Shown one piece after another: positions 1 through 64,000 of a stretch of DNA of 64,000 bases (within the stretch, counting starts at the first letter, position 1; each line of letters opens with the position of its first letter). The translations under genes were made by a program, and so were the position numbers. Below the pieces are notes generated by a model. The model was given only the letters and a program-made list of their open reading frames with translations, was not told the origin of the DNA and ran no database searches. The stretch is from assembly GCA_902540805.1 (NCBI GenBank), contig CACBON010000001.1:1-64000 (forward strand). Direction: 5' to 3'. The DNA comes from an uncultured Alphaproteobacteria bacterium (GTDB taxonomy: Bacteria > Pseudomonadota > Alphaproteobacteria > Methylaequorales > Methylaequoraceae).

Positions 1-2
1 AT

Positions 3-713
3 AATCAAGTAATCAAAGAATTAGGTTTATTGGACGAAGTACATAGCGGAACTATATATTTAAAGAATGTCACATTTTTATCAGAAAAATTGCAAGGAAA
101 AATATTAAGAATTCTTGATGAAAAAAAATATTATAGAATTGGCGCATTAAATCCAAATGTTTTGGATTTAAGAGTTGTTGCTTCGTCAAATAAAAACTTA
201 ATTGATAATTTAAGAAAAGACCTGTTAAAAAGATTAAATTTTACAATTATAGAAATACCAAGTCTATCTAATAGAAAAAGCGATGTGGGATCATTGATAG
301 AAATTTTTTCATCTGAGATATTTATTGAAAAAGGTCTAAGGAAAAAAAAATTTTCGTCTGAGGTTATTTCATATTTAATTGATTTAGATTATTTTAGAAA
401 TATTTTTCAGCTTAAAAAATTTGTAGAATGGATTATTGTTATGTTGAACAACACAGATAATGATGAAATCAATTTAAATGATATTATTGGTTTGGGTCTA
501 AATCTAGTTGAAAAACAGAATGTTTTATCTGATGATTCGATGAACATGAATATTAAAAATGCAAGAGAGGATTTTGAAAAAAAATATCTCCTATTTAATT
601 TAGAAAAATTTAAATATAATGTATCTAAGATGGCTAATGAAATAGGAATGGAACGGACCGCAATTTACAGAAAGCTCAAACTTCTAAATATCAAGATGGA
701 TTTAGAAAAATGA
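3..713 (+). CDS. ntrX: NtrX-like sigma54-type response regulator, C-terminal part (5' truncated by window edge)
   Basis: Frame is open from base 3; GLLDEVHSGTIYLKNV...QGKILRILDEKKYYRIGA...LRVVASSNK matches the NtrC/NtrX AAA+ core, followed by a Fis-like HTH (ANEIGMERTAIYRKLKLLNI); sits upstream of trkA as in alphaproteobacteria. Confidence 0.75.
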   Translation, partial: NQVIKELGLLDEVHSGTIYLKNVTFLSEKLQGKILRILDEKKYYRIGALNPNVLDLRVVASSNKNLIDNLRKDLLKRLNFTIIEIPSLSNRKSDVGSLIEIFSSEIFIEKGLRKKKFSSEVISYLIDLDYFRNIFQLKKFVEWIIVMLNNTDNDEINLNDIIGLGLNLVEKQNVLSDDSMNMNIKNAREDFEKKYLLFNLEKFKYNVSKMANEIGMERTAIYRKLKLLNIKMDLEK

Positions 714-2092
714 AAATTCTTGTTTGTGGGGCAGGTGAAATTGGTTCTAATATAGCTAAACAACTTGTTTATGAGGATAATGATGTGACAATCATAGACA
801 AATCAGAGTCACGTTTGAGGATGTTAAATAAAACTGTGGATTTGAAAAGTGTCTGTGGAAAAACTACTCATCCAGAAATTCTTGAAAAAGCAGGTGCTGA
901 CGAAGCTGACATGATTATAGCAGTAACAGAAAGTGACGAACTTAATATTATTTCTTGTGAACTTGCAAATCATCTATTTAAAATACCTTTAAAAGTAGCT
1001 AGAATTAAAGAATCTGAATATTTAAAGTCAAACTATGCAAAGAAAATTTTCTCTCCAGGAAAAATTGACGTGGATGCAATAATTTCACCAGAGTTAGAGG
1101 TTGCAAAAGATATTATAAGAAAATTAAACACTCCTGGTGCTTTTGACTCATTTTATTTAGGAGGTAAAATAGCAAGAATAATTGGTATATCGATAAATGA
1201 TACTTGCCCAATAATAAATACGCCTTTAAGAATGCTTCCAGGAATTTTTTCCGGTTTAGAAGTAAAGATTTTATCAATTTTTAGAAAAGATGAGATAATA
1301 ATCCCTACTGGAAAAGTAGAGCTTTATCCAGGTGATGATATCTATATTTGCATCAAAAATGATGATATCTTAAGAGCGTTAAGGGTCTTTGGAATAAAAC
1401 CTCAGGAAAATAGAAAATTAATTGTTGTCGGAGCCGGTAACATTGGTTTGAATATTTTGAAAATTTTAGAGAAAGATTATCCCGATATCAATTGTAAAAT
1501 TATTGATAATGATTTAGAAAGAACTAAAAATATTTCTTCCCAATTATCAAAGCAGAGTACTATCTTATGCGGAGATGCTATCGATTCTAACCTATTAAAA
1601 GATGCTGGTGCATCTGATTCTGAAGCAATAATAACTGTAACTGATGATGATGAGACCAATATTTTCTCTTCACTATTGGCTAAAGATTTAGGATGTAAAA
1701 GAACAATGGCAATTGTTAATAACACCAATTATAGAAATTTGTCAAAGAAACTTGACTTGGATGTTCTTATCAATCCAGGTAATATTACTACTTCAGCCAT
1801 ACTGCAGTATGTAAGAAGAGGGAAAGTAAAAGAGGTACACGATTTTGGGAATGATAGAGGTGAAATTATGGAAATAGAGATTCTTCCAACCACAAAATTC
1901 GCAGATAAAAAAATAATAGATTTAGATATGCCTGATGGAGTGGTAATTGGTGGAATTGTAAGAAATAAGAAATTGATTTTTCCAGATGAGAACACAACTA
2001 TATATGTAGACGATAAACTAATAATTTTTTCAAAACCCTCATCTATCAAAGAAATAGAAAAATATTCAGAGGTAAACATAGAGTTTTTTTAA
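710..2092 (+). CDS. trkA: Trk potassium transport system NAD-binding protein TrkA
   Basis: Two Rossmann/RCK repeats (MKILVCGAGEIGSNIAKQL; LIVVGAGNIGLNILKIL), about 460 aa. Confidence 0.92.
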   Translation: MKILVCGAGEIGSNIAKQLVYEDNDVTIIDKSESRLRMLNKTVDLKSVCGKTTHPEILEKAGADEADMIIAVTESDELNIISCELANHLFKIPLKVARIKESEYLKSNYAKKIFSPGKIDVDAIISPELEVAKDIIRKLNTPGAFDSFYLGGKIARIIGISINDTCPIINTPLRMLPGIFSGLEVKILSIFRKDEIIIPTGKVELYPGDDIYICIKNDDILRALRVFGIKPQENRKLIVVGAGNIGLNILKILEKDYPDINCKIIDNDLERTKNISSQLSKQSTILCGDAIDSNLLKDAGASDSEAIITVTDDDETNIFSSLLAKDLGCKRTMAIVNNTNYRNLSKKLDLDVLINPGNITTSAILQYVRRGKVKEVHDFGNDRGEIMEIEILPTTKFADKKIIDLDMPDGVVIGGIVRNKKLIFPDENTTIYVDDKLIIFSKPSSIKEIEKYSEVNIEFF

Positions 2093-2946
2093 TGTCAATT
2101 TGTTATGTAAACGGTTCATATGAAGAAAAAACCTCAGCAGCGATATCAATTCAAGATAGAGGTTTTAACTTTTCTGACGGTGTATATGAAGTTATGTCTT
2201 TCTCTGGAAATAGTGTGATCAATTTTGATAAACATGTAAAAAGACTATCAAAGTCACTGGACAGTCTTAGAATTAAAAAACCATTGTCCAATTATAAAAG
2301 TCTGGAGTTAATATTAAAGAAACTGATAAAGGAAAATAAATTAGATAAAGGTTTTATATATCTTCAAATTACAAGAGGAAGTTGCTCTAGAAATCATCTT
2401 TTTCCAAAATTATCTAAGCCCAATATAGTCATTTTTACTTTTACCGCAAAATTAGATAAAAAATTTATCCTTAGTGGAGTGAAGGTTAGACTAACTGAAG
2501 ATCTTAGATGGAAAAGATGTGACATAAAGTCCATTTCTTTATTACCAAATGTTTTAGAAAAACAAAATGCTTTTGAAGAAGGAATGTACGAATCGTGGCA
2601 AACAAGAAATGATCTAATTACAGAAGGATCGACATCAAATGCCTTCATAGTGAATAGAAATGGTTTTATTCAAACACATCCAGCTAACAATTTTATTTTA
2701 GGTGGAGTAACACGTGATACACTTATTGAGATTGCAAAAAAAAATAAGATTAAAGTTGTCGAAAAGGCGTTTTCTTCAAGTGATTTATTTTTAAGTAGAG
2801 AAGCTTTCTTAACTAGCACTACTGCAAAAATTCTCCCAGTTGTAAAAATTAATAAAAAGAATATAGGTAATGGAAAACCAGGACAAATGACTCAAGCATT
2901 AATTAAAATGTACAATGAACTTGTTAAATGTCAAATTCATGAATAA
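2092..2946 (+). CDS. dat: D-amino-acid transaminase / class IV aminotransferase
   Basis: SICYVNGSYEEKTSAAISIQDRGFNFSDGVYEVM...ITEGSTSNAFIV; conserved position after trkA. Confidence 0.88.
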   Translation: MSICYVNGSYEEKTSAAISIQDRGFNFSDGVYEVMSFSGNSVINFDKHVKRLSKSLDSLRIKKPLSNYKSLELILKKLIKENKLDKGFIYLQITRGSCSRNHLFPKLSKPNIVIFTFTAKLDKKFILSGVKVRLTEDLRWKRCDIKSISLLPNVLEKQNAFEEGMYESWQTRNDLITEGSTSNAFIVNRNGFIQTHPANNFILGGVTRDTLIEIAKKNKIKVVEKAFSSSDLFLSREAFLTSTTAKILPVVKINKKNIGNGKPGQMTQALIKMYNELVKCQIHE

Positions 2947-4060
2947 TACACCAACAATAGTTATACATCCATACATAAAAAGATCACGAGGCTCAAAAGA
3001 AATCCTTCTGGAAGAAGCAATAAAGTTGGTTCAAGCAATCGATTTAAATTGTATTGATTCGTCTCTTGTTGGGATAGACACTATAAATCCAAAAACTTAT
3101 CTTAAATCCGGGTATGTTATTTTTTTGAAACAAAAAGTAATTGAACTTAATGTCGAATTGATATTTTTAAATACAAGTCTGTCTCCTATACAGCAAAGAA
3201 ACTTAGAGAAAGCAACAAACTGTAAAATTATAGATAGAACAGGTTTAATTATAGAAATATTTGGTTCTCGAGCCAAATCTAATGAGGGGAAACTTAGTGT
3301 TTTATTAGCTAGTTTAAAGTTTCAAAAGAGTAGACTTGTAAGATCATGGACTCATCTAGAAAGACAAAGAGGTGGAGCTGGCTTTATGGGTGGGCCTGGT
3401 GAAAAGCAAATTGAATCAGATAGACGCCAATTAACAGAGAGAATTAACAGACTAAAAACTAAAATTAATAAAATTGATAAAATTAGAAATATTCAGAGAT
3501 ATAGAAGAATAAAAAATAAAATACCTATTATTTCATTAGTAGGTTATACAAACTCTGGAAAATCAACGTTATTTAATCTAATTACGAAATCTAAAGTATT
3601 ATCTAAAAATATGCTATTTGCGTCTTTGGATTCAACTATTAGAAATGGTTACATCAATGGTTTTAATTTAAATTTTATTGATACAGTGGGTTTTATTAGA
3701 GATTTACCAACAACTCTAATTGATTCATTTAAATCCACACTTAATGACATTATAAATTCTGATTTGATACTTCATGTTAGAGATATTTCGGATGCAGAAT
3801 ATCATGATCAAAAAAATGAGGTTTTAAGAATACTTGAAGAAATTGGGGTCCAAAAAGATGATGAAAGAATAATAGAAGTAATAAATAAAACTGATTTAGT
3901 GAAAAATAAAATAAATCACCACAACTCTATGGGTGAGAAATCTGTAATGATCTCTGCTATGAATGGTAGTGGTATTAGTGAATTAAAGAATATTATTATT
4001 AAAAACTTAAGCAAGTGCAGTTTGATAAAATTTTTACATCAACAATCTTATCAAGTTTGA
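2939..4060 (+). CDS. hflX: GTPase HflX (ORF track starts at 2915; ATG at 2939 preferred)
   Basis: HflX motif RQRGGAGFMGGPGEKQIESDRR plus G-domain GYTNSGKSTLFN, DTVGFIRDLP, NKTD. Confidence 0.92.
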   Translation: MNNTPTIVIHPYIKRSRGSKEILLEEAIKLVQAIDLNCIDSSLVGIDTINPKTYLKSGYVIFLKQKVIELNVELIFLNTSLSPIQQRNLEKATNCKIIDRTGLIIEIFGSRAKSNEGKLSVLLASLKFQKSRLVRSWTHLERQRGGAGFMGGPGEKQIESDRRQLTERINRLKTKINKIDKIRNIQRYRRIKNKIPIISLVGYTNSGKSTLFNLITKSKVLSKNMLFASLDSTIRNGYINGFNLNFIDTVGFIRDLPTTLIDSFKSTLNDIINSDLILHVRDISDAEYHDQKNEVLRILEEIGVQKDDERIIEVINKTDLVKNKINHHNSMGEKSVMISAMNGSGISELKNIIIKNLSKCSLIKFLHQQSYQV

Positions 4061-4912
4061 AGTATCTTCTTTTTCAAACCCAAGTTTAATAAGTTTTTGA
4101 TAATTTTTTTTAATTATCTTTGTTACTGGAAGTTTAATATCAGATTGATTTATTTCCTTAATAATTATCTCAAGGTCCTTCAACATCAATTTATTCATAA
4201 ATCCAAAATTGAATTCTGATTTCCACATTGTTTTTGCTCTATTCTCTAATTGCCACGATTGACCAGCTCCATTTTTTAATACTTTAATAAGGCTATCAAT
4301 TTTTAATTTTTTTTTTTTAGCAAAATTCAAACCCTCAGCCAACCCTTGAATAATTGTTGCGACACATATTTGATTAACCATTTTAGCAAGTTGCCCAGAA
4401 CCAGAAATACCCATATAAACCAATGACTTAGAGTATAGTTCTAAAATCTCTTTTAGATTGTTAAATTTTGACTTTTTTCCACCAACCATAATTGATAATG
4501 TTCCATTTATTGCACCAATTTCTCCACCACTAATTGGAGCATCAAAAAAAAAGCATTTCTTACCTAAAGTTTGTTCATATAATAACTTAGATATGTTGTA
4601 CGAGGCAGTAGTATGGTCCACAATTAATGTTTTTGGACGTAAACCTTTCAATATTCCATTTTTTGATAGATACACATTTTTTAAATCTAAATCTTTGCCA
4701 ACACAAGATACTATAAAATCACATTTATTTGATAAGTGTTCATATTGATCATATGTAAAAAGTCGTCTAGATTTTTTAAATTTTTTTATAAATTTTAAGG
4801 TATTCTTTGAATTTCTATTAATTATATGAACATTTCTATTAGAATTAATTATATGAAGTGCAATATTATAACCCATCACACCAAGACCAATAAATCCAAC
4901 GTTTTTAATCAT
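4034..4912 (-). CDS. 3-hydroxyisobutyrate dehydrogenase-family NAD(P)-dependent oxidoreductase
   Basis: GFIGLGVMGYNIALHI; DAPISGGEIGAINGTLSIMVGG; GSGQLAKMVNQ. Confidence 0.87.
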   Translation of the reverse strand: MIKNVGFIGLGVMGYNIALHIINSNRNVHIINRNSKNTLKFIKKFKKSRRLFTYDQYEHLSNKCDFIVSCVGKDLDLKNVYLSKNGILKGLRPKTLIVDHTTASYNISKLLYEQTLGKKCFFFDAPISGGEIGAINGTLSIMVGGKKSKFNNLKEILELYSKSLVYMGISGSGQLAKMVNQICVATIIQGLAEGLNFAKKKKLKIDSLIKVLKNGAGQSWQLENRAKTMWKSEFNFGFMNKLMLKDLEIIIKEINQSDIKLPVTKIIKKNYQKLIKLGFEKEDTSNLIRLLM

Positions 4913-7487
4913 AATTTATAATTAATTCGTTGTTTTCATTTATAGTTACACTTACTTGTGAACCTTCCCTAATATTATTACTTAAAATGAGATGTGCTAT
5001 CTTATCTATAATCTCTTTTTGTATAAGTCTTTTTAATGGTCTTGCTCCATATAAGTTTGAAAACCCTTCATTTACAATCCAATTCTTTGATTTTTCATCA
5101 AATTTAGCTCTAATTTTCTTAGGTTTCAAAATTTCTTCAAGATAATCCAATTGAATATCAATAATTTTTTTAATTTCTTTTTTTGTTAGCCTGTTAAATA
5201 TTATAGACTCATCAATTCTGTTTAAAAATTCAGGTTTAAAATGCTTTCTGACTTTTTCCATTATTTTTTCTTTTGTAAAAACCTCCACTTGATTCTTTTG
5301 TTCATCAGAAAACTCAATTAATTCCGCACCTAAATTTGAAGTCATAATTATAATTGTATTTTTAAAGTTTACAAATCTTCCTTTGGAGTCGGTTAACCTT
5401 CCATCATCAAAGACTTGTAATAATAAATTAAAAACATCTGGATGAGCCTTCTCAATCTCGTCAAGCAGAACTAGTTGATATGGTTTTCTTCTAATAGATT
5501 CTGTTAAAATTCCCCCTTCCTCAAAACCAACGTAACCTGGAGGTGAACCAATTAATTTAGATACTGAATGCTTTTCCATAAATTCAGACATGTCCAATCT
5601 AAATAATGATTTTTTATCATTAAAAAGGAATTCGGATAGAATTTTTGTTAACTCCGTTTTTCCTACACCTGTAGGTCCTAGAAATAAAAAAATACCTATG
5701 GGTCTGTTAGGATCTTGAATTCCAGCTCTTGCTCTAAGTACACATCTAGATATTTTTTGAATTGCTTCAGATTGTCCAATAACTTTTTTTTGAAGTTCAT
5801 TCTCCATATTGATTATTTTTTCTTTTTCCCCCTCTAGCATTCTTTCTACCGGAATTCCTGTTGATTTAGATATCACTTCTGCTATTTCATCAGGAGATAC
5901 GTACTTTCTTAAAATCTTCTGCTCTTTCTTCGATTCTAGCATTTTAAGTTTGTTTTCTAGTTGGGGAATCTTACCGTAAGCCAGTTCTCCTGCTTTTGAT
6001 AATTCACCCTCTCTTTGCAGGATGTTTAATCTATTTCTATTGGATTCAATTGTAGATTTGAGTTTTTGAATATCGTTAATTACATCCTTTTCTCTAATCC
6101 AATTATTATTAAAATCTTCAAATTCTTTCTCTAATTTTTTTATTTCTTCTTTAAGATCATTTGTTCTGTCTACAGACTTTTTATCGTTTTCTTTTTTTAA
6201 GCTTTCATATTCAATTTTATTTTGTAAAAGTTTTCTCTCAATTTTATCTAGCTTTTCAGGCTTTGAATCAATTTGTAATCTTATACGTGATGCTGCTTCA
6301 TCCATAAGATCAATTGCTTTATCAGGTAAAAATCTGTCATTAATATATCTTTGAGATAATTCAACTGCGGAGACTATTGCTGAATCTAGAATTTTAACTC
6401 CATGATGAACTTCATATTTCTCTTTTAATCCTCTTAAAATGGATATTGAATCATCCAAGCTTGGTTCCTCAACCAAAATTTGCTGAAATCTTCGAGCTAG
6501 AGCGGCGTCTCTTTCAATATGTTCTCTGTATTCATTAAGCGTGGTTGCGCCAATACAATGGAGTTCTCCCCTAGCTAAGGCAGGTTTTAATAAATTTGAT
6601 GCATCCATTGCTCCATCAGTTTTACCAGCACCTACTAAAGTGTGTATTTCGTCTATAAATAAAATAGTTGAATGTTTATTGTTTTCGATATCCTTAAGTA
6701 TTTTTTTTAATCTTTCTTCAAAATCTCCACGAAATTTTGCTCCAGCAACTAATGAACCTAAATCTAATGAAATGACTTGTTTTTTTTTTAATGAGTCAGG
6801 AATATCATTATTTATAATTCTTAATGCTAATCCTTCAACAATAGCGGTTTTACCTACACCGGGTTCTCCTATAAGTACTGGATTATTTTTTGTTCTTCTT
6901 GACAGAACTTGAATACTTCTTCTTATTTCTTCTTCTCTTCCAATTACTGGATCTAATTTTCCCAATTTTGCCAATTCTGTAAGATCTACAGAATACTTTG
7001 ATAGTTCATCAGAACTAGAATTTTTATTTGTATCGTTAATAGTTTGGCCTTTCCGTAGTTTTAAAATGATAGATTTAAGTATATTCTTATTTAATTTCTT
7101 AGTATTCAATAATTGAGTAATCTTTAAATCTTCAAAACATAAAATAGTATACAATAAAATTTCAGGAGAAATAAATGAATCGTTAAATTCATCTTTTCTT
7201 GTTTTTGATAATTCTAAAACCTTAATTAGTTCATCTGAAAGAAAAACATTAATATTCCTTCCAAGAACTTTAGGTATATTAGAAATTTCTTTTTCAACTA
7301 AATCTACAAGATTCGATTTATCTAATTGTAAATTTTCAATTATATCCTCGATAAAACTATTAGAATCATTAAAAATACTAAAAATTAAATGTTCGACTGA
7401 AATTTGTTGATTGTTTAGTGATACCGCTTTATTTTGTGCTTGATTAATTAAGAATTTACTTTTATCGTTGAATTGATCAAAATTCAT
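4905..7487 (-). CDS. clpB: ATP-dependent chaperone ClpB
   Basis: 860 aa, two AAA+ domains (GEPGVGKTAIVEGLA, GPTGVGKTELTK), coiled-coil middle domain, Clp N-domain. Confidence 0.96.
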   Translation of the reverse strand: MNFDQFNDKSKFLINQAQNKAVSLNNQQISVEHLIFSIFNDSNSFIEDIIENLQLDKSNLVDLVEKEISNIPKVLGRNINVFLSDELIKVLELSKTRKDEFNDSFISPEILLYTILCFEDLKITQLLNTKKLNKNILKSIILKLRKGQTINDTNKNSSSDELSKYSVDLTELAKLGKLDPVIGREEEIRRSIQVLSRRTKNNPVLIGEPGVGKTAIVEGLALRIINNDIPDSLKKKQVISLDLGSLVAGAKFRGDFEERLKKILKDIENNKHSTILFIDEIHTLVGAGKTDGAMDASNLLKPALARGELHCIGATTLNEYREHIERDAALARRFQQILVEEPSLDDSISILRGLKEKYEVHHGVKILDSAIVSAVELSQRYINDRFLPDKAIDLMDEAASRIRLQIDSKPEKLDKIERKLLQNKIEYESLKKENDKKSVDRTNDLKEEIKKLEKEFEDFNNNWIREKDVINDIQKLKSTIESNRNRLNILQREGELSKAGELAYGKIPQLENKLKMLESKKEQKILRKYVSPDEIAEVISKSTGIPVERMLEGEKEKIINMENELQKKVIGQSEAIQKISRCVLRARAGIQDPNRPIGIFLFLGPTGVGKTELTKILSEFLFNDKKSLFRLDMSEFMEKHSVSKLIGSPPGYVGFEEGGILTESIRRKPYQLVLLDEIEKAHPDVFNLLLQVFDDGRLTDSKGRFVNFKNTIIIMTSNLGAELIEFSDEQKNQVEVFTKEKIMEKVRKHFKPEFLNRIDESIIFNRLTKKEIKKIIDIQLDYLEEILKPKKIRAKFDEKSKNWIVNEGFSNLYGARPLKRLIQKEIIDKIAHLILSNNIREGSQVSVTINENNELIINYD

Positions 7488-7529
7488 GATTTATTTTGAT
7501 GATATTAAATCAAAATCTCAAGTACTTTA

Positions 7530-8681
7530 TTGGAAAAAAAAAAAAATAACTTACCCTTAGATGGATTAGTAGTATTGGACTTAACAAATGTACTATCAGG
7601 TCCTTTTGCTACCTTAATATTGTCTGATTTGGGAGCCAAGGTAATAAAAATAGAAAAACCCGGTGGGGATGATTCAAGAGGTTATGGCCCTTTTGCAAAT
7701 GGAAAATCTGGATACTTTATTTCGTTAAACAGAGGAAAAAAAAGTATTTGTTTAGATTTAAAAAAAAAAAAGGAAAAGCAAATTTTTGAAAAAATTCTGT
7801 CTAAATCAGATGTTCTTATAGATAACTTTAAGCCTGAAACTTTGGTAAAACTCGGCTTTTCTTGGAAATATTTGTCCAAGAAATATCCTAGATTAATTCA
7901 CAGTAAAATTACTGGATTTGGAGAAACGGGCCCACTTAAAGACCTTCCAGCTTATGATATAATTGTTCAAGCCATGGGAGGATTAATGAGTATTACTGGA
8001 AAGGACGAAGAAAATTTAGTAAGAGTTGGTACTTCTATCGGAGATATTGCTGCAAGTTTGTTTGCAGTTATTGGAATATTAAGTCAATTAATTAGACGAA
8101 ATAAGACAAATTCTGGCTCTAAACTAGATTTAAGTATGTTAGATTGTCAGGTTTCAATTTTAGAAAATGCAGTTGCAAGATACTCAATCGAAGGTAGAAA
8201 TCCTAAACCACTAGGGACTGATCACCCTTCCATTTCACCGTTTGGTGCTTTTAAAACAAAAGATGGGCTAATGGTTCTTGCAATTGGAAATGACAGATTA
8301 TTTGAAAAATTTTGTAATGTTTTAAAAAATAAAAAATTAGCAAAGAAATATTCTACCAATAAAAAAAGAAATGATAATCTCAATAATTTTAAAAAGGAAT
8401 TAGAGTTAATTTTTAAGAAAAATAAAACGTCATTTTGGATCAAGAAATTAACAATTAATAAAATACCATGTGCAAAAATTAATTCAGTCAGCGAAATAAC
8501 ACGTAATAAACAAATATTACATAGAAAAATGATTTCTGACTATCCCGAGAAACTTGGGAAACTAAAGGTTGCGCACACTCCATTCAATTTTGATTTTGTT
8601 AAAAATAAGCCACAAATAAAGTTAGCACCAAATTTAGATGAGCATAGAAACGAAATTTTAAAATTCTTTGGAATAAATTAA
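7530..8681 (+). CDS. CaiB/BaiF CoA-transferase family protein
   Basis: LPLDGLVVLDLTNVLSGPFATLILSDLGAKVIKIEKPGGDDSRGYGPF; TTG start beside a poly-A run. Confidence 0.9.
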   Translation: MEKKKNNLPLDGLVVLDLTNVLSGPFATLILSDLGAKVIKIEKPGGDDSRGYGPFANGKSGYFISLNRGKKSICLDLKKKKEKQIFEKILSKSDVLIDNFKPETLVKLGFSWKYLSKKYPRLIHSKITGFGETGPLKDLPAYDIIVQAMGGLMSITGKDEENLVRVGTSIGDIAASLFAVIGILSQLIRRNKTNSGSKLDLSMLDCQVSILENAVARYSIEGRNPKPLGTDHPSISPFGAFKTKDGLMVLAIGNDRLFEKFCNVLKNKKLAKKYSTNKKRNDNLNNFKKELELIFKKNKTSFWIKKLTINKIPCAKINSVSEITRNKQILHRKMISDYPEKLGKLKVAHTPFNFDFVKNKPQIKLAPNLDEHRNEILKFFGIN

Positions 8682-9373
8682 TCCCAAGGGCCTCTTTTTA
8701 AAAAAACTGATTTTCCTTTTTTAGTAATAGTTTTTTTAATTTTATTGTTGAAGATATATGAATAAAACAATCCAAATACAAAACCACCAATATGAGCAAC
8801 CCATGCAACATTGGATTCTTGATTACCAAGATTAAGAAATTGAAATAAAAACCAAAAAATCAAAAGTATAAAAGCTGGGACTCTAATTGTAAAAAAAATA
8901 AAAAAAGGGACTAAAACAAGAACTTTTGCTTTTGGAAATAAATGAAGATAAGCACCTAGAACTCCTGCGATTGCTCCGGAAGCTCCTATCAATGGAATAT
9001 TGGAGTTTATATCCAATAATCCATGACTTATAGAAGCAACAACACCGGATAAGATATAAAACAATATAAATTTTTTGGACCCCATTTTATCTTCAACATT
9101 ATCTGCAAAGATCCAAAGATAGAGCATATTACCTAAAAAATGCATCCAACCACCATGCATAAAAATAGAGGTTATTAGGGTAAATGTAGGTAAAAGAAAA
9201 GGTAAATCTGAACCTAAAAAGAAAGATTTTGGCTTAAAACCAAAATAATAGGTAAAATAATTTGAATTTTCTAAAGACAATTGAATAAAAAATACAATTG
9301 AACATAAAATTAATATTAGAGACCTTATGTGTGTTTTATTTTTTGTTGGATTGTCGTCTTTTAAAGGTATCAT
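8678..9373 (-). CDS. Rhomboid family intramembrane serine protease
   Basis: MHGGWMHFLGNMLYLWIFADNVED...IGASGAIAGVLGAYL...WVAHIGGFVFG. Confidence 0.93.
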   Translation of the reverse strand: MIPLKDDNPTKNKTHIRSLILILCSIVFFIQLSLENSNYFTYYFGFKPKSFFLGSDLPFLLPTFTLITSIFMHGGWMHFLGNMLYLWIFADNVEDKMGSKKFILFYILSGVVASISHGLLDINSNIPLIGASGAIAGVLGAYLHLFPKAKVLVLVPFFIFFTIRVPAFILLIFWFLFQFLNLGNQESNVAWVAHIGGFVFGLFYSYIFNNKIKKTITKKGKSVFLKRGPWD

Positions 9374-10053
9374 TATATAACTTTCTGTTGTGCTATTTTG
9401 GTTTTACCAAGTATTATTAAAAAGGTATTCTTATCGATAATATCAGAAAAAACTTTCGATTTAACGTCTATCCCTCCAGTGAAATGACCGAAAGAGGGTA
9501 GAATACAAAAATCTCTCGAAACTACAAAACACTTGTATGAATATGAAGAGTTATTAATTTTTATAATTGTTTTAGGATGAAAATGTCCAGAAAATTCAAA
9601 AGAATCCTTTGAATTATCTTTGCTTTTAATGTGCTTAAAACTTAAATCATTTTCCTGAAAACTATTAAAAAATTTGCCCCCAATCTTATCTTTACTAAAA
9701 AGTTTTTTATCATGATTTCCTGTTACCCATTTAAAATCAACTGTTTCAGTAATTTTGTTTAACTCTATTATTTCTTGGTTATTCATGTTTAAAATTGAAA
9801 ATCTATCATGAAAATTATCGCCCAAAGTTATAACTCTTCTTGGTTTATAAATTTCAATAACTTTCTTTAGTTTATACAAAGTCTCTTTAATATCATAAGG
9901 TGGAATTTGGAATCCACTTAAATTTAAAGATTTAGCTTTGCCAAAATGAAGATCAGCTAAAACTATAGTTTTAGTTTGCTCGATGAATAGAACACCTGTT
10001 TTGTCAAAATAAATATCATAATTTAAAATTTTTTTTTTTAAATTATTTTGCAT
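9373..10053 (-). CDS. pdeM: Ligase-associated DNA damage response endonuclease PdeM (metallophosphoesterase)
   Basis: ADLHFGKAKSLNLSGFQIP; GDNFHD; WVTGNHD; FSGHFHPK; next to Lhr-like helicase. Confidence 0.87.
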   Translation of the reverse strand: MQNNLKKKILNYDIYFDKTGVLFIEQTKTIVLADLHFGKAKSLNLSGFQIPPYDIKETLYKLKKVIEIYKPRRVITLGDNFHDRFSILNMNNQEIIELNKITETVDFKWVTGNHDKKLFSKDKIGGKFFNSFQENDLSFKHIKSKDNSKDSFEFSGHFHPKTIIKINNSSYSYKCFVVSRDFCILPSFGHFTGGIDVKSKVFSDIIDKNTFLIILGKTKIAQQKVI

Positions 10054-12374
10054 TATAAAATTTCATTCGCTTTTGTTTTTTCTTTTTCCATTATTAATGA
10101 TTTTGAAAATTCAGACACTTCAGAGAGTCTTTTAAAAAAGAATTTCAAATTTTTAATCTTATAAATCTGACTTGATTGTATAAAATAATTGTTAATTTCC
10201 TCAGATGTTATTCTTAGGATTATGTGATTTGGTTCATATTTCATCAAAGTATCAAATATTAAATCACAATTGATGAAGTTTTTTCTTGGTTTGGTATAAA
10301 TATTATTTTTCAGCACTAAACCGCTAATCAAAGCAATTTCTTTAAAAATTCTTTTAGCTAATGCAGTATTTAAAAAATTAACATTATTAAATTCCTTTTT
10401 AAAAAAAAAAATCAAATCTTCTTTTTGAATATCTATTTTTTCATTAAAAAACAAACCAAAGGAATAATCATTTAATATGTAATTAATTGTAAAAATCTTT
10501 TTTTCATTGAAGTAATCTATTAAAAAGTTTGTTAAAGTTTGGTTTGTTTCTCTACCTAAAAATGTATGGAAGAAAATATATTCTCCAGATTGATAAGGAA
10601 ATTTTTCAATTAAAATTTTATTTTTTGTTGGAATTTCCGACATTTTTTTTTGTTTAAGTAAAAACTTTCTGATTTCATAGGGAAATTTAGAGAATTGTTT
10701 ATCTTGCAAAATTCTTAAAATTTCTTCAGACAAATTTGATTTTAGTGGCATGCTTCCCCCCCGGTAAACAGGCACTTTTTTCGATTTTTTTGTTTTTGAA
10801 ATAACTATTATCTCGTCATTTTTAATTTTTAAACACACCAAAGTTAAACCTGCAAAAATAAAAGTGTCTTTTTCTTTAATCGAATTTAAAAATGATTCCT
10901 CTACTGTTCCAAGGACTTTGCCTTTTAATGTTCTTATTTTTATGTTGCTGGAATCAATAATTGTTCCTGCATTCATAAGAATATTTCTCTTACTATGCTC
11001 GTCCTTAATTACAAATTTACCATTATTTAGTTTCTTTAGTTTTTTAATATCTTTGCAATTTTGAAGAGCGTAGCCACCATGATGAATAAATGACAAAATT
11101 TCATTAAAATCCTTTTTAGATAAATTTTTATAAGGAAATGTGCTCTTAACTATTTCAAAAATTTTATCTTCGGAAAAACTTGAATGACAAGATATCAGGA
11201 GTAGGTGTTGACATAGAACATCTTTTGCTCCGTTTTTCTCTAAGATACGGTCATATTTCTTGGAAAAAATTAATTGTTTAAGTGCTACACACTCTAAATA
11301 TTCAAATTTGTTGGTTGGAATTAATAATGACTCAGAAATAGAGTTATATTGGTGATTCGATCTGCCTGTTCTTTGTATTATTTTATTAACGCTTTTTGGT
11401 GCGCCAATATTTATTATTTTGTCTATATTTTTCCAATCTATACCCATTTCTAATGACGAAGTGCTAACAACACAGTTAATATTACTAACTTTAAATTTTT
11501 TTTCGGTTTCCATTCTTATATTTTTAGAAAGTGAACCATGATAAATTCCTATTTTTAAATCTGGATAAACTAAGAAAAGATTTTTATAAAGTATTTCGCA
11601 TTGAGCTCTTGTATTAACGAAAATTATTGTTTTTTTATTTTTTATAATATCGTAAATTTCACTTAAGGCATGATCCACAGAATGTCCATAGTCTGGCATA
11701 TTCTTTAAAACAAGGATATCTACTTTAATTTTCTTTAAGAATTTATTGGTAATAATCTTTGTCTTTTTTTTAAATGAAACCCAGTTCGACAGGTATTTAT
11801 AATTTTGAATATTTGTTGAGGATGCAAAAATTCCTATTTTTTTATTCACATTGATTATTTGAGAAATAGCTAAAGCAAGCTGATCACCTCGCTTAGTATT
11901 TATTATTTCGTTTAATTCGTCTATTGCAAGATATGTCGTATTTTTAAAAATTTGATCAACTTCTTTTCTTGTAATCATTAATGCAAGTGATTCAGGTGTT
12001 GTAAGAATAATTTCCTCGGGTTTTTCAATTTGTTTTTTTTTATAAATATAAGAATCATCCCCAGTTCGTTTGCCAACCCTTATTTTAATGTTGAGATCTG
12101 AGACTATTTTGTTTAAATTTTCAAACAAATCTGAAATTATTGACTTAAGTGGAGAAATATAAATTATTCTAGATTTTTTTTTTTGGAGTTGATCAATTAG
12201 TAAAGGAAGAAATAATGTAATTGTTTTTCCGGTCCCTGTATCAGAGGATATAAGAAATCTTTTAAAAACATTATTTTGGACTTCTTCTATAAAATTTTTT
12301 TGGTAATTAAATAAAGTCCATCCTCTTTTTTTTAAAAAGAAATGAAACTTATCTGGTAAATTAATTTTATTCAT
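10053..12374 (-). CDS. Ligase-associated DNA damage response DEXH-box helicase (Lhr-like)
   Basis: SSDTGTGKTITLFLPLL; DELNE motif II; STSSLEMGIDW; QRTGRSNH. Confidence 0.88.
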   Translation of the reverse strand: MNKINLPDKFHFFLKKRGWTLFNYQKNFIEEVQNNVFKRFLISSDTGTGKTITLFLPLLIDQLQKKKSRIIYISPLKSIISDLFENLNKIVSDLNIKIRVGKRTGDDSYIYKKKQIEKPEEIILTTPESLALMITRKEVDQIFKNTTYLAIDELNEIINTKRGDQLALAISQIINVNKKIGIFASSTNIQNYKYLSNWVSFKKKTKIITNKFLKKIKVDILVLKNMPDYGHSVDHALSEIYDIIKNKKTIIFVNTRAQCEILYKNLFLVYPDLKIGIYHGSLSKNIRMETEKKFKVSNINCVVSTSSLEMGIDWKNIDKIINIGAPKSVNKIIQRTGRSNHQYNSISESLLIPTNKFEYLECVALKQLIFSKKYDRILEKNGAKDVLCQHLLLISCHSSFSEDKIFEIVKSTFPYKNLSKKDFNEILSFIHHGGYALQNCKDIKKLKKLNNGKFVIKDEHSKRNILMNAGTIIDSSNIKIRTLKGKVLGTVEESFLNSIKEKDTFIFAGLTLVCLKIKNDEIIVISKTKKSKKVPVYRGGSMPLKSNLSEEILRILQDKQFSKFPYEIRKFLLKQKKMSEIPTKNKILIEKFPYQSGEYIFFHTFLGRETNQTLTNFLIDYFNEKKIFTINYILNDYSFGLFFNEKIDIQKEDLIFFFKKEFNNVNFLNTALAKRIFKEIALISGLVLKNNIYTKPRKNFINCDLIFDTLMKYEPNHIILRITSEEINNYFIQSSQIYKIKNLKFFFKRLSEVSEFSKSLIMEKEKTKANEIL

Positions 12375-12401
12375 CTAAAACAGTAATAATTATAATATGA
12401 T

Positions 12402-13412
12402 ATGAGAAAAACAAATATTAATTGGTTAAAAAAAAAAAGAGAAGGCCTTTATTGTGTTCCTGGAAATTTTTTCATTGACCCTGTTTTTCCTGTTGACAAA
12501 GCATTAATTACCCATGCTCATACAGACCACGCAAGACCAAATAATAAATCCATTTTTTCCTCAAAGGAAACTATTGAATTAATGCATTTAAGGTATGGAG
12601 AAAGTTATTGTTCAGACTTTCAAATTGCATATTTTGATGAAAAAATCAAAATCAACGATGTTACTGTTCAAATTCTTCCAGCTGGCCATATTCTTGGTAG
12701 TATTCAGTTTTTAATAAATTATAAAGGTTACAGACTTTTGATTAGTGGAGATTATAAAAGAACAGAAGATAAAACTTGTTTGAGCTATGAACCCGTAAAA
12801 TGTGACACATTTATTACAGAAGCGACTTTTGGACTACCAATTTTTAATCATCCAAATGATCAAAGTGAGGTTAAAAAATTAATTAAATCAATAAAAGAGA
12901 ACGAAAATAAAACTCATCTAATTGGAGTATATGCTTTAGGCAAATGCCAAAGACTTATAACTTTATTGAGGAATCATGGTTACGATGAGACAATCTATTT
13001 ACATGGTGCTTTGACAAAAATATCAAAGTTTTATTCTAAGAATAATATTAAATTAGGAAACATTTCTAATATTTCTGAATGTTCAAAATCTGAATATGCC
13101 AATAAGTTAGTTCTTTGTCCTCCTTCTTCATTAAACGATAAGTGGTCGCAAAAATTTAAAAATGTAGTAAAAGGCTATGCCTCTGGATGGATGAGAATAA
13201 GACAAAGAGTTAAACAAAAAAATATAGAACTTCCATTAATACTATCTGATCATGCAGATTGGGGTGAAATTTTAAAAACAGTAAATGACGTTAATCCTAA
13301 TGAAGTATTAGTGACTCATGGAAGAGAAGAAGCTTTAGTTAATTATTTAACAAAAAAAAATTTTAAAAGTAGTGCTTTAAATTTAATTGGATTCGAAGAC
13401 GAGAATGAATGA
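12402..13412 (+). CDS. Ligase-associated DNA damage response exonuclease (metallo-beta-lactamase/beta-CASP fold)
   Basis: DKALITHAHTDHARPN; AGHILGSIQF; SGDYKRTEDKT; LSDHADW. Confidence 0.88.
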   Translation: MRKTNINWLKKKREGLYCVPGNFFIDPVFPVDKALITHAHTDHARPNNKSIFSSKETIELMHLRYGESYCSDFQIAYFDEKIKINDVTVQILPAGHILGSIQFLINYKGYRLLISGDYKRTEDKTCLSYEPVKCDTFITEATFGLPIFNHPNDQSEVKKLIKSIKENENKTHLIGVYALGKCQRLITLLRNHGYDETIYLHGALTKISKFYSKNNIKLGNISNISECSKSEYANKLVLCPPSSLNDKWSQKFKNVVKGYASGWMRIRQRVKQKNIELPLILSDHADWGEILKTVNDVNPNEVLVTHGREEALVNYLTKKNFKSSALNLIGFEDENE

Positions 13413-14979
13413 CTTTGCAGAATTATTGAATGACTTAATCTTGAGTCCATCTAGAAAAAAAAAAATAGACTTGTTAAAAATTTTTTTTTGCAAGTCAAAT
13501 CTTAAAGACAAAGGTTGGGCTTTTTGCATTTTAACAAATCGAATGGACAGAAAATTTATAAGTGTAAAAGAATTAAAAGAATTGATTGTTGAAAATTCTG
13601 ATGAAGATTTATTTAGATTTTCCTATGACTATGTAGGTGATCTTGCTGAAACGATCTCCTTGTTGTGGGAAAGTAACAATGAAAAGAATATAAAAATAAA
13701 TCTTCATGAATTCATGGAAATTTTTTCAAATTTTGATCACAAAAATAAGCTTAAGACTAAACTTAAATATATTCTAGATCGGTCATCTGAAAATCAAAGA
13801 TATACCATTATTAAAATTTTAACCGGAGGTTTAAGAGTAGGTGTTTCAAATGGATTGATTAAAGAAGCGTTAAAATTATCTGGTGTTAGAGAAAAATCTG
13901 AAATAGAAGAGTTCTGGCACGGTTTTAAATTACCATGCACTGACTTATTTGAATGGTTAGACGGAAAAAAACTTCCAAGATACATCAATAGAAAAAAATT
14001 ATTTAATTCTTTTATGTTAGCAAATAATTACAATTCCAATGAATTTAAAAGTTATAAAATAGATGACTATATTGCAGAATTTAAATGGGATGGTATTCGA
14101 GCCCAAATAATATTTTCAGAAGATGGGAAAATTTTCTCAAGGAATGGGGAAGACATTACTAATTCATTCTGTGATATCAACACATTTACTAAAGGTTATT
14201 TTGTTGTTGATGGAGAAATAGTTGTAAAAAAAAATAACAAAGTTTTATCTTTCAATCATCTTCAAAAAAGAATTGGTAGGAAAAATCCTTCTAAAAAACT
14301 TATTGAAGATTATCCAATTCATTTTATTGCATATGATATACTTTTTTATACTAGTGTTGATTGTAGAGCGTTATCTTTAATTGAAAGAAAAAAATATCTC
14401 AATAGATTTATTAATATTTGTAAATTAAGCAATATTTCGACATCATCTTTAATTAAATTTTCAAGTTGGGATCAGTTACAAAATATCAAAGAAACTTCCC
14501 TTAATAACCATATTGAAGGTGTGATAATTAAAAAAAAGACTAGCCTATATAAAAAAGGTAGAGTTGTTGACGGTTGGTATAAATGGAAAAGAAATCCTTT
14601 TTCTGTTGATTTTATTATTATGTATGCACAACGTGGTCACGGTAAAAGGTCTTCATTTTACTCAGACTTTACTTTTGGTTGCTGGGTTGACGAACAATTT
14701 ACCAAACTTGTTCCAGTTGGAAAAGCATATTCAGGGTATACAAATGATGAGCTCAAAAGTTTAGATCGTTGGGTTAGAAACAACACAGTTGAAAGATTTG
14801 GTCCTGTTAGGTCCTTAAAGCCTGGATTAGTAGTTGAAGTATCCTTTGACAATATTAATTATTCCTCAAGACACAAATCAGGGGTGGCTTTGAGGTTTCC
14901 TAGATTTTCAAGAATTCGCTGGGATAAACCAATATCTCAGGTTTGTTCATTAAAATACATAAAAGACTTAATTAATTAA
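13405..14979 (+). CDS. ATP-dependent DNA ligase
   Basis: AEFKWDGIRAQI (adenylation KxDG motif), FVVDGEIVV, EGVIIKKKTSLYKKGR, WYKWKR; ATG at 13405 preferred over 13387. Confidence 0.9.
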   Translation: MNDFAELLNDLILSPSRKKKIDLLKIFFCKSNLKDKGWAFCILTNRMDRKFISVKELKELIVENSDEDLFRFSYDYVGDLAETISLLWESNNEKNIKINLHEFMEIFSNFDHKNKLKTKLKYILDRSSENQRYTIIKILTGGLRVGVSNGLIKEALKLSGVREKSEIEEFWHGFKLPCTDLFEWLDGKKLPRYINRKKLFNSFMLANNYNSNEFKSYKIDDYIAEFKWDGIRAQIIFSEDGKIFSRNGEDITNSFCDINTFTKGYFVVDGEIVVKKNNKVLSFNHLQKRIGRKNPSKKLIEDYPIHFIAYDILFYTSVDCRALSLIERKKYLNRFINICKLSNISTSSLIKFSSWDQLQNIKETSLNNHIEGVIIKKKTSLYKKGRVVDGWYKWKRNPFSVDFIIMYAQRGHGKRSSFYSDFTFGCWVDEQFTKLVPVGKAYSGYTNDELKSLDRWVRNNTVERFGPVRSLKPGLVVEVSFDNINYSSRHKSGVALRFPRFSRIRWDKPISQVCSLKYIKDLIN

Positions 14980-14986
14980 CTTGAAA

Positions 14987-15001
14987 GTTCTACTTTTGTT
15001 C
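14987..15001 (+). promoter_or_regulatory. Putative alphaproteobacterial LexA (SOS) box GTTC-TACTTTT-GTTC
   Basis: Exact GTTC-N7-GTTC, 12 bp between it and the umuD start codon. Confidence 0.75.
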
Positions 15002-15013
15002 TTATAATGAAAT

Positions 15014-15418
15014 ATGAGGAAAAATTTAGTGAAAAACAAAGTAAAATTGATTAGTGCGTCAGCAGGTTTTCCTTCGCCTGCAGAAAATTATGTTGAGGAA
15101 AAATTAAATTTAAATAGTTATTTAATTAAAAACAAAGAATCTTCTTTCTTTGTAAGAGTATCTGGTGACTCTATGATTAATGTAGGTATCTTTGATAATG
15201 ACATATTGATTGTAGATAGATCATTAGACCCCAAAAGACAATCAATAGTTATAGTGTCGATAGATGGAGAGTTAGTAATAAAAAAGCTGATGAAAGATGA
15301 ATCAAAAAACTATTACTTAAAATCTGAAAATAGTAATTATCCAAATATAAAGTTAAATTCAAACAGAGATACTATTATATGGGGCGTTGTTACCTATGTG
15401 ATACACAGTTTAAGTTAA
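15014..15418 (+). CDS. umuD: UmuD-like S24 peptidase / DNA polymerase V accessory subunit
   Basis: SASAGFPSPAENYVEEKLNLN (A-G cleavage site), VSGDSMINVGI, ELVIKKL; upstream of umuC. Confidence 0.92.
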   Translation: MRKNLVKNKVKLISASAGFPSPAENYVEEKLNLNSYLIKNKESSFFVRVSGDSMINVGIFDNDILIVDRSLDPKRQSIVIVSIDGELVIKKLMKDESKNYYLKSENSNYPNIKLNSNRDTIIWGVVTYVIHSLS

Positions 15419-15422
15419 AATT

Positions 15423-16745
15423 GTGATAGCTTTATTAGATTGTAATAACTTCTATGTGTCTTGTGAAAGACTATTTAATCCAAGATTAATTGGAAAGCCT
15501 GTTGTGGTTCTTTCAAATAATGATGGTTGTATTATTTCTCGCTCTGATGAAGCTAAAGAAATTGGAATAAAAATGGGAGAACCATTTTTTAAAATTAGAA
15601 GTACCTTATTAAATAATAGAGTAACAGTACGATCTTCCAATTATTCATTCTATGGAGATATTTCAAATAGAATTATGAATATTTTAAAAGAAGATCTCTC
15701 AGAGGTTGAAGTTTATTCAATAGACGAGGCATTCTTTAATTTGAAAAAAATCCAAAATAGAGAAGATAAGTGTTTTGATCTTGCTAATAAAATATTAAAA
15801 TGGACTGGAATTCCAGTCAGTATCGGAATAGCTGAAACAAAAACCCTAGCAAAAATAACTAATAGAGTAATTAAAAAAAAGAAGCGATATAAGAACATAA
15901 GTTTTAATTATAGTAATGTCTTAGAGGTAAATAAAAGTAATGATTTATTGTATATATTAAAAAATACAGAAGTTGAGGATGTATGGGGAGTTGGTAAAAA
16001 ATTATCAATATTTTTAAAGAAAAATAATATTAATAATGCCCATGACTTAAAAGAGTGCGATGAGAATTTTATTAGAAAACAGAAAGGTGTTGTACTACAA
16101 AGAACTGTTCTCGAGTTGAGAGGTACAAAATGTAATTATATTCAAATCACTGTACCTATTAAAAAATCGATTTGTGTTTCGAGGTCATTCGGCAATAAAT
16201 TGATTAGTTACGATTCCATAAGAAGCGCATTGATCGTTTATACACAGAAAGCAGCCTCTAAAGTAAGAGTAAATAATTTATTTTGCAGAGTTATAACTGT
16301 ATTCTTAAAAACCTCTAGGTATGAAAAAAATTTTTATGCAAATAGCAAAACATACACTTTAATTGAACCGACAATTGATTTAAGAGTTATTTGGAAAACT
16401 GCAGAAAATTTATTAAAAAGCATATACAAAAACCGTCATTTATATAGCAAGGTTGGAATTATACTATCTGAATTTCATGATGCAAAATCTATACAACAAT
16501 CGTTGATAAAAAGTAAATATAATCTAGAAGTGAAGAACAATGAAACAGTACTAATGAAATTAATTGACAATGTTAATAGTAGGTTTGGATATGGTAAATT
16601 AAGATTATCATCAGATTGTAATAAGAATTTTTTTTCCAAAGAAAACAACAGAAAAGATCAAGATTCAGCTTGGCAGATGAAATCCAATTATCGTTCACCT
16701 TGCTATACTACAAGTTGGTGTGATATACCAATAGTGAAGGTTTAA
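15423..16745 (+). CDS. umuC: Y-family DNA polymerase V catalytic subunit UmuC
   Basis: ALLDCNNFYVSCERLFNPRLIGKPVVVLSNNDGCIISRS; YSIDEAF; GTG start. Confidence 0.95.
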   Translation: MIALLDCNNFYVSCERLFNPRLIGKPVVVLSNNDGCIISRSDEAKEIGIKMGEPFFKIRSTLLNNRVTVRSSNYSFYGDISNRIMNILKEDLSEVEVYSIDEAFFNLKKIQNREDKCFDLANKILKWTGIPVSIGIAETKTLAKITNRVIKKKKRYKNISFNYSNVLEVNKSNDLLYILKNTEVEDVWGVGKKLSIFLKKNNINNAHDLKECDENFIRKQKGVVLQRTVLELRGTKCNYIQITVPIKKSICVSRSFGNKLISYDSIRSALIVYTQKAASKVRVNNLFCRVITVFLKTSRYEKNFYANSKTYTLIEPTIDLRVIWKTAENLLKSIYKNRHLYSKVGIILSEFHDAKSIQQSLIKSKYNLEVKNNETVLMKLIDNVNSRFGYGKLRLSSDCNKNFFSKENNRKDQDSAWQMKSNYRSPCYTTSWCDIPIVKV

Positions 16746-16747
16746 AA

Positions 16748-16972
16748 ATGGATCAAAAAGACCAAAAAAAACTTGCTTCGGCAATTGTGTTGAAAGCAAG
16801 AGAAGAATGCAGAGCAAAGAGAATAGACCCTTATATTGCAGTAGGTGCCTTTATCGACGAAACAATAAGAGAGTTATCACAAGTAAATTCAGACGAAAAA
16901 GTTTCTGAGTTTCTAATTAGTATAGCTGGAAAGGTCAAATTAGGTATGTACAGGAAAAAAAAATCAATTTGA
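16748..16972 (+). CDS. Uncharacterised 74-aa basic protein immediately downstream of umuC
   Basis: ORF starts 2 bp after the umuC stop, consistent with operon coupling; no family recognised. Confidence 0.65.
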   Translation: MDQKDQKKLASAIVLKAREECRAKRIDPYIAVGAFIDETIRELSQVNSDEKVSEFLISIAGKVKLGMYRKKKSI

Positions 16973-17353
16973 TTTAATTTTTTCAATTAGTTTATCGATT
17001 TCTTGATACCTGGGGCTATCATCCTTAATTTCTTTTAAAAGTTTTTTTGCATTTTTAGATAATTTCTTCCCAACATCAAACTCATTGGATTGACAAAGCA
17101 CTCCTTTTTTATTTTTTTTATAATAATCAGATAATTTGTAAAAAGTTTTCATTGAGCGCTGGGAAACATTTTTTAAAACGTTCATTTTAAGATTTTTTGG
17201 ATAGGCAGTATCTAAACTATTTGGTTGAGATAAACCATTTACAACGTATTTTTTTAGCAAATTGTATGCTTCAAATGATATAACTCTTTTTTCACTAAAA
17301 TATGTTTTGTTAATATGATTTTTTGCTTTATTATATATATTAAAGATACCCAT
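16964..17353 (-). CDS. Uncharacterised 129-aa basic protein
   Basis: Complete ORF, compact spacing; no family recognised. Confidence 0.55.
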   Translation of the reverse strand: MGIFNIYNKAKNHINKTYFSEKRVISFEAYNLLKKYVVNGLSQPNSLDTAYPKNLKMNVLKNVSQRSMKTFYKLSDYYKKNKKGVLCQSNEFDVGKKLSKNAKKLLKEIKDDSPRYQEIDKLIEKIKSN

Positions 17354-17407
17354 TTTTACAATATAATGTATAATTTGGGTGAAGTAAATACTATATATTG
17401 ATTATTA

Positions 17408-17782
17408 ATGGAAAACGTAATAAATACATTTAATCTAGAAATACTTTATAATCTTTTACCATATATCGGTGATACCAAATATTTGGTAATTATTTTTTGC
17501 GCTATTTTTTTAATTATTTTTATATTAATCACTATTTTTGCAAAGAAAAATGCAATTAAGAAAAATAAAGATGTTACACGAAAACAACCAAATTTAGACG
17601 ACATCATTGATAAAAGAGATATTAAAGTTTCTGATGACAACGAATTTGTAGATGTTCTTGTTGCTATAGAGGAAGAAATGACAGCTATTAGAGAGCTATA
17701 TGTCGGGGGATATATAAGTAAAGGAGTTTATATTTCAGAAACGGATAGACTATATGAAAAGGCAAAAATATTTGGTGTTTAA
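17408..17782 (+). CDS. Uncharacterised single-TM protein with SHOCT-like C-terminus
   Basis: TM segment YLVIIFCAIFLIIFILITIFA then ...AIRELYVGGYISKGVYISETDRLYEKAK. Confidence 0.6.
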   Translation: MENVINTFNLEILYNLLPYIGDTKYLVIIFCAIFLIIFILITIFAKKNAIKKNKDVTRKQPNLDDIIDKRDIKVSDDNEFVDVLVAIEEEMTAIRELYVGGYISKGVYISETDRLYEKAKIFGV

Positions 17783-17826
17783 TTGAAAGATTAGATGATA
17801 CCTTTATTAAAGTATTGTAAAAATAA

Positions 17827-18507
17827 TTGAGTTTACAAATAATGACTAAATTTACAGATCATATTCATAGTGAAATTCTAAATATTGCTGAAAAAAATTT
17901 GAATTCAGATCAAGGGATCTCTAACGATAAATTTGATAATATTTTAACAGATATTTCCGTTTGTATGGAAAAGTTAGGAATTAAAGAGAATATCATTGAT
18001 GAAGTTACATCATCTTTATCAACAAAATTTAATACACTTGTCCAAAGCGGTTTGACTCCAGAAAATTCTATAAAAGAAACATTTGAATCTTTATCTGACA
18101 TCATAAATTCAAATTTATCAACTGATGCTTCAGTCGAAAAATTAAGTACTGAAAACAGTGGTTACGATTTAAGTTTTGCAAGCTCGATGTCTAATGAAAT
18201 GTCCATTTTCATTGATGAAGCAATATCTAAGGGCATGTCTACTGAGGAGGCTATTAAGTTTGCAAATAATAAAATAAATCAATCTGCAGAGGAACTTTAC
18301 GGACCACCAAATGTTTCAGATTATAAAAACGTTGATAATGCAAATGATATTATTATTTCTGAAGAAGAAAAAAATTTAGACAAAATGGAAGCCGACATGG
18401 GAGATCAATCAAATAAAATAGAAAGAGCCCCTTTGAACGAAAATACTTCTTTAAGTAATACAGTTATTAATACTGATAATATTTCTGATCCAGATGAGGT
18501 TACTTAA
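17827..18507 (+). CDS. Uncharacterised acidic protein
   Basis: 226 aa, rich in D/E/N/S; probable start is ATG at 17842; no family recognised. Confidence 0.55.
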   Translation: MSLQIMTKFTDHIHSEILNIAEKNLNSDQGISNDKFDNILTDISVCMEKLGIKENIIDEVTSSLSTKFNTLVQSGLTPENSIKETFESLSDIINSNLSTDASVEKLSTENSGYDLSFASSMSNEMSIFIDEAISKGMSTEEAIKFANNKINQSAEELYGPPNVSDYKNVDNANDIIISEEEKNLDKMEADMGDQSNKIERAPLNENTSLSNTVINTDNISDPDEVT

Positions 18508-18834
18508 ATATAAAAAATTATCTCGTCCAAAATTTTTTTATTCATTTGTATCATTATAATTATTTAAATTGGTTTTCTTTAAGTCAAAAATGAAAAGAAG
18601 ATACAAAATTTTATTAACGAATTTATTGAATTTAAAAAAAAATAAATCTGAATGGTGATATTTTAAAGTTAGAATTTTTAATGTAAGAAGAAAGTATGAG
18701 ATATAGCCTTGATAACAAAAAATAGAATTTTTATTAATATTAAATTCAGCTTTATCAAATAGTATAATCTTGTTGAAATTTTTATTTTTTTTAACATATT
18801 AAAAGTGTGGAGATTCGAGATGGTACAATGTTAG

Positions 18835-21015
<2,181 letters not shown>

Positions 21016-21025
21016 GTTGTAATAT

Positions 21026-21053
21026 AAGAGTGTTTGCAATAGTAAACACTCTT
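21026..21053. terminator. Bidirectional hairpin between convergent genes
   Basis: Perfect 10-bp stem AAGAGTGTTT/AAACACTCTT between katG stop and the stop of the minus-strand monooxygenase. Confidence 0.6.
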
Positions 21054-21373
21054 TACAAAACTACGCTAAATCCTTCAAACTCAGGGTGCCCAACATATAT
21101 TTCTTTGCTTTGACCGGCGTTTTTGTGGGCCTCCCGAAATGATTCTGATTTAGTCCAATTGATAAAGTCTATTTCGGATGACCATGTACTGTGTGAAGCG
21201 TAAATTGTGAATTCATCATTTTCTTTTCCTTTTATTAAATTAAAATTTATAAATCCTTTGACTTCACTTAGTTTTGAATCTCTTTCTTTCCAGATTTTTT
21301 CAAAGATGTCCTCTTTGCCTCTGACGATTTTGAATCTATTCATTGCAATGTAAGTTGTAGTTTCCATAAGCAT
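21053..21373 (-). CDS. Antibiotic biosynthesis monooxygenase (ABM) / HmoA-like heme-degrading domain protein
   Basis: MNRFKIVRGKEDIFEKIWKERDSKLSEVKGFINFNLIKG...YASHSTWSSEIDFINWTKSESFREAH. Confidence 0.82.
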   Translation of the reverse strand: MLMETTTYIAMNRFKIVRGKEDIFEKIWKERDSKLSEVKGFINFNLIKGKENDEFTIYASHSTWSSEIDFINWTKSESFREAHKNAGQSKEIYVGHPEFEGFSVVL

Positions 21374-21518
21374 AAATTTATTATTTTAAATATATTATTC
21401 AATTCTTTTATATAAAACCTTCATACTGATATTATTTACATGAATAAAGTCTGTTTTTAAAATAAATTTTACAAATACATAATAATAACTTTTAATAAGC
21501 TAAAAAATAAGGAGAAAT

Positions 21519-21770
21519 ATGAAAAAAACTTTGATAACCATTTTAATCACCAGCTTTATATCATCCCAACTAGCATCAAATGAAATTTATAAAACTAATA
21601 ACGAATCTGTTTATTTAAATTTATTATCTAGATTTGAATGCGTGAGAGGTCCTAATATAAATAAGCCCAGTTGGGTATGCAATGAAAAAGCTCCAAAAGG
21701 ATGGGCCAAATTTTATGGTGAGAAATTAAAGAAACAAAAAAACAAACGTAAGAAATTTGCAAGGAATTAA
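21519..21770 (+). CDS. Small secreted protein of unknown function
   Basis: Signal-peptide-like N-terminus (MKKTLITILITSFISSQLASN), RBS-like AAGGAG upstream. Confidence 0.55.
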   Translation: MKKTLITILITSFISSQLASNEIYKTNNESVYLNLLSRFECVRGPNINKPSWVCNEKAPKGWAKFYGEKLKKQKNKRKKFARN

Positions 21771-21803
21771 TTTATGAAATGAGATTTTTTGATGAAAAAT
21801 TTT

Positions 21804-23939
21804 CTATATTTTTATTACTTCGACTAGATTATCTGAGAAAGTTGGAGCGTTTCCCATATCTGCTAAATTAGCTGAGCTTATACTGTTAACTGTTCCATCG
21901 TTGAGTTGTCTCCAATATCCGAGTGTGGAAACGACAATACCTGACGAAACATCAGATGTTATTTTAGCAACACCTTTATAAGAACCTCTGTCATTAAATA
22001 CTTTTACATTATCACCATCTTTAATATTTCTTTGTTTTGAATCAATTTCGCTTATTAAAACAAATTGGTCTCCCTGAACCCTCTGCTTGTCTGTCATATT
22101 TGCATAACACGAATTTAAAAATGCATGACTTTTTGGAGTTATTACGTTTAAAGGATATTTTTTGGCAAGTTGCGGGTTAGTTTGTTTTGACTCAAGTTGA
22201 GGAACATAATCCGGAAGAGGAGGGAGATCTTGACCTGGTTGATAATCCTCGTACATTTGTCTGAATGGACCGGCAACAAAATTTTTCACATCTTTTAGAA
22301 TAAACTCACATTTACCTGATTCTGTAGGGAACTTACCATCTTTGTGGGGTGCTCGTGTATCTTTGCAACCAACATTTAATCTTGCAAACCCTTTTACCTT
22401 CAATTTTTCAAGTGTAATTCCCTCACACGCAGGTGCTGACCAATCCACATAGTTTTCTAAACATTTTTCATCACTCCAACTGAATTGATCTTCTTTTAAA
22501 TTCATCTTTTTTGCTAATCTCCTGAATATTTCATAATTTGGTAAAGCTTCTCCTGGTGCATCAACACATTTCTCATTGTATGTTAGGTATAAGTGACCCC
22601 AGGATAATATCATATCTTCATGTTCTGCACCCATTGTCGCGGGTAGAAGAATATCTGCATAAGATGCTGTGTCAGAAATAAAATGTTCAGCAGAAACTAA
22701 GAATAAATCTTCTCTCTTTAAACCTTTAATTATTTTTTCCGTTTCGGCTGCTTGGGTAACAGGGTTAGCGTTCCAGCACATCATGGACATAATTGGTTTG
22801 TCCTTTTCTATATTTTCCCCTAGTAAGGCTCTTCCAATCTGGAGAGCGTTAACAACTCTTGTCCCTTTAGGGATTAAATCCGGTCTGCATATAACATCAA
22901 ATTTGTACGGATGTTCCCACACAGGAAATTGAGTGATTCCTCCACCAACATGTTTCCATGCACCAGTTAATGCTGGTATACAGGTAACAGCTCTAATTGT
23001 TTGCCCACCTCCATAATGTCTCTCAAGTGCAACTCCAATTCTTATTCCAACTGGTTGAAATGTAGCAATTTCTTGAGCCAATTTTTTAATATCTTCTTCA
23101 CTAATTCCGGTTATTTTAGACGCCCATTTAGGATCTTTATCTTTAACATGCTCTTTTAACTCTTCAAATCCATTTGTATGATTATTTATATAATCCATAT
23201 CTGTTAGATCGTTATAAATAATATGATTTATCATTGCTACTGCCAAAGCGCCGTCTGAACCAGGAATTGGTTCGATATGCCAATCAGCTTGTTTAGCAGT
23301 TCTAGATTTATATGAATCAATTACAACAACTTTGGCTCCTCTTTTTTTAGCTTCTTGAATAATTGTCCAATGATGAAGATTGGTACTTACACTGTTACAA
23401 GCCCAAATAACAATGTATTTACTGTGAATGTAACTCTCAGGATCTAATCCAGCTGTTGGTCCTATCGTGGTTAGCCAAGCTGTACATGAACCTTCCCCGC
23501 AAAAAGTTCTCTCACAAACAGTTGCACCAAGAGCATTAAAGAAAGAGTCACCTCCATTTAAACCATGAACTAAACCTTGATTTCCCAAATAACTATAGGG
23601 AATAATTGATTCAGGTCCATACTCATTAATTAGAGACTTCCATTTTGATGCAATTGTTTCTAGTGCTTCATCCCAAGTGATTCTTTCAAATTTTTTCTTT
23701 CCTTTTTTCCCAACACGTTTATGGGGATATAATAAACGATCTGGATGATAGTGTCTTTTTTCGTAGTCTTTGAGTTTGACACAAAGTACACCGTCAGTCA
23801 TAGGGTGATCAGGGTTTCCTCTAACACTAAGAAGCTTATTGTCTGCAACTTCATAAATCATTGCACATGTATCGGGGCAGTCATGAGGGCAACCACCAAA
23901 ATGTTTTTTTATGGAATAATCATCCATACAAATCTCCAC
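21804..23939 (-). CDS. Molybdopterin-dependent oxidoreductase (DMSO reductase superfamily)
   Basis: GGCPHDCPDTCAMIYEVADNKLLSVRGNPDHPMTDGVLCVK; WDEALETIA; C-terminal molybdopterin dinucleotide-binding region. Confidence 0.93.
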   Translation of the reverse strand: MEICMDDYSIKKHFGGCPHDCPDTCAMIYEVADNKLLSVRGNPDHPMTDGVLCVKLKDYEKRHYHPDRLLYPHKRVGKKGKKKFERITWDEALETIASKWKSLINEYGPESIIPYSYLGNQGLVHGLNGGDSFFNALGATVCERTFCGEGSCTAWLTTIGPTAGLDPESYIHSKYIVIWACNSVSTNLHHWTIIQEAKKRGAKVVVIDSYKSRTAKQADWHIEPIPGSDGALAVAMINHIIYNDLTDMDYINNHTNGFEELKEHVKDKDPKWASKITGISEEDIKKLAQEIATFQPVGIRIGVALERHYGGGQTIRAVTCIPALTGAWKHVGGGITQFPVWEHPYKFDVICRPDLIPKGTRVVNALQIGRALLGENIEKDKPIMSMMCWNANPVTQAAETEKIIKGLKREDLFLVSAEHFISDTASYADILLPATMGAEHEDMILSWGHLYLTYNEKCVDAPGEALPNYEIFRRLAKKMNLKEDQFSWSDEKCLENYVDWSAPACEGITLEKLKVKGFARLNVGCKDTRAPHKDGKFPTESGKCEFILKDVKNFVAGPFRQMYEDYQPGQDLPPLPDYVPQLESKQTNPQLAKKYPLNVITPKSHAFLNSCYANMTDKQRVQGDQFVLISEIDSKQRNIKDGDNVKVFNDRGSYKGVAKITSDVSSGIVVSTLGYWRQLNDGTVNSISSANLADMGNAPTFSDNLVEVIKI

Positions 23940-24015
23940 ATAATTCCAGGTTACACTATTTTATTAAAAAACAAAATTATTTTTAAATTTCTTAAATTAC
24001 AATGGAGAATTTTCG

Positions 24016-25503
24016 TTATTTTTTTTCTTTTAAGTACCTGTCTGTGATGTGTTTTTCGAAGTATTTTAAATTTAGTTTTTCACCTGTCACATTTAATAAA
24101 AGTTCGTCAATTTTATAATAATTACCGTGGTTATGAATATTTTTTTTCAACCAATTGATTATTGGTAAAAAATTTCCTTTTTTTAAATCGTTTTCTAATT
24201 TAGGATTTTGTTTTTTTATACAATCAAAAATCTGAGCTGCAATAAATGCTCCAATACTATAAGTAGGAAAATAACCAAAATCTCCACCAAACCAATGAAT
24301 ATCCTGCAAACAACCGTTTTGGTCACTATCAACTTTTATATTGAATATATTATAAAATTCTTGATTCCACAGTTCCGGAAGAAACATTACATCAAAGTCC
24401 TCTTCAATAATCTTTTTTTCAATTTTGAACCTATGCATTATATGAAGAGGATAATGAACTTCGTCAGCATCTACTCTTATATAGTTCTTTTTTACCTGCT
24501 TTCTGTTTCTATAAATATTTTCTTGATTCCAAGTAGGATTTTTCTTCCCAAAATTATTCTTGATTATTTTTTCGATTAAATGGCTTACTTGTAGAGATTT
24601 AATAATTTGCATTTCAATAAAAAGTGATTGGCTTTCATGAAGTGACATTCCTCCAGATGAGCCTAATGGCTGATGCAACCATTTTTTAGGTAGTCCTTGT
24701 TCATAAATAGCGTGACCAGTTTCGTGCATAAGAGCATCAAAGCAAGAAAATGAGTCTGCATGATTATATCTTGTAGTAATTCTAATATCTTCAGAACTTC
24801 CACCGCAAAAAGGATGTGAACTTTTATCAATTCTTCCGCGAGAAAAATCAAAGCCAAGTTTTTTCATAAAATCTTTTGATAGTTCAAATTGTTCTGATTC
24901 TGAGAGATTTTCGGTAAAAGAAATTGTTTTATAGCTTCTTTGTTTTTCTAAAATTGACGGGATATTCTTTTTTAAAAACGATTCTATCCTAGAAAAAATT
25001 TTTGTAATGCGTGAAGAGGTCAGTGATCTATCGTATTTAGATAATAAACAATCATATTTTGTTTTATCCTTTTTTTGAGATAGTATTTCAGACTCAATCT
25101 TTATTACATCAACAAGCTTTTTAAATGATTTTTTAACTAAATTAAAATTTGATTTTAGTTTAGCTTTTCTCCATTCACCTTCACACAAAATTGCAAGTGA
25201 AGTTTTTTTTTTTATATATTCATATGGAATGAAATCAAAGTATTCAAACTTATCTTTCATTAAATTAAGGTTTAATTTATCTTCTGGACTTAGAATGGAA
25301 TCATTAATCTTTTTAAATAATTCTTTTTTTTTAATTTGATCAAAAATACTTTTTTTGTAATCAAGAATTTTTTGTATTTGTCTAACACGCTGATTTCTTG
25401 ATTTTTGTGGCATATATGTAGCCATGTCCCAATTTAAGATACCATTAATATCATTTAGTAAACTTTGCTCTTCAAAAAGATTTTTAAGTTTTACATAGGT
25501 CAT
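24016..25503 (-). CDS. Carboxypeptidase M32
   Basis: HETGHAIYEQGLP (HExxH-type), RVDADEVHYPLHIMHRFKIEKKII, WNWDMATYMP-like N-terminus (LNWDMATYMP). Confidence 0.93.
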   Translation of the reverse strand: MTYVKLKNLFEEQSLLNDINGILNWDMATYMPQKSRNQRVRQIQKILDYKKSIFDQIKKKELFKKINDSILSPEDKLNLNLMKDKFEYFDFIPYEYIKKKTSLAILCEGEWRKAKLKSNFNLVKKSFKKLVDVIKIESEILSQKKDKTKYDCLLSKYDRSLTSSRITKIFSRIESFLKKNIPSILEKQRSYKTISFTENLSESEQFELSKDFMKKLGFDFSRGRIDKSSHPFCGGSSEDIRITTRYNHADSFSCFDALMHETGHAIYEQGLPKKWLHQPLGSSGGMSLHESQSLFIEMQIIKSLQVSHLIEKIIKNNFGKKNPTWNQENIYRNRKQVKKNYIRVDADEVHYPLHIMHRFKIEKKIIEEDFDVMFLPELWNQEFYNIFNIKVDSDQNGCLQDIHWFGGDFGYFPTYSIGAFIAAQIFDCIKKQNPKLENDLKKGNFLPIINWLKKNIHNHGNYYKIDELLLNVTGEKLNLKYFEKHITDRYLKEKK

Positions 25504-25679
25504 TGTCTTAATTTACATATAAATATTTAAGTGTTTCTTATTTTTATTTATTTAGTAATTATTGGTAATAAATAAAGAATTTATTATTTCTGTTATCACA
25601 TTGTATTTTGAAATTGTTTATAAAAGTTATATTATTAAGTAACATTTTTCTTACAAATAAATTTTAAAAAATTGACGAA

Positions 25680-27530
25680 ATGAAAGAGATTTTTTACCCC
25701 ATTTTAGCCTTTTCTCCAATCTTTTTAGCTGGAATTCTTTTGATTGTTTTTAGAATTGCAGCTAAAATTGCAATGCCCCTAGTTTTTATATTTACTAGCA
25801 TTATTTCTTATTTTATTTGGGGAATGAGTGAAGCCAGAATTTTAGCCTCAACTCTTCAGGGCCTAATTATTAGTATAAGTATTTTATGGATTATTTTCGG
25901 TGCTATTTTGTTATTAAACACACTAAAATATTCAGGTGCAATAAACACTATCAGATCTGGATTTTCTGACATAAGTAAAGATAGAAGAGTTCAAGTTATT
26001 ATAATCGCGTGGTTGTTTGGGTGTTTTATTGAAGGAGCTTCAGGTTTTGGTACTCCTGCTGCAGTAGCTGCACCATTGATGGTTGCTGTTGGTTTTCCTC
26101 CGATTGCTGCAGTAGTTTTTGGTATGATGATACAATCCACACCTGTTTCTTTTGGTGCAGTAGGAACGCCTTTATTGGTTGGTGTTCAGGGTGGACTAGA
26201 CAAAATAAGCATTTCTAATAAGTTATTGGACAATGGATTGGAATGGAATTCATTCTTTGATTCTATAGTTATTAAAGTCGCAATAATTCACTCAATTTGT
26301 GGACTACTTATGCCAATTTTATTAGTAGTCGTAATGACGAGATTTTTTGGTAAAAAAAAATCTTGGTTTGAAGGTTTATCAATATTTCCTTTTGCAATCT
26401 TTGCATCATTGAGCTTCACAATACCATATTTATTAACAGGTATCTTTCTTGGCCCAGAATTTCCATCTATAATAGGAGGATTAACTGGATTATTTATAGT
26501 TACAATTGCTACAAAAAGAAAATTTCTTATTCCAAAAGATGAATGGGACTTTCAACCTTCAAAAAATTGGCCATTAAACTGGATTTGTAACCCTCAAAAT
26601 AAAGAAGTTATAGAAAATAAAAGAAAAATAGGAAGTTTTATGGCCTGGCTTCCTTATTTATTACTCGCTTTACTACTTGTATTTTCAAGAACTTTTGAAC
26701 CGTTAAAAAAATTTCTACAATCTGTAAATATTAAGTTTGAAAATATTTTAAATGAAGAAAATATAAGTGCAAGTTTTCAATTTTTATATCTTCCTGGGGG
26801 AATTTTAATTTTTATTTGTTTTATCACTTTTTTCCTACATAGAATGACTTCTAAGGAAATTAGTTCGTCAATAATCGATTCATCAAAAACTATTTTAAGT
26901 GCAGGCTTTGTTTTGATATTTACAGTTCCGCTGGTAAGAATAATGATTAACTCTGGCGTTAATTATAATGATGTTACCAGTATGCCAATTTCTATGGCTC
27001 AAGGTGTATCGAACCTGATGGGACAAATATATCCTATATTTGCACCAACTGTTGGTGCCATTGGAGCATTTCTAGCTGGCTCTAATACTGTTAGTAACCT
27101 GATGCTTAGTCAATTTCAATATGAAACTGCAAATCTTTTGAACATTTCAGGGGTGTTGATGGTTGCTGCACAAAGTGTTGGAGCAGCAGCTGGAAATATG
27201 ATAGCTATACATAATGTTGTAGCAGCTTCAGCTACAGTTGGTTTATTTGGAAGAGAGGGTAATGTTTTAAGGATTACTTTAATCCCAACTATTTACTATC
27301 TTACCTTATCAGGAATTATCACTTATTGTTTTCTTCACTTTACAAAAGATGATTCAAGAAAAATGAAAATAACAGATGTAAAAACATTTTCGGGTCCAAT
27401 GGGCATGGGGTTGATAAAATCATATAAATCTGGAAATAAGACATACTGCATTTACAATACAATAGAGGGACAACAAAAAATAATACTAGAGAGCCAAATA
27501 TTAGAATGCGCAGCTAGCAAATCAGAGTAA
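25680..27530 (+). CDS. L-lactate permease family transporter
   Basis: Polytopic; [66 protein letters not shown]. Confidence 0.93.
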
Positions 27531-27536
27531 AAATTT

Positions 27537-28580
27537 ATGGATCCATGTACTCAAGGTTTGATTGGAGCAACTTTTTCTTCACTATTTTCTAATAAAAAAG
27601 ATATTCGAAAAGCTTCTTTGTGTGGGGCAATCGGGGGATTAGCACCAGATTTAGATATTTTTATAAGATCCGAAAATGACCAACTTCTTTTTATTGAATA
27701 CCATAGACATTTTACACATTCTTTATTTTTTGCGCCAATTGGAAGTATATTTATTTCTTTGATAATTTTTACTTGTTTCTACAAGTTAAGAATGTCATTA
27801 AGATTTATATACTTGTTTACTTTGATTGGATTTTTGAGTCATGGTTTACTTGATTCCCTTACAAGTTACGGAACATCTCTTTTTTGGCCCCTAAGTCAAT
27901 CTAGAGTTTCTTTGAATCTAATATCGATTGTAGATCCTATATTTACTTTTACTTTAGTTTTTTTGTTAATTTTTTCCTTGCTTAAAAAATCAACTTCTTT
28001 AATAAGATCAAGTATTTTGTTTAGTTTTTTTTATATTTTCCTTTGTTTTCAAAAACATCTACAAGTAAAAGAATTTATTTTTGAAATATCTGAGAGAAGA
28101 GGGCACAACATAGAAAGGTTAATTATTAAACCAACAATTGGAAATATAATTCTGTGGAGAAGTGTTTATAGAACAAAAAACAAATATTATGTTGATGCTG
28201 TATATGCACCTTTTTTTTATAAACCAAAATTTAAATCGGGAGCTATTTTAAATGCTATTGATAAAGAATCAGTTTTCCCAGAGTTAAAGTCAAATTCAAT
28301 TCAAAGAGAGGATATTCGGAGATTCTCTTTTTTTTCAGATGATTATATATACATTCATCCATTAAATAAATTTTTAATTGGTGATCTTAGATATGGATTT
28401 TTGCCTTATGACGATAAATCTTTATGGGGAATTGAAATAAATACGAAAACTCCTGAAATTCATGTAGATTTTAAAAATTTAAGAAATTTTAATGAAAAAT
28501 TTTACAAAGAATATTGGAACATGTTATCTGGGAACTATCAATATCAAAGCTTAGAAAATTTCAAATATGAGAATCGTTGA
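27537..28580 (+). CDS. Membrane-bound metal-dependent hydrolase (YdjM family)
   Basis: MDPCTQGLIGATFSSLF...GLAPDLDIFIR...YHRHFTHSLFFAPIG...HGLLDSLTSYGTSLFWPLS. Confidence 0.88.
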   Translation: MDPCTQGLIGATFSSLFSNKKDIRKASLCGAIGGLAPDLDIFIRSENDQLLFIEYHRHFTHSLFFAPIGSIFISLIIFTCFYKLRMSLRFIYLFTLIGFLSHGLLDSLTSYGTSLFWPLSQSRVSLNLISIVDPIFTFTLVFLLIFSLLKKSTSLIRSSILFSFFYIFLCFQKHLQVKEFIFEISERRGHNIERLIIKPTIGNIILWRSVYRTKNKYYVDAVYAPFFYKPKFKSGAILNAIDKESVFPELKSNSIQREDIRRFSFFSDDYIYIHPLNKFLIGDLRYGFLPYDDKSLWGIEINTKTPEIHVDFKNLRNFNEKFYKEYWNMLSGNYQYQSLENFKYENR

Positions 28581-28642
28581 TCAACTTTAATGAATTATTT
28601 ACTAGATATGGCAAATTAATTTTGAATGATTATCTTATTAAC

Positions 28643-29242
28643 ATGTTAAAAAAAAAATATATTCTATTAATTTCACCACTTCTTTTTCTTTCATCAAAGA
28701 TTTCTGCTCTTCCTGCTTGTGATGGAAACTTTGTAAGACATTGCTATGGAACAATCTTTCACCAAAATGGTGAAAAATATGTCGGAGAGATCAAGGATAA
28801 CAAGTATAATGGTAAAGGATCATACTTATTTATTAACGGAAATGTTTATATTGGTGAGTTTAAAGATGGATTACAAAATGGTCAAGGAACCTTCACATTT
28901 GCAAATGGCGATAAATATGAAGGAGGATTTAAAAATGGTTATTACCATGGAAAAGGTTCTTCAACTTTTTCAGACGGAGAGAATTATACAGGAGATTTCG
29001 TAGACGACCTTCCTCACGGTGAAGGAACCCATAAATTTTCCGATGGATCAATATATGTTGGACAATTTGTAGATGGTATGAGATCCGGAGAGGGGACAAT
29101 AACTTATTCGAATGGAGATAAATACACTGGTAGCTTTAAAAAAAACTTATTTGACGGTTATGGAACGTTAACGTTACAAGACGGATCAATAAAAAAAGGA
29201 ATGTTCAAAGCTAATAAATTTATTGGTAATTCAAAGCAATAG
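28643..29242 (+). CDS. Secreted MORN-repeat protein
   Basis: About 7 repeats of Y.GE(F/I)KDG..NGKG....ANGD.Y; signal peptide from M at 28643 (ORF track starts at a TTG, 28577). Confidence 0.88.
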   Translation: MLKKKYILLISPLLFLSSKISALPACDGNFVRHCYGTIFHQNGEKYVGEIKDNKYNGKGSYLFINGNVYIGEFKDGLQNGQGTFTFANGDKYEGGFKNGYYHGKGSSTFSDGENYTGDFVDDLPHGEGTHKFSDGSIYVGQFVDGMRSGEGTITYSNGDKYTGSFKKNLFDGYGTLTLQDGSIKKGMFKANKFIGNSKQ

Positions 29243-29309
29243 ATCCTCAGTTTTAAACAATCGTTGTAAAACTATTTACTTTATTTAACCATGAACTTTT
29301 AACAAATAT

Positions 29310-29951
29310 TTAATTAACAGTGTTTATTTTTTCTATTTGCTCTAAAAAAGAAGAATCATCAAGCCTCATTAAAATTGAAGATTTATCATTTAATGCTGAT
29401 TCTGGAGTTCGATGTAAAATTCCATGTTTTCCACCACGAAAAATTGCAATATCCCATTTATTTAAATATCTTATCGCTGATCTGTCTTTAATTATATTTT
29501 CATTTGGTTTTCCACTAATAAAAGCATTCCTGTCTGCGGCATTATCAGGAAGTAATTCTGTACCTTGTCCGGAATAAGTTACTAAACATCTATAAGGGAC
29601 CATATCAACATGAAAACGTTTACAACCTCTCTCAGATCCCAACCAAAAACTTATTTTGTCTTTTTCTTGAAATAAACAAAACATTTTACAAATTTCACTC
29701 ATATCATTTAACCAATTGTCAAAAAATATGTTTTTCCTAATTTTTGATGGAAGTTTTTCTTCTGTAAGCTTGCTAATGTCCTTTAAGCTATTCTCTAATG
29801 AAACATAACCTGAAGTTGAAAAAGGAGTTATGTTTAATTCACTAAAGAAAAGATTGGAATCCTCAGGAACTTGACGATTCAAAATCGCTAATTGATGGTT
29901 ATTATGTTTGAAATCCATTAAGGATTTCATATTTTCGCAATTTAAAATCAT
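29310..29951 (-). CDS. DUF1826 domain-containing protein
   Basis: RFHVDMVPYRCLVTYSGQGTELLPDNAADR...GKHGILHRTPE; located with a TonB receptor preceded by a Zur-like box. Confidence 0.72.
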   Translation of the reverse strand: MILNCENMKSLMDFKHNNHQLAILNRQVPEDSNLFFSELNITPFSTSGYVSLENSLKDISKLTEEKLPSKIRKNIFFDNWLNDMSEICKMFCLFQEKDKISFWLGSERGCKRFHVDMVPYRCLVTYSGQGTELLPDNAADRNAFISGKPNENIIKDRSAIRYLNKWDIAIFRGGKHGILHRTPESALNDKSSILMRLDDSSFLEQIEKINTVN

Positions 29952-29954
29952 AAA

Positions 29955-30320
29955 TCAGAGGATAACTTCTGATAAAAAGATTGAACTATTGAGGGTATAA
30001 AGAATACTTGCGAGAATAAGATTGGTCTTAATTTTTTTATTGGTCGTACTGCATTCTTGTTCAGAATCACATTCATCATCTTGGCACTTTATTTTTTTAT
30101 TGTAGATCTCAAAAGAAATTATTAATAAAAATATAAGCGTAGTAATTGCAAAGAGATATGGTTCAGCAGCTTCTAATAATTCAGAGTTTAAAAGGAGTGA
30201 GTCCAAAAATAATGCATTTGAAGATAATGAAGCAAATGATAATGTCAAAGGCAAACCACAGCATAACAGATGTGTTAGGCCTATCCATAACAATGTGTAT
30301 GAAGAGTAATACTTAAACAT
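29955..30320 (-). CDS. Small membrane protein, MerC-like
   Basis: N-terminal TM with CC pair (GLTHLLCCGLPLTLSF), later Cys-rich loop CQDDECDSEQEC. Confidence 0.5.
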   Translation of the reverse strand: MFKYYSSYTLLWIGLTHLLCCGLPLTLSFASLSSNALFLDSLLLNSELLEAAEPYLFAITTLIFLLIISFEIYNKKIKCQDDECDSEQECSTTNKKIKTNLILASILYTLNSSIFLSEVIL

Positions 30321-30326
30321 ATTTTA

Positions 30327-32291
30327 TTAATAGAATAGCTTTAAATTAAAATTAAAACTTCTACCAGGTAATTGAACTTGACCCTTTTTTGCCTCAAGAT
30401 GATCACGGCCAACTGTATTCAGAAGATTGGTTACACTAAACATTGCATGGCCAGATAAATCTGAGTACATGAAATCTTTTGTGAGATCAAAATCTAATCT
30501 TGAGTGACCACCTGTTCTTGTATAAAAGGGACCTGTGAATTCTTTATCAAAATAATGATAATATTTAAGATTAGTATCCCATTCCTCATTAATGAGTTGT
30601 AAACCAACATTTACTTTTGATTGTGGAATTCTAGTTATAGCTTTGTCATTGGATGTTCTGTAACCTTTCAAGAGTTCCCCTACAAAATTAGCAAGGAAAT
30701 CAAAATCATCTAATTTCGTGATACCATACTGACCACTCAATTCTACTCCAGTAAATAAAGCATTATATTGATCGTGAATTACAACATTAAAATCTTCACC
30801 TTCAACATTCTGAGTATTACCGTTCCTATCCGCAGCGATAAAATCATTAATATAATTGTAATATGCTTCAATTTTTAATTTATTTAGATTTTCATCATAA
30901 TTGTATCCAAGTGATACATTGTAAGAACTCTCTTTTTCTAAGTTTAAATTACCTGTCTCGACATTTTCAAGTGCATGATGAGGACCGTCTGCGAATAATT
31001 CGACAGCATTCGGTGCTCTTTGCGTAAAGTCAAAACCTAAAAATACAGTATTGTTTGGTAAGATTTCTCTTTTTGCAGTGGAAGAAAATGCAGCAGGGAA
31101 GAAACCTTGCTCATGCTGTGTTGTTTTCAAATTTACAGATTCAATTCGACCACCAAGATCTAAATCAAATAAATCAAATTTTAATTTTTCGAGAGCAAAT
31201 AAAGCAAAACTATTTGTCTTCGTTGGAGTTAAATGACCTTCCTCTGCTCCTGTTGCACCTTGATTTTTATTCATAAAATGAAAACCGAATAATCCTTCTA
31301 CATTTTGATTGAACAGAGATTTGTGATTCAGTGATGTTTTTATTTCATATATATCATTGAAAAATGTTATATTATGATTGTTACCATCGCCTGTTCTTTC
31401 AGCATGATTATATTCAGAGACAGTGCCTTGTAAGTTAAACTTTTCAAAGATTAAATAATCTAATGCCAACGAAGAATCAAAATTTATTGTATTTCTTGTA
31501 GGGTTTAGCGATGTCATATTTTCTTCACCTTCAGGACCAGGATTTTGATAAACAGCTTCAAGTTTGTCCAATGAAACTCCAATATGATTTTGACCATCAT
31601 TATATGTTATTCCAACGCCACCAGATGTCATGAACTTTGATGAATTTGCTTGCTTAGTTGAAACATTTGCTAAATCGTAAGGTCCCGCACTTACAAGACT
31701 TCCAGAACCTCTAACAGTAAAATTGTCCACAGATTTACCAAATTTTAAAGCTGTTCCCAATTCTCCACCTGAGGTCTTGTATCCAAAACCTAATTGGACA
31801 TTTTCGTCAGAAAGAGGCTTATCTACTGCAATTAAAGGGTTTATAATGTTTACAACTCCAGCAAACCCATTGTTTCCATAAAGTAACGTACCAGGCCCTT
31901 TAATAATTTCTATTTTATCAATTAATAATGGATCATATCCAACAATATGATCCTCACCAAATTCGGAAACATCACCTAGTGAAGAACTGTTTTGTAAAAT
32001 TTTAACTCGCGAATTACCAAGACCTCTGATTATTGGACGTGAAGCATTACCCAGACCTTGTGAAGCAATACCTGGTAAATCTTTGAGCATCTGACCAATA
32101 GAGTATTGTCTGCTTTTTTCTAGTTCATGAGAATCATATAAAATATTACCCCTATCACTTTCATATTCAGTACTCGGCTTAATTTTAGAGGTTATAAATA
32201 CATCTGGTGCAACAAATATAGATTCTAATTTTTCAGCATTTGTATTAGTTACAAGTAATACAGTCAAGACGAGGGTGAATATTTTATACAT
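30327..32291 (-). CDS. TonB-dependent outer-membrane receptor, likely metal (Zn) uptake
   Basis: Plug domain (LKDLPGIASQGLGNASRPIIRGLGNSRVKIL), C-terminal beta-strand ending in aromatic (GRSFNFNLKLFY). Confidence 0.88.
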   Translation of the reverse strand: MYKIFTLVLTVLLVTNTNAEKLESIFVAPDVFITSKIKPSTEYESDRGNILYDSHELEKSRQYSIGQMLKDLPGIASQGLGNASRPIIRGLGNSRVKILQNSSSLGDVSEFGEDHIVGYDPLLIDKIEIIKGPGTLLYGNNGFAGVVNIINPLIAVDKPLSDENVQLGFGYKTSGGELGTALKFGKSVDNFTVRGSGSLVSAGPYDLANVSTKQANSSKFMTSGGVGITYNDGQNHIGVSLDKLEAVYQNPGPEGEENMTSLNPTRNTINFDSSLALDYLIFEKFNLQGTVSEYNHAERTGDGNNHNITFFNDIYEIKTSLNHKSLFNQNVEGLFGFHFMNKNQGATGAEEGHLTPTKTNSFALFALEKLKFDLFDLDLGGRIESVNLKTTQHEQGFFPAAFSSTAKREILPNNTVFLGFDFTQRAPNAVELFADGPHHALENVETGNLNLEKESSYNVSLGYNYDENLNKLKIEAYYNYINDFIAADRNGNTQNVEGEDFNVVIHDQYNALFTGVELSGQYGITKLDDFDFLANFVGELLKGYRTSNDKAITRIPQSKVNVGLQLINEEWDTNLKYYHYFDKEFTGPFYTRTGGHSRLDFDLTKDFMYSDLSGHAMFSVTNLLNTVGRDHLEAKKGQVQLPGRSFNFNLKLFY

Positions 32292-32326
32292 TGATTTTCC
32301 ATTGAATTGATGTTGATATTATTTAA

Positions 32327-32341
32327 TGTTATATTATAACA
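32327..32341. promoter_or_regulatory. Putative Zur box TGTTATATTATAACA
   Basis: Near-perfect palindrome (7-bp arms, 1-bp centre) 35 bp upstream of the TonB receptor start and about 70 bp upstream of the divergent ORF; same 15-mer at 50113-50127. Confidence 0.75.
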
Positions 32342-32410
32342 CTTTGTTCTGTGTCAACCCCAATCAAATAAAATGATTGATTTTTTTAAAACTTTTAATA
32401 ATTTGTAATT

Positions 32411-32746
32411 ATGAGTCGCGTAAAATTTTTTATTTTAAGTGTTTTAATATTTAGTCTGTCTAGCTTGACGATCTCAGCTAAAGTTATTTCGTATTGTTTA
32501 GATAAAAAATATTCTCAACTTAATGAGACAAATCATGTTCACTCCAACAAATCATGTCATTCTCAATCAAATGATGTTGATGACGTATGCTTTAATTGTG
32601 AATGTTATTATACTCAAATAAATACATTTCAAGTTGACGATATTTTAGATGCTCAAATCGATAATTCTTTTTTTAATATCTTAACGTTTACATTTGATTC
32701 CCTAAACCCCTTACTAAGACCACCCCCGCCAAAACTTTTTTCCTAA
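32411..32746 (+). CDS. Small secreted Cys/His-rich putative metal-binding protein
   Basis: Signal peptide followed by HVHSNKSCHSQSNDVDDVCFNCECYYTQ. Confidence 0.55.
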   Translation: MSRVKFFILSVLIFSLSSLTISAKVISYCLDKKYSQLNETNHVHSNKSCHSQSNDVDDVCFNCECYYTQINTFQVDDILDAQIDNSFFNILTFTFDSLNPLLRPPPPKLFS

Positions 32747-32809
32747 TTTTATTTCAAAGCTTTGAGACAAAGTTAGTCTTGAATTTATTTCTGATTATTA
32801 GGAGAAAAG

Positions 32810-33457
32810 ATGAAGATATTTTTATGCAAAATAGTTCTAGTGTGCAATTTTGTTGTCTTAAAAGATATAAATGCTAGACCAATTTCATATCCTGGAGGCT
32901 GGACATTAATGCAGGCAAATGATTTTAGTAAACATAGTTTTCATGTGCATTATAGTCCATCGATTGATTATTCAATAGGTTATAGAGCAGAATATTGGAG
33001 AGAAAAAGAATGGCAATTTCACGGACTTCAATTAAATTATCTCATAAAAAGAATAAATAAACCTAAGTCGCAAACAAATTTTTACTTAAAGAACGGATTA
33101 GGTTTAGCAAATAGTAATTATGAAGCTTTTGAAAATAAATTTGAACCATCCCTTTTCACAGGCATCTTATTTGATTGGGAAGATAGAAGGTTTTTTACAA
33201 GTTATCAGAATCAAGCTAATTATGCATCTTCAATAGATAAATTTTTTTCACAACAATTTAGAATTGGAGTGGCTCCTTATTTGGCTGAATATGGATATTT
33301 ACATACTTGGATAATGCTTCAAGCCAATCATATGCCGGGAAGTAGTAAAAACTTGACATTTACTCCAATGTTAAGAGTTTTTAAAGGGGATTATTTAGCA
33401 GAATTTGGTCTTAATAACTACAAAGACTTTATGTTTAACTTCATTAAAAGATTTTAG
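32810..33457 (+). CDS. Uncharacterised protein, possible exported beta-rich protein
   Basis: 215-aa ORF after RBS AGGAGAAAAG; no family recognised. Confidence 0.55.
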   Translation: MKIFLCKIVLVCNFVVLKDINARPISYPGGWTLMQANDFSKHSFHVHYSPSIDYSIGYRAEYWREKEWQFHGLQLNYLIKRINKPKSQTNFYLKNGLGLANSNYEAFENKFEPSLFTGILFDWEDRRFFTSYQNQANYASSIDKFFSQQFRIGVAPYLAEYGYLHTWIMLQANHMPGSSKNLTFTPMLRVFKGDYLAEFGLNNYKDFMFNFIKRF

Positions 33458-33467
33458 AGGAGAAGAA

Positions 33468-33779
33468 ATGAAAAAAATTATTATCTATTTGTTTATTTTA
33501 CAATTTGTATTTTTTAACAGTAGTAAAATTCTTTCGGATGAACAATACAATGGTGATATTTTGCACGTATATGTTAATGGACTTGTATGTGATTTTTGTG
33601 CTCGTTCAATTGAAAAAATATTTTCAAAACAAAAATCAGTCGCAGGAATAAAAGTGAATTTAGAAAATATGTTGATTACTATTAATTTTAAAGAAAATCA
33701 AAAATTAAGTTATGAAAAAATTACTGAAATGATTAAGGATTCAGGTTATGACGTCAGAGAAATAAAAAATGTTAAGTAA
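33468..33779 (+). CDS. Secreted heavy-metal-associated (HMA) domain protein
   Basis: Signal peptide then HVYVNGLVCDFCARSIEKIF...VNLENMLITINFKENQKLSYEKITEMIKDSGYDV; start at 33468 after RBS GAGGAGAAG. Confidence 0.82.
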   Translation: MKKIIIYLFILQFVFFNSSKILSDEQYNGDILHVYVNGLVCDFCARSIEKIFSKQKSVAGIKVNLENMLITINFKENQKLSYEKITEMIKDSGYDVREIKNVK

Positions 33780-34152
33780 TTTCTATAAAGAATTGTTTGC
33801 ACCTATATTAAGTTTATTTACAAGTTTAAGTACACTAGTTTGTTGTGCTTTACCAGCTCTGCTTGTGACTGTTGGATTAGGTACAACTTTAGTTAGCATT
33901 GTATCAATATTCCCATGGATTGTTGTTCTATCAAAATATAAATTATATATCTTTATATTAGCAGGTTTTATGTTGGCTTTATCATATTATATGGCATGGA
34001 AAAGAAATAATTCTTCATGTCCAGCAAACCCAGCAGAAGCTAAAATATGTTTGAAATTAAGGTCAACAAATTCAGTTATATTGACTTTTTCGTTTGTAGT
34101 TTATATCACAGGTTTTTTCTTTGCTTTTTTAGCTGACTTAATTTTTTACTAA
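33769..34152 (+). CDS. MerT-like small membrane transporter
   Basis: TM1 with CC pair (LSTLVCCALPALLVTVGLGTTL), further TMs; overlaps HMA-domain gene. Confidence 0.6.
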   Translation: MLSNFYKELFAPILSLFTSLSTLVCCALPALLVTVGLGTTLVSIVSIFPWIVVLSKYKLYIFILAGFMLALSYYMAWKRNNSSCPANPAEAKICLKLRSTNSVILTFSFVVYITGFFFAFLADLIFY

Positions 34153-34232
34153 ATAGTCTTCTTTATAAATATAAGAAAAAGTTAATTTATTAAAATTTAG
34201 TCGACAAAGTTTTAATATAGAAAGGTATCTAG

Positions 34233-35291
34233 TTATGCTTGATTACTAATTGATAGTAAAACAATCTCATTTGTACTTCCAAGCCTCATTCTTGGCCCCC
34301 AACAACCGACGCCACAGGAAACATAAAGTTTAGACTGAAATTTTTCGTATAATCCATAAATATTTTTAAATCTCAGTTTTACTAAAAAGTTAAACGGAAC
34401 TATTTGTCCATTATGTGTATGTCCTGATAAAGTCAAATCTATCTGTTTATTTATAAATTTCCATAAGGTAGGTTTATGCACAACTACCAAGTTAAATAAG
34501 TTTTGCTTGTAAAATTTATTCACAGTTTCAGTTTGATTTGATGTACTTTGATTATCGCTAACCCCAATAATATTTATATTTTTATATTTTATTGATTTAT
34601 TATCCAAAAAATTCAAGTTGTATTCATTTAACTTACCTAGTTTTTCTTGATAGTTTTTGATGTAATACTCATGATTACCACTTATAAAATAAATTGGTTT
34701 TTTTAAATTTTTGAAAACCCTTAAATCTTTTAATGCAAATGAACTCGAATCAATTAAATCTCCTCCCACCAATATAAAATCAAATTCAAGCTTAATTATT
34801 TTTTTATAAATTTTTTCTAAGTGCTTGATAGTATTTGTTCCTAAATGAATATCACTGAGAAAAATTAATTTTAAAGGTTTTTTTAATTTTGAAGAGTAAA
34901 CATTTAATTTTTTAATGTTAATTTTACTACCATTATAAAAACTTAATAATGTCAGAATCAATATAAATAGAATGCAGACAATACCTAAGTTACGAGATTC
35001 TATGAAATTAAAAATATTAATAAATAATCCCAAATTAACAATCCAAAAACTTATAAATCCAATTCCCAATCCTTCATAAATTAATAATTTAGAAAATAAA
35101 AAATTTTTTTTTGATTTTGAATAATAAATTATTAATGCTGAAAAAAATAAACTTACAACAAACGAATTGAAATTTAAGATTTCGTCATCGGTAATCATAG
35201 AATTAAGAGTTCTAAAGGGATAAACGTAGAATAGATAAGTAATAATAATAAATAATGGATAAAATAAAAATCTTCGCAATTTTGCTCTCAA
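34233..35291 (-). CDS. Membrane-anchored metallophosphoesterase
   Basis: FLSDIHLGTN; VGGDLID; ISGNHEYY; LSGHTHNGQI; N-terminal TM segments. Confidence 0.9.
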   Translation of the reverse strand: MRAKLRRFLFYPLFIIITYLFYVYPFRTLNSMITDDEILNFNSFVVSLFFSALIIYYSKSKKNFLFSKLLIYEGLGIGFISFWIVNLGLFINIFNFIESRNLGIVCILFILILTLLSFYNGSKINIKKLNVYSSKLKKPLKLIFLSDIHLGTNTIKHLEKIYKKIIKLEFDFILVGGDLIDSSSFALKDLRVFKNLKKPIYFISGNHEYYIKNYQEKLGKLNEYNLNFLDNKSIKYKNINIIGVSDNQSTSNQTETVNKFYKQNLFNLVVVHKPTLWKFINKQIDLTLSGHTHNGQIVPFNFLVKLRFKNIYGLYEKFQSKLYVSCGVGCWGPRMRLGSTNEIVLLSISNQA

Positions 35292-35463
35292 AATTAAGGT
35301 TTTAATATTTACTAAATTAAAAAACTAAAGAGTTAATTTAATATGACTTTTCAATTATTAACACCAATATTCGACTAATTTATTGTAGCTTTTATTAAAA
35401 ACTAGACTATCAATTACAAAAGTAATATAGCTTAATTTTAAAGAGTATATTTGATATTTAGAT

Positions 35464-36486
35464 ATGTCTAATGATAATATTATTAAAATTTTGCTAAATA
35501 ATAATGGCAAAGTCCCACTTAAATCGTTCCATGAATATTATGCTAATTTGGCTAGAAAACATCAAAATAAACTAACAAAACCAATTGGGAGTTTAGGTCG
35601 ATTAGAAGATTTTGCTATTTGGATGGCTGGTTGGCAAAAAAGAAAAAAACCTAAAATGGATAATTTTCAATGCATTATTTATGCTGCTAATCATGGTATA
35701 GCAAATAAAAAAGTGTCTGCTTATCCTTCAGAAGTAACGAAGCAAATGGTTGCTAACTTTAAAAATGGAGGAGCTGCAATTAACCAATTATGTAATTTAG
35801 CCAAAGTAAAATTATCAGTTATTCCAATAAAGCTTGAAACACCTACTAAGGATTTTTCAAAAGAAAAAGCAATGGAACAAGACGAAATAATTGAAGCAAT
35901 GCAATTAGGATTTAATTCTGTTTCAAATGATTGTGATTTGTTAATATTGGGAGAAATGGGTATATCTAATACCTCATCAGCAACTGCTATTTCATGCGCA
36001 CTTTTTAATGAGTCTGTTGAAAAATGGACAGGGTTAGGTACGGGCATTTCTAAACAAAAACTTAAACATAAAATTTCTGTTATTAAGAGTGGATTGAAGT
36101 TACATGGAAAGAATTTTAAAACTGTGGGTAAAATTTTAGAAGCATTTGGTGGAAGAGAAATGGCAGCAATTGCAGGATCAGTAATCGCAGCAAGGGTCAA
36201 AGGTATACCTGTTTTATTGGATGGTTTTATTACAACTGTATCTGCTGCTACTTTAACTCTTTTTAAAAAGAATATATTGGATCATTGTTTAATTTCTCAC
36301 CAATCTTCTGAACCAGGTCATTCAGGAGTAATTTCTCATCTTAAAAAAGAGCCTATACTTGACTTAAACATGAGACTTGGTGAGGGAAGCGGAGCAGTAG
36401 TAGCAAGTTTAATAATTAGAGCAGCTTTAACCACTCACAACGAAATGTCGACGTTTTCCGAAGCAGGGATAAGTAAAAAAATTTAA
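35464..36486 (+). CDS. cobT: Nicotinate-nucleotide--dimethylbenzimidazole phosphoribosyltransferase
   Basis: TKPIGSLGRLEDFAIWMAGWQ; AANHGIANKKVSAYPSEVTKQM; GEMGISNTSSATA; MRLGEGSGAV. Confidence 0.93.
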   Translation: MSNDNIIKILLNNNGKVPLKSFHEYYANLARKHQNKLTKPIGSLGRLEDFAIWMAGWQKRKKPKMDNFQCIIYAANHGIANKKVSAYPSEVTKQMVANFKNGGAAINQLCNLAKVKLSVIPIKLETPTKDFSKEKAMEQDEIIEAMQLGFNSVSNDCDLLILGEMGISNTSSATAISCALFNESVEKWTGLGTGISKQKLKHKISVIKSGLKLHGKNFKTVGKILEAFGGREMAAIAGSVIAARVKGIPVLLDGFITTVSAATLTLFKKNILDHCLISHQSSEPGHSGVISHLKKEPILDLNMRLGEGSGAVVASLIIRAALTTHNEMSTFSEAGISKKI

Positions 36487-36488
36487 TT

Positions 36489-37274
36489 ATGAATTTACTT
36501 CTTAAAAATAAATATGTCTTGGATTTTTTTGCAACACTTATGTTTTTTACTAGAATACCAGTAAAATGGTCCTATTTCTCAAAAAAAGCACCAGATTTAA
36601 CAAGAGCTAGTTGGTCTTTTCCGTCAGTTGGTTTTTTAGTAGGAATTTTATCTGGTGGTGCAGGGGATATACTAATTCAAGTGGGACTTCCTGTTTTTTT
36701 GTCTTGTGTTATAGCTATCACACTAAGTGTTCTCCTTACTGGTGCTTTTCATGAGGATGGATTAGCAGATACTGCAGACGGCTTGGGTGCGGGGGGTTCT
36801 CCAAGAAATATTGATAAAATTATTCATGATAGTCGCCTAGGAACCTACGGAGTAATGTCATTAGTATTAGGTATTTTGGTTAAACTAGGATTAATATTAG
36901 CTTTATTTGAGTCAGGATATTCATTAGTTGCTATTTTTTCCATTGGATTTGCTACTGGCAAACTCTCTATTATGATAGCAAGAAACTTATTCAATAATTC
37001 AGAGTTTGCAAAAACAGCAAGTATAGTTGGAAAAATTTCAAATAAGTGTTTATTTATAGCCATTTTAACTTGGATATTACCTACTTTGTTTGTGTTAGAT
37101 ATCTATGGAATATTATTCGGTATAATCTTAATGACCTTTACAATACTTATAATTGGAAAAAAGTCGAAAATAGCGATAGGAGGAATTAACGGGGACATAT
37201 TAGGTGCAATCGCTTTCTTAACAGATATAATGTTTTTATTTGGAAATATTATAGTTATTCATGTCGTAAATTGA
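36489..37274 (+). CDS. cobS: Adenosylcobinamide-GDP ribazoletransferase
   Basis: FFTRIPVKW; FHEDGLADTADGLG; RLGTYGVMSLVLGI; GGINGDILGA. Confidence 0.93.
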   Translation: MNLLLKNKYVLDFFATLMFFTRIPVKWSYFSKKAPDLTRASWSFPSVGFLVGILSGGAGDILIQVGLPVFLSCVIAITLSVLLTGAFHEDGLADTADGLGAGGSPRNIDKIIHDSRLGTYGVMSLVLGILVKLGLILALFESGYSLVAIFSIGFATGKLSIMIARNLFNNSEFAKTASIVGKISNKCLFIAILTWILPTLFVLDIYGILFGIILMTFTILIIGKKSKIAIGGINGDILGAIAFLTDIMFLFGNIIVIHVVN

Positions 37275-37891
37275 TTAAGCCATCGAAATTATTTTTAATA
37301 CGGCATGCACCTGTAAAACAAATTACGGGTTTTTTTTCCAAACATAATCCAGATGCAATTATAAAAAATAATAAAATTAAAAAATTAGCGACTTGTTTAC
37401 CAGATAATTGTAATTGGTATGTGAGTCCTTTAAAGCGAACAATTCAAACAGCAGAAGCCTTATCAAGATATAAACAGTATTCAAAAATCATTATAGAAAA
37501 CAATCTAGTTGAACAAAGCTTCGGAGATTGGTCAGGAAAAAAAATTTCTGAAATTTGGAAACTTATAAATAAAAATAAATACAAACATAATTTTTCATTT
37601 ATTTCTCCTGAATTTTCACCGCCAAATGGAGAAAGTTTTCTAGAACAGAGTAAAAGAGTAGAGATTTGGCTCAAAAAATTAAAACTAAAAGCTGGGCAGA
37701 GTATTTTGATCATAACACACGCAGGCACAATAAGGGCAATATTATCTCATGCTTTACAAATTAAACCTGATTTTGCAATTGGATTGGAAGTTTCATATCA
37801 AAGCTTAAGTGTTCTTGAAATGCTTTCAAAAAAGGATAATAAACACAATGGTGGACAATTTCGATTATTAAGTTTCAATAATGTTATCTGA
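37271..37891 (+). CDS. cobC: Histidine phosphatase family protein, probable alpha-ribazole phosphatase
   Basis: LFLIRHAPV; SPLKRTIQTAEAL; EQSFGDWSGK; THAGTIRAIL; adjacent to cobS; TTG start. Confidence 0.82.
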   Translation: MIKPSKLFLIRHAPVKQITGFFSKHNPDAIIKNNKIKKLATCLPDNCNWYVSPLKRTIQTAEALSRYKQYSKIIIENNLVEQSFGDWSGKKISEIWKLINKNKYKHNFSFISPEFSPPNGESFLEQSKRVEIWLKKLKLKAGQSILIITHAGTIRAILSHALQIKPDFAIGLEVSYQSLSVLEMLSKKDNKHNGGQFRLLSFNNVI

Positions 37892-37988
37892 GGATCTAAT
37901 TACCAGACTCATATCAATGTAATATTAATATGTCTTAAAAAGACAACCTATATTTTATAGGATAGAAATTAAAAATAATAATTGAATC

Positions 37989-38396
37989 ATGCAAATTTTT
38001 CTAAAAAATAAATTTATTTCTTTATTTCTTTATTTTTTTTCGTTTTCCTGTTGTTACGGAAAATGGCAAGTATTCCGTGAGCATAAAACTTTTACAGAAT
38101 ATTTTGAAATGGAATCAATCAAAAAAATCGATGAAATTATTTACATCTGGAGTATGTTTGATTACAAAATCGCACAAAAAAAAGAAAAACTAAGTACGAA
38201 ATTTTATACGAAGTATGATTGTAAAAATAAAAGATTTAAAGTTATTACTATAATTGATTACAAGACAAATATGGGTAGAGGAAGAACATTTGAATATAAA
38301 AAAAATTTAAACACTGAATCAGATAATTCAGAATGGATACATCCGAAATTAATGAGTGAAAACTTCGAGAAAATTGAATTCATTTGCAATTTTTAA
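37989..38396 (+). CDS. Small secreted protein, surface-adhesin-E-like
   Basis: Signal peptide; KTFTEYFEMESIKKIDEIIYIWSMFDYKIAQ...SKTKYDCKNKRFKVITIIDY-type pattern. Confidence 0.5.
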   Translation: MQIFLKNKFISLFLYFFSFSCCYGKWQVFREHKTFTEYFEMESIKKIDEIIYIWSMFDYKIAQKKEKLSTKFYTKYDCKNKRFKVITIIDYKTNMGRGRTFEYKKNLNTESDNSEWIHPKLMSENFEKIEFICNF

Positions 38397-38401
38397 AAGA
38401 C

Positions 38402-38434
38402 AAAAAAAAACCTGACTGCTTAGCCAGGCTTTTT
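38402..38434 (-). terminator. Rho-independent terminator of pqqA copy 1 (possibly bidirectional)
   Basis: Stem CCTGAC/GCCAGG with 9-A run (U tract on minus strand) and T-run on plus strand. Confidence 0.75.
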
Positions 38435-38459
38435 AAAGAAATTAATCTATAGTTTGAAA

Positions 38460-38537
38460 CTACTTCTCAGCGCAAGCGTAAGAATTGATTTCAAGACCTA
38501 CAGAGATTTCAGAAATCATAGGTTTCGTCCAAGCCAT
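38460..38537 (-). CDS. pqqA: PqqA-like coenzyme PQQ precursor peptide, copy 1 (25 aa: MAWTKPMISEISVGLEINSYACAEK)
   Basis: PqqA-type E-x3-Y core (GLEINSY), WTKP N-terminus; RBS AAGGA upstream; identical second copy at 52369-52446. Confidence 0.85.
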   Translation of the reverse strand: MAWTKPMISEISVGLEINSYACAEK

Positions 38538-38807
38538 TGTTTATCCTTTAAAAAGTTAATATTAGATTACAATTTATTAAATCTAAATTAACGTTTGCTG
38601 ATTCTTATATTCATATCTTGTTAATGTATTTGAAAAGAATAGTTATTACTAAACTATGTAAGCTATTATTAATAAATATTTTATATGTAGATTATCTTCT
38701 GTTATTTTTTATACACATTGAATACAAAATCATATGTGAATTACGGAGAAAAACAATTTATATTATAAACATCTAGCCAATATTAATTTATACATTAAAT
38801 ACATATT

Positions 38808-39482
38808 ATGATTTTCCTAATTGTTCTTTTTTCAATATCAATTCTTCCAGTTGTTTGGATCAATTATGTTTTTAAAAAAAATGACAATATTTTACCAAAT
38901 ATGCCCTTTAATGGGATTGAATTTGGGAATCAGCTAATTAAAGAATTGGAATTAAAAGACGTTTGTTTGGAGAAAACCTTAATAGGCGATCACTATGATT
39001 TAGATCAGAAAAAAGTCAAGGTAGGTGAAGATAGACTTAGAAAAAAAAGTTTAACATCTATATCAATTATCTGTCATGAGATAGGTCATGCAATTCAACA
39101 CGCTGAGAACTATACTCCACTGATTACAAGAACAAAACTTGTTAAAAATACTCTATGGATTAATAAAATTGCATTTGCTGTTATTTATATTGGACTACCA
39201 ATAATATTTGCTACAGGTTACCTTCCACTTATTAAAGTATGCATTTTACTTATTCTACTAAGCTTATTTATTGGGGTTATTATTCATCTTGTTACACTTG
39301 AAGTGGAATTAGATGCAAGTTTTAATAAAGCTATGCCAATTATTAAAAAAAAAATTCCAGCCGTTTATCATGATTCATGTCGTTCTATTCTTCGAGCTGC
39401 AGCTTTTACCTATGTAGTTGGTGTATTCAAAAATTTAATATCTTTGAGAATGATATGGACTGTCCTTTCCAGAATTAGGTAA
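38808..39482 (+). CDS. YugP-type membrane zinc metallopeptidase
   Basis: SISIICHEIGHAIQHAENYTPLITRTKLV; LEVELDASFNKA; AAAFTYVVG. Confidence 0.87.
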   Translation: MIFLIVLFSISILPVVWINYVFKKNDNILPNMPFNGIEFGNQLIKELELKDVCLEKTLIGDHYDLDQKKVKVGEDRLRKKSLTSISIICHEIGHAIQHAENYTPLITRTKLVKNTLWINKIAFAVIYIGLPIIFATGYLPLIKVCILLILLSLFIGVIIHLVTLEVELDASFNKAMPIIKKKIPAVYHDSCRSILRAAAFTYVVGVFKNLISLRMIWTVLSRIR

Positions 39483-39537
39483 TTAAATTAATCTAGTTAG
39501 TAATTCCTTTGTAAACATTTACATTGAAATAAAATTA

Positions 39538-39906
39538 ATGAAAAAGCTATTAATAATGTTTATTTATTCATTTCTATCTTTTGAAGTAATGTCATTTGAT
39601 AATTTAGTTGGAAAGAATCTTATTTGTGAGGGAAAATACCAAGTAATTGGATATGAGTCTTTAAATAATAATGAAGTTGTTAGGCACACATCGTCAAACT
39701 CAGAAAGCGATTATTATAAAAATAATGGTCTTTATGAAATCACTCAAAAATTTATAAAGCTTGATGTAGAAGGTGACATATTTACTAGAGAGATTTTACG
39801 AAAAACTTTAGAACTCTTTATAGGCGTTCATTTAAATAATTCAAAAGTAGGAGACTGCATTTTTTATTCTAGTGACATAAATGAATATTTTAACACGCAT
39901 AATTGA
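39538..39906 (+). CDS. Small secreted protein of unknown function
   Basis: Signal-peptide-like N-terminus; complete ORF. Confidence 0.5.
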   Translation: MKKLLIMFIYSFLSFEVMSFDNLVGKNLICEGKYQVIGYESLNNNEVVRHTSSNSESDYYKNNGLYEITQKFIKLDVEGDIFTREILRKTLELFIGVHLNNSKVGDCIFYSSDINEYFNTHN

Positions 39907-40010
39907 TTGGTTACGATAGATTGGTTCATTTAAATTATTTATTGAATAAAAAAGAGCACAAAGTTTTTCGTAATTGCGTTAACTATAACAAGCTATAAAA
40001 TTAAGAGGTA

Positions 40011-40874
40011 ATGAAAATTTTTTCTAAACGACAGGTTTATCATGCCTTATCTTTGTTATTTTTTATCATTTTAGTAACGGCTTGTTCAAGTACCCGACTA
40101 ATCTATTCATTTACAGATAAATTCATCAAAGATGAGATTAATTACTTTCTATATTTGGATGAAGAAGAAAAATTACAGATGAATCAGCAAGTTTCAGAAA
40201 TGATAAATTGGCACAGAACATCAATGATGCCAAGTTATGCTTCCTATCTAGATAATATTGCAGATGCATTAGAAGTGGGACAATATGATGCAAAAAAAAT
40301 AACTATAATTATTGATGAAGGGCGTACTCTCATTGAAGATACTATTGTTGGTTTGACACCATATGCATCAAGGTTTCTTATTCGAATAAATAATGATGAA
40401 GCTATCGAATTTATGAAAAAGCAAATGTTGATGCGTCAACAAGAGCGCATAATCAAACTTTCGGAACCAAGAGAAATAAGATATAACGATCGTTTTGATA
40501 AGTTAACTAAAAATTTTAAAAGATTTTTTGGAGATCTAACAAATGCTCAAATTGAAATGCTAGAAACCCATTCGCATGAAACGCTTAATGACTCTAGGGT
40601 TCGTTTGCATAACAGGACACTACGTCAAAAAGTATTCGTAAGATTTATGAAATCTCATCCAAATGAAGCAGAGCTTAATTCTTATTTAAACAAACTCTTG
40701 ATAAGAGGCCATGAAATTATAAATCCCAATTATAAAGATTTTTCTCAAGCTTCACTATCTCGTTTCAAGATACTTTTAATAAAAATGTTAGCAATTTCGT
40801 CGGACAAACAACGAAATGTGATGATTGATAAACTTCGCAGTTATGCAAGGGAATTTAATACCATTTCCAAATGA
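40011..40874 (+). CDS. DUF6279-like lipoprotein
   Basis: Lipobox LVTACSSTRLIYSFTDKFIKDEINYFLYLDEEEKLQMNQQV. Confidence 0.65.
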   Translation: MKIFSKRQVYHALSLLFFIILVTACSSTRLIYSFTDKFIKDEINYFLYLDEEEKLQMNQQVSEMINWHRTSMMPSYASYLDNIADALEVGQYDAKKITIIIDEGRTLIEDTIVGLTPYASRFLIRINNDEAIEFMKKQMLMRQQERIIKLSEPREIRYNDRFDKLTKNFKRFFGDLTNAQIEMLETHSHETLNDSRVRLHNRTLRQKVFVRFMKSHPNEAELNSYLNKLLIRGHEIINPNYKDFSQASLSRFKILLIKMLAISSDKQRNVMIDKLRSYAREFNTISK

Positions 40875-40977
40875 AATATTAAAGATTTATTAGACTAAAC
40901 TAGAATTAATGGTGAAATATTTTTCGAAGAAAAATATCTAAGTTATGTCAATAGAATTCCTAGGTAAATAATTGATT

Positions 40978-41076
40978 TTATTTATTTTTATTTAAAATTA
41001 GATAAATAATCAATCCAAGGAAGAAGATTATTAATAGAACGCCTCTACCGTAAGCTAGATTCTCAAGCACTTCCAT
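40978..41076 (-). CDS. Putative 32-aa single-TM small protein
   Basis: MEVLENLAYGRGVLLIIFFLGLIIYLILNKNK* read from the minus strand; short hydrophobic helix with basic C-terminus. Confidence 0.45.
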   Translation of the reverse strand: MEVLENLAYGRGVLLIIFFLGLIIYLILNKNK

Positions 41077-41313
41077 ACTATTTAGAAATAGTTAAAATTT
41101 GAAGAAGTTCTATGTTTTATGCTATTTTTAGTTTAAATTCATAATGTTTTAAGTCTGAAATTAAAAATTCAGCAAGCAAGTTTTAAAAATTTTAAATAAA
41201 GGTAATTCAAAAGAAACAATATATAAATTAATAAAACTATTTAATGCAATTTAGTTATAGTAATTATTTAAAATTTTATACTAATAAGATTTCTTTTCAT
41301 TAAATATAAGAAT

Positions 41314-42327
41314 ATGACTGAAAACATAAATTTAAAGAAAAAAACTGATTTTAAATCCAGCGAATCAAGCACGGGTGAGAATAAGCAATGGGATAAGGAT
41401 AATCAGGCTTGGTGGGATTGGTATGTTTCTCTGGCTGATAACTCAAATTCTAAAACCAAGGAGGTTCTGTTAGAACTGCCTGAACCACAAAATATAAAAG
41501 ATGCATCAAAAATTGATTTAAAACAGCAACTCTCAGAACCTTACAACCTAACAACAAAGGATATATCAAATTTTCAAAAAAACGGTTTTATTAAGTTAAA
41601 GAACGTTTTAACACCAGTTGCAATTCAACTTTTAAGACATGAAATCCTATCGCTTTTAAAAAAGACATTTGAAAATTACAATGAAAATAAAAAAAATCGT
41701 TTTTTGAGTCTTGAAATGATGTGGTTAAAAAATACTTTAATCAAAGAATTTGTTTTAAGTTCACGTATTGCAAAGATTTGTGCTGAATTACTGTCAGTAA
41801 AAAAAATTCGTCTTTATCATGATAACGCCTTAGTTAAAGAATCAGGCTGTGGGCGTACACCCTGGCATTATGATGATCATCATTTTCCATTAGAAACCAA
41901 TGATGTGGTAACGGCGTGGATTCCTGCTCAAGCAATCCCGATTGAGATGGGTCCTCTAACTTTTGCAAAGCCATTAGAGGTTTATAAACTTGTAGAAAAT
42001 ATTGAATTTAACGAATTTGATACAAGTTACGATAAAAAAATAAGTGATATTTTTAAAAAAGAGCAAGTTTCAATTGTTGAAGAACCTTTTGAATTAGGTG
42101 AAGTAAGTTTTCATCATAATCTTAGTTTCCACACTGCCTCTGAAAATAAAACAACTCAAAGTCGAATTGTTTTAGCCAATACCTATTTTGCAGATGGTGC
42201 GCGTGTTGTGAATAACCCTACTATGATCTCAGGAGATTGGAAAAAATTTATTCCTGCAACTAATCCAGGTGAGATTGTCTCAAGTAATTTAAACCCAATT
42301 TGTTGGCCGGCAAATAAACAAGTTTAG
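41314..42327 (+). CDS. Phytanoyl-CoA dioxygenase family protein
   Basis: FQKNGFIKLKNVLTP; PWHYDDHHFPLETNDVVTAWIPAQ; GEVSFHHNLSFHTASENKTTQSRIVLANTYFADG. Confidence 0.87.
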   Translation: MTENINLKKKTDFKSSESSTGENKQWDKDNQAWWDWYVSLADNSNSKTKEVLLELPEPQNIKDASKIDLKQQLSEPYNLTTKDISNFQKNGFIKLKNVLTPVAIQLLRHEILSLLKKTFENYNENKKNRFLSLEMMWLKNTLIKEFVLSSRIAKICAELLSVKKIRLYHDNALVKESGCGRTPWHYDDHHFPLETNDVVTAWIPAQAIPIEMGPLTFAKPLEVYKLVENIEFNEFDTSYDKKISDIFKKEQVSIVEEPFELGEVSFHHNLSFHTASENKTTQSRIVLANTYFADGARVVNNPTMISGDWKKFIPATNPGEIVSSNLNPICWPANKQV

Positions 42328-42340
42328 TCTAAAAAATTTA

Positions 42341-43270
42341 ATGCTCTTCAAAAATAACTATAAAAACTTTAATTCATCATGGATGAATAAAATAGATTCA
42401 GGTGAAAACCCAAATAGTCAAGATTTATTAGATCATCTTCATACTATCCACAATAGATATGCGGGTTTTACTGAAAAGATTGCAACCAGTTGTTGTGATT
42501 CAAATGGAAAGAATAGCTATGAATTACTAATTGATACTATCAATCCAAATTCTCATATCGATATTCTTGATTTAGCATGCGGAAGTGGGGTCCTTTTAGA
42601 GTATTGTAATAAACGTTTTCCATTTAACGTCAAACTTTCCGGAGTGGATATGAATGATAACGAACTTAAACTCGCACGGACCAGACTTCATGATCAAGAT
42701 GTAGATTTTTATAACGCAAAAGCTCAAAAATTAAACTTTATCAAAGATGCTTCAAAAGACGTTATATTTTGTCATTGGGCTTTAACTTTAATGGATCCTT
42801 TAGTTCCAGTGTTAAAAACTATTAAAAGGATACTTAAAAATCAGGGAGTTTTTTCTGCAATTGTTGATGGAGATTTACATTCTGCAACTGGATATTTAGA
42901 AATCCACAACATAATATATAAATTTGTTCAAAAAATATTTCCTAATTATGGATTGTTAGAGTTAGGTGATCCAAGGGTTAGATCTTTAAAAACTTTAGAT
43001 GAACTCGTTAAAAAAATATTTTTTGACTGTGAAATAAATATTACCCCTCATGTGCTTTCTTTTAAACAAACCCCAGAAGTGTTAGCTAAAGAAGTTTCAG
43101 GTTTTTTCTACGCTTCACTAGTTCTATCGTCCAAGCATTATGAGATTTTAGTATCAGAACTTTCAGATTACTTTGATAAGACTTCAGTTGATGGTTTTAG
43201 TGAGTTTAATCTTCCAGTAAATCGATTAGTAGTAAAGAAGACTTCAAAAATCTGCTCTCTAAAAAAATAA
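42341..43270 (+). CDS. Class I SAM-dependent methyltransferase
   Basis: IDILDLACGSGVLLEYC; DVIFCHWALTLMDPLVPVLKTIKRILKNQG. Confidence 0.87.
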   Translation: MLFKNNYKNFNSSWMNKIDSGENPNSQDLLDHLHTIHNRYAGFTEKIATSCCDSNGKNSYELLIDTINPNSHIDILDLACGSGVLLEYCNKRFPFNVKLSGVDMNDNELKLARTRLHDQDVDFYNAKAQKLNFIKDASKDVIFCHWALTLMDPLVPVLKTIKRILKNQGVFSAIVDGDLHSATGYLEIHNIIYKFVQKIFPNYGLLELGDPRVRSLKTLDELVKKIFFDCEINITPHVLSFKQTPEVLAKEVSGFFYASLVLSSKHYEILVSELSDYFDKTSVDGFSEFNLPVNRLVVKKTSKICSLKK

Positions 43271-43277
43271 TATCTTC

Positions 43278-44675
43278 ATGATATTTTTTAGTTTTTGTTT
43301 ATTTCTTTTCTTTTTTACGTTGATTGGATCTTTGTCAGTTCTTAAGAAAAAAAATACGTCTCTTGACTATCTCCTTGCAAATCAGGAAGTTAAACCATGG
43401 TTGGCAGCTATATCAGCCATCGCAACATCAAATAGTGGATACATGTTTATTGGTCAGATTGGGTTTACATATGTTTATGGTTTGCAATCTGTTTGGCTAA
43501 TGTTTGGATTGATTTTTGGTGATTTTGTTTCATCGCTTTTTGTGCATAAAAATTTAAGGAAGAAATCACAGGAATTAAAGGTTGTAAGTTTTGCTAATTT
43601 GGTAAGCCAATGGCATGGCAAAAATTATAAATATGTACAATTGTTTGGTGGATTAATCATTCTTATTTTTTTATCTACATATGCAGCAGCTCAGCTTAAT
43701 GCTGGAAGTAAGTCGATGCATGTTATATTTGGTTTAGATTATAGACTAGGTGCCATAATCGGTGGAGTTATTGTATTACTTTATTGTTTTTCAGGAGGAA
43801 TAAGAGCTTCTATTTGGACGGATGCTGCTCAATCTTTTGTAATGATAGTTGCCATGTTTTTAATGGTTTTTTTTGGAATCAAAGAAGTAGGGGGGATTTC
43901 TATCTTCATTGATGAATTACACAAAATATCTCCAGATTATATGAAATGGTTCCCATCAACAAATTTTTCAGGATTTTTACTAGCTCCATACATGTTCATT
44001 ATCGGTTGGTTTTTCTCAGGTGTGGGTGTAATAGGTCAACCTCACGTTATGGTAAGATTTATGACAATTGATAGTACTAAAAATATACCAAAAACAAGAA
44101 TATATTATTACACTTGGTATACTTTATTCTATTTATTTTCCATTTTAGCGGCTTTTGTTGCAAGATTACTAATCCCAGAAACTAATAATATAGACCCAGA
44201 ATTAGCATTACCAACTTTAGCACAAAATTTACTGCCTGAATTTTTTGTTGGAGTAATCTTAGCTGGTATTTTTGCTGCCACAATGTCAACAGCAGATTCT
44301 CAAATACTTGCTTGTACTGCATCAATTACAAACGATCTTTCATTGAATAAAAAAAACAATTATTTAATAAATAAATTGGCAACTTTAATTATCACAGTCT
44401 TTGTTGTTACAATTGCAATAAATGATAATAAAAATGTTTTCAACCTTGTATTAATGTCATGGTCAACATTAGCTTGTTGCTTTTCTCCCTTACTAATAAT
44501 TAACTCACTAAAGCAAAAAATTTCTGAATTTTCATCATTAATGATGATGATTATTCCATTAATAACATTAATTGTATGGAGACATTACGAACTAAATACT
44601 TATGTATACGAGGTAGCTCCAGGTATAATGTCTGGAATTCTTACTTTTTTTGTTTTTAAACTATTAAGAAAATAA
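43278..44675 (+). CDS. Sodium:solute symporter (SSS) family transporter
   Basis: Polytopic, YLLANQEVKPWLAAISAIATSNSGYMFIGQIG; FAATMSTADSQILACTASITND. Confidence 0.9.
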   Translation: MIFFSFCLFLFFFTLIGSLSVLKKKNTSLDYLLANQEVKPWLAAISAIATSNSGYMFIGQIGFTYVYGLQSVWLMFGLIFGDFVSSLFVHKNLRKKSQELKVVSFANLVSQWHGKNYKYVQLFGGLIILIFLSTYAAAQLNAGSKSMHVIFGLDYRLGAIIGGVIVLLYCFSGGIRASIWTDAAQSFVMIVAMFLMVFFGIKEVGGISIFIDELHKISPDYMKWFPSTNFSGFLLAPYMFIIGWFFSGVGVIGQPHVMVRFMTIDSTKNIPKTRIYYYTWYTLFYLFSILAAFVARLLIPETNNIDPELALPTLAQNLLPEFFVGVILAGIFAATMSTADSQILACTASITNDLSLNKKNNYLINKLATLIITVFVVTIAINDNKNVFNLVLMSWSTLACCFSPLLIINSLKQKISEFSSLMMMIIPLITLIVWRHYELNTYVYEVAPGIMSGILTFFVFKLLRK

Positions 44676-44707
44676 CATCAGTTCGAGCTGCTAAATACTA
44701 ATGAGTT

Positions 44708-45943
44708 TTATGAAGGAGGGGATCGAGAAATTAAAAGATTAGGTGTTAATATTGCAAAAATAATTGAGCAAATAAAGATATAAATTACAAATATAATAAA
44801 TTGGATTTCCAATGTTACACCTATGTCTAATAATAATCCCATGAGTGCTGGAGAGATTGAAGTAGCAAGCACAACCATAGAAAAAAACATAGATCTGATT
44901 GAACCTATATAATTAATTCCATAAAGTTCGACCCACAGAGTACTTATGACAATAGTTGCTGATCCAGCAGATGCCCCCATTAAGATCATAAATATAGGAA
45001 TAACAAATGCCTTGTCAATACTCGCTATTAAGATCAAACCAAATGCAAGCGGTAACAAAAAAAAACGCAATAAATGCACTGTGCCGAATCTATCGATTAT
45101 CCATCCTGCCCCAAAAGTTACCCCAATTACACTTAACGCAAAAAAAGGGTAGGAGGATGCTAGAAGTGTAATCGACCAAGATTTTGTTTCAATCAAATGA
45201 ATCTGATGAAAAAAAACTCCAGTAACTATGAAGGGAGAAGCAAGTAATCCAGGAAGAACCTGATAAAAACGTAAATCTTTTAAGACTTGTGATCGATTCC
45301 AAGAATCAATTAATTTTTTTTTTGATTTTGTTTGTTCACTATTATACGAATCATGCTTATTTAATTGTATGTGTCTTCCAAGCCAGTAAACTAAAGGTAA
45401 AAAAATAATTATTATACACGTACCTATTCCAATCCAGATTTCTCGCCATGTGTACTGAAATAAAAAGAAAGTAATGATAGATGGTAATAGTGCCTCTCCA
45501 ATAGGATGTCCCATTAGTGCAACACTTAAAGCTCTTCCTCTTTTCTTTGAAAACCAGCGGGCCATCGCGGTTACTGCTATATGACTAATCATACTTTGAC
45601 CAAACAAGCGAAGACCTAATAAAGACAAGAAAAGTATGAGAAGTGTTTCAGCACTTGATAAAAGAAATGAAAATCCGCTTAATATTCCTATTGTTATTAA
45701 TCCAAGAACAGTCAAATTTAATTGGTCTGTAAGTTTTCCTAACCAAAAAAAAAGTATAGCACTTGTTAGTGTTGCAACGGAATAAAGTATTCCAAACATT
45801 CCATGAGAGAGATTAAATGCATTTCTTATTTCTCCAGAGAAAAGAGAAATAAAGAAAGTTTGACCAACGCTCGAGCTAAAAATTAAAAATAAACCTAGAC
45901 TAAGTTCTGGTGTAGTAGCGAGTAAAATTCGTTTTATCAACAT
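44708..45943 (-). CDS. MFS transporter
   Basis: 411 aa polytopic; RWFSKKRGRALSVALMGHPIGEALLPSI. Confidence 0.87.
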   Translation of the reverse strand: MLIKRILLATTPELSLGLFLIFSSSVGQTFFISLFSGEIRNAFNLSHGMFGILYSVATLTSAILFFWLGKLTDQLNLTVLGLITIGILSGFSFLLSSAETLLILFLSLLGLRLFGQSMISHIAVTAMARWFSKKRGRALSVALMGHPIGEALLPSIITFFLFQYTWREIWIGIGTCIIIIFLPLVYWLGRHIQLNKHDSYNSEQTKSKKKLIDSWNRSQVLKDLRFYQVLPGLLASPFIVTGVFFHQIHLIETKSWSITLLASSYPFFALSVIGVTFGAGWIIDRFGTVHLLRFFLLPLAFGLILIASIDKAFVIPIFMILMGASAGSATIVISTLWVELYGINYIGSIRSMFFSMVVLATSISPALMGLLLDIGVTLEIQFIIFVIYIFICSIIFAILTPNLLISRSPPS

Positions 45944-46008
45944 GTATTAAAAATTATGATTACTTTCTCACATTCGAAATCTAGAAAAAATTCTTTTATT
46001 CATAAAAA

Positions 46009-46845
46009 TTAATCTTTCGATAGAAAAATCATCATTACTTCTTGCTTAAATCGCCATTGTCCATCTTTGATACAATTATCTAGATATGGTCCAGTAATCG
46101 AATTTTTGAGCATTTTCTCAAAGTCAATTGTATCATCAAAGACACAACGCTGCAGATATCCTTCAACTTGCAAGTATGCTCTCTCTGAAACACCATTTTC
46201 GTAAATAATTTTCTCAACTCTATGAGGAATACCAATCTCTTTTAGTATTTGTAAAATTTGTTCAGAACTTGAATACGGTTCTCCAGAACCACCCTTGAAG
46301 CCATTTAAATAATGTCTGTAAAATTGAAGGTAATGAGATTTTTCACTTGCATGAGCAATAAAACCGGATCTAGCCATTCCAAAAATAAAACGTTTTAAAG
46401 CCTTTTTAAGTTCGTTTTTTGGAATTGCGTAAAGAGCGTGCGTTGCCCAGATAATGTCATAAGTTTCTCGCTCACAAGAAAATTCTTGTAAAGTAGTTTC
46501 AAACTCTGAACTAGTTTTAAATGGTGACTTAATGACCTTCCGTGCTTCTGCAATTGAAAATGAAGACGGATCAAGTAATGAATATTCCACCGGTAAAATT
46601 TTTGCTTTTGACAAATCAGCATTTTTTACTAGTGCTGAAGGAAATTTACCTGAACCACAGGCAATATCTAGAAGTCTTAGTCCACGCTTACCAATATTAG
46701 CTTGATGCATTTCAAACCATTCTTTCCAGTTAAATCTCTCTGCTAAATGTTTATAATCAATAGAGGCAAGAGTGTAAAAATTTTGCATTTCATTGCGACT
46801 TGATTCACTCCAATGTTCACAACTTCGCATAAATGTATCTTTCAT
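46009..46845 (-). CDS. Class I SAM-dependent methyltransferase
   Basis: LRLLDIACGSGKFPSALV; YDIIWATHALYAIPKNELKKALKRF. Confidence 0.8.
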   Translation of the reverse strand: MKDTFMRSCEHWSESSRNEMQNFYTLASIDYKHLAERFNWKEWFEMHQANIGKRGLRLLDIACGSGKFPSALVKNADLSKAKILPVEYSLLDPSSFSIAEARKVIKSPFKTSSEFETTLQEFSCERETYDIIWATHALYAIPKNELKKALKRFIFGMARSGFIAHASEKSHYLQFYRHYLNGFKGGSGEPYSSSEQILQILKEIGIPHRVEKIIYENGVSERAYLQVEGYLQRCVFDDTIDFEKMLKNSITGPYLDNCIKDGQWRFKQEVMMIFLSKD

Positions 46846-47220
46846 CTATTTAATCCCTTAAAATTTATCTAAATTAGATCTAGTGATCGTAACTTGTTGT
46901 TTCACCTTAGACAACTCTATCGGTGAATATAATTAAACAAGAATGAAGTGATAGTAAAAAATTCATAATGAAGAAACAACGAGGAGATGTATTGTTTTAT
47001 ATGATGTCAAAGAAAATCAAAAACTCGAATGAGTATATGTTGATAGTATATTAAATGAGACGCATTTGTCAAACTATTTTTTTTAAGTCATTGACATCAT
47101 ATTCTTTTTTTTTAACCAGCGAATTATTCATCTTTTATTCCTTATCAATGAAAAAACATATTATGTTGAGAGTATTTGAGGCATTAGTATAATAAAATAT
47201 TAAATGTTTATAGATAATAG

Positions 47221-48369
47221 ATGAATAGAAGAAAATTTATTGAATATTCAATAAAAACAATTGCTCTGGCATCAGCACCAGTAATTAATTTTTTTCCTAA
47301 AGTAAATATATCCGAAGATGAAAAAAAGTTACCTTGGAGCAGTAATACATTCAAATTTCCATTGGAGAACTTTAAGCTTCAAAGTGGAGAAACTTTAAAC
47401 AATGCCTTTTTGTTAGTTAACGTTAATGGTGAATTAAATAAATTAAAAAGTAACGCAATTATATTTGCTACTTGTTTTGCAGGAAGCCACAAATTTAATC
47501 AGATGGCATATGGAATTAATAGAGCGCTAAATCCACTTAAATATTGCATTATAACACCAAACTTATTTTGCAGTGGTTATTCGTCTTCTCCGAGTAATAC
47601 TAGCCCTCTTCAAGATGGCCCAAGATTTCCCTCTGTTACATATTACGACAATATAAATGCACAAAATAAACTTATATCAGAATACTTCGGTATTACGAAC
47701 CCACTTATGTATTTGGGGTTTTCTATGGGCGCTCAGCAGGCTTTTCACTGGGGTGCATTACATGGAGAAAAAACCGGTGGTATAATTCCCTTATGTGGAA
47801 CTGCAAAAACTACAACACAGAATTGGATAACTTTAGAGGGATGTAAGTTAGCTTTACAATCAGATGTTAATTATAATAACGGTGATTATAGTTCACCTCC
47901 AAAAAAAGGTTTAAAGGCTTTTTCTAGAAATTATACATCAACTTTATTTGATAAAGAAGGATATGAAGAGGGGTTACATCTTAATTTATTTGATGGATTT
48001 GAAGATACTGAGTCATACTTAAATTTCATGGATACTTTTTTTGGAAGTATTGATACTAATGATTTATTAGGCATGTTGAATACTTGGCAAATGGGAGATA
48101 TAGGAAAGCATGAAAAATTCAACAACAATACAAAAGAAGCTCTTGCAAATATAAAGTGTCCAGCTCTAGTTATGCCAAGTTCAACTGATTTATCTTTTCC
48201 AGCACGAAATAATATTCCTGAGGTTAAAGAAATGCCAAACGCTGAACTAAAAGTTATAAATACAAAACATGGCCATTTAGCCGGTGGGATGTCAACTACG
48301 TTAACTTCTCAAAAAGATGTAACTTTTATCGATAAAAACATAAGAGAATTTTTAAAAAAAATTACCTAA
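47221..48369 (+). CDS. Alpha/beta hydrolase, homoserine O-acetyltransferase-like
   Basis: Twin-Arg-like start MNRRKFIEYSIKTIALASAP; YLGFSMGAQQAFHWGALH nucleophile elbow; terminal D...H pattern. Confidence 0.8.
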   Translation: MNRRKFIEYSIKTIALASAPVINFFPKVNISEDEKKLPWSSNTFKFPLENFKLQSGETLNNAFLLVNVNGELNKLKSNAIIFATCFAGSHKFNQMAYGINRALNPLKYCIITPNLFCSGYSSSPSNTSPLQDGPRFPSVTYYDNINAQNKLISEYFGITNPLMYLGFSMGAQQAFHWGALHGEKTGGIIPLCGTAKTTTQNWITLEGCKLALQSDVNYNNGDYSSPPKKGLKAFSRNYTSTLFDKEGYEEGLHLNLFDGFEDTESYLNFMDTFFGSIDTNDLLGMLNTWQMGDIGKHEKFNNNTKEALANIKCPALVMPSSTDLSFPARNNIPEVKEMPNAELKVINTKHGHLAGGMSTTLTSQKDVTFIDKNIREFLKKIT

Positions 48370-48377
48370 ATAAATTT

Positions 48378-48737
48378 CTACTTGATTATTCTACCTAAAT
48401 ATCTTCCAAGTGAATCATAAAAAATTCCATTTCTTTCTAGCTTGGCTCTAAACTTTCCTGATGAGCCGTATATATTACCATAACCGTCAATTCTTCCCAT
48501 GTATCCACCACGTGAACCATAAGAATGCCCATTAGGTTCAATTTTTCCTAAGTATTTTCCCATAGAATTATATATACCTCCATTGCTTTCAACTCTTCCT
48601 TTATAACTTCCCAGTGAGTGGTGTATAGTGCCACTACCCTCAATCTTTTCAAGATACTTTCCTAGAGGGTCATAAAGCGAATCAGCTTTGCTGTCACAGA
48701 ATATGAAGATAATTAAAAAGAAATAAAAATTATGCAT
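48378..48737 (-). CDS. Secreted tandem-repeat protein (about 18-aa repeats, (Y/H)(D/N/G)S.G.Y.G(R/K)(I/V)E.NG.I)
   Basis: Six repeats visible by eye after a signal peptide; resembles small beta-flower-type repeat proteins. Confidence 0.7.
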   Translation of the reverse strand: MHNFYFFLIIFIFCDSKADSLYDPLGKYLEKIEGSGTIHHSLGSYKGRVESNGGIYNSMGKYLGKIEPNGHSYGSRGGYMGRIDGYGNIYGSSGKFRAKLERNGIFYDSLGRYLGRIIK

Positions 48738-48845
48738 AATTTTATTTTAAGATTAAGGTCAATAAATATGTATAACTAAAAAAATTAAATATTTTGAAGG
48801 CTCTTTATGTTCAAGAGATTGAGTAAATAAAGGGCTTTCAATCAT

Positions 48846-50060
48846 TTAAGCTACTTTTTTAAACCATGCTGGAAAGGGATCTAGAGCTTTATGATATTTA
48901 CTGGGATCATCAAGATAGTTCTTAATCAGACAAGCATCTAGTCTCTCTCGAATATTCTTTTCACTCATTTCGGACTTTAAACCTATAAAAACTATTTCTT
49001 GTCGACGGTCACCATAATCTTTATTCCAATATTTATCGATTAAAGCATCAAAATTAGGTCCTTTTGGCCAACGATCTTTCGGTACAGTTGTCCACCATCT
49101 TCCAATTCCCTGATGACGAACAAACGCACCAGCCTGAGAAACCTCACCAATAAATTCAGGTCGACTCGAAATCCAAAAAAAGCCCTTTGATCTCATTACA
49201 CCAGGCCATTCTTGATTGAAGAAATTATAGATTTTTGAAGGATCAAATGGTTCACGGGCTAAATATACGAAACTTGTGATACCATACTCTTCTGTTTCAG
49301 GAAGATGATCTTTAAAATTATAAAGTTCTTTTGCCCATAACGGATGAGTGTAAGCTTTTTTAAGATCAAACAATCCAGTACCAACAACTTCTTTGAGATT
49401 CACGGTCGAATGAGAGCATTCAAAGACTTTTGCCTCAGTGTTAAGTCCACTTATAATTGCATTAACAGTTTTTAATTCTTCAGAGGATATTAAATCAATT
49501 TTATTCAATAGAATAACATTGGCAAACTCAATCTGTTCGACAAGAAGATCAACAAGTGTTCGTTCATCATCTTCAAGACTTTCTCCTTTATCTTTTAAAA
49601 AATCAGTAGAGCTATAATTTTTTATAAGATTTGCAGCATCCACCACAGTCACCATTGTATCTAGTTTTGCTACGTCAGATAAACTAGCTCCATCCTCATC
49701 ACGAAAATCAAAAGTAGTTGCTACTGGCAAAGGTTCAGAGATACCAGTACTTTCTATAAGAAGGTAATCAAATTTATTTTCATTTGCTAGCTCTCTAACT
49801 TGAATTAAAAGATCTTCACGTAAAGTACAGCAAATACATCCATTACTCATTTCTACAAGTTTCTCTTCAGTTTGAGATAAGTTACCACCTCCACGCTCAA
49901 CAAGATTTGCATCAATATTTACTTCACTCATATCGTTTACAATAACTGCAACCTTTAGGCCTTGTCGATTATTAAGAATGTGATTTAAAAGAGTTGTTTT
50001 TCCAGCACCAAGAAATCCAGACAATAATGTAACTGGAAGTTTTTTATCTAAAACTTTCAT
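48846..50060 (-). CDS. COG0523/CobW-family GTPase, probable zinc metallochaperone
   Basis: [34 protein letters not shown] (CxCC); NKIDL; preceded by Zur-like box. Confidence 0.9.
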
Positions 50061-50112
50061 TATAAATTCTCCACAAAATTTAACTAAACCAAAGTAATGG
50101 CGTTATATTAAG

Positions 50113-50127
50113 TGTTATATTATAACA
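50113..50127. promoter_or_regulatory. Putative Zur box TGTTATATTATAACA
   Basis: Same 15-mer as 32327-32341, about 52 bp upstream of the COG0523 GTPase start. Confidence 0.75.
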
Positions 50128-50292
50128 TTTCAATAATAAATTTATTTTGGTAAAAAATTATCAAATCAAGCCTCAAAAGATTCAGAATCAGTGGCTTCTA
50201 AATATTTGAGGAATGACAGGGAAAATTTTACTGAACAACCATTTAGTTTAATTATTTATTACATAGAGATGGTGATGCTATTTTGGTAATAT

Positions 50293-52107
50293 TTATTCAT
50301 TTAATTTTTTTTCACGCTTTCTTTCATTGGAATCGAGATATTTTTTTCTAAGTCTAAGGTTCATAGGTGTTACCTCAAGCAATTCATCATCTCTTATAAA
50401 AGAAATCATTTGCTCTAATGTCATCTTAACTGGTGGTACCAAAGTAACAGCTTTATCTGAACCTGATGCTCTTACATTAGTAAGTTGTTTTCCTTTTAAA
50501 ACATTAATTTCAAGATCATTTTCTTTATTATGCTCACCAACTACCATTCCAGTGTATACTTTGGTTTGCGGTTTGATGTACATTACTCCTCTATCTTGCA
50601 GATTAAAGATTGCATATGCAACTGCTTGACCTGTCTCAGTTGATATTAAAGAGCCATTTCTTTTTTCTTTAAACTCTCCTTTAAATGGTTCATAAGCATG
50701 AAATATTCTATTGAGAATACCTGTTCCTTTTGTTTCTGTTAAGAATTGACTTTGATAACCTATTAGTCCCCTTGAAGGTGACTTAAAGATAATACGAGTC
50801 TTTGCTGAGGAAGTTTTCATATCGATCATTTCTGATTTTCTATTATTCATTGAGCTAATCACTGTGCTTGAAAAACTTTCATCAACATCAATTACAACCT
50901 CTTCAACTGGTTCTAATTTGATATTTTTTTCTGTTTTAAATAATACTTTTGGTCTAGAAACTGATAATTCAAAACCTTCTCTTCGCATAGTTTCGATTAA
51001 AACTCCCAATTGTAATTCGCCTCTACCGCCAATTTCAAAAGCATCTTTACTTTCGTTTTCACTAAAAGTAATTGCTACATTTGTTTCAGCTTCTGCCAAG
51101 AGCCTTTCTCTAATATTATTTGAGGTCACTTTTTTGCCTTCTTGCCCAGCAAAAGGGGAACTATTAACAGTAATGGTTATAGACATAGTTGGGGGATCTA
51201 TCGGAGAAGATTTTATGGGTTTAGAGACTAAATTATCGCAAATTGTATCTGAAACTGAAGCATTAGTTAAACCAGCAATACAAGCTATATCACCTGCAAC
51301 AATTTCATTAACAGGAATTCTTTTGTTTCCCTCAAAAGAAAATAATTTTGTTAATTTGCCTTTTTCTACAAGTTTTTGATTTAGATTTATTGCCTTAACA
51401 ATTTTATTAACTTCGGCATTCCCACTTTCAACTTTTCCTATTAAACATCTACCAACATAAGTATCGTAAGAGAGAAGGGTTGCTAGAAATGAAAAAGATG
51501 TTTCTGAATTAATTTTTGGAGGAGGCACATACTCTATTATTAAATTGAGAAGAGGGTGCAAATTTTCTTTTTTATCTTTGAGATCATTCACACACCAACC
51601 ATTTTTTCCAGAAGCGTATAGTATTGGAAAATCAAGTTGATCCTCATTTGCATTAAGAGTAACAAAAAGGTCAAAAACTTCGTCTAAAACGACATCTGCA
51701 CGACTATCTTTCTTATCAACTTTATTGATGATTACAATTGGCTTTAAACCTTGCGATAAAGCTTTACCTAAAACAAACTTTGTTTGAGGCATTGGTCCTT
51801 CTGAGGCATCTGTTAGTAAAATTACTCCATCAGCCATACATAAAATCCTTTCAACCTCTCCACCAAAATCTGCATGTCCTGGTGTATCTATTATATTTAT
51901 TTTTACTCCATTCCATTTAATTGACGTAGGCTTTGCCAAAATTGTAATACCTCGTTCTTTTTCTAAGTCGCCACTATCCATTATTCTTTCCCCAATCTCT
52001 TCATTCGATCTAAACATTCCAATTTGCTTAAGTATTGAATCAATTAAAGTGGTTTTGCCGTGGTCTACATGAGCAATAATAGCTACATTCCTAATATTTT
52101 TTGACAT
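50293..52107 (-). CDS. typA: Translational GTPase TypA/BipA
   Basis: RNVAIIAHVDHGKTTLIDSILKQ; ERGITILAK; DTPGHADFGGEVERIL; C-terminal RGLIGYQSQFLTETKGTG. Confidence 0.96.
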   Translation of the reverse strand: MSKNIRNVAIIAHVDHGKTTLIDSILKQIGMFRSNEEIGERIMDSGDLEKERGITILAKPTSIKWNGVKINIIDTPGHADFGGEVERILCMADGVILLTDASEGPMPQTKFVLGKALSQGLKPIVIINKVDKKDSRADVVLDEVFDLFVTLNANEDQLDFPILYASGKNGWCVNDLKDKKENLHPLLNLIIEYVPPPKINSETSFSFLATLLSYDTYVGRCLIGKVESGNAEVNKIVKAINLNQKLVEKGKLTKLFSFEGNKRIPVNEIVAGDIACIAGLTNASVSDTICDNLVSKPIKSSPIDPPTMSITITVNSSPFAGQEGKKVTSNNIRERLLAEAETNVAITFSENESKDAFEIGGRGELQLGVLIETMRREGFELSVSRPKVLFKTEKNIKLEPVEEVVIDVDESFSSTVISSMNNRKSEMIDMKTSSAKTRIIFKSPSRGLIGYQSQFLTETKGTGILNRIFHAYEPFKGEFKEKRNGSLISTETGQAVAYAIFNLQDRGVMYIKPQTKVYTGMVVGEHNKENDLEINVLKGKQLTNVRASGSDKAVTLVPPVKMTLEQMISFIRDDELLEVTPMNLRLRKKYLDSNERKREKKLNE

Positions 52108-52312
52108 AATTTATGTGTTTGATTTGCAAAAATAAGAGTAAACTAAATAAGAAATTTATTATAAAAAACTATTTATCGTTTTAGATATATATAGAAATCA
52201 TAAAGATAACAATAAATAGTTATTATAGGGCATACGTAGATATGAAATCAGTTCCAGAGGGCAAAAAGACAAGGCTTTAAGATAAAAGGGTAGGGAAAGG
52301 TTTAATTTAAGC

Positions 52313-52343
52313 AAAAAAAACCTGACTTCTTAGCCAGGCTTTT
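52313..52343 (-). terminator. Rho-independent terminator of pqqA copy 2
   Basis: AAAAAAAACCTGACTTCTTAGCCAGGCTTTT, nearly the same as the copy 1 terminator. Confidence 0.75.
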
Positions 52344-52368
52344 AAAATTTAATCTTTATAGATCGAAA

Positions 52369-52446
52369 TTACTTCTCAGCGCAAGCGTAAGAATTGATTT
52401 CAAGACCAACAGAGATTTCAGAAATCATTGGTTTTGTCCAAGCCAT
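52369..52446 (-). CDS. pqqA: PqqA-like coenzyme PQQ precursor peptide, copy 2 (same 25-aa sequence)
   Basis: MAWTKPMISEISVGLEINSYACAEK; strong RBS AAGGAGTAAACA-ATG. Confidence 0.85.
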   Translation of the reverse strand: MAWTKPMISEISVGLEINSYACAEK

Positions 52447-52692
52447 TGTTTACTCCTTAAATAAAAAGTTAATAAAATTATATTTTTTTATTATTTTTTT
52501 CTTAATAAACTCTGAGGGTGTTATTCACATTTGGTTAATCTTTTAGTTGAAAATTAAGGGGAGTAATCTCGGAGGGAAAATTATTAATAAAAAAGCTTAA
52601 GATATGAGAATTCAGTGCTTTCAGATAGAGAAGGAAAGACACTGATAAGAAATATCTTTAACCCAAATGTTATATAAATCCCTTAAAAACCA

Positions 52693-54297
52693 CTAGAAGA
52701 AATAAATTAAAGAGAATACTAAAATAAACCAAATAAACAAAATAATATACCGAGTTTTCCAAGTGTTATTAAAGTGCAATTTTTTGAAGGATTTTAATGA
52801 CCAAACAAAAGTTTCATTTGCTTGAAAGTTGGAGAAAAAAAAGTCGTGCACTATTGCAATTTTCAAAGTAACAACAAAACCAATTGCATTCCACCAAAGC
52901 CAAGATACGTTAACTAAATAAACCCAACAGTATAGATTAAATAAAAATCCACAAATGATTCCTATGCAAGCACTATTACCATTAATTTTTTTTGTTAAAA
53001 TACCTAATGTAAATACACCAATAATTGGTCCATTAATCAAAGAACCTATTTTATTGATTGCAATGAGAACATTGCTAGAAATGTCTTCAACATAAAAAGC
53101 CAAAATAATTGCTAATGAACCCCAAAATAAGGTTATTACTCTTGATATGAAAAGGTTATTTTTTTCTGAAAGATATCTAAAAGTTTTAATTCTTTTAACA
53201 AAATCCTCCATTGTTACTGCAGACAAGCTATTTAATACTGAATCTAAGGATGACATAGCAGCAGAAAACAAGGCTACTAGCGTTAGTCCCACAATTCCGA
53301 TTGGTAAATTATCTATTAGAAAAATAGGGACAGCCAAATTAAAGTTAGGTATCCCATCTTGATTTGGAAGACTTGAGATAAAATCAGCATTAATTTGGGA
53401 ATAAGAACCTATTCCTACACCAATTAAACAGTACAACAATACAAGAGGAAATCTTAAAATACCATTTAAAAAAAATACTTTTTGTCCCTCATTTTGATTT
53501 TTAGCGCATAGTGCTTTTTGCATTTGACTTTGATCACAACCATAATAAGACATATACAAAAAAAAACCTCCAATTAACATTGGCCAAAAAGCAAATTCTT
53601 TTCCATCACCAAGTCCATGCTCAAAGAAATTTAAATTTACATTTCTTTGATCTGGGAAATAATTAAACATTGATCTAAAACCACCAAAAATACTTGTTAA
53701 ATAAAAAAGAATAAATATAAGTACAACAGTCAAAATTATCATTTGAATAATATCACTGTAAATTATTGCTTTTATCCCTCCTATAACGTCGTAGACGATT
53801 GTTATAAGACCAAGTATAAGAACGGAATACACAAAACTTAAACCTGTTATTAATTCAATAACTATTGATACACTGTAAACAATTACTCCAGTTGCAAAAA
53901 CTCTTACAAAAAGAAATAATGAACTCATTAATAACCTCGTTTTGAGATCAAACCTTTTTTCAAGGTACTCGTATATTGAAATTATCTTTAATTTATAGAA
54001 AATTGGATAAATGAAAATCATGATTGCAATCATTGATAATGGCACTGCTAATTCATATTTCAACCAGCCCAAACCACCACCAACAGAAAAAGCAACAAAA
54101 GCAGGAGCACCTAAGATACTATTTGTTGAACATTGGGTAGCTAAAATAGAAATAGCCAATTTTTTTGATTTTTGTTTTCTTGATGCAACAAAATAATCTT
54201 TCAAGTTTTTTTGATCTTTTGATAAATAAACAGATAAAAGAATTAAACAAACTAAGTATCCAAATATAATATACCAGTCTAGATTTTCTAAATTCAT
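52693..54297 (-). CDS. Sodium:solute symporter (SSS) family transporter
   Basis: 534 aa polytopic; DYFVASRKQKSKKLAISILATQCSTNSILGAPAFVAFSVGGGLGWLKYELAVPL; FSAAMSSLDSVLNSLSAVTMEDF. Confidence 0.92.
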   Translation of the reverse strand: MNLENLDWYIIFGYLVCLILLSVYLSKDQKNLKDYFVASRKQKSKKLAISILATQCSTNSILGAPAFVAFSVGGGLGWLKYELAVPLSMIAIMIFIYPIFYKLKIISIYEYLEKRFDLKTRLLMSSLFLFVRVFATGVIVYSVSIVIELITGLSFVYSVLILGLITIVYDVIGGIKAIIYSDIIQMIILTVVLIFILFYLTSIFGGFRSMFNYFPDQRNVNLNFFEHGLGDGKEFAFWPMLIGGFFLYMSYYGCDQSQMQKALCAKNQNEGQKVFFLNGILRFPLVLLYCLIGVGIGSYSQINADFISSLPNQDGIPNFNLAVPIFLIDNLPIGIVGLTLVALFSAAMSSLDSVLNSLSAVTMEDFVKRIKTFRYLSEKNNLFISRVITLFWGSLAIILAFYVEDISSNVLIAINKIGSLINGPIIGVFTLGILTKKINGNSACIGIICGFLFNLYCWVYLVNVSWLWWNAIGFVVTLKIAIVHDFFFSNFQANETFVWSLKSFKKLHFNNTWKTRYIILFIWFILVFSLIYFF

Positions 54298-54655
54298 ATA
54301 ATCTTCCAGAGGTAAATCTGATTATTGTGAAAAATTATTAATTTTATCTAGTAATTCTTACTTTATAAATTCAAACTTTTTTTTTTCTATGTTAATCAGA
54401 CTAGTGAAAAAATATAATAGTTTCAAATTCAAATAATATTTTATAATTTAAAATTAGTATATTTTTCCTAACCCGTGAGGCCATGCTTTTTAGGGGAAAA
54501 GTTTCTAAATTAAGGTTCTAGAGTAGTGATTCTATTAGGAAAATAATTTGGTAGATTATTTATTAAAATAACACTTTTTCAATTACATTTTGAATAGTAT
54601 CGTAAATGATTGATAATTTGTTTTCCATTTGAGAGGGTTAGGGAGGTTTAGTGAA

Positions 54656-55048
54656 ATGCTAATGTTTGTACTCATAGCGTTGATAATATTTGGAAATTTA
54701 ATTTATGCTTATCAATGTATTTTCCAAACACGGAAGTATATTGAGAAATATGGCTTTGGTGAAGGCAGCGCAATAATGACAAGACTTGTGGGCACTTTTG
54801 CTGCCGGCTTTGCAGTCACCTTAGCTATTGCTTTACTTACTTCTATCGAAGGTGCTTGGTTACTGTTTATCTATGGTTTTGTGCAAGCATGTATCGGGGC
54901 AGTTGTTTGCTTTCAAACTATCCATAGTTATTGGGGTACTGTTGACGGTGTAAAGACATCTGCTGAGGGCTATGTCGCCCCTGCTATAATAGCATTTTTA
55001 AACTTAATGGTGCTTATTACTGGTTGGGATTTACTGTTTAAAATATGA
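54656..55048 (+). CDS. Small polytopic membrane protein of unknown function
   Basis: Four predicted TM segments; RBS GGGAGG before ATG at 54656 (ORF track starts at a TTG, 54629). Confidence 0.65.
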   Translation: MLMFVLIALIIFGNLIYAYQCIFQTRKYIEKYGFGEGSAIMTRLVGTFAAGFAVTLAIALLTSIEGAWLLFIYGFVQACIGAVVCFQTIHSYWGTVDGVKTSAEGYVAPAIIAFLNLMVLITGWDLLFKI

Positions 55049-55189
55049 ATATTGAATGTAAAATAGTTAAGACACTATAACAATCAAAACAAGCCGAGGA
55101 ATTATTCCTCCCCTGGGTAGATATTTTTTTAGGGGTAAAATTAGAGAGTCAAAGCGCTAAAGAGCAGGGAATCTGTGGCTTTCAGATAG

Positions 55190-55279
55190 TGGCGGAGAGA
55201 CAGGGATTCGAACCCTGGAAGGACTTGCATCCTTGCCGGTTTTCAAGACCGGTGCATTCGACCACTCTGCCATCTCTCC
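55190..55279 (-). tRNA. tRNA-Ser(UGA), CCA encoded
   Basis: Minus strand GGAGAGATGGCAGAGTGGTCGAATGCACCGGTCTTGAAAACCGGC...GGTTCGAATCCCTGTCTCTCCGCCA; anticodon TGA, long variable arm. Confidence 0.95.
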
Positions 55280-55529
55280 GTTAATCTGAGTTTGATTTTT
55301 AGATAATAGAGCTTTTAATATTGTTCACTACTAAACACTAAGATCCCAGATTTTTAAATCAAAATAGATATAATAATATAACTCATTTTCAAACAAGAAA
55401 ATATTACAAAACCTAAAAGATTTCAACTATGTTTCTTTTTCAAACAGAGTAATTTAATAAAATACACAAGAAATTATTGAATTATTTATAATCAGTCATA
55501 AGTATTGTATACAACATCCAACTAAGTAT

Positions 55530-55733
55530 TTGAGTATCATGAAAATTGAAGTTAAACCAAAAATTGTAAGACGATTTTTAATTATATTTTGGTCATGTTT
55601 TTTTACCATATGGTTCTTTTTAAAAAAATTTCCTGAAATAAAAGAAAAGTTTATAGCTGATTATAGCTCACAACTTTTGCTAATTGCAGATAATGTAAAC
55701 AACCTTTATATGCCTATTTTACAAATTGTATGA
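55530..55733 (+). CDS. Small protein with one TM segment, unknown
   Basis: 67-aa ORF overlapping start of next ORF. Confidence 0.4.
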   Translation: MSIMKIEVKPKIVRRFLIIFWSCFFTIWFFLKKFPEIKEKFIADYSSQLLLIADNVNNLYMPILQIV

Positions 55734-56305
55734 AAAAGCTTCTCATCCTTTTATTTTGTTTGTTCGCATCCAGCAATGCATACACAAACCCTAAGAACGT
55801 TTTAAAACTAACATGTGAATTTGATCCTAGCCTCATCAAAAAAGAGATAAATGAAATTGGATTTGTTGAAAATGATAAGATTAACAATCAGCAAATTTGT
55901 AAAAATCTTGGTTGTAAAGATTTTATTGAAGTAAATCAATATAGCTTATCTAATAGTGAAAATGAATATAGATTAAGAAATTCCTGGTTCAATCATCAAG
56001 GAATTCTGCTAGATGAATATAAAACAGTTAAAGATACAATAACCATTAATACATATGTCTCTCAAGCTTATTATTTAGAATCATATACAATCAACAAAAT
56101 TACAGGTGAAACAAAAAGATCATTTTACAGTTTTAATGATCCGAAATTTTTTAATGCTATAAGAGAACTTGAAGCTAGTTCTCAAAATGTTCCACTATAT
56201 AATAAAAAAGGAAAGCTATCCTTGAAAACTCTCGAATCATTTTCTTTAAAACCAAAAGAAATATTCCATTTCCAAGGTCAGTGTTACAAGGGTTTACCAG
56301 TTTAG
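55730..56305 (+). CDS. Secreted protein of unknown function
   Basis: Signal peptide MKKLLILLFCLFASSNAYT; 191 aa. Confidence 0.6.
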   Translation: MKKLLILLFCLFASSNAYTNPKNVLKLTCEFDPSLIKKEINEIGFVENDKINNQQICKNLGCKDFIEVNQYSLSNSENEYRLRNSWFNHQGILLDEYKTVKDTITINTYVSQAYYLESYTINKITGETKRSFYSFNDPKFFNAIRELEASSQNVPLYNKKGKLSLKTLESFSLKPKEIFHFQGQCYKGLPV

Positions 56306-56321
56306 CTTAACGACAAGAATC

Positions 56322-56495
56322 TTACTTAGATATTTTTAAGATTTCATAAGTAAGTCTATTTTTATACCTTCTTTGTCTTCTTCTTGCTTTCGTTGCTGAT
56401 GCTCTCCAACTTATTCTTTTGTCAGCAACTAAATTTTCTAAATCATCTGCAACCTCGACAAAATCTGCATCTTTTTCATATGTTCGTCTTGACAT
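56322..56495 (-). CDS. Small basic protein, 57 aa, unknown
   Basis: MSRRTYEKDADFVEVADDLENLVADKRISWRASATKARRRQRRYKNRLTYEILKISK*; below the ORF-track length limit. Confidence 0.6.
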   Translation of the reverse strand: MSRRTYEKDADFVEVADDLENLVADKRISWRASATKARRRQRRYKNRLTYEILKISK

Positions 56496-56579
56496 ACATT
56501 ATAAATAGTGTTTTTTAAAATATTTGTTAATCTAATTTCAAAAAAATATTAAATCTCATTAAAAATCAATATTTATAAC

Positions 56580-57554
56580 ATGAAAAATACATTTAAAGCA
56601 TTTGTAATTTATGAAGACAAAACTTGTAAAATAACAAATATGAATTTTTCTGAATTAATGGAAGGAAACGTATTAATTAAAATTCATTACACAAGTTTTA
56701 ATTATAAAGATGGTTTGGCAATTCTTAATAAAGCTCCAATCGTTAAACGATTTCCGATGATACCAGGAGCAGACTTCTCAGGTGTAGTTGTGAAATCAAG
56801 CTCAAAAAAATTCAAAAAAGGGGATAAAGTTTTATGTAATGGATGGGGTATTGGAGAAAAACATTTCGGAGGATTCTCAGAATATGCGCAAGTCAAAAGT
56901 GATTGGTTAATTCATTTACCAAATAATTTTTCGCTTCAAGAAGCTATGATTATTGGAGCAGCAGGGTACACTGCAGCATTGTGCGTTCAAGAACTAATAA
57001 AAAAAATTAAAAAACCTACAACTAATAATATTTTAGTAACAGGTGCATCAGGAGGTGTTGGTTGTATTGCAGTAAATTTATTGTCTAATTTAAATTATAA
57101 AGTTGTTGCTTTAACAAATAAAGATGAAAAATTCTTAACTAAATTGGGTGCTACAAGTATCATGAAAAGAGATAGTTTTAATTATTCAAAAAATCCTTTA
57201 TCAAAACAAAAGTGGCAGGGGGCCATCGATACTGTTGGTGGGGAAATCCTATCTACCATACTAGCTGAAACAATGTATAATGGAATTGTCGTTAGCACAG
57301 GTTTAGCGAAGAGTGCAACATTAAATACAACTGTTTATCCCTTTATATTAAGAAATATAACTTTATCTGGAATTGATTGTGTTTATGCTAGTTACACAAA
57401 AAGAGTAAATGCTTGGAAATTTTTAGAAAAATACTTGGACAAAAGAATTTTAAATAAAATTAAAGTTAGAAAGAGTTTCAATGACTTACATGACATATCT
57501 AATCAAATATTAAAGGGGAAAATAAGAGGTAGGACTTTAATAAAAGTTATATAA
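56580..57554 (+). CDS. acuI: Acrylyl-CoA reductase family (YhdH/AcuI) zinc-less alcohol dehydrogenase-like protein
   Basis: YTSFNYKDGLAILNKAPIVKRFPMIPGADFSGVV; NGWGIGEKHFGGFSEYAQV; VTGASGGVGCIAVNLL. Confidence 0.87.
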   Translation: MKNTFKAFVIYEDKTCKITNMNFSELMEGNVLIKIHYTSFNYKDGLAILNKAPIVKRFPMIPGADFSGVVVKSSSKKFKKGDKVLCNGWGIGEKHFGGFSEYAQVKSDWLIHLPNNFSLQEAMIIGAAGYTAALCVQELIKKIKKPTTNNILVTGASGGVGCIAVNLLSNLNYKVVALTNKDEKFLTKLGATSIMKRDSFNYSKNPLSKQKWQGAIDTVGGEILSTILAETMYNGIVVSTGLAKSATLNTTVYPFILRNITLSGIDCVYASYTKRVNAWKFLEKYLDKRILNKIKVRKSFNDLHDISNQILKGKIRGRTLIKVI

Positions 57555-58369
57555 TGTCAAAAAAAAATAAAATTAAGAATCACAACTTTGAAGAAATTAC
57601 AGAAATATTTAGATTTGCTTCTAACAAAGCAGCTAATAAAATTCTAGAAATATATGAATGCGATGAATTAACTAAGAAAATTAAAAAGGACAATACACCT
57701 TTAACCAAAGCGGATATTGAGTCCAATAGAATAATAATTGAGATACTTAAAAAAGAATTAAGATCAATCACCAGGGTTTCTGAAGAGTCTCAAATACCAG
57801 ATAGTAAGCATTTTGATGAATTTATATTGATTGATCCTTTAGATGGTACCAAAGAATTTTTAAGTAAGAACGGTGAATTTACAGTAAATATTGCACTTAT
57901 CCAACAAAATCGTCCACAAATCGGAGTCATTGATGTTCCTGTTCAAAAAACTCAATACTATTCAAATGGTTATAATTCATTCAGATCAATCAAAAATGAG
58001 ATTCAAATAATTAATTCATCGAAATCATCTGAATTGTCAATAGTTTGCAGTAGATCACATTTGGATAAAAAGACAGAGGATTTTTTATCAAAAATTAATT
58101 ATGAGTATGATTTAATAAAAAAAGGGTCATCTTTAAAACTTTGTATGATAGCTGATTCAAAAGCTAATTTATACATTAGGTTCGGTACAACAATGGAATG
58201 GGATATTGCAGCCGGACATTCGATACTTCAAACTGCAAATGCCAATCTAATTGGTTTTGAAAAAAACAATTTAAATGAATTTTTGTATGGGAAAAAAAAT
58301 TTTAAAAATGGAGCTTTTATTGCTTATAGTTCCGCTATTGACATGGATTTAATTAAAAAACACTTATAG
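57554..58369 (+). CDS. cysQ: 3'(2'),5'-bisphosphate nucleotidase CysQ
   Basis: KKDNTPLTKADIESNRII; EESQIP; LIDPLDGTKEFLSKNGEFTVNIALI; MEWDIAAGHSIL. Confidence 0.9.
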   Translation: MSKKNKIKNHNFEEITEIFRFASNKAANKILEIYECDELTKKIKKDNTPLTKADIESNRIIIEILKKELRSITRVSEESQIPDSKHFDEFILIDPLDGTKEFLSKNGEFTVNIALIQQNRPQIGVIDVPVQKTQYYSNGYNSFRSIKNEIQIINSSKSSELSIVCSRSHLDKKTEDFLSKINYEYDLIKKGSSLKLCMIADSKANLYIRFGTTMEWDIAAGHSILQTANANLIGFEKNNLNEFLYGKKNFKNGAFIAYSSAIDMDLIKKHL

Positions 58370-58412
58370 AACTTACTATAATATTATTTTACCTAAGATT
58401 GTTTTGAAAAGG

Positions 58413-59732
58413 TCAACTATATGGACCAAACTTACTCACATACCAAAAGAAGAAGGGAACAAAAAATAAAGAATAATAAATTTTTGTAGCTCTCAGTTTA
58501 AAACATTTTTGAATATTGTTTCTTAAAAATTCTGTAATGATTACTGAGAATGGAATAATAAGGACTGATATTATGTCTAATGGTCTGTGGGCTAATAAAA
58601 CATAAAAAAGTGGATAAATAATTGTTAATATAATTACACTTTTATAAATATTATTTTCAGGATCAAAATTTAACTTTTTAAAGAAAATAAAAAAAGGAAG
58701 AATCAATATAAAAATAAACCAATGTGAAATGAAAAATTTTTTAAAAAAGTCTAAATAAGCATATAACAATGTATATATAGTAAGAGCTAAATTATTTGCA
58801 CTAAAGTAGTCCAAAATCCATACCACCATTTTGTAGTTTTCAAAATTCGAAACATAAAATGATCCATTTATGCTGACTATTAAAAAAAACCAAATTGAAT
58901 AGGGTATTACAAATATAAAACTTAAATAAAATAATTTGAAAAGTTTAAATGATATTTTACTTTTTTTATCGTTAATAGTTATAAGGAATAGGAAGATAAT
59001 AAATGGAATAAAAAAAGCTAGATAAAAAAGCATACAGATTCCTAAAAATAAAAATAGTAGTTCAAGTTTTAATTTTTTTTTTTTATATATTTCTGTTGAG
59101 TAGAAAATAGTAAGAATTGACAAAAAAATGTTAAAAAGTTTAGTTGATGGAGAGTATAAAAATTGATTAACAGTATTATTAATAATTATTAAAAGAGCGA
59201 ACCAATAAATCCAATTTTGATAACTTTTGTAAGAAAATAAATTTAAATTAAAAATTTTAAAAAAAAAGTAAATTGAAAAATACAAAATAAATAAATTTAT
59301 CACTAAATAGCTGATATAAATGATTTTTGGATGAAATATTTCATTTACAATGTATTTAGACCCATCATTATTAAATCTTGAAGTTACTTTGGGATAACCG
59401 TCTAAACCAAAACTTTTTTTAACTATAAAGTTTATTGGATATGATATTAAATGAGACAAAAGAATCAACCCTGGTCTTGGTTGCCTTATTGAATCTTTAT
59501 CTAAAAGACGAAAAGGATCAGATGAATTATGCATGTAATCAGCAGAATCGCAATTCATACTATGTCCAAAAACTGAACCTATCTCAAAATTCCTTACACA
59601 ATATTCTTTTTGTAAGTTATCAGGAACTCTTGGTCCTATAAATAATAAAACGATATATAATACTGCTATAAACCAAAATGAAATAGCTGGTAATTTTTTT
59701 AAAAACATTTCTTTACGATTAAAATTATCCAA
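58413..59732 (-). CDS. Polytopic membrane protein, possibly cell-envelope/polysaccharide related
   Basis: About 10 hydrophobic segments; no family recognised. Confidence 0.6.
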   Translation of the reverse strand: MDNFNRKEMFLKKLPAISFWFIAVLYIVLLFIGPRVPDNLQKEYCVRNFEIGSVFGHSMNCDSADYMHNSSDPFRLLDKDSIRQPRPGLILLSHLISYPINFIVKKSFGLDGYPKVTSRFNNDGSKYIVNEIFHPKIIYISYLVINLFILYFSIYFFFKIFNLNLFSYKSYQNWIYWFALLIIINNTVNQFLYSPSTKLFNIFLSILTIFYSTEIYKKKKLKLELLFLFLGICMLFYLAFFIPFIIFLFLITINDKKSKISFKLFKLFYLSFIFVIPYSIWFFLIVSINGSFYVSNFENYKMVVWILDYFSANNLALTIYTLLYAYLDFFKKFFISHWFIFILILPFFIFFKKLNFDPENNIYKSVIILTIIYPLFYVLLAHRPLDIISVLIIPFSVIITEFLRNNIQKCFKLRATKIYYSLFFVPFFFWYVSKFGPYS

Positions 59733-59846
59733 AAAAGAATTTGTTCATTAATTTTTTTTAAATTATTAAAAGTTACTATTTAGATTTAATATATTACAAT
59801 ATACGAAAAATTATTTTATTTAAATTTTTTAATCTTTATGTAATTA

Positions 59847-61610
59847 ATGTTTATGGAAACAACCCTATCTCTCCACGTAGGTCATGATGCCACTGCAATG
59901 TTTATTGATGATAAAGATTATATTGCTATCTCAGAGGAGAGAATATCTAGAGTAAAAAATTATAACGGCTTTCCAATAAAAGCTATTAAAACAATATTTA
60001 AACAAAAAAAAGTAAATTGGCCTGATATAAAAAAATTAATTATCACCAGCACTTCATTAAAAAATTCTAGATCGTATAAAAACCATTATTTTTTCAGTTT
60101 TATAAATCAAGATTTTTCAAACGAAATAAGTTTATATGGAAGATTTTTATTTCTTTGTTCAATTTTTAAAAAAAAAAAAAGTTTTCATGAATATTTAAAA
60201 GAATTTCTATATGTAAATAGATTTAGAGGCAAAATACTTTATTATGATCACCACTTGTGTCACATAACTTCATCTCTTGCCACTTACCCTATTAATAACT
60301 CTTATTTGTTATCTTTAGACGGTGGGGGTGATAACCTCAACTGGAGTTTTTATTCTTATTTCAATTTTAAACTTAAACTTTTAGAAAATAGTAAGAGTTT
60401 TTACCAAAATAAAGAATTTAGTGTGCATGATACCCCTGCTGATGTTTATTCTAACACAACAAAATATCTTGGTTTTAAAAGGCTAAGAGATGAGGGAAAA
60501 GTAATGGGACTTTCCGCATCTGGAAAACCTATTTATGTAGAATACTTTAAATCTATTCTTAAATTTGAGAATGGCAGATTTAAATCTAAATTTGGTCCAC
60601 AAAAAAGAAGTCTTTTAAAAACATTACACTACTATTTCAATTTTTTTCTGTTTGGAATTAATTATGATTATTTACAGATTAGAGATATGAAAAATTTACT
60701 TGCAAATTATACAAGTAAAGAGGATATTTCTGCCTCACTTCAAATATTTTGTGAGGAAATAACACATCAATTTTTAGATTATTTATCTAAAAAATATAAA
60801 TTTAAGTCTGAAAAATTACTTTTATCCGGTGGCTTTTTTTCAAATGTAGTAATTAATAAAAAAATTAAGGAAAGAAAAGACATAAATAATGTCTTCATCG
60901 TTCCCAATATGGGGGATGGTGGTCTGGTTTTGGGTGGAATCTACAACTCATTGAAAAAAGAAGACAAAAAAAAATTCTCAGATATTCAAAAAAATGTTTT
61001 TTTCGGCAATACTTCAAGTCAATTTCAAGCTAAGGGAAAGTACAATCTCTTGAAATTTAAAAAAGAGAGTTTGTATGACTATATATCTGAATGTTTAATT
61101 AAGAATAAAATTGTAGGTGTTATAAATAATAAAATGGAATTTGGTCCAAGAGCCTTGGGAAACAGATCAATCCTAGCGAATCCCTCTAAATTTAATATTA
61201 CAGATATTCTAAATAAAAAACTTAAAAGATCTGACTTTATGCCCTTTGCTCCAATGATAAGAGATGTTGATGCAAAAGATATTCTCGAAAACTATTCCTC
61301 TGAGGACTATACAGCAAGATTTATGACAATTACGTATAATGTTAAATCTGAATTTAAAAAAAAATTAAAGAATATTATTCATAAGGATAATACAATTCGT
61401 GTTCAGGTGATTGATAAATTTCAAAATGATCTATGTTATAATATTCTTACACAATTTTACAAGAAAACTGGAATTCCGTGTCTCATCAATACAAGCTTTA
61501 ATATACATGAAGAGCCAATTGTAATGGATATTGAAGATGGTTTACGAGCTCTTGATAACAATGTTGTTGATTTGATTGTAAATGAAAAAGAAGTATTAAA
61601 AAAAAAATGA
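59847..61610 (+). CDS. Carbamoyltransferase (NodU/CmcH family)
   Basis: LSLHVGHDATAMFIDD; ISEERISRVKN; YDHHLCHITSSLATYP; LDGGGDNLNWS; MEFGPRALGNRSILANP. Confidence 0.93.
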   Translation: MFMETTLSLHVGHDATAMFIDDKDYIAISEERISRVKNYNGFPIKAIKTIFKQKKVNWPDIKKLIITSTSLKNSRSYKNHYFFSFINQDFSNEISLYGRFLFLCSIFKKKKSFHEYLKEFLYVNRFRGKILYYDHHLCHITSSLATYPINNSYLLSLDGGGDNLNWSFYSYFNFKLKLLENSKSFYQNKEFSVHDTPADVYSNTTKYLGFKRLRDEGKVMGLSASGKPIYVEYFKSILKFENGRFKSKFGPQKRSLLKTLHYYFNFFLFGINYDYLQIRDMKNLLANYTSKEDISASLQIFCEEITHQFLDYLSKKYKFKSEKLLLSGGFFSNVVINKKIKERKDINNVFIVPNMGDGGLVLGGIYNSLKKEDKKKFSDIQKNVFFGNTSSQFQAKGKYNLLKFKKESLYDYISECLIKNKIVGVINNKMEFGPRALGNRSILANPSKFNITDILNKKLKRSDFMPFAPMIRDVDAKDILENYSSEDYTARFMTITYNVKSEFKKKLKNIIHKDNTIRVQVIDKFQNDLCYNILTQFYKKTGIPCLINTSFNIHEEPIVMDIEDGLRALDNNVVDLIVNEKEVLKKK

Positions 61611-62731
61611 AAAAGTTGATAATTTTAAATCAGAAAATTATTGAATGGGAGAAGAAAGGTGAAATTAAACAAAATTACTTTAATCCTAATAAAAAGTTTA
61701 AAGTTATTACAATTCTCTCTTTTGTTACAGAGGGAAAGCCATCTAATCATGTATTGAAAAAGTTATGTGGAACTTCTAAATATGATTATTTTACAGTCAA
61801 AAACAAACTTTTAACTAATAATTTTTTCAGATATCTACTGCCATTATCTTTTTATAAAGCTATCGTAAATAAAGAGCTTAAATCTTTAAATTTATTAAAA
61901 CCTGATATCATTAGATGTATAGGGGATGGTTATGTAGGTTATATTTCAAGTTTAATTTCAAAATATTACAAATCTAAACTTATAATCTCTATACACACGT
62001 TTATTTCATTTAAGATTTTTTTAATTTACCTTACTTTTAAAGAAAAAGTTATTTATTTTGCTGATTATAGATTCAGAAATAAGTCACACAATGCGTCAAG
62101 TAAGATAATAATACCGTATTCAAAGATCAGAGATAACATAAATACCATAAATCAGCATAAAATCTTGCTTGCATATAATTGTGTTGAGAATGTTAAGGTT
62201 GAAAAAAAACAATCTACTAGATTCACAAACAAAAGTAATAAGTTGGTTTTTGTTGGAAGATTGATAAAAGGAAAATCAATCATAAAAATTGTTAAGGCTA
62301 TTATAAATCTAAAAAATGTTTCTCTTACAATATATGGCGACGGACCTGAAAGAAAAAAAATAGAAAAACTAATAAAATTTTATAATGTGAAAAAAAAAAT
62401 TAAATTAATTGGTTTTCATGATAATTTAAAAATTTTAAAAGAATTAAATAAATTTGATGCTTTTATTGCCTATCACAAGTTTTATGAATTTCCCAAAACT
62501 CTAATTGAAGCAATAAATTCTAGACTACCTATAATTTTAAATAAAGATCCATCAGAAAATTTAGAAGAATTTAAAAAATTAAAAATTATATGGACAGATG
62601 GCACAGTAAATTCATACAAAAAAAAAATTATAAACTTAACTAACCATAAGTATAATATTAACTTAATGGTAAAAAATAATTATAATCAAGTTCAAAGATT
62701 TTTTAGAAATAATCAAAATAATTATGATTAA
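61607..62731 (+). CDS. Glycosyltransferase (GT4-like)
   Basis: KLVFVGRLIKGKSIIKIVKAI; LTIYGDGPERKKIEKLI; EFPKTLIEAINSRLPIILN. Confidence 0.82.
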   Translation: MKKLIILNQKIIEWEKKGEIKQNYFNPNKKFKVITILSFVTEGKPSNHVLKKLCGTSKYDYFTVKNKLLTNNFFRYLLPLSFYKAIVNKELKSLNLLKPDIIRCIGDGYVGYISSLISKYYKSKLIISIHTFISFKIFLIYLTFKEKVIYFADYRFRNKSHNASSKIIIPYSKIRDNINTINQHKILLAYNCVENVKVEKKQSTRFTNKSNKLVFVGRLIKGKSIIKIVKAIINLKNVSLTIYGDGPERKKIEKLIKFYNVKKKIKLIGFHDNLKILKELNKFDAFIAYHKFYEFPKTLIEAINSRLPIILNKDPSENLEEFKKLKIIWTDGTVNSYKKKIINLTNHKYNINLMVKNNYNQVQRFFRNNQNNYD

Positions 62732-63818
62732 TTTATGTTTTGTTTTTGGAACTAGACCTGAGTATTTGAAAATTGTTGAGGTAATCAAAAAATTAAAAAA
62801 TAATAAAAAATTTAAAATTAAAATACTTTCTTCAAATCAACAGAAAAATATTATAAAAAAGTATGTAGATAAAAACTTTATTGACATAGATTTAAAATTA
62901 AAAAACTTTGATAATGACGCAATTTTTGTTTCTAAACTTATAAAAAAACTAAATTTAATTTTCCAAAATTTCTCAGCTGATTTCCTATTTGTTCAAGGAG
63001 ATACAAACACTGCATATGGTGCAAGTTTATTTGGTTTTTTTAAAAATATTCCAGTTATTCATTTAGAAGCTGGACTTAGAACTTATGATTTATATAACCC
63101 TTTTCCTGAAGAATTTATAAGGCAAAACATAAGTAAGATTGCAAAGATACATTTTGCACAAAATAAATCTTCTAAAATAAATCTAAAAAATGAAGGCATT
63201 TTTAAAAATGTTTTTGTTGTTGGCAATCCAGGAGTGGATCACTTAGTTAGGTACGTAAAAGAAAATAAAAAACAAAAAATTATCAAGAATAGCATTTTAG
63301 TGACTATGCATAGAAGAGAAAGTATAAATTCAAACTTAGAAAAATTCATTCACAATCTAAAAGTTTTTTTAAAAAATAATTCTGAATTTCATGTTAATTG
63401 GCCACTTCACACAAACCCTAATATTTTAATGAAAATAAAAAAATCTTTTAAAAAAAATATGAATCAAATAAGATTCTCTGAACCTTTGGAATATAGTCAA
63501 TTCCAAAAGCTTATGTTATCCTCTCAGATAGTAATTACTGATTCAGGAGGGGTGCAAGAGGAGGCAGCATTCCTTGGAAAACCACTTCTAATAGCAAGAG
63601 ATAAAACCGAAAGAATAGATATCATTAATCTTAAAGTAGGAACTTTAATAAATGCTGATGGGGCAAAATTACATCAAAAAATAAATTATTATGTCAAAAA
63701 TAAAATAGATCCTATTAATACAAAGAGATGGCGAAATAATCAAGGATTTGGAAATTCCTCAACAAAAATTTATGATATATTAAATAACTTTTTACCTAAA
63801 TTTAAAAACAAACAATAA
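62724..63818 (+). CDS. UDP-N-acetylglucosamine 2-epimerase (non-hydrolysing, WecB-like)
   Basis: FGTRPEYLKIVEVIKKL; VQGDTNTAYGASLFGF; HLEAGLRTYDLYNPFPEEFIRQ; ITDSGGVQEEAAFLGKPLLIARDKTER. Confidence 0.92.
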   Translation: MINLCFVFGTRPEYLKIVEVIKKLKNNKKFKIKILSSNQQKNIIKKYVDKNFIDIDLKLKNFDNDAIFVSKLIKKLNLIFQNFSADFLFVQGDTNTAYGASLFGFFKNIPVIHLEAGLRTYDLYNPFPEEFIRQNISKIAKIHFAQNKSSKINLKNEGIFKNVFVVGNPGVDHLVRYVKENKKQKIIKNSILVTMHRRESINSNLEKFIHNLKVFLKNNSEFHVNWPLHTNPNILMKIKKSFKKNMNQIRFSEPLEYSQFQKLMLSSQIVITDSGGVQEEAAFLGKPLLIARDKTERIDIINLKVGTLINADGAKLHQKINYYVKNKIDPINTKRWRNNQGFGNSSTKIYDILNNFLPKFKNKQ

Positions 63819-63997
63819 ATTGTTAATATTAATAACACGTAAGTAAAGTCAGTTATTATAAATCCAAGGTTAATAAGATCTAATTTTAAAATTATTATAA
63901 AAATTAAAAATGAAATAAAAAAGTAAGTAAATTTAAAGAATTCCCTTTTTTTTAAAAGGTTTCCTTTAAAACCTATTTTTTTACAATAATTTCTCAA
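63770..63997 (-). CDS. Membrane-protein fragment, possibly truncated by the window edge
   Basis: Two hydrophobic segments; frame reaches the window end, so the full gene cannot be judged. Confidence 0.3.
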   Translation of the reverse strand: MRNYCKKIGFKGNLLKKREFFKFTYFFISFLIFIIILKLDLINLGFIITDFTYVLLILTIYCLFLNLGKKLFNIS

Positions 63998-64000
63998 CGA

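Follow-up and report, generated by a model that had tools for sequence, protein, structure and literature searches.

The window, which is the whole 64,000-nucleotide stretch of DNA analysed here, belongs to the genome of an alphaproteobacterium of the HIMB59/AEGEAN-169 clade. It carries two predicted genes for PqqA, a peptide that PqqE consumes as its substrate and that is the precursor of the cofactor PQQ. The first of these, copy A, had been picked out in a preliminary description as a 25-residue open reading frame (ORF) on the minus strand, and we found it at exactly those coordinates with the sequence given there. The parts of the two copies are as follows.

38460-38537, minus strand: pqqA copy A, encoding the 25-residue peptide MAWTKPMISEISVGLEINSYACAEK, based on a PF08042 score above the curated cut-off and on synteny
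38543-38549, minus strand: ribosome-binding site of copy A, AAAGGAT, read from the sequence and kept in syntenic copies
38587-38624, minus strand: putative operator of copy A, TTAAC-N6-TGAAT-N7-TCAG-N6-TTAAT, four direct repeats with an 11-bp pitch; the exact pattern match is 38588-38613
38405-38434, minus strand: intrinsic terminator of copy A, based on a terminator search and folding and kept in syntenic copies
52369-52446, minus strand: pqqA copy B, encoding a peptide identical to that of copy A, based on PF08042, a regular-expression match and synteny
52454-52459, minus strand: ribosome-binding site of copy B, TAAGGA, read from the sequence
52501-52538, minus strand: putative operator of copy B, TTAAC-N6-TGAAT-N7-TCAG-N6-TTAAG; the exact pattern match is 52502-52527
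52316-52343, minus strand: intrinsic terminator of copy B, with a hairpin of -13.9 kcal/mol (z -3.65)

The terminator hairpin of copy A folds with -14.6 kcal/mol (z -4.15) and was the sole terminator found in its region, where 0.1 were expected in shuffled sequences. A third pqqA copy, MAWTKPTISEISVGLEINSYACAEK, lies outside the window, at 100.8 kb of its contig (the 100810 site). The genome therefore has three copies in total, two of them in the window and none adjoining pqq genes. The window also encodes, at 48378-48737 on the minus strand, a 119-residue protein that looks secreted and contains repeats like LGKYLGKIExxGxxYxSxGxY.

A comparison with the Pfam PqqA family, which the preliminary description had proposed, placed copy A well above the curated cut-off of PF08042 (21.1 bits), with 28.8 bits in the whole-genome search (E 3e-6) and 30.8 bits for the peptide alone (E 2.9e-7). 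No PF08042 matches were found in 14 control genomes. The E-x3-Y pair and the W..P N-terminus described earlier correspond to E16 and Y20 in GLEINSY and to MAWTKP, and the gene has its own ribosome-binding site and terminator as had been claimed, with AAAGGA directly 5' of the ATG and a strong terminator at 38434-38405 (minus strand). A chance ORF was ruled out by the HMM score, together with the synteny and the third-codon-position variation reported below. Judged from its sequence, 38460-38537 (minus strand) is a genuine pqqA gene. The description of this gene as an orphan was correct in part: it lies away from pqqBCDE, and tblastn searches with relatives' proteins as queries agreed in finding no pqqB, pqqC, pqqD or pqqE in the window, but it is not a lone gene, being one of three copies, of which copy B had been overlooked. 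Rfam models of known RNA elements matched neither the pqqA sites nor a relative's operon, the only hit being a tRNA elsewhere, and no chain among the solved structures matched the PqqA 25-mer.

We searched GTDB genomes with a degenerate DNA pattern for the PqqA peptide, and the matches came mostly from marine alphaproteobacterial single-cell genomes and metagenome-assembled genomes. Conservation in relatives, on which the earlier reading had depended, was extensive: pqqA was found in 31 of the 32 genomes of the family, and 25 of the 32 had two to five copies. Outside the family but within the same class, more than one copy was found in 4 out of 21 pqqA-bearing genomes (Fisher P 1.4e-5), the class-wide comparison being a rough sampling over a spread of genomes. 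In the typical layout of the family, one pqqA heads a pqqABCDE operon beside xoxF and the remaining copies are solitary.

The orphan sites were found to be conserved in position. The gene neighbourhood of the copy A site (38460) recurs in six other members of the genus (G017, G019, G020, G022, G023 and G025), the copy B site (52369) is syntenic in three genomes (G017, G020 and G023), and the 100810 site is syntenic in at least eight. The neighbours encode cobalamin functions (CobT/DBI_PRT and CobS), transport and housekeeping proteins, a histidine phosphatase and an Adhesin_E-like protein. Neither a maturase nor an enzyme of PQQ synthesis was found among their products. DNA similarity between 38460-type and 52369-type copies is confined to about 165 bp that comprise the ribosome-binding site, the ORF and the terminator. 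Operon sites and orphan sites have the same most frequent peptide, MAWTKPMISEISVGLEINSYACAEK. Among 68 extracted pqqA copies, variable sites numbered 5, 4 and 23 at codon positions 1, 2 and 3, and we judge both orphan and operon copies to be under purifying selection at the codon level. In one 38460-type copy (G025:C17, L167:2111), the upstream DNA diverges 28 nt before the ATG and has no operator, which may reflect decay, rearrangement or an assembly chimaera.

A pattern of four half-sites with an 11-bp pitch, TTAAC-N6-TGAAY-N7-TCAG-N6-TTAA, was found upstream of operon and orphan pqqA alike, and the pitch was seen in an alignment of 61 distinct sites. The core pattern had 80 exact matches in the 32 genomes, compared with 7 for a reversed-pattern control. 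Most of these matches (68 out of 80) were located 50-75 nt upstream of a pqqA on the same strand, and 68 of the 79 pqqA copies carry the exact operator. In the window's genome, the three exact matches are those of the three pqqA copies. The number of matches before pqqA is partly built in, because the pattern was derived from those upstream regions. The independent part of the evidence is the near-absence of the pattern elsewhere in the genomes, where the 12 other matches are near the control level. The operators are not part of the 165-bp stretch of similarity, so more than a recent duplication is needed to account for them. Tandem half-sites with a pitch of about 11 bp, located upstream of or at the -35 position, are features by which OmpR/PhoB-type sites are recognised, and the putative operator is probably bound by a response regulator of this type. 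There are three to four OmpR-type regulators per genome, and by eye these include PhoB-like and PhoP/FeuP-like types.

The enzyme gene pqqE scored above the cut-off in 21 of the 32 family genomes, and one further genome (G019) has a partial gene. It was present in all five genomes that are at least 90% complete, counting a partial gene at an incomplete locus. At the full-length pqqE loci, one pqqA is located 2-3 kb upstream of pqqE. The neighbourhood of the operon is conserved and contains ABC transporter and beta-propeller genes, pqqABCDE, and genes for a pseudoazurin, an XoxJ-like protein, a cytochrome c and XoxF; except for pqqE and the dehydrogenase, these names were assigned by eye. XoxF and pqqE were found together at one locus at about 51.9-60.2 kb of G015:C1 (L170) and also in G020 (L186). 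The dehydrogenase carries WDYDG, which we take to be the lanthanide-type D-x-D motif. It passes TIGR03075 in 20 genomes, and among solved structures it comes nearest to lanthanide XoxF enzymes (6oc5 and 6dam).

A search of the rest of the genome for pqqB-E, as suggested earlier, gave a divided answer, with pqqE present in relatives but neither pqqE nor XoxF above the cut-off in the window's own assembly, which is 75% complete. When 14 kb around the G015 operon were searched against this assembly (G000), only the three pqqA copies matched. Orthologous orphan regions align over their full length at 87-96% identity, so the search would have detected the rest of the locus. One flank of the G015 region (G015:C1, about 37.2-40.9 kb) matches contig C29 of G000 from its first base with 93% identity, and the match of the other flank (about 76.4-87.1 kb) starts at the first base of contig C6, again with 93% identity. 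C29 is an isolated small contig, and about 35 kb of G015 between the flanks have no counterpart. Because the flanking matches stop at contig edges, these 35 kb, including the pqq and xox genes, most likely fall in an assembly gap, and the lack of pqqE from the window's genome is most likely due to the incompleteness of the assembly. Loss of the operon was rejected as the most likely account on the same ground. Across the family, pqqE was undetected in 10 of the 32 genomes, compared with about 7 expected from incompleteness (P 0.14), and the genomes without it were less complete (68.7% versus 82.3%, Mann-Whitney P 0.002).

These results bear on the possibility that the orphan copies are relics of a lost operon, decaying or selfish duplicates, which we consider unlikely. 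Such relics would agree with an assembly in which no pqqE or XoxF was found above the cut-off, and with copy positions that differ among genomes, so that duplicates come and go. However, the flanks known from relatives end at the first base of C6 and on a small contig, the peptides are intact with variation dominated by third positions, operators and terminators are retained in nearly all copies, and the five most complete genomes all have pqqE, one of them as a partial gene.

Spare, co-regulated pqqA copies that feed the single PqqE of a distant pqqABCDE operon are very probably the right explanation. The preliminary description had named a distant pqq operon as one of two destinations for the peptide, and this is the most likely one, with the operon found in at least 21 of the 32 family genomes and headed by one pqqA. 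The scattered copies would be transcribed separately, each yielding the same 25-residue substrate peptide. The single PqqE, together with PqqD, would join Glu16 and Tyr20 of the peptide by a cross-link. PqqB and PqqC would then process the peptide to PQQ, which would serve as cofactor for the XoxF-type methanol dehydrogenase encoded beside the operon. Each PQQ uses up one PqqA, so additional short genes would raise the supply of substrate and leave enzyme levels unraised. The common upstream operator would keep the solitary copies in step with the operon, probably through switching by an OmpR/PhoB-type response regulator. For the window's strain, whose assembly is without the operon, we infer this use of the peptide from its relatives. 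The nine or ten relatives in which pqqE went undetected, and the syntenic G025:C17 copy with no operator, count against this explanation.

The folding of the operon and orphan copies was also compared. In the operon, the gap between pqqA and pqqB contains a strong hairpin with no long T-run (-24.3 kcal/mol, z -5.6 in G015), whereas the orphan copies end in true terminators. The leader of operon pqqA has a hairpin with a mean of -10.0 kcal/mol, compared with -3.4 kcal/mol in the orphans. The hairpin designs of operon and orphans would fit an output of PqqA exceeding that of the enzymes. Both operon hairpins are located at L170:6914-7200 and at the corresponding position of other operon loci. 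The stem sequences of the leader hairpin differ between genera, and this hairpin is missing from the orphan copies.

A role for orphan PqqA or its product in lanthanide handling beyond cofactor supply, for example in a lanthanide-binding route, is very improbable in our assessment. The orphan genes pqqA2 and pqqA3 of Methylorubrum extorquens AM1 respond about 4-fold to the form of Nd, their authors suggested a role in Ln uptake (PMC11317620), and the HIMB59 operon adjoins xoxF, but no lanthanophore genes were noticed near the orphans, and the operon copy, whose peptide does not differ from that of the orphans, is itself sufficient as a PQQ precursor. The other destination raised in the preliminary description, a different radical-SAM/SPASM maturase that makes a RiPP other than PQQ, is the least probable of all: the assembly lacks pqqE and does encode a non-PqqE SPASM radical-SAM protein (L004, G000:C4:78677; Pfam Radical_SAM and SPASM), but no pqqA copy was found to adjoin that gene, which lies on a different contig, the cobalamin, transport and housekeeping neighbours of the orphan sites include no adjoining maturase, the orphan peptide equals the operon PqqA, and one operator is common to both.

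Solitary pqqA copies that add substrate for one enzyme set can be compared with systems already known, since orphan multi-copy pqqA has been reported from Methylophilaceae and Methylorubrum, which are methanol-oxidising bacteria. The relatives of the window's genome show the same arrangement of several pqqA copies, one pqqBCDE set and unlinked solitary copies, and the window's genome itself has three solitary copies. The number of pqqA copies in Methylophilaceae is 3-12, as a rule alongside a single pqqBCDE set (PMC4109929). Methylovorus MP688 has five copies, and PqqA availability there was reportedly rate-determining, as cited in PMC11317620. Like these bacteria, HIMB59 combines an operon copy with unlinked solitary pqqA and one enzyme set; unlike Methylophilaceae, it belongs to a different class and has genomes of about 1.4 Mb and a nearly invariant peptide. 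The shared operator with an 11-bp pitch is described here for HIMB59. Strain FJNU-6 has five pqqA, of which pqqA3-5 are solitary and pqqA1 and the solitary pqqA3 are the most expressed (PMC9851590); its solitary copies resemble those of HIMB59, whose expression is predicted from sequence here, whereas that of FJNU-6 was measured. M. extorquens AM1 likewise has solitary "orphan" genes, pqqA2 and pqqA3. Its operonic pqqA is not essential, and the function of the orphans was not probed in that work (PMC11317620). The AM1 orphans are regulated separately from the enzyme genes, whereas the HIMB59 orphans and operon share an operator pattern.

The PqqA peptide pattern was also found in at least 120 IMG/VR contigs (L225-L344) with a solitary pqqA, for example at L294:8542-8616, L303:4485-4562 and L246:2539 (minus strand). 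The viral peptides contain EINSYACAEK or EINCYACAE; serine was written WSN in the pattern, so the Cys variants were included. Four representative peptides, three of them viral, scored above the PF08042 cut-off. Among the matches listed, the viral contigs formed 13 blastn groups, and 74 of 120 loci had a homologue of terminase, portal, capsid, ribonucleotide reductase or DNA polymerase, sought with proteins from four of the viral contigs. PHROGs named the terminase, portal and major head protein in several pqqA contigs, and one of the viral-contig terminases shares 73.8% identity with its counterpart in Pelagibacter phage HTVC023P. No PqqB-E was found in 0.98 Mb of viral pqqA loci among the matches listed, and no PqqE in 20 whole viral records, which may be fragments. 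We count viral contigs with pqqA and without pqqE in favour of the substrate-supply explanation. No isolate phage had a tblastn match to pqqA at E<=1, and the pattern was absent from the parts examined of HTVC023P and 023Pt_psg01. Earlier reports describe viral pqqA in methylophage VP_266 of Lake Baikal (PMC7678222) and in reservoir viruses (PMC13188868). The IMG/VR contigs form a distinct and far more numerous set, in which the variants are HIMB59-like or of the C-Y-A-C kind. The open-access literature searched yielded these freshwater reports only and no report of marine viral pqqA.

The results have consequences for how an abundant ocean clade is read. Genes of 25 codons are usually omitted from annotations, so the PQQ capacity of HIMB59/AEGEAN-169 is easily misread. 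In our literature search, HIMB59 and methanol dehydrogenase were never found named in the same paper, and methanol and PQQ both go unmentioned in the main paper on AEGEAN-169. If spare copies in streamlined genomes of about 1.4 Mb are kept for substrate supply, they are a natural experiment that could show cleanly whether PQQ synthesis is limited by PqqA, and the solo viral pqqA points the same way. The shared operator and the solo viral pqqA are what these data add to the known multi-copy systems. A more specific proposal, which we advance tentatively and rate somewhat below even, is a dedicated precursor-peptide regulon in which one OmpR-type regulator, acting on a pqqA-specific operator, would set the ratio of PqqA to PqqE, and in which marine phages would exploit the same limiting step with a solo pqqA, sometimes placed between Fe-S assembly genes.

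Upstream of viral pqqA, a HIMB59-type operator was sought and rejected, with mostly chance-level scores of 9-12 out of 19; one group of related viral contigs scored 14-15 out of 19, which is too few independent cases. In some viral contigs, IscA-like (Fe-S_biosyn) and IscU-like (NifU_N) genes flank pqqA or lie close to it (L303:3587-5029, L226:5144-6330 and L280:5335-6038), and a Fe-S_biosyn/NifU_N-type homologue was found in 15 viral loci among the matches listed. The pairing of pqqA with Fe-S genes may be meaningful, because PqqE is itself an Fe-S enzyme. By eye, we also observed an element, GG[AT]C[TC]GCGGTC, often near CAACCAGCAC, directly 5' of viral pqqA in several groups (L295, L301 and L262).

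Follow-up and report, generated by a model that had tools for sequence, protein, structure and literature searches.

Dispersed pqqA cassettes of streamlined marine alphaproteobacteria share an upstream operator with the pqq operon, and marine viral contigs carry pqqA

INTRODUCTION

The cofactor PQQ originates from the peptide PqqA, whose Glu-x3-Tyr pair is cross-linked by PqqE and becomes PQQ. One PqqA molecule is used for each PQQ; thus, PqqA is consumed stoichiometrically, whereas PqqB to PqqE are catalytic.

Multiple orphan copies of pqqA are already known, and the reason for their number is an open question in methylotrophy. According to one study, Methylophilaceae carry 3 to 12 pqqA copies and one pqqBCDE set (PMC4109929), and PqqA availability was rate-determining in a five-copy Methylovorus, as cited in PMC11317620. 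The open-access literature, which leaves most subscription journals outside its coverage, yielded one report of viral PqqA, that of the Lake Baikal viral population VP_266 (PMC7678222), and no publication that treats PQQ biosynthesis together with HIMB59. Quinone cofactors, XoxF, and methanol were not mentioned in the small part of the AEGEAN-169/HIMB59 literature that was searched.

RESULTS

Source organism

The DNA analyzed, called the window throughout, is the whole stretch of 64,000 nucleotides. Its TypA was 100% identical to that of AG-903-D15 and 99% identical to that of AG-908-P05, both marine single-cell genomes, and 78% identical to that of the HIMB59-MED-G10 MAG, and by these identities the source organism belongs to the marine HIMB59/AEGEAN-169 group of alphaproteobacteria. 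The host genome is of the streamlined marine alphaproteobacterial type (1.2 to 1.4 Mb). The source assembly (1.21 Mb, 39 contigs) is 74.7% complete; at that completeness, pqqC, pqqD, and PqqE above the cut-off were not found in it, nor was ribosomal protein L2, and the PQQ enzymes of the source strain were assumed from close relatives.

Two pqqA cassettes in the window

The features of both cassettes and of the surroundings of copy 2 are as follows.

38405..38434, minus strand: intrinsic terminator of copy 1 (terminator scan, 1 versus 0.1 in shuffles)
38460..38537, minus strand: pqqA copy 1, identical 25 amino acids (ORF, sequence alignment)
50293..52107, minus strand: typA/bipA, downstream of copy 2 (BipA_C domain); locus marker in relatives
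52316..52343, minus strand: intrinsic terminator of copy 2 (terminator scan, 1 versus 0.2 in shuffles)
52369..52446, minus strand: pqqA copy 2, 25 amino acids (ORF; TIGR02107 and PF08042 above cut-off)
52453..52458, minus strand: Shine-Dalgarno AAGGAG of copy 2, kept in family cassettes
52693..54297, minus strand: sodium:solute symporter, upstream of copy 2 (PF00474)

Both copies encode the peptide MAWTKPMISEISVGLEINSYACAEK, which scored 36.7 bits with TIGR02107 (cut-off, 20) and 30.8 bits with PF08042 (cut-off, 21.1) in profile searches; no solved structure matching the 25-amino-acid PqqA by sequence was found. The two window copies and the intact copies of the family all contain Glu16-x3-Tyr20. 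The sequence-only reading had described two copies, 13.9 kb apart, that encode the same 25 amino acids and differ at four positions. ORF translations and alignment confirmed the identical peptide, the alignment gave exactly these differences (ACG/ACA, CCT/CCA, GTA/GTT, and TAG/TAA, three silent and one in the stop codon), and the distance was correct. The common terminator also stood, since CCTGGCTAAGNAGTCAGG followed by T's occurred at the two pqqA loci and nowhere else in the 64-kb window, with 0 occurrences expected by chance. The idea of a complete monocistronic cassette was borne out and strengthened by a conserved operator and promoter, and the cassettes are longer than had been drawn, reaching upstream to the operators at 52501 to 52537 (copy 2) and 38587 to 38623 (copy 1). 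A genome-wide count with the 25-amino-acid peptide, which the same reading had proposed, revealed one further copy outside the window on the same contig (G000:C1:100807), 96% identical with one amino acid change, and brought the source genome to three pqqA loci.

Copy number and loci across the family

At least one pqqA match was obtained in 30 of the 31 family genomes other than the source, with 1 to 5 copies each; some had a single copy, though most of the genomes are incomplete. Two of the 79 matches recovered contained internal stop codons. By synteny, the copy that immediately precedes pqqB was classed as operonic and the rest as orphans, and three orphan loci recurred in the genus of the window: that of copy 1 in G003, G004, G006, G010, G011, and G012, that of copy 2 in G003, G006, and G010 (with the operator in all three), and that of copy 3 in G003, G004, G005, G007, G010, and G012. 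Together, the source copies, the family synteny, and the single operon of the relatives amount to multiple pqqA loci alongside one set of pqqBCDE. In a wider sample of 385 alphaproteobacterial genomes, pqqA was found in 72, in two or more copies in 20 of them. The first view that scattered orphan cassettes are unusual finds no support: multiple copies beside one pqqBCDE set are the rule in Methylophilaceae, are known in Methylorubrum, and occur throughout this family.

Three further arrangements were observed. The stop-bearing copies (G020:C19:4576, L126, and G023:C14:188, L133) both lack the operator. At a contig end (G031:C19:306-530, L148), two pqqA genes with different leaders lie tail to tail, ∼70 bases apart, possibly as a chimeric join. 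At operonic loci, e.g., L116 at ∼6031 to 6100, a stem-loop rich in GC, with no clear T-run, separates pqqA from pqqB; it could keep the expression of the downstream enzymes below that of PqqA.

Age, selection, and loss

Orthologs at one locus differed by a mean of 0.9 silent changes and no amino acid change, versus a mean of 4.5 silent changes between paralogs within one genome. Since orthologs are closer than paralogs, the copies are older than these species and have not been homogenized, and recent duplication or gene conversion was rejected on these values. For codons 9 to 25, a minimum spanning tree of 53 distinct intact sequences contained 82 silent and 6 amino acid changes, with ∼24% of changes expected to be silent without selection; the purifying selection on both copies that had been suggested is thus supported family-wide. 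Taken alone, the window pair, in which all three codon differences are silent, would have a chance probability of ∼0.014, and it is therefore the family comparison that carries the selection argument. Since orthologs of both copies are found in independent genomes, with silent changes particular to each locus, the two are old, separate, selected genes and not artefacts.

Copy 2 and the adjoining symporter are both missing from AG-892-F10 and AG-908-F15 (L067 and L068), whose TypA is 98% identical. There, TypA adjoins a 137-amino-acid gene, a relative of which lies in the window at 54629 to 55048, beyond the symporter. A cassette whose leader and terminator are similar adjoins a member of the same 139-amino-acid gene family in G025, G020, and G027. 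The simplest reading is that copy 2 would be an old cassette that has been rearranged and sometimes lost.

A shared operator upstream of pqqA

Four half-sites with an 11-bp spacing precede each window copy.

38587..38623, minus strand: operator of copy 1, TAAC-N7-GAAT-N7-TCAG-N7-TAAT
52501..52537, minus strand: operator of copy 2, TAAC-N7-GAAT-N7-TCAG-N7-TAAG

The family form, (TAAC or GAAT)-N7-(GAAT or GAAC)-N7-TCAG-N7-(TAAG or TAAT), keeps the 11-bp spacing exactly and has an information content of 35 bits. Its core preceded 72 of the 79 pqqA genes of the family, both orphans and operonic ones, compared with 0.2% of shuffled upstreams; the seven exceptions were both stop-bearing copies, one copy with ambiguous bases, and others with degenerate or divergent upstreams. 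All sites above 24 bits in 937 kb of family DNA, a set enriched for pqqA loci, were at a pqqA. A whole-genome pattern search of 21 family genomes gave 54 sites, 52 of them upstream of pqqA, compared with 2 matches for a reversed control pattern; there was no site in 12 genomes from outside the family. As the pattern was drawn from the same pqqA upstreams, finding pqqA is expected, and the result is the near-absence of sites elsewhere, which makes the link between operator and pqqA near-exclusive.

A TATA peak (-10) starts 10 nucleotides after the last half-site in orphans and operons alike, while leaders, -10 regions, and the first half-site differ between loci. Tandem 11-bp-spaced half-sites before a -10 are reminiscent of OmpR/PhoB-type regulated promoters and of PhoB-type activation. 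PHO-box type operators, which are bound by OmpR/PhoB response regulators, have tandem half-sites with 11-bp spacing that end ∼10 bp before the -10, as here; in contrast, the half-site sequences of the family operator are different. An OmpR/PhoB-family response regulator would bind the pqqA operator, and the orphan and operonic copies apparently form one regulon through this family-wide site. The shared operator appears to be new, none having been encountered in the open-access literature on related topics.

The pqq operon and XoxF in relatives

PqqBCDE are present in most of the closest relatives, in a single pqqBCDE operon that adjoins a PQQ alcohol dehydrogenase. The best match of this dehydrogenase was the solved lanthanide-dependent XoxF 6oc5 (E value, 7.6e-240); its WDYDG aligned with WDFDG of 6oc5, and the extra lanthanide-coordinating Asp (D-x-D) was present. 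When the window ORFs and the xoxF genes of the relatives were compared, codon choice in pqqA resembled that in xoxF at most amino acids, and not the window average; Asn and Val differed.

Approximately 150 to 310 bases upstream of xoxF (L055 to L064), conserved TTCAT repeats and weak operator matches on the opposite strand were observed. The matches reached ∼9 to 17 bits in 9 of 10 loci; these loci are orthologs, so the matches count as one observation. Membership of xoxF in the same regulon as pqqA may be taken as a lead.

pqqA in marine viral contigs

A scan of 2.9 million viral contigs for the pqqA core gave at least 118 stretches, of which 115 could be read as a full-length frame, and a second codon variant of the core gave 100 more, with 99 verified PqqA frames. 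At least ∼217 viral contigs with pqqA, all marine, were thus identified (L169 to L286 and L322 to L421), a set that is new as far as searched; clustering at 95% identity over 1 kb sorted the stretches listed into 85 groups. Profiles for PqqE and PqqC gave nothing in the same 2.9 million contigs, and none of the 118 stretches, most of them shorter than a full phage genome, contained pqqB to pqqE or xoxF (a positive control was run). The pqqA operator was lacking in the viral stretches (best, 2.7 bits), and the host peptide start MAWTKPMISEISVG was absent from the viral contigs. No match was found in 50,697 phage isolate records with two peptides as queries, and no PHROG family matched.

The neighbours of viral pqqA included genes for a major head protein, holin, PhoH, single-strand DNA-binding protein, DNA ejection protein, and NifU-like protein; pqqA itself follows a holin gene, precedes an IscU-like gene, or sits in T4-like surroundings. 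IscU-like and nearby IscA-like genes were seen close to pqqA, e.g., at L210:5292-5690, L229:172-564, and L204:5239-5646, and these phage Fe-S assembly genes possibly act for the radical-SAM enzyme PqqE or meet another demand for Fe-S. All 5 sampled family genomes had the TCN-serine form of the core, as did one further genome among 385 alphaproteobacteria, a hint that HIMB59-type bacteria host the viral set that carries it. Phage IscU was 73 to 81% identical to family proteins and 58 to 78% identical to other full-length alphaproteobacterial ones, which leaves the host assignment weak. A present-day phage-borne nature of the host cassettes was unsupported: the neighbours examined are chromosomal genes, and the viral sequences lack both the host peptide start and the operator.

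DISCUSSION

Copy 2 would be a self-contained pqqA transcription unit composed of operator, candidate -10, Shine-Dalgarno sequence, 25-amino-acid ORF, and terminator, and several such units would have one regulatory site in common with the single pqqABCDE operon. Because PqqA is consumed and the enzymes are catalytic, extra co-regulated cassettes would raise precursor supply without extra enzyme, and the extra PQQ would load the XoxF-type methanol dehydrogenase. We consider co-regulated dosage of this stoichiometrically consumed precursor, for XoxF-type methanol dehydrogenase, to be the probable explanation, precursor dosage having been raised already by the sequence-only reading, and we infer that all pqqA copies are transcribed in concert and that PQQ output is limited at the step of precursor supply. 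The near-exclusive operator common to orphan and operonic genes, with the -10 at the same distance in both, its absence from stop-bearing copies, the selection on the peptide, the xoxF-like codon choice, the single pqqBCDE set beside XoxF in relatives, and the rate-determining PqqA of Methylovorus count in favour of dosage, and a phage that carries the substrate peptide without the enzymes fits the same precursor bottleneck. Against it count the family genomes with a single copy, though most are incomplete, the source assembly with its missing PQQ enzymes, and a five-copy strain in which pqqA1 and pqqA3 are expressed far above the other copies (PMC9851590).

Such unequal expression keeps alive the reading in which the copies deliver the same peptide under different conditions, e.g., of lanthanide or carbon supply, so that separate control and not total dose would matter. 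Copies respond differently in other methylotrophs (PMC9851590, PMC11317620, PMC10848612), and the variation of leaders, -10 regions, and first half-site between loci agrees with this, but the operator and its spacing are common to all loci, and we regard such a division of labour as rather unlikely. Duplicates that arise and decay without benefit would account for the stop codons in two copies, for the loci that differ between genera, and for the missing copy 2 in two close relatives; strong selection on the peptide, together with an operator kept at intact copies in small genomes, makes passive retention highly improbable. A possible part of orphan pqqA in lanthanide uptake has been suggested (PMC11317620), but it is equally hard to credit that the orphans have another role than to supply PQQ to the dehydrogenases of the host, e.g., in making PQQ for excretion or a lanthanide ligand derived from PqqA: in many genomes orphan and operonic genes encode the same peptide, and Glu16 and Tyr20 are kept. 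A false duplication of one copy, conceivable in a fragmented, incomplete assembly of 39 contigs and named in advance as what would undo the sequence-only reading, can be dismissed, given that the flanks differ and that orthologs of both loci, each with its own silent signature, are present in independent genomes.

Precursor dosage, as the preferred explanation, is made directly testable by a family-wide operator in genomes that discard most redundancy. A wider proposal, which we advance tentatively and which may well prove wrong, is that PqqA supply would be the PQQ bottleneck in abundant ocean bacteria, answered by dispersed cassettes under a dedicated operator and by phages that, with pqqA alone, keep alcohol oxidation running during infection. 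The precursor-only viral contigs lend the dosage idea independent backing and suggest that a viral influence on marine methanol and alcohol oxidation has been overlooked; if the proposal is true, phage pqqA would rank among the smallest metabolic genes that viruses have taken from their hosts.

Among the described systems, VP_266 resembles the viral stretches reported here in being viral and encoding PqqA, but it is reported among methylotroph viruses with methanol dehydrogenase (PMC7678222), whereas the stretches examined here show neither xoxF nor PQQ enzymes. The Methylophilaceae and Methylovorus MP688 (five copies) share with this family scattered pqqA genes and a single set of biosynthesis genes; they are, however, of a gammaproteobacterial lineage, and the accessible part of that account (PMC4109929) mentions no shared operator, while the host here is a streamlined marine alphaproteobacterium. 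For their part, pqqA2 and pqqA3 of Methylorubrum extorquens AM1 are likewise orphan genes in an XoxF-using alphaproteobacterium; there, their expression changed while that of most PQQ genes did not (PMC11317620), whereas here the orphans and the operon share one operator.
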